Assembly: GCA_012512465.1 (NCBI GenBank)
Contig: JAAZED010000019.1
Span: 1-13,547 of the forward strand
Source of the DNA: Oxalobacter sp.
GTDB taxonomy: Bacteria > Pseudomonadota > Gammaproteobacteria > Burkholderiales > Burkholderiaceae_D
DNA: 13,547 nucleotides
Reading direction: 5' to 3'
Positions 1-13,547 of this stretch are shown here, piece by piece (position 1 is the stretch's first letter; each line of letters begins with the position of its first letter). The notes beneath the pieces are model-generated. The model did not search any database. It was given only the letters and a program-made list of their open reading frames with translations, and was not told the origin of the DNA. A program made the position numbers and the translations under genes.

Positions 1-2
1 GG

Positions 3-485
3 GCCGGGCTGACCTTTATTATCATGCCGGTGGTCTTTTCCCACATGGGTGGCGGGCAGTTTTTCGCACTCCTGTTTTTCTTCCTGTTGTTTGTTGCCGC
101 CCTGACATCGTCCGTTTCCCTGATGGAGGTGGTAACCAGCTTCTTCATCGATGAGTTTTCCCTGCCGCGCATTCCTGTGGCGATTGTCATGGCTGTACTG
201 ATGTTTATTCTTGGTATCGCCGCGTCACTGTCATTCGGCCCGTGGAAGGGGTATACCCTGTTTGGCATGACGATCTTCAAGATGCTCGATTATGTGACAT
301 CGCATCTCATGATGCCTTTTGGTGGCATCATGGTGACCCTCCTGGTTGGCTGGAAAGCCTGCCAGCAGGTTGCCAGGCGTCTTTCTGTCGATGGCAGGCC
401 CCCCCGGTGGTGGCCGCTCATGAAACCCTTCTGCCGCTATGTTGCGCCATTACTCATTTTGCTGGTGCTTTTCCAGAACCTCTGA
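3..485 (+). CDS. Sodium-dependent (NSS/SNF family) transporter, C-terminal part, 5' truncated by window edge
   Basis: The frame is open from the first bases of the window, so the visible 160 residues are the C-terminal part of a longer gene; the ATG at 24 is internal. It is an inner-membrane sodium symporter of the neurotransmitter:sodium symporter family, which usually carries amino acids or related small molecules. Visible support is the segment FSHMGGGQFFALLFF followed by AALTSSVSLMEVV. That second segment matches the TM8 region of bacterial NSS proteins, where Ser/Thr residues line a sodium site. Three or four more hydrophobic segments follow, ending in LLILLVLFQNL just before TGA. Full family members are about 440-510 residues, so roughly two thirds is missing upstream. 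The gene converges on the minus-strand apbE-like gene. The substrate cannot be told from this fragment. Confidence 0.85.
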   Translation, partial: AGLTFIIMPVVFSHMGGGQFFALLFFFLLFVAALTSSVSLMEVVTSFFIDEFSLPRIPVAIVMAVLMFILGIAASLSFGPWKGYTLFGMTIFKMLDYVTSHLMMPFGGIMVTLLVGWKACQQVARRLSVDGRPPRWWPLMKPFCRYVAPLLILLVLFQNL

Positions 486-547
486 TTTTCACGCCGTGCA
501 GGTGGCAACATTTGTGCTGCATGAAATGACGGTATAAGTGGCTGTCT

Positions 548-588
548 AAAAGAAGAAAAGCAGGCGCGGCGGTTTGGCTTATTCCTGC
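548..588 (-). terminator. Possible intrinsic terminator of the apbE-like gene
   Basis: Read on the minus strand, GCAGG (588-584) overlapping the end of the apbE-like frame can pair with CCTGC (564-560). A T-rich run TTTTCTTCTTTT (559-548) follows at once. The stem is only 5 bp with a 19-nt loop, so this is a weak call based on the position and the T-tract. Confidence 0.3.
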
Positions 589-1496
589 AGACCGCTGAAA
601 TTTGGCGTTGCGGTAATGATGCCATCCTGATCCAGGACAAATCCGGCCAGGGGGTAATGCAGTGACAGCTGTGCCGTTTTTTCCAGAAAAGTCTCCGATG
701 TTTCATTGAAAAGACCGGTTGAAATAATATCGCCGATCATGGCACTTTCTGTGGCAATACCCAACAGGCGGTTTGTGGCAGGGTGGCCTGTTGCGGGATT
801 CAGGATATGTCCGTACCGCTTGCCGTCAATATCTACAAATGCCGTGCTCTGGGATGAGGTTGAGTAACTGCAGTTATCAAGGTTGAGCGTAAAAAGGGAT
901 TCTTCGCTTTCGGGATGGGTGACATTCACCTGCCAGGGGGCATCTGATGAGGTATTGATTGCCCGGATGGTGCTTCCGCCGGCATTGATGATGGCATTGT
1001 CGATACCCCTTTCCTGCAGGGCGGCAGCGAGCCGGTCTGTCGCATAAGCCTTGATGAAAGAGCCGGTGATGATTTCCTGTCCTTTGCCGATGCGCACACG
1101 ATTGCCGCTGATCTCAATGTTTCTGTAATTGATCAGGTGGCGGATGGCATTGATTTCATCGGGCGCCGGTACCCGCCGGATATCGTCCTTGTAGAACCCC
1201 CACAGACGAATGAGCGGCATGATCGTGATGTCATAGGCGCCATCAAAAAAAACGGAAAGGTCAATCACCTGCTCAAGCATGCGGATGGTTTCATCATCCA
1301 CATTAACGAAGCTGCCGGCATGCCGGTTGATTTGATCGATATAAGAACCCGGCTGGTAGGCGTTGTATTTCCGGTCAACGTTTTCCAGCACGGCATACAA
1401 TTCGTCAAAGAGGGTATCAGGGCAGGCGGCCGGGATTTTGATCCGGATGTGGGCGTGAAAGAGAAAACGGGTCTGTGCCTTGTAAAGCAGGTCCAT
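579..1496 (-). CDS. apbE: ApbE-like FAD:protein FMN transferase, lacking its own export signal (probably 3' part of a gene split by a stop codon)
   Basis: ApbE proteins transfer FMN from FAD to a Thr/Ser of extracytoplasmic flavoproteins (NqrC, RnfG and FMN_bind proteins), using Mg2+. Family features visible in this 305-aa frame are: the N-terminal YKAQTRFLFHAHIRI strand; NAYQPGSYIDQINRHAG (the usual Ser-x-Ile-x-x-Ile-Asn stretch); DGAYDITIMPLIRLWGF; GSFIKAYATDRLAAAL (the Lys-containing flavin loop); NAGG; DGKRYGHILNPATGHP; and GDIISTGLF, where Asp is the expected metal ligand. The usual signal peptide or lipobox is absent and the catalytic domain starts within the first few residues. The only available ATG (1496) has no convincing ribosome site. 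It lies two codons after a TAA that ends the upstream frame 1503-1739, which is in the same reading frame and supplies a signal peptide. The likely readings are a nonsense-interrupted secreted ApbE, or translation restart. Its flavoprotein target is not in the window. Confidence 0.8.
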   Translation of the reverse strand: MDLLYKAQTRFLFHAHIRIKIPAACPDTLFDELYAVLENVDRKYNAYQPGSYIDQINRHAGSFVNVDDETIRMLEQVIDLSVFFDGAYDITIMPLIRLWGFYKDDIRRVPAPDEINAIRHLINYRNIEISGNRVRIGKGQEIITGSFIKAYATDRLAAALQERGIDNAIINAGGSTIRAINTSSDAPWQVNVTHPESEESLFTLNLDNCSYSTSSQSTAFVDIDGKRYGHILNPATGHPATNRLLGIATESAMIGDIISTGLFNETSETFLEKTAQLSLHYPLAGFVLDQDGIITATPNFSGLQE

Positions 1497-1502
1497 GAAG
1501 GA

Positions 1503-1739
1503 TTATTCCGACCCGGATGAATTTTCAGGCCATTTTTTTTCCAGTGTGGTTTTCTTCTGGTCTTTTTTGCCGGCTTTTTTTGCGTCTTTCTTTTTCTCTG
1601 TATCGGCCGTTTTTTTATCCTTGCTTTTGGCTCCCTTGTCTTTGACTGTCTGGGCGTCAGCGTGCCAGCCGACAGCGATCAGCAGTCCGCCAATCATGAA
1701 TACGGCCGCTTTTTTCAGTAATTGCATCAGATGATTCAT
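1503..1739 (-). CDS. Signal peptide plus Lys-rich tail, in frame with the downstream apbE-like gene
   Basis: This 78-aa frame begins MNHLMQLLKKAAVFMIGGLL, a typical Sec signal with a cleavage site near the Ala of HADAQ (residues 27-30). A highly charged lysine-rich stretch follows (about residues 33-68, with repeated KDKK, KKDAKKAGKK and the like), then KKWPENSSGSE. It has no recognisable domain. GAAGGA lies about 13 nt upstream of the ATG on the minus strand, a little far but usable. After its TAA come TCC TTC ATG, the ATG being the apbE-like start; 1739 and 1496 differ by 243 nt, a multiple of three. With the stop ignored, the product would be about 386 residues: signal peptide, Lys-rich linker, ApbE domain. 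It is therefore best read as the 5' part of a split apbE gene. An independent small secreted basic protein is the alternative. The divergent Fur-like site at 1850-1869 might also control it. Confidence 0.6.
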   Translation of the reverse strand: MNHLMQLLKKAAVFMIGGLLIAVGWHADAQTVKDKGAKSKDKKTADTEKKKDAKKAGKKDQKKTTLEKKWPENSSGSE

Positions 1740-1849
1740 GGGTGTACTAAAGTCCTTCGTGCATGAGGGTTAAGCGTCATCATCAATTTTACAGGATGTG
1801 ACAGAAACGATCCGGTTTTTCCTCATCCGCCATCCATAAACCTCAGCGC

Positions 1850-1869
1850 ATTAATGATAACAATTCTCG
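1850..1869 (+). promoter_or_regulatory. Fur-box-like operator between the divergent apbE-like and ferric importer genes
   Basis: ATTAATGATAACAATTCTC (1850-1868) matches the classical 19-bp Fur consensus GATAATGATAATCATTATC at 14 of 19 positions by my hand alignment. The 15-mer at 1855-1869 matches the 7-1-7 form at 11 of 14 fixed positions. It sits just upstream of the -35 element of the proposed importer promoter and about 110 nt from the minus-strand start at 1739, so it could serve both directions. Iron repression of the downstream importer by Fur is an inference from the site and the gene content. Confidence 0.65.
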
Positions 1870-1875
1870 TTTTCG

Positions 1876-1904
1876 TTGACGGCTTTCTGATGTCCCATTA
1901 TCAT
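1876..1904 (+). promoter_or_regulatory. Sigma-70 type promoter of the ferric ABC importer operon
   Basis: TTGACG (1876-1881) and TATCAT (1899-1904) each match the -35 and -10 consensus at 5 of 6 positions with a 17-nt spacer. The -10 ends about 62 nt before the ATG at 1967. The Fur-like site ends 6 nt before the -35, so bound Fur would be expected to block polymerase. Confidence 0.6.
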
Positions 1905-1966
1905 CCTTCACATCCGTGTTGAAACCAGATGTTGCTTAAGTATTGTCAGCGAGAGAAGGATCAGAA

Positions 1967-2995
1967 ATGAAACAGAAAATATGGCTGGGGTGCCTTGCCT
2001 TTGCCGCAGGCCTTTTGGGTGTCGTGCCGGCAATGGCCGGTGATAATGTCGTCAACCTATACAGTGCCCGCCACTATGAGTCAGACAAGGCGCTGTATGA
2101 GGCATTTACGAAAAAAACCGGTATCAGGGTGAATGTGGTCAGTGGCAAGGCGCCGGAACTGATCGAGCGCATCAAGCGGGAAGGGCAGAATACCCAGGCT
2201 GATGTGTTTATCACCGTGGATGGCGGTGTACTCAATACAGCGAAAAAGGCCGGCATTCTCCAGGCCATGCCTGCCGGTGCTTTTTCCAAAGAGGTACCCG
2301 GCAACCTGCGGGACAGGGAGGATTACTGGGTCGGGCTGACAACCCGCGCCAGGGTGATTGTCTATTCAAAGGAGCGGGTAAAGCCGGAAGAACTGTCCAC
2401 CTATGAAGATCTGGCTGGCGCAAAGTGGAAAGGCCGCGTGCTGGTCCGTTCATCCGCCGATCTGTATGATCAGTCCCTTCTGGCGTCATTGATTGCCATC
2501 GATGGCTATGAAGAGGCAGAAAAATGGGCCGCAGGCATTGTCGCCAACATGGCGCGGCAGCCAAGGGGCAATGACCGCGCCCAGGCAAAGGCGATAGCTG
2601 CCGGTGAGGGAGATGTCGCCATCATGAACACCTACTATATCGGCCAGATGCTGCATTCCAAAGATCTGGAAGAGGTACGCGTGGCAAAAAATACCGGTGT
2701 CTTTTTCCCGAACCAGAAAACCACGGGAACGCATATCAACATCAGTGGCGCCGGCCTGACAAAATACGGAAAAAATCGCGAAAACGCGATGAAGCTGATT
2801 GGCTATCTGCTCAGTGTGCCGGCGCAGGAAGCGCTATCAAACGGCAATTATGAGTATCCGGTCAACCCGAAGGCCCAAAAGCACAAGCTGCTTGATGCGT
2901 GGGGTTCTTTCAGAACCCAGCAGATCGATTTCTCACTTCTGGGAGAAAACAACCCCAATGCCATACGCATCTTCAACAAGGTGGGCTGGAAGTAA
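1967..2995 (+). CDS. fbpA: Periplasmic ferric-iron-binding protein of an ABC importer (FbpA/FutA/IdiA family)
   Basis: This is the substrate-binding component that captures Fe3+ in the periplasm for an ABC importer. Start: an in-frame TTG at 1943 is possible, but the ATG at 1967 has GAGAGAAGGA 6 nt upstream and begins a clean signal peptide (MKQKIWLGCLAFAAG...VPAMA, cleavage likely after Ala24), giving 342 aa. The mature protein opens with NLYSARHYESD (Tyr32, His36, Tyr37), the N-terminal ligand block seen in FutA-type proteins. The paired tyrosines of NTYYIGQ (Tyr223-Tyr224) are the typical C-terminal iron ligands of this class. Other family segments are ADVFITVDGG, YWVGLTTRARVIVYS, the ISGAGLTKYGKN region and the PVNPKA stretch near the end. 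The length is normal. It is first in a three-gene operon whose permease start overlaps its 3' end. The fbp name is used by family; fut or afu names would be equally valid. Confidence 0.92.
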   Translation: MKQKIWLGCLAFAAGLLGVVPAMAGDNVVNLYSARHYESDKALYEAFTKKTGIRVNVVSGKAPELIERIKREGQNTQADVFITVDGGVLNTAKKAGILQAMPAGAFSKEVPGNLRDREDYWVGLTTRARVIVYSKERVKPEELSTYEDLAGAKWKGRVLVRSSADLYDQSLLASLIAIDGYEEAEKWAAGIVANMARQPRGNDRAQAKAIAAGEGDVAIMNTYYIGQMLHSKDLEEVRVAKNTGVFFPNQKTTGTHINISGAGLTKYGKNRENAMKLIGYLLSVPAQEALSNGNYEYPVNPKAQKHKLLDAWGSFRTQQIDFSLLGENNPNAIRIFNKVGWK

Positions 2996-4631
2996 TCCTG
3001 CCGGCTGGCGACTCCGGATTAACGGCTGGGTAGCGCTGCATCGCATTTCGCTTTTCTGCATTGCGCTGCCCTTCGTTTTTCTGCTGGTCAGCGTTTTTTC
3101 GCCGGCCGGGGCATACTGGGAGCAGGTCAGGGATTACCTGCTGAAAACCTACCTCACCGATACCCTGCTCCTGCTTTTTTTCAGCGGTATCACCTCGGTG
3201 GTGCTGGGCGTTTCCCTGGCATGGTGCACCAGTGTGTATGACTTTCGCGGAAAGCGGTTAATCGACATCCTGCTCTTTCTTCCGCTGGCGGTTCCCCCCT
3301 ATATTGCGGCTTATACTTTTGATGGGATGCTAAGCTATACCGGTGTGGTCCAGACGTTTTTACGTAATGTTGCGGGGCTGTCCGGTGCGTCGGCAAGCTT
3401 TTCCGTGCCGGCCATGCCCTTTGCGGTTTTTATTTTTACGATTACGCTGTTTCCGTATGTCCTGCTTTTTGTGAAAACTTTCCTGCATAACCAGAGCGGT
3501 TCGCTGCTGGAAAATGCGGTACTGCTGGGGGGAAGCCGGAAAAGGGCCTTCACCCGGATCATTCTGCCGCTTTTGATTCCTTCGATGCTGGCCGGCGGTA
3601 CTCTGGTTTGCCTGGAAGTGTTAAACGATTATGGTGTGACCAGTTATCTGGGGCTCAACACCTTTACGACGGCTATTTTTGCCGCCTGGTTCGGGATGGG
3701 GGATGTGGATACGGCCATCAAGCTGGCAGCCGTTTTACTGGCCATTGTCATCGTTTTTCTTATCATTGCCAGGGGCATGCAGCACCGCAAAAAATATCGC
3801 ATTGTTTCCAGCAAGGAGCGAAAGCTGACACCAAGGCACGTTAAGGGTTGGCAGGGCGCGGCAGTGATTTCCTATTGTGTTTTTGTGGTGTTTGTTGCGT
3901 TTGTCATACCGGTTGCCCAGATGATGGTGTGGGCGATAAAAAGCTGGGACACAGAAAGCTTTATGCAGATTCTCGGCACGATTGGCAATACCCTGTACGT
4001 AGGCGGGATTGCGACACTGCTGATCCTGTTTTTTGCTGTTGGCGCGGCCAATGCCAATCGCCTGTTTGCCGGAAAATACACGGCGTTTTCTGCGCAGGCC
4101 GCTACCGTGGGGTATGCGATACCTTCTGCCGTCCTGTCGATGGGGGTTGTGACGGCATTTGCTTTTCTTGATGGCGGTGTCCGCCGGCTTTTTCCTGCGC
4201 TGGCTGGATTACCGCTCAGCATGACGGTATGTATGCTGGTTTATGCGTACAGTGTCCGTTTTTATTCAATCGGTTATCAGGCGATTGACACCGGTTTTTC
4301 CAAAATCGGGCCAATCTATACCGAAGCATCCCGTACATTGGGACTCGGTGTGACAAGGACGTTTTTCAGGGTGGACATTCATATGATCCGTCAGGCGATT
4401 ATCTCCGGTGCCGGACTGGTTTTTGTCGATATCATCAAGGAGTTGCCATTGACATTGACGTTGCGCCCTTTCAATTTTGATACGCTGGGCACGAAAGTGT
4501 ACGAATACGCCAACAATGAGGCGATTCACGAAACAGCGTTTCCCTCACTGTGCATTATTGCGGTGAGCGCTGCTGTCATCATCCTGATGCAGCGGTGGGC
4601 AAAAAGCGGCAGTACCGCATTTTCAGGATGA
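2958..4631 (+). CDS. fbpB: Ferric-iron ABC importer permease, two fused transmembrane halves (FbpB family)
   Basis: This is the inner-membrane channel of the ferric importer, with about 12 predicted membrane segments in two homologous halves. Each half carries an EAA-type loop that docks the ATPase: one starts at Glu185 (ENAVLLGGSRKRAF...) and the other at Glu456 (EASRTLGLGVTRTFF...). This two-in-one architecture is standard for FbpB/SfuB/AfuB permeases, and 557 aa is the usual size. Start choice: the frame stays open far upstream inside the binding-protein gene, but no in-frame ATG, GTG or TTG occurs between the binding-protein stop and the first membrane helix. The ATG at 2958 has GGGAG about 12 nt upstream, so the gene likely begins 38 nt inside its neighbour with translational coupling. 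The N-terminus is therefore less certain than the rest. The stop overlaps the ATPase start as ATGA (4628-4631). Confidence 0.9.
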   Translation: MPYASSTRWAGSNPAGWRLRINGWVALHRISLFCIALPFVFLLVSVFSPAGAYWEQVRDYLLKTYLTDTLLLLFFSGITSVVLGVSLAWCTSVYDFRGKRLIDILLFLPLAVPPYIAAYTFDGMLSYTGVVQTFLRNVAGLSGASASFSVPAMPFAVFIFTITLFPYVLLFVKTFLHNQSGSLLENAVLLGGSRKRAFTRIILPLLIPSMLAGGTLVCLEVLNDYGVTSYLGLNTFTTAIFAAWFGMGDVDTAIKLAAVLLAIVIVFLIIARGMQHRKKYRIVSSKERKLTPRHVKGWQGAAVISYCVFVVFVAFVIPVAQMMVWAIKSWDTESFMQILGTIGNTLYVGGIATLLILFFAVGAANANRLFAGKYTAFSAQAATVGYAIPSAVLSMGVVTAFAFLDGGVRRLFPALAGLPLSMTVCMLVYAYSVRFYSIGYQAIDTGFSKIGPIYTEASRTLGLGVTRTFFRVDIHMIRQAIISGAGLVFVDIIKELPLTLTLRPFNFDTLGTKVYEYANNEAIHETAFPSLCIIAVSAAVIILMQRWAKSGSTAFSG

Positions 4632-5281
4632 GTAGTTTCATGTTTTTATGTATCAGAAATCTGCGTTTTCGCTATCAGTCACCCGGACCCATGGTGCTGG
4701 ATGGTTTTTCCCTGGACGTCGATGAAGGCGAGATTGTTGGGGTGGCGGGAGAAAGCGGGAGTGGGAAAAGCACGCTGTTAAGGCTGATTGCCGGTCTTGA
4801 GAAGCCATTGTCCGGCGAGATAGTCATGGATGGGCAACTGCTCGCCGGTGATACCGTTTTTGTTGAACCTGAACATCGGCAGGTGGGGCTTTTCTTTCAG
4901 GATTATGGATTGTTTCCGCACCTGACGGTCCGGAAAAATATCGAGTTTGGCCTGCATCGTCTGGATAAGGCGGCACGCCGTGTGCAGACGGAAAAGATGC
5001 TGGCGTTAATCAAGATGCCGGAACTTGCCGGCCGCTATCCGTATGAATTGAGCGGTGGCCAGCAGCAGCGCGTGGCGCTGGCGCGGGCACTGGCTCCCCG
5101 CCCCAAGGTATTGCTTCTGGATGAGCCATTCAGCAATCTGGATGCCGAACTGAAGGAAACCATCCGGCAGGAGGTCAGGGCGATTCTGGAATCAACGCAG
5201 ACAACCTGCCTTCTTGTTTCGCATGACCGATCGGATCTGGAAGCGGTTTGCGGACGGATTATTGAGTCTCCCGCACCCTGA
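4628..5281 (+). CDS. fbpC: Ferric-iron ABC importer ATPase, short form (FbpC family)
   Basis: This is the cytoplasmic ATPase that powers the ferric importer. It has all nucleotide-binding motifs: Walker A GESGSGKST (41-49), Q-loop Gln91 (FFQDYGLFPHLTV), signature LSGGQQQR (141-148), Walker B VLLLDEP (161-167), D-loop NLD and H-loop His199. The start overlaps the permease stop as ATGA. A second ATG at 4640 also follows a purine-rich stretch, so the true start may be 12 nt later. At 217 aa it is much shorter than typical FbpC/SfuC/CysA-type ATPases (about 340-360 aa), because it stops soon after the H-loop and lacks the C-terminal TOBE/regulatory domain. In Neisseria FbpC that domain helps dimerisation and regulation. 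No frame continuing it was seen downstream, only a T-tract and the P19 control region. Confidence 0.9.
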   Translation: MSSFMFLCIRNLRFRYQSPGPMVLDGFSLDVDEGEIVGVAGESGSGKSTLLRLIAGLEKPLSGEIVMDGQLLAGDTVFVEPEHRQVGLFFQDYGLFPHLTVRKNIEFGLHRLDKAARRVQTEKMLALIKMPELAGRYPYELSGGQQQRVALARALAPRPKVLLLDEPFSNLDAELKETIRQEVRAILESTQTTCLLVSHDRSDLEAVCGRIIESPAP

Positions 5282-5346
5282 CGGCCATTTTTTTTTGTTT
5301 AATTCCTCCTTTTTGATGAAATTAAATGCCCAGATGATTGACGGCA

Positions 5347-5379
5347 AAATCTAAATGATATAGATTCTCATTTAGATTT
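5347..5379 (+). promoter_or_regulatory. Fur-like operator inside a perfect 12-bp inverted repeat upstream of P19
   Basis: AAATCTAAATGA (5347-5358) and TCATTTAGATTT (5368-5379) are exact reverse complements separated by 9 nt. The centre, TGATATAGATTCTCA (5356-5370), matches the Fur 7-1-7 consensus at 11 of 14 fixed positions. The 19-mer reading is weaker than at the importer promoter. The site lies about 70 nt upstream of the P19 start and abuts the proposed -35. P19-type genes are iron- and Fur-regulated in other bacteria, which supports the call. Confidence 0.65.
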
Positions 5380-5404
5380 GGCTCTGCAAAGAGTTGAAGA
5401 TAAT
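5378..5404 (+). promoter_or_regulatory. Candidate promoter of P19
   Basis: A -35-like TTGGCT (5378-5383) and a -10-like GATAAT (5399-5404) lie just downstream of the inverted repeat. The spacer is only 15 nt (17 nt if TAATGT at 5401 is taken as the -10), so the exact elements are uncertain. The position directly next to the Fur-like site is the main support. Confidence 0.4.
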
Positions 5405-5451
5405 GTGTTTGAAAATCCGTAATAAAAAACAATTGAAAATGGAGACTGATA

Positions 5452-6009
5452 ATGAAAGGCAGTAAAAAACTGGGCAGGCTGATTGCAGCTTCTGCCGTGG
5501 CAGTTTCAGCCCTTGCGCTGAGCAGTTCTGCTTTTGCGGCAGATTTTGAAGAATTCCCGCTGGGTGATGCCAAAGTCGTTGGACCGCTGAAGGTTGCTGG
5601 CGTTTACTTCCAGCCGGTTGACATGGAGCCCGCTGGCCAGGCCGGTCTGCCTGCATCCAAATCCGATATGCACATCGAAGCCGATATCTCTGCAGCAAAA
5701 GACAATAATCTGGGTTTCGAGGAAGGTGATTTTGTTCCCTACCTGACCGTGAAATACCGCATCCAGAAGCAGGGCGGCAAGCTGATTGAGGGATCTTTTA
5801 TGCCGATGAGCGCGAGCGATGGCCCGCACTACGGCAACAATGTCAAGCTTGATGGTCCGGGCAAATACAAAGTGACGTTCATTATTGATAATCCGGAAAA
5901 GCAGGGATATCTGCTGCACGTGGACAAGGCAACCGGGGTAACCGGCCGCTTCTGGAAAAAACCCATCGAAGTCAGCTGGGATTTCAACTACATTCCACGC
6001 GTCTGGTAA
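5452..6009 (+). CDS. P19/Tp34-family periplasmic high-affinity iron-transport protein (FetP-like)
   Basis: This is a 185-aa exported protein of the P19/Tp34/FetP family (Pfam Iron_transport), which binds Cu and Fe in the periplasm and supports iron uptake. A Sec signal peptide covers residues 1-29 (cleavage AFA|AD). The expected metal ligands are all visible: His74 and Glu76 in SDMHIEADI, Met119 and His126 in FMPMSASDGPHYG, and His156 in LLHVDK. The C-terminal IEVSWDFNYIPRVW strand is also typical. GGAGA lies 6 nt before the ATG. It has its own Fur-like control site upstream and a strong hairpin terminator downstream, so it is probably made in excess over the membrane genes that follow. In Campylobacter and E. 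coli the partner is an FTR1-type permease (Cj1658, FetM); none is in this window. Confidence 0.93.
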   Translation: MKGSKKLGRLIAASAVAVSALALSSSAFAADFEEFPLGDAKVVGPLKVAGVYFQPVDMEPAGQAGLPASKSDMHIEADISAAKDNNLGFEEGDFVPYLTVKYRIQKQGGKLIEGSFMPMSASDGPHYGNNVKLDGPGKYKVTFIIDNPEKQGYLLHVDKATGVTGRFWKKPIEVSWDFNYIPRVW

Positions 6010-6081
6010 TCGCGAAAGCGCTTCATTTCCGGAAAATCCCCGGTAGTTTTAGTCCTGCACGTTGAAGTGATAGCAGCACCT

Positions 6082-6127
6082 CAGGAAAGCTGATGGCGGC
6101 AATCATCAGTTTTCCTGTTTTTGTTTC
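6082..6127 (+). terminator. Strong intrinsic terminator (or partial terminator) after P19
   Basis: The arms CAGGAAAGCTGATG (6082-6095) and CATCAGTTTTCCTG (6104-6117) form a 14-bp stem with one G-U pair and an 8-nt loop. TTTTT (6118-6122) follows, then GTTTC. It lies 73 nt after the P19 stop and 49 nt before the next gene. No good promoter was seen between it and 6176, so the downstream genes may depend on read-through. Confidence 0.8.
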
Positions 6128-6175
6128 ATGAAATCAGGACGCAGGGGAATTTTCGGGAAAAGAGGATGAACGAAT

Positions 6176-7423
6176 ATGTTGCAGTACCTGATTAACGTCA
6201 CGTCTACCATTCTGCCGGCGTTGCTGCTGGCGGGGTTGTTGTCAGGTCTGATCAAAAAACAGAATGCCTGGCCGCTCAGGAGATACCTGGCTGGCGGCAT
6301 TCTCTTCGGCAGTATCATCGCAATGATACTCGCTGTCCTGCGGCTGTCGACCGGTTTTGTTATCCGGGAGCTTTATAATGCGCCGCTTTTGTTGCTGATG
6401 ATTGTGGCAGAGGCCGTGCTGCTGTTATGGCTGTTCGCCCTCAGGAAAAACATGGATTTCTATACGGGAAGGCGTGCCGCCATTCTCGTTTTTGTGCTGG
6501 GATTTGTCTGGTCTGCCTTTGCCTTGCCGGATATGGTGCTGTACCCGTTCGAGTTTGATGTGGGGATGGACTCCATTTACAACCAGGCGTTTTTGAACAA
6601 GGTTGCCGGTTACCTTATTGCACTCGTTGTGGCCTCTCTGGCCGCCTTGTCGCTTTTCCGCCTGAGTGTGCGATATGGTGAAAAACTGTTTGCGCGAATC
6701 TTTTTTCTTGCCACCGCCATTTCCGCACTGTGGCATACGCTGCTTTTCTTGCAGATCGCGGTGTTGCGGCGCTGGGTACCCGATTTTTCCTGGCTTGTCG
6801 AGCTGGTCATGTACTCGCTTGCGTATCAGAATGCCTTCCTGTTTGCCCTGCTGGGGCTGGCTGTTTATGCCGCTGCCAGCAGTATACGAACGAGCAGAAG
6901 GGCTGTGATTGATGGCCCGAACCCCGCGCTTCAGCGCAAACAAAAAATTGATGTCAAAAGACAGGTCCGCTGGGCGGTACTGCTGTTGTTGACGGTGCTT
7001 GCGGTATTTCTGATCCGGACCGTGGGTGTTGAACTCAACAATCAGGTTGTCGAATTGGCACCCCCTGTTGAGTTGGCGCCGGAAGCGGGAAAAATCGCCA
7101 TCCCGGTTGAAACTGTCAATGACGGGCATTTGCACCGCTTTGGCTATACCGCCGAGGATGGCACGCAGATGCGTTATATCGTCATCAGGAAGGGAGAAGG
7201 ATCATTTGGCGTCGGGCTGGACGCCTGCGATGTCTGCGGTCCGAGCGGGTACTACGAAAGGGATGGACAGATTGTCTGCATCCTGTGTGATGTTGTCATG
7301 AATATTTCCACGATTGGGTTTAAGGGCGGGTGCAATCCGGTGCCACTGGAATATGTCCTGGAAGACGGCAGGCTCGTCATCAAAACTGCTGATCTGGAAG
7401 CAGAAGCGCATCGTTTCAGGTAG
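6176..7423 (+). CDS. Polytopic membrane protein with C-terminal Cys-rich DUF2318 domain (Cj1660-like, P19-system component)
   Basis: The 415-aa product has about eight hydrophobic segments (roughly residues 8-25, 38-57, 70-88, 100-122, 143-163, 173-197, 207-233 and 263-283). A soluble domain of about 130 residues follows. That domain has CDVCG (Cys351, Cys354), CILCD (Cys368, Cys371) and Cys386, plus the pattern of GYY, NISTIGFKGGC and NPVPLEY typical of DUF2318, often described as Fe-S containing. An even number of helices would put both ends on the same face; a periplasmic C-domain is my inference. In P19 clusters a protein of this type sits beside P19 and FtsX-type permeases. It lacks the REXXE motifs of FTR1 permeases. 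GAGGA lies 9 nt before the ATG. A role in handling or reducing iron delivered by P19 is plausible but unproven. Confidence 0.82.
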   Translation: MLQYLINVTSTILPALLLAGLLSGLIKKQNAWPLRRYLAGGILFGSIIAMILAVLRLSTGFVIRELYNAPLLLLMIVAEAVLLLWLFALRKNMDFYTGRRAAILVFVLGFVWSAFALPDMVLYPFEFDVGMDSIYNQAFLNKVAGYLIALVVASLAALSLFRLSVRYGEKLFARIFFLATAISALWHTLLFLQIAVLRRWVPDFSWLVELVMYSLAYQNAFLFALLGLAVYAAASSIRTSRRAVIDGPNPALQRKQKIDVKRQVRWAVLLLLTVLAVFLIRTVGVELNNQVVELAPPVELAPEAGKIAIPVETVNDGHLHRFGYTAEDGTQMRYIVIRKGEGSFGVGLDACDVCGPSGYYERDGQIVCILCDVVMNISTIGFKGGCNPVPLEYVLEDGRLVIKTADLEAEAHRFR

Positions 7424-7434
7424 GAGGGATAGCC

Positions 7435-8721
7435 ATGTTTTTACGAATGCTCCGATGTGCATTGCTCAGACAGAAAAGAAAGCTTGTCATGATTGCCGTG
7501 ACGATGGCGCTGGGCGTTTCGCTCTCAACCGCCATGCTCAATGTGATGATGGATGTCGAGGAAAAGGTGAATCAGGAGTTGAAGGTCTACGGCGCCAACC
7601 TGAATGTGGTGCCCCGGGGCGCATCGCTTCTTGGTGATCTTTACGGGATTGAGGATGGCGCCGGGATTGCGGACAAATATATTCTCGAAGAAGAACTGCC
7701 GAAGATGAAAACCGTCTTCTGGGCGTACAACATCGTGGACTTTGCGCCATACCTGGAAATGCCGGTTTCTATTGATGGAACCGATGCAAAAATCAGCCTG
7801 GTCGGGACCTGGTTTGACAAACATCTGGACCTGCCGACGGGATATGCCATCAATACCGGTATCAGCAAGCTGAAAAGCTGGTGGGAGGTATCAGGAAGCT
7901 GGGTCAGGGATTCTGATAAATCGGGCGCCATGGTCGGCAACCTGCTGGCGGCAAAATTCAGGCTCAGCCAGGGAGACCGCCTCACGCTCAGGACGCCCGA
8001 TGGAAAAACGGCAGAGCTGGTTATTCGTGCAACCCTTCACAGCGGTGGCCCGGAAGATGAGCAGATATTTGTGCCGCTCCAGATGGTTCAGGCCTTATCC
8101 AATCGGGAGGGGCTGGTTCAGCGAGTGGATGTGAGTGCACTCACAACACCGGAAAATGAACTGGCACGGCGCGCAGCAACCGATCCGGCCAGTCTGACAC
8201 GCAAGGAATGGGATGCATGGTACTGCACCGCTTATATCAGTTCAATTGCCTACCAGATTGAAGAAGTCCTGACCAATGTGCGGGCCAAGCCGGTACTGCA
8301 GGTGTCCGAATCCGAGGGCGGCATCCTGAACAAGATCAAGCTGCTGATGCTGCTTCTGACAGGGATGAGCATGCTGTGCGCTGCCCTGGGGATTTCCAAT
8401 CTGGTTACCATGAATGTGATGGAGCGCAACAAGGAAATCGGCATGATGAAAGCCGTTGGCGCGACGGATATGGACGTCATCCTGCTGATTATGGGTGAAA
8501 TCCTTCTTACGGCCATTATCGGTGGATGCGCAGGATATTTTGCCGGTCTGGGGTTTGCGCAGATGGTCGGTTATACGGTGTTCGGCGCCAGCGTGGATGT
8601 GCAGCCGATCGTTATCCCTGTTGTCGCCATGCTTTCTGTTCTCGTCACCATCCTTGGCAGCCTGCCTGCTCTGCGGATGCTGCTGTCCATGCAGCCAGCA
8701 GAAGTGCTTTATGACCGGTAG
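7435..8721 (+). CDS. MacB/FtsX-type ABC permease, first subunit of the P19-linked ABC unit
   Basis: This 428-aa inner-membrane protein has the type VII ABC layout: one N-terminal helix (about 16-38), a large extracytoplasmic domain (about 40-300), then three helices (about 301-327, 349-372 and 391-413). The cytoplasmic MERNKEIGMMKAVGA (329-343) is the FtsX/MacB coupling segment, and the C-terminus PAEVLYDR is also family-typical. The early periplasmic YGANLNVVPRG is shared with the next gene. A single-Cys motif WYCTAYISSIAYQIEE (Cys264) precedes helix 2 and is absent from the partner permease. GGAGGG sits 6 nt before the ATG, directly after the DUF2318 gene stop. It probably pairs with the next permease as a heterodimer on the ATPase at 9883. 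MacB/LolE-type units move or mechanically act on periplasmic substrates and are not classical importers, so the substrate is unknown. Confidence 0.85.
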   Translation: MFLRMLRCALLRQKRKLVMIAVTMALGVSLSTAMLNVMMDVEEKVNQELKVYGANLNVVPRGASLLGDLYGIEDGAGIADKYILEEELPKMKTVFWAYNIVDFAPYLEMPVSIDGTDAKISLVGTWFDKHLDLPTGYAINTGISKLKSWWEVSGSWVRDSDKSGAMVGNLLAAKFRLSQGDRLTLRTPDGKTAELVIRATLHSGGPEDEQIFVPLQMVQALSNREGLVQRVDVSALTTPENELARRAATDPASLTRKEWDAWYCTAYISSIAYQIEEVLTNVRAKPVLQVSESEGGILNKIKLLMLLLTGMSMLCAALGISNLVTMNVMERNKEIGMMKAVGATDMDVILLIMGEILLTAIIGGCAGYFAGLGFAQMVGYTVFGASVDVQPIVIPVVAMLSVLVTILGSLPALRMLLSMQPAEVLYDR

Positions 8722-8733
8722 GGAGAAGGCATC

Positions 8734-9873
8734 ATGAATAGAAAATCAGCACTGTATTTCCGGATGCTTTTTCGTGCGCTTTCACGGCGTCTTTCCCGGA
8801 TGTTTATTGCCGTACTGGCTATTGCCATCGGGGCAACGGTGCTTTTTGGCATGCTGACCATCTACTATGATATTCCCCGGCAACTGGGGCGTGAGATGCG
8901 CTCTTATGGCGCTAACATGATTCTGGTGCCGTCTGCTCAAACCGGCAATATGGATCTGGAGGATGTAAAAAATGCGGTAGCGGTACTGCCGGAAAGCAAG
9001 GTAATCGGCGCTACGCCCTACCGCTACGAAGCCATGCGCATCAATCGTCAGCCCATTACTGCTGTGGGAACCGATTTTGCCCAGGCACAGAAGACCCGCC
9101 CCTACTGGCAGATAGAGGGGGAGTGGCCAAAAGCCGAAGATGAGATTCTGATCGGCACGGATATTGCACAGTACACGCAGCTTCGTCCCGGTGCCGAAGT
9201 GAGGATGAGCGGGCAGACAAAAGAACACAAGCGTTTCGGGGCGAAGATGAAGATTGCCGGTATCGTCAGGACCGGCGGCCCGGAAGACGGCTATGTCTTT
9301 ATGGATCTGGCGGTACTGGAAATGCTCATGGAGACGCCTGATGAGGTGGAGGTCTTTGAGTTGAGTATTGCGGCACCGGCAGAAGAACTGGTCTCCTTTG
9401 AAGAGCAGATCCGGCAGGCGGTGCCGGAAGTCACGCCTCGCCTGGTCAAGCGGATTACCCAGTCCGAGACGATTGTCCTTTCAAAGCTGCAGACGCTGGT
9501 TTATCTCGTGACCATCGTCATGCTTTTTCTGACACTGATCTGCGTGGCGACCACCATGATGTCGATGGTAATGGAGCGGCGCAAGGAAATCGGCCTGAAA
9601 AAAGCCATCGGCGCGGAAAACCGCAGCATCGTGATTGAATTTCTGGGAGAAGGGGTTGTGCTCGGGCTGGCTGGCGGCATCATCGGGTCAACGTTCGGCT
9701 GGTTTTTTGCCCAGCAGGTCAGCATGAGCGTTTTCGGGCGCAGCATTTCCTTTGATCCGCTTCTGGTACTGGCAACCATCGTGATATCACTTGTTGTGAC
9801 AATCGTTGCCTGTATCCTGCCCATCAGAAGGGCTATCAGCATTGAACCCGCCATTGTGCTGCGGGGGGAATAA
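8734..9873 (+). CDS. MacB/FtsX-type ABC permease, second subunit of the P19-linked ABC unit
   Basis: This 379-aa permease has the same fold as its upstream neighbour: N-terminal helix (about 20-42), periplasmic domain opening with YGANMILVPS, then helices at about 254-278, 303-325 and 343-365. The coupling segment is MERRKEIGLKKAIGA (280-294) and the end is EPAIVLRGE. It is about 50 residues shorter than the first subunit, mainly in the extracytoplasmic domain, and lacks that subunit's WYC motif. It starts 12 nt after the preceding stop with GGGAGAAGG as ribosome site. The pair of unequal permeases plus one ATPase resembles the Cj1661-Cj1663 arrangement of the C. jejuni P19 cluster. Confidence 0.85.
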   Translation: MNRKSALYFRMLFRALSRRLSRMFIAVLAIAIGATVLFGMLTIYYDIPRQLGREMRSYGANMILVPSAQTGNMDLEDVKNAVAVLPESKVIGATPYRYEAMRINRQPITAVGTDFAQAQKTRPYWQIEGEWPKAEDEILIGTDIAQYTQLRPGAEVRMSGQTKEHKRFGAKMKIAGIVRTGGPEDGYVFMDLAVLEMLMETPDEVEVFELSIAAPAEELVSFEEQIRQAVPEVTPRLVKRITQSETIVLSKLQTLVYLVTIVMLFLTLICVATTMMSMVMERRKEIGLKKAIGAENRSIVIEFLGEGVVLGLAGGIIGSTFGWFFAQQVSMSVFGRSISFDPLLVLATIVISLVVTIVACILPIRRAISIEPAIVLRGE

Positions 9874-9882
9874 GAGGGTGTA

Positions 9883-10554
9883 ATGAATATACTGGAACTC
9901 GACGACGTATCAATGATTTATGGCAGCGTGAAAGCGTTGCAGGACGTCAGCCTGCATGTGGCGCCCGGCGAATGGATTGCCATCATGGGACCTTCCGGCT
10001 CCGGCAAGACGACCATGATGAATCTCATCGGTTGCATGAACAAGCCATCCAATGGTTCTGTGATCCTGGACGGAGAGGATCTTTCCCGTATCAGTGCACG
10101 GGAGCTGACCGCCATCCGGCGAGACAAGATCGGCCTTATTTTCCAGCAGTTTCACCTCGTTTCCTACCTGACGGCACTTGAAAACGTGATGATGGCCCAG
10201 TATTACCACAGCATGGTGGATGAGGCGGAAGCCATGGAAGCGCTTTCCCGTGTCGGATTGGGTGAAAGGGCGCGGCCCCTGCCCAGCCAGCTTTCCGGCG
10301 GTGAGCAGCAGCGTGTCTGTATTGCCCGGGCGCTGATCAACCATCCCAGGTTGATTTTAGCGGATGAGCCTACCGGCAATCTTGATGGAGACAATGAAAA
10401 CATCGTGCTGGATATTTTCCGGCAGCTTCATAAAGACGGCAGTACCATCATTATGGTCACCCATTCACCGGAAGTGGCGGCACATGCCCAGCGGACGATC
10501 GTGCTGGAACACGGCCGGGTGGTAAACATGACAGAAAACCAGGCCGTTTTGTAA
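9883..10554 (+). CDS. LolD/MacB-type ABC ATPase serving the two upstream FtsX-type permeases
   Basis: This 223-aa cytoplasmic ATPase has Walker [10 protein letters not shown] (36-44), Q-loop Gln88 in [17 protein letters not shown], signature LSGGEQQR (137-144), Walker B LILADEP (157-163), D-loop NLD and H-loop His194. The IFQQFHL and ADEPTGNLD wording is typical of the LolD/MacB/FtsE branch, which fits the FtsX-type permeases upstream. GAGGG lies 4 nt before the ATG, 9 nt after the permease stop. The length is normal for a stand-alone subunit. Confidence 0.9.
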
Positions 10555-10579
10555 CGTTATCGCAAGGAGAAAGCTCATC

Positions 10580-11011
10580 ATGACAAACCGCGTTATCACG
10601 AGCCTGGCTTTTATTGCGCTGGGTCTTTTGACGGCCATCCTGCCCCATACACTTTTTCATGTCTGCACAGGAACCATTGAAGCTGTATCGGGTATGCAAA
10701 TCCCGATGAAATGCTTCTGGACTGCCCGGGTGGCAACAGGGCTGGGCGTGCTTTTCTGCCTGTCCGGCATCCTGCTTTATTTCAGCAAAACGGTCCTGGT
10801 CAGGCTGGGCATCAGCCTGATGATTTTCATGAACGGTATCCTGCTGGCAGCGGTTCCCACTATTCTGATTGGCGTATGCCATGCAGAAACCATGCCATGC
10901 CGCATGGGAACATTGCCCGGCCTGCTGGTACTGGCTGTGCTGATCATCATTTTCAGCCTGGCCAATCTGCTTTATCTGTCCCGGCAATCGAAAAACGGTA
11001 TCCAGCCATGA
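10580..11011 (+). CDS. DUF4418-like small membrane protein with conserved Cys/His/Met pattern
   Basis: The 143-aa product has four hydrophobic segments (about 7-25, 50-68, 76-97 and 112-133). Between helices 1 and 2 are HTLFHVC (His27, Cys29) and MKC (Cys45). Between helices 3 and 4 is VCHAETMPCRMG (Cys100, His101, Met105, Cys107). This Cys/His/Met layout is what I recall for the DUF4418 family, which often neighbours FtsX-type ABC genes. The loops lie on the same face of the membrane, so a metal site or disulfide there is an attractive inference. AAGGAGA precedes the ATG. The stop overlaps the start of the next permease as ATGA (11008-11011), so the two are translationally coupled and probably work together. 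The function is unknown. Confidence 0.72.
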   Translation: MTNRVITSLAFIALGLLTAILPHTLFHVCTGTIEAVSGMQIPMKCFWTARVATGLGVLFCLSGILLYFSKTVLVRLGISLMIFMNGILLAAVPTILIGVCHAETMPCRMGTLPGLLVLAVLIIIFSLANLLYLSRQSKNGIQP

Positions 11012-12219
11012 ACTCACGCCCGCTGACCACCTTGCGCATTGCCCGGGAAAACCTGGCGCAGCGCCCTTTTCGTACCGCCGGGCTGATATTGATTGTGCTG
11101 GTTTTTTCCTTTCTTCTTTTTGGCGGTTCCATCCTGATTGAAAGTATTCGCACAGGTATTAATAGCATGTCCCAGCGGCTGGGAGCCGATTTGATGGTGG
11201 TGCCGCATGGCTACGAAAAGCAGTTGCAAAGTGCGCTGTTACGGGGTGAGCCGAGTTCTTTTTATCTGGAACAGTCACTGGAGCAGAAGATCAAAGCCAT
11301 GGATGGGGTCGACAAGGTGTCTTCCCAGATTTTTATTGCGTCGCTTCAGGCCGCATGCTGCACATTGCCCGTTCAGTTGATTGGCTTCGATCCCGAAACA
11401 GATTTTATTGTTACCCCCTGGATAAAAAACAGCCTGTCCCGTGAGCTCACCGATGATGAAATCATCGTCGGCAGTAAGATAGAAGGCGAGCCGGGCGGTC
11501 ATATCACCTTTTTCGGCAAACGCTATCGTATAGCGGCGCGGCTTGACCGTACCGGCATGGGATTTGACACTTCGGTTTTCCTGAAACTCGATACCGCCAG
11601 AAACATGATCAGAAAACTCGAGATTGCCCCGCTTTTTGATGTGAAGGATCTGGACCAGGTTGTCTCATCTGTCATGGTTAAGGCGAAAGCCGGCCAGGAT
11701 ACCCGTGCACTTGCCAACACCATCCTGCAGCGCCATGCCATGGCGTTCAATCTTGATATGGTGATGTCCCGGACCATGATGAGCGACATTGCCTCCCGCC
11801 TGCAGTCTTTTTCCCTGGTCATGTATGCGCTGGGCGGGTTGCTCTGGCTGTTGGCAACTGGTGTTCTCATGCTGGTTTTTTCCATTGTCGTAAACGAGCG
11901 AAGGCGCGAATTCAGCCTGCTGCGTGTGCTGGGCGCCAGCAGGAAAAAACTTTCCGGTATTCTCATGACAGAAGCATTCCTGATCAGCCTGGCAGGATCA
12001 ATCGGCGGCCTTTTTTTATCGGCACTCATTGTTTTTTCCTTCCGCACACTGATCAGTAATATGATCGGCCTCCCTTTTCTTTTGCCGGCGTTCCCGAAAA
12101 TCGGGCTGGTTTTTCTGCTGAGCCTGCTGGTGTCTGCTGGTATCGGGCCGCTGGCCTGCCTTTATTCAGCCTGGCGTCTGGGAAAAGGTGATATCTATAC
12201 TGCATTGCGGGGAGAGTAA
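11008..12219 (+). CDS. FtsX-type ABC permease of the DUF4418-linked unit, with a Cys-Cys pair
   Basis: The ATG at 11008 overlaps the previous stop (ATGA). A longer reading from 10711 would run through the neighbour and is rejected. The 403-aa protein has an N-terminal helix (about 21-44), a periplasmic domain opening with GADLMVVPHGYEKQ, and three C-terminal helices (about 271-296, 317-346 and 365-385). The coupling segment is NERRREFSLLRVLGA (296-310). In the periplasmic domain lies QAACCTLPVQLIGFDP with adjacent Cys117-Cys118, followed by DFIVTPW; this may form a metal or redox site facing the Cys/His loops of the DUF4418-like partner. Only one permease gene is present in this unit, so it may homodimerise on the ATPase at 12219. 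Confidence 0.83.
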   Translation: MNSRPLTTLRIARENLAQRPFRTAGLILIVLVFSFLLFGGSILIESIRTGINSMSQRLGADLMVVPHGYEKQLQSALLRGEPSSFYLEQSLEQKIKAMDGVDKVSSQIFIASLQAACCTLPVQLIGFDPETDFIVTPWIKNSLSRELTDDEIIVGSKIEGEPGGHITFFGKRYRIAARLDRTGMGFDTSVFLKLDTARNMIRKLEIAPLFDVKDLDQVVSSVMVKAKAGQDTRALANTILQRHAMAFNLDMVMSRTMMSDIASRLQSFSLVMYALGGLLWLLATGVLMLVFSIVVNERRREFSLLRVLGASRKKLSGILMTEAFLISLAGSIGGLFLSALIVFSFRTLISNMIGLPFLLPAFPKIGLVFLLSLLVSAGIGPLACLYSAWRLGKGDIYTALRGE

Positions 12220-12935
12220 TGATGCTGGAACTGATTGGTGTCGGGAAAAACTATCTGCGTGGCGGTGTTCCCTTTGCTGCGGTGGACGATGTCAGCCTGA
12301 AGATGGAAAAAGGAGATTTTCTCAGTATTGTGGGACGTTCCGGCAGCGGGAAGAGCACCCTGTTGAACATGATTGCCGGTCTCTTAAAGCCGGACCGGGG
12401 AGAAATCCGTTTTGCGGAGCAGGACATTGCCCAACTGGATGACCGGGCCATGTCTGCGCTTCGCAATGCGCGCATTGGCTACATCCCGCAGGGGGCCAGC
12501 CTGCTGCCTAATTTCACCGTGACAGACAATATCCGCCTGCCCTGGTATCTTTCCGGCAAGCGCGAAACGGATGCAAGTGGCCGGGCGCAGTATCTGCTGG
12601 GTGAGGTGGGCCTTTCCCATCTGGCCGATGCCTATCCGGCCCAGCTTTCCGGTGGTGAGATGCGCCGTGTGGCCATTGCACGGGCGCTGATCAATACGCC
12701 CGATCTGCTTGTTGCTGATGAGCCAACCAGTGACCTTGATGCCGTTTCCATACAGGATGTCATGGATCTGCTGGCCAGGATTCATCAGCGGGGAACGGCC
12801 CTCCTTCTGGTTACCCACGAACTCGATACCGTTGCTTACAGTGAGCGGGTGGCACTGATGCGGTCCGGCCGCGTGCTTGAGCTGGAAAAAAGCGAAGCGA
12901 CAAAAACATCACTGATCACCCGGCTGGCAGAATAA
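12219..12935 (+). CDS. LolD/MacB-type ABC ATPase of the DUF4418-linked unit
   Basis: This ATPase of up to 238 aa has Walker A GRSGSGKST (39-47), Q-loop Gln91 in YIPQGASLLPNFTV, signature LSGGEMRR (143-150), Walker B LLVADEP (163-169), SDLD and H-loop His200. The start overlaps the permease stop as TAATG; the next codon is also ATG (12222), and GGGGAG upstream suits either. It is clearly diverged from the ATPase at 9883, for example IPQGASLLP against IFQQFHLVS, so the two units are not a recent duplication. It is the last gene of the long co-directional run and is followed by a possible terminator. Confidence 0.88.
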   Translation: MMLELIGVGKNYLRGGVPFAAVDDVSLKMEKGDFLSIVGRSGSGKSTLLNMIAGLLKPDRGEIRFAEQDIAQLDDRAMSALRNARIGYIPQGASLLPNFTVTDNIRLPWYLSGKRETDASGRAQYLLGEVGLSHLADAYPAQLSGGEMRRVAIARALINTPDLLVADEPTSDLDAVSIQDVMDLLARIHQRGTALLLVTHELDTVAYSERVALMRSGRVLELEKSEATKTSLITRLAE

Positions 12936-12955
12936 GGCGGCAGACAATGTGATAG

Positions 12956-13004
12956 CATATTTCAGCATGCAGTTCCTTGCTGCTTTTTTTCTCATGCTGA
13001 TATG
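12956..13004 (+). repeat. Interrupted inverted repeat ending on the ArsD-like start codon
   Basis: CATAT-TT-CAGCATG (12956-12969) is complementary to CATGCTG-ATATG (12993-13004) apart from the two-base TT bulge: 7 bp perfect plus 5 bp. The 23-nt loop holds the T-tract. The right arm ends on the ATG of the ArsD-like gene. It could be an operator, a start-hiding hairpin that competes with the terminator fold, or chance. Confidence 0.45.
12963..12990 (+). terminator. Possible intrinsic terminator at the end of the ABC operon
   Basis: CAGCA (12963-12967) can pair with TGCTG (12978-12982) across a 10-nt loop, followed by C and seven T (12984-12990). A nested GCAG/CTGC pairing is an alternative. 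The stem is short, so confidence rests on the T-tract and the location 28 nt after the last ATPase stop. Confidence 0.4.
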
Positions 13005-13304
13005 CCCAGGATAAGCCGTCTCCAGATTATTGAGTCGCCCGCCGCGCTGGCTGACCGGCCTGCTGCGCTTGATACCGATCTTGAATGGGTAAAAAAACGC
13101 GGCGTTGATGTTGAGCGATTGCCTCAGGATGCCTCGTCACCCGCGCCCATTTCCCTTTCCGGCCCACTGCCACTGGTTTTTGTTGATGGCAATATGGCCC
13201 TGTCCGGCCGTTATCCCACCCGAGAGGAGATGGGGATATGGATGATGTTCGGCTTTGTCTCCCCGAATGACAGTAATGGCGGGCCGCGTCTCTGCACGCT
13301 TTAA
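13002..13304 (+). CDS. Shortened ArsD-like protein lacking the metalloid-binding cysteines
   Basis: The 100-aa frame matches the thioredoxin-fold ArsD family at three places: RLQIIESP near the N-terminus (where ArsD has a strand like LEVFDPA), TDLEWVKKRGVDVER in the middle, and LPLVFVDGNMALSGRYPTREEM at the C-terminal half. ArsD is an arsenic metallochaperone and weak repressor that passes As(III) to the ArsA ATPase through a Cys-Cys pair and Cys18. Here the Cys12/Cys13/Cys18 segment is replaced by residues without cysteine, the linker after VER is short, and the only Cys is four residues from the end. Typical ArsD is about 120 aa. No Shine-Dalgarno sequence is seen before the ATG, no ars partner gene is visible, and an insertion element follows. 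It may be a decayed remnant or a repurposed fold. Confidence 0.6.
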   Translation: MPRISRLQIIESPAALADRPAALDTDLEWVKKRGVDVERLPQDASSPAPISLSGPLPLVFVDGNMALSGRYPTREEMGIWMMFGFVSPNDSNGGPRLCTL

Positions 13305-13420
13305 CGGTTTCAATCCTGTGGCTTTTTGACGGAGGCCTGGCAACCTGTTTTTTGCGTTTTGTTGATGCCGGACAGGAGGGTATTTCCTTGTGTCAATAGA
13401 AAAATGAGAAGATTGCTGGC

Positions 13421-13547
13421 TGTTTAGTCCCGGCCTTTGATGGCACAATCATGTCATCTGAATGGAAGGAAATATTATGTGACAGATTTTACACAGCAGC
13501 GCCACAACAACAGAGGCAGTGCGTCGAGCAATACAAAATAGTCAAGA
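13421..13547 (+). mobile_element. Left end of an IS481-family insertion sequence, truncated by the window edge
   Basis: The transposase N-terminal signature ATTTEAVRRAIQNSQ, typical of IS481-family DDE transposases, is encoded near the right edge at 13501-13545. The segment beginning TGTTTAGTCCCGGCC at 13421 is a fitting left terminus, since IS481 elements begin with TGT and have a short leader before the transposase. The exact terminus and the target duplication cannot be confirmed without the right end. Confidence 0.65.
13477..13547 (+). pseudogene. IS481-family transposase, N-terminal fragment with TGA as second codon
   Basis: The ATG at 13477 follows GGAAGGA and is where family members start (usually M-G-Q-V/I-L-H...). 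Here the codons read ATG TGA CAG ATT TTA CAC, so a stop replaces the expected glycine codon, a single-base change from GGA. From 13483 the frame runs open to the window end and gives QILHSSATTTEAVRRAIQNSQ, the start of the helix-turn-helix region. No other good start lies before the signature, so this copy is probably inactive unless translation begins unusually. The catalytic part lies outside the window. Confidence 0.6.

Follow-up and report, generated by a model that had tools for sequence, protein, structure and literature searches.

How do MacB-type ABC units serve iron uptake, and which permease takes the iron in, when a P19/Fet cluster lacks FTR1? The question is raised by a 13,547-nucleotide stretch of an Oxalobacter sp. 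contig (JAAZED010000019.1), referred to here as the window.

A P19/Fet cluster extended by a DUF4418 unit

Every gene that an earlier note on this DNA had named in the cluster is present where it had been placed, with Pfam matches above cut-off. All lie on the forward strand, beginning with P19/FetP, a periplasmic iron-binding protein (5452–6009; PF10634, 207 bits), and FetA, a membrane protein with a C-terminal, FtrD-like DUF2318 domain (6176–7423; PF10080, 109 bits). These are followed by two FtsX/MacB-type permeases, FetB (7435–8721; PF02687 and PF12704, with MacB matches) and FetC (8734–9873; assigned from Pfam), and by FetD, an ATPase of the MacB/FtsE/LolD type (9883–10554; ABC_tran, with NCBIfam matches below their cut-offs). 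The fetABCD run continues without a break into DUF4418, a four-helix membrane protein (10580–11011; PF14387, 94.6 bits; model pLDDT 90.1), the predicted type VII ABC permease FtsX3 (11008–12219; PF02687) and ABC2, an ATPase of the LolD/FtsE type (12219–12935; ABC_tran, NCBIfam matches below cut-off). PF02687 was found in all three permeases and ABC_tran in both ATPases, each above the Pfam cut-off; FtsX3 scored 66.6 bits for FtsX against a cut-off of 25.5, and 25.8 bits for the MacB core, below the 27-bit cut-off.

The tight coupling that had been claimed for these genes is valid from FetA onward, where the intergenic gaps up to DUF4418 measure 9–25 nt and DUF4418, FtsX3 and ABC2 run into one another with overlaps of 4 and 1 nt. 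It does not extend to P19, which is separated from FetA by 166 nt containing a terminator-like hairpin of 15 pairs (6082–6117, forward strand), the longest stem of the sites found. A terminator-like hairpin with a T run after ABC2 (12969–12983, forward strand) was taken as the operon end. The hairpin scan returned 27 sites against 15.8 expected, making single sites weak evidence.

The order P19-FetA-FetB-FetC-FetD, including the DUF2318 cysteine motif of FetA, bears out the proposed correspondence with C. jejuni fetP-fetABCD, and equals that of fetMP-fetABCDEF in PMC10783030 and PMC6083913; the window FetA matches the motif CxxC-x13-CxxC-x14,15-C given in PMC6083913. Unlike the C. jejuni cluster, the window has neither FetM/FTR1 nor the FetE/FetF thioredoxins, and it carries FbpABC upstream and DUF4418-FtsX3-ABC2 downstream. 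Disrupting any of fetA, fetB, fetC or fetD impaired growth of C. jejuni, according to PMC10783030. Bifidobacterium breve bfeUO-sifABCDE shares the core system and has a terminator after the P19-like bfeO, as the hairpin suggests here; it differs in having BfeU (FTR1) and the FMN-binding SifE, and passages of PMC5449479 on this cluster describe no DUF4418 unit.

The absence of a thioredoxin-like gene, also noticed earlier, was upheld: neither cluster-derived profiles nor Pfam gave a match in the window, and no FMN-binding homologue was found there. The profiles, applied to the window, were built from two FMN-binding sequences and five sequences of the thioredoxin slot; one of these five, encoded on an E. 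coli plasmid, has no obvious thioredoxin character.

FbpABC in the slot of FTR1

Outside Oxalobacter, the 44 annotated P19-fet loci that include P19-upstream sequence all have FTR1 no more than 250 nt from P19, and every one of the 33 species selected in PMC6083913 has FTR1/FetM next to P19. The window contains no FTR1 gene. The earlier note had let its claim of an FTR1-less system stand or fall with the rest of the genome, and that genome (a MAG, 85% complete) gave no match. The FTR1 cut-off was passed by none of 12 genomes of the genus Oxalobacter, which include incomplete bins.

Directly 5' of P19, the FTR1 slot is occupied by an FbpABC-type ferric importer (1967–5281, forward strand). In the PDB, FbpA (1967–2995), a protein of the FbpA/FutA type, matches 6g7n (354 bits), the iron transport protein 2pt1 (337 bits) and the iron-binding protein 1y4t (283 bits); in NCBIfam it comes closest to binding proteins for phosphonate and thiamine, without reaching any cut-off. 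Judged by its PDB matches, FbpA belongs to the ferric-binding family. It forms one unit with the FbpB-type permease (2979–4631; PF00528 in two stretches, start codon ambiguous) and the FbpC-type ATPase (4628–5281; PF00005, 127 bits), which overlaps FbpB by 4 nt, although NCBIfam cut-offs are unreached. The set thus resembles FbpABC/FutABC ferric importers in its nearest ferric-binding proteins of known structure and in its three-gene order, and differs in being set against a P19-Fet cluster. Divergent from it lies a gene for an ApbE-family FMN transferase (579–1496, reverse strand; PF02424, 186.8 bits), which may be an accessory part only; its position is conserved in two further Oxalobacter loci (L035 and L132).

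FbpABC is found directly upstream of P19 in three of the four Oxalobacter P19 loci (the window, L035 and L132), and the fourth, G508, carries P19-FetABCD-DUF4418-FtsX3-ABC2 without an adjoining FbpABC. A Desulfovibrio-phylum locus, L162, has the order NTR-FTR1-P19-FetABCD-DUF4418-FtsX3-ABC2-FbpABC. In a FastTree phylogeny of the best 120 of 7489 FbpA matches plus L162, the L162 and Oxalobacter proteins fall in different branches, which suggests that the association of FbpABC with P19-fet arose twice. A shared origin of the two FbpABC sets finds no support in this tree.

Two Fur-box-like sites on the forward strand, one 5' of FbpA (1853–1871) and one 5' of P19 (5354–5372), each have three mismatches to AATGATAATNATTATCATT; two sites in the window compare with 0.01 expected, for a pattern fixed after the P19 upstream sequence had been viewed. 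Palindromes of a similar kind, judged by eye, precede P19 in L035, L132 and L130, the L035 site having more than three mismatches to the pattern. A scan with the classical 19-mer Fur box reached at best 14/19, with the P19 site outside the top four. From these sites, the P19/Fet cluster is probably Fur-regulated. The earlier note had mentioned neither FbpABC upstream of P19 nor the Fur-box-like sites.

Distribution of the DUF4418 unit

A one-motif scan of 84,980 species genomes yielded 39 DUF4418 loci. P19 shares the locus in 19 of them, 15 of these from Gilliamella; the other 20, from Treponema, Clostridiales, Christensenella, Chloroflexi and one Deltaproteobacterium, have no P19 in the locus, and some are short contigs. 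No P19 match was found anywhere in 16 of the 39 genomes. The expected linkage of DUF4418 units to P19 is thus partial: the unit belongs to some Fet systems and also occurs without P19, which leaves room for a function unrelated to iron.

The unit sits at the same position, 3' of FetD, in Oxalobacter, Gilliamella and desulfovibrio-type genomes, is arranged around the same cluster in four Spirochaetota loci, and accompanies FetABCD without adjacent P19 in Fusobacterium and in G1465. The Gilliamella and desulfovibrio-type clusters (L036, L038, L044 and others) share the order P19-FetABCD-DUF4418-FtsX3-ABC2 with Oxalobacter, but there P19 is preceded by FTR1 and, in Gilliamella, FTR1 in turn by a nitroreductase-like gene. 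FetB and FtsX3 trees are concordant on the linked clades, the deeper order of the FtsX3 tree being open, and distances in the two proteins correlate (r 0.96 over 16 loci; 0.70 over eight lineage representatives, with one of 2000 permutations as high). Clostridiales and Treponema permeases form a separate clade. Among solo DUF4418 units, the only common neighbourhood found was a sulphur-metabolism context in Treponema.

The earlier note had presented the loss of FTR1 and the extra unit as a single novelty. They are separate changes, because 21 loci carry the DUF4418 unit and FTR1 together. Replacement of thioredoxin or FMN-binding proteins by the unit is likewise unsupported in a strict form, as FMN-binding proteins co-occur with it in Spirochaetota and Fusobacterium; no annotated locus combines the unit with a thioredoxin, and only three annotated loci have any thioredoxin.

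A plasmid search with the window DUF4418 protein returned nothing, and the Fusobacterium protein returned only its own record; DUF2318 and P19 queries matched 836 and 851 plasmid records, mostly from E. coli. In the open-licence literature, we found no paper tying DUF4418 or FbpABC to the P19/Fet system. DUF4418 appears there in a B. longum expression table.

Conserved residues and predicted folds

P19 residues H74, M117, M119 and H126 are kept in 38 of 38 aligned rows and H156 in 37; we take these five to be metal ligands. The FetA motif C351-x2-C354-x13-C368-x2-C371-x14-C386 retains its five cysteines in 39/39 sequences, and FetB C264 is equally invariant (39/39). FtsX3 has an invariant pair, C117-C118, in a loop of its outer domain, and the outer domain of FetC has no invariant cysteine. 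DUF4418 places C29, M43, C45, C100 and C107, including its four invariant cysteines, on one face of the modelled bundle, which we take as the outer face. Where a DUF2318 locus has a FetC-like permease but no P19, a CxxC occurs in one of its permeases, in 10 of 10 cases.

The predicted FtsX3 structure, with four transmembrane helices of which the first two are separated by a large outer domain, fits a type VII (MacB/LolC) permease and matches LolE, MacB and the heme exporter HrtB. In its modelled fold and its ATPase families, the unit resembles LolCDE, MacB, FtsEX and HrtBA, from which it differs by the CC pair of the outer domain and the coupling to DUF4418. DUF4418 has no meaningful PDB sequence match, and its model matches generic four-helix bundles. 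DsbB and VKOR are four-helix membrane bundles with two outward cysteine pairs and a quinone site; neither was among the 50 structure matches listed for the DUF4418 model.

Discussion

The invariant cysteines of FetA (five), FetB (one), FtsX3 (the CC pair) and DUF4418 (four) suggest an ATP-driven thiol or metal relay that supplies iron to P19/FbpA; conserved cysteines cannot separate redox from metal binding. Our preferred reading, held tentatively and at a little under even chances, is a P19/Fet iron-acquisition cluster, probably under Fur, that runs without FetM, its cysteine units releasing iron and FbpABC importing it. P19 would bind iron on the outer side of the inner membrane. Two type VII (MacB/LolCDE-type) ABC units, FetABCD and DUF4418-FtsX3-ABC2, would move no iron through the membrane themselves; ATP would drive motion of the outer domains that carry the conserved cysteines, and electrons, thiols or metal would pass to P19 or its iron-loaded ligand, releasing the iron. 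We infer that the freed iron then enters through FbpA-FbpB-FbpC, in the slot of FetM.

P19-Fet might instead deliver iron to FeoB or another inner-membrane importer, with FbpABC a co-regulated neighbour only, which we regard as possible but doubtful. The lack of adjacent FbpABC in G508 fits this account, and since FbpABC and P19 are each preceded by a Fur-like site of their own, they may be mere neighbours in one regulon; the adjacency in the other three Oxalobacter loci and its recurrence in L162, with an FbpA from another branch, speak against it. That FTR1 is present but missing from the assemblies, or that the cluster is a decaying remnant, is very improbable. P19-bearing genomes of the genus are 85, 62, 87 and 72% complete, those above 90% lack P19, and the G508 bin also contains the region in another version, with the cluster deleted down to the ends of P19 and ABC2. 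Yet the slot itself is sequenced and filled by FbpABC in three loci, the estimated chance of missing FTR1 in all four genomes is about 0.002 if misses are independent, and the reading frames of the window are open, with conserved residues kept.

We consider it unlikely that DUF4418-FtsX3-ABC2 works as an exporter or envelope device in its own right, with nothing but the operon in common with Fet. The loci and genomes without P19, the separate Clostridiales and Treponema clade, and a solo unit in rumen-type Treponema adjoining Rrf2 and Cys/Met-enzyme genes all favour such a device, but its common place after FetD in Oxalobacter, Gilliamella and desulfovibrio-type genomes, its arrangement around the cluster in Spirochaetota, its company with FetABCD in Fusobacterium and G1465 and the parallel FetB and FtsX3 distances speak against it. 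We reject the unit as a permease in place of FTR1, an idea of next to no probability: the two novelties do coincide in Oxalobacter, but FTR1 and the unit stand together in the 21 loci noted above, and FtsX3 has the predicted fold of type VII ABC proteins, which are not known to be classical importers.

Extending our preferred reading, Oxalobacter may, with rather low probability, have rebuilt Fet on another import route, in which P19 iron goes to FbpABC and not FTR1. FetABCD and DUF4418-FtsX3-ABC2 would then form an ATP-driven cysteine relay, a so far undescribed kind of pump for thiols or metal on the outer face, with short DUF2318-FtsX(CxxC)-ATPase loci as simpler relatives. FetABCD is kept without FTR1 in Oxalobacter and without P19 in the locus in Fusobacterium and G1465, and is therefore not an accessory of FTR1 alone. 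These clusters narrow the question of how MacB-type ABC units serve Fet iron uptake: the invariant cysteines give exact residues for testing, and for the question of which permease imports the iron, a form without FTR1 but joined to FbpABC amounts to a natural experiment.

A Fet-type cluster without FTR1 in Oxalobacter

The window belongs to a genome bin of 2.04 Mb in 448 contigs (85% complete). From left to right, it carries a transporter fragment, ApbE (- strand), FbpABC, P19, FetA (DUF2318), FetB, FetC, FetD, DUF4418, the third FtsX-type permease FtsX3, the second ATPase ABC2 and an ArsD-like frame. Judged from sequence, the core is a Fet system in content and order. From FetA to ABC2, genes overlap or are separated by 9-25 nt. 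A terminator-like hairpin of 15 pairs occupies the gap between P19 and FetA, and a hairpin with a T run lies 3′ of ABC2; the hairpin scan returned 27 sites across the window where 15.8 would be expected. In Bifidobacterium breve, a terminator likewise follows the P19-like gene bfeO, ahead of sifA, as described in PMC5449479. The ArsD-like frame (13002-13304) sits beyond a terminator-like hairpin, and a second Oxalobacter P19 locus has such a frame 3′ of its cluster (L035:12416-12727).

A palindromic Fur-type pattern, chosen with the P19 site already in view, matched two window sites, before FbpA and before P19, against 0.01 expected; the best match to the classical Fur 19-mer was 14/19. Judged by eye, a similar palindrome precedes P19 in the other Oxalobacter loci L035, L132 and L130. 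The L035 palindrome before P19 is more than 3 mismatches from the Fur-type pattern; a site before the L035 FbpA gene is within 3.

A PF03239 profile search for FTR1, the usual permease of P19 systems, found no match in the window's own genome, and FTR1 exceeded the cut-off in none of the 12 genomes of the genus (one G504 fragment with an internal stop scored below it, 12.1 bits, E 0.079). P19 is present in four of these 12 genomes (completeness 85, 62, 87 and 72%), and FTR1 is missing from all four P19 loci. If misses are independent, we estimate a probability of ~0.002 that FTR1 was lost by chance from all four genomes.

P19-FetA loci outside the genus came from three sources: the DUF4418 scan described below, FtrD-like searches in three phyla, and two class hits plus one E. 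coli plasmid. The FtrD-like searches covered 218, 368 and 326 genomes, with the PF10080 cut-off passed by 14, 54 and 85, respectively. Of the matches above the cut-off, we fetched the 32 whose open frame spanned at least 318 residues, plus 8 of the far commoner short ones; one further long match, in G470, was the Desulfovibrio locus L044. FTR1, P19 and FetB occurred together in 44 loci, with FTR1 at most 250 nt from P19 in 44/44. These are all annotated non-Oxalobacter P19 and FetB loci with sequence upstream of P19; Mailhella L050 starts inside P19. All 33 species chosen in PMC6083913 as carriers of the Fet system are likewise reported to have its first six genes, FTR1 among them. In one Clostridia-type locus, two consecutive P19 genes follow FTR1 (L152:3691-4966).

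FbpABC occupies the FTR1 slot in three of four Oxalobacter P19 loci

Three Oxalobacter loci (the window, L035 and L132) have ferric-importer-type FbpABC genes upstream of P19. In the fourth, L130 of genome G508, other genes flank the P19 cluster and no FbpABC lies beside it. PDB matches place the window FbpA in the FutA/FbpA ferric-binding family, though its best NCBIfam matches are to binding proteins for phosphonate and thiamine, all under cut-off. Locus L162 of genome G1419, which came from the Desulfovibrio-phylum draw, retains FTR1 and has a co-directional FbpABC after ABC2; its FbpA falls outside the Oxalobacter clade, among other sequences, in a tree of the best 120 hits. The G508 bin contains one region in two versions (L131:9510-9749 and L130:3414-10970) with flanks 81-85% identical. 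In the version without the cluster, the deletion starts in the P19 gene and reaches as far as the final part of ABC2, and the P19 remnant has two TAG stops.

Distribution and co-divergence of the DUF4418 unit

DUF4418 is rare: the searches found it in 1/200 phylum genomes and 1/274 class genomes, the window's own genome both times. A wider scan of 84,980 genomes, one per species, yielded 39 loci; its query was one peptide motif, which misses divergent members (e.g. the Fusobacterium one). P19-FetABCD shared the locus in 19 of the 39: 15 Gilliamella, Oxalobacter, the Deltaproteobacterium L036, L044 and Mailhella. The other 20, some on short contigs, had no P19 in the locus; their genomes carried P19 elsewhere in 4 cases and no P19 match in 16. 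In four Spirochaetota loci, DUF4418 and ABC2 precede FTR1, and FtsX3 lies at the cluster's other end after an FMN-binding gene; in L139 and L142 an opposite-strand gene separates ABC2 from FTR1, and the edge of the stretch truncates the L142 DUF4418 frame. Fusobacterium vincentii and G1465 carry FetABCD with the DUF4418 unit and no adjacent P19. The unit is missing from most Clostridia-type clusters and from plasmid ones.

Several other arrangements were seen. L168, on a very long branch, has the order FetB-FetC-DUF4418-FtsX3-ABC2-FetD-FetA with no P19 or FTR1 nearby. Solo units in Treponema (L060, L061, L064, L065 and L066) adjoin an Rrf2 regulator, an aminotransferase/C-S-lyase-like gene and a Cys/Met PLP enzyme, and record titles assign several of these genomes to rumen or colon. 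A cupredoxin-like protein lies 3′ of a solo unit in Clostridiales bacterium 43-6 (L037:13163-14137), and Gilliamella sp. Choc5-1 carries FetA as two separate frames (L045:5393-6649).

Linked clades agree between the FetB and FtsX3 trees, with the deeper FtsX3 branching order open. The correlation of FetB and FtsX3 distances was 0.96 across 16 loci and 0.70 when restricted to 8 lineage representatives; over the same 8, the ABC2 correlation was weaker (0.54; 12/2000 permutations as high). In the FetB tree, Oxalobacter adjoins Desulfovibrio-phylum and Gilliamella clusters (95/91), a position consistent with horizontal gain.

Conserved cysteines and candidate redox partners

Five FetA cysteines and FetB C264 are kept in 39/39 alignment rows, and the FetC outer domain has no conserved cysteine. 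FtsX3 carries C117-C118 in 25/25 rows and, in a wider set, in 34 and 35 of 36, where only first permeases of Chloroflexi tandems deviate. In DUF4418, M43, C45, C100 and C107 are kept in 24/24 rows and C29 in 23/24. These counts leave out the very long-branched L168, which also has CC. Four long helices make up the DUF4418 model (pLDDT 90.1); its C29, C45, C100 and C107 lie on one face, in loops or at helix starts, and charge balance weakly suggests that this face is outside. The FtsX3 model (pLDDT 82.4) matches LolE, MacB and HrtB, and its C117-C118 pair falls in an outer-domain loop modelled with low confidence.

Ten P19-less loci found through DUF2318 (L171, L172, L173, L175, L164, L167, L170, L177, L159 and L160) encode an FtsX permease with a CxxC close to the outer-domain end, a FetD-like ATPase and, in most of them, a short DUF2318 protein. 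Where a P19-less DUF2318 locus includes a FetC-like permease, a CxxC-bearing permease is present in 10/10 loci (10/13 permeases); none of that kind was seen in three more short-DUF2318 loci.

According to PMC8238504, known P19 clusters include a thioredoxin, as in many Gram-negatives, or, in 260 mostly Gram-positive clusters, an FMN-binding protein. Profile searches detected neither gene at the window locus. A nitroreductase-like gene lies immediately upstream of FTR1 in the 15 Gilliamella loci (at L038:2955-3590, for example) and in L161, L162, L163 and L165; the assignment rests on a Pfam match in L038 and, elsewhere, on a profile from that single sequence. Its product, judged from its start, is apparently secreted; the gene is a further candidate redox partner in P19 clusters. 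The L038-derived profile detected none in the window, where ApbE, of the FMN transferase family and adjoining FbpABC, is suggestive as a possible accessory part.

Since the window lacks two tested Fet features, FTR1 and a thioredoxin or FMN-binding protein, we regard it as a variant working in a Fet-like way, short of full membership. The likeliest, still putative, route for the iron import step is FbpABC. For Fet, PMC10783030 proposes that reducing power is relayed from FetBCD and FetA to FetMP (FTR1 and P19). The cysteine pattern fits this proposal, and would extend the same relay of reducing power to DUF4418-FtsX3.
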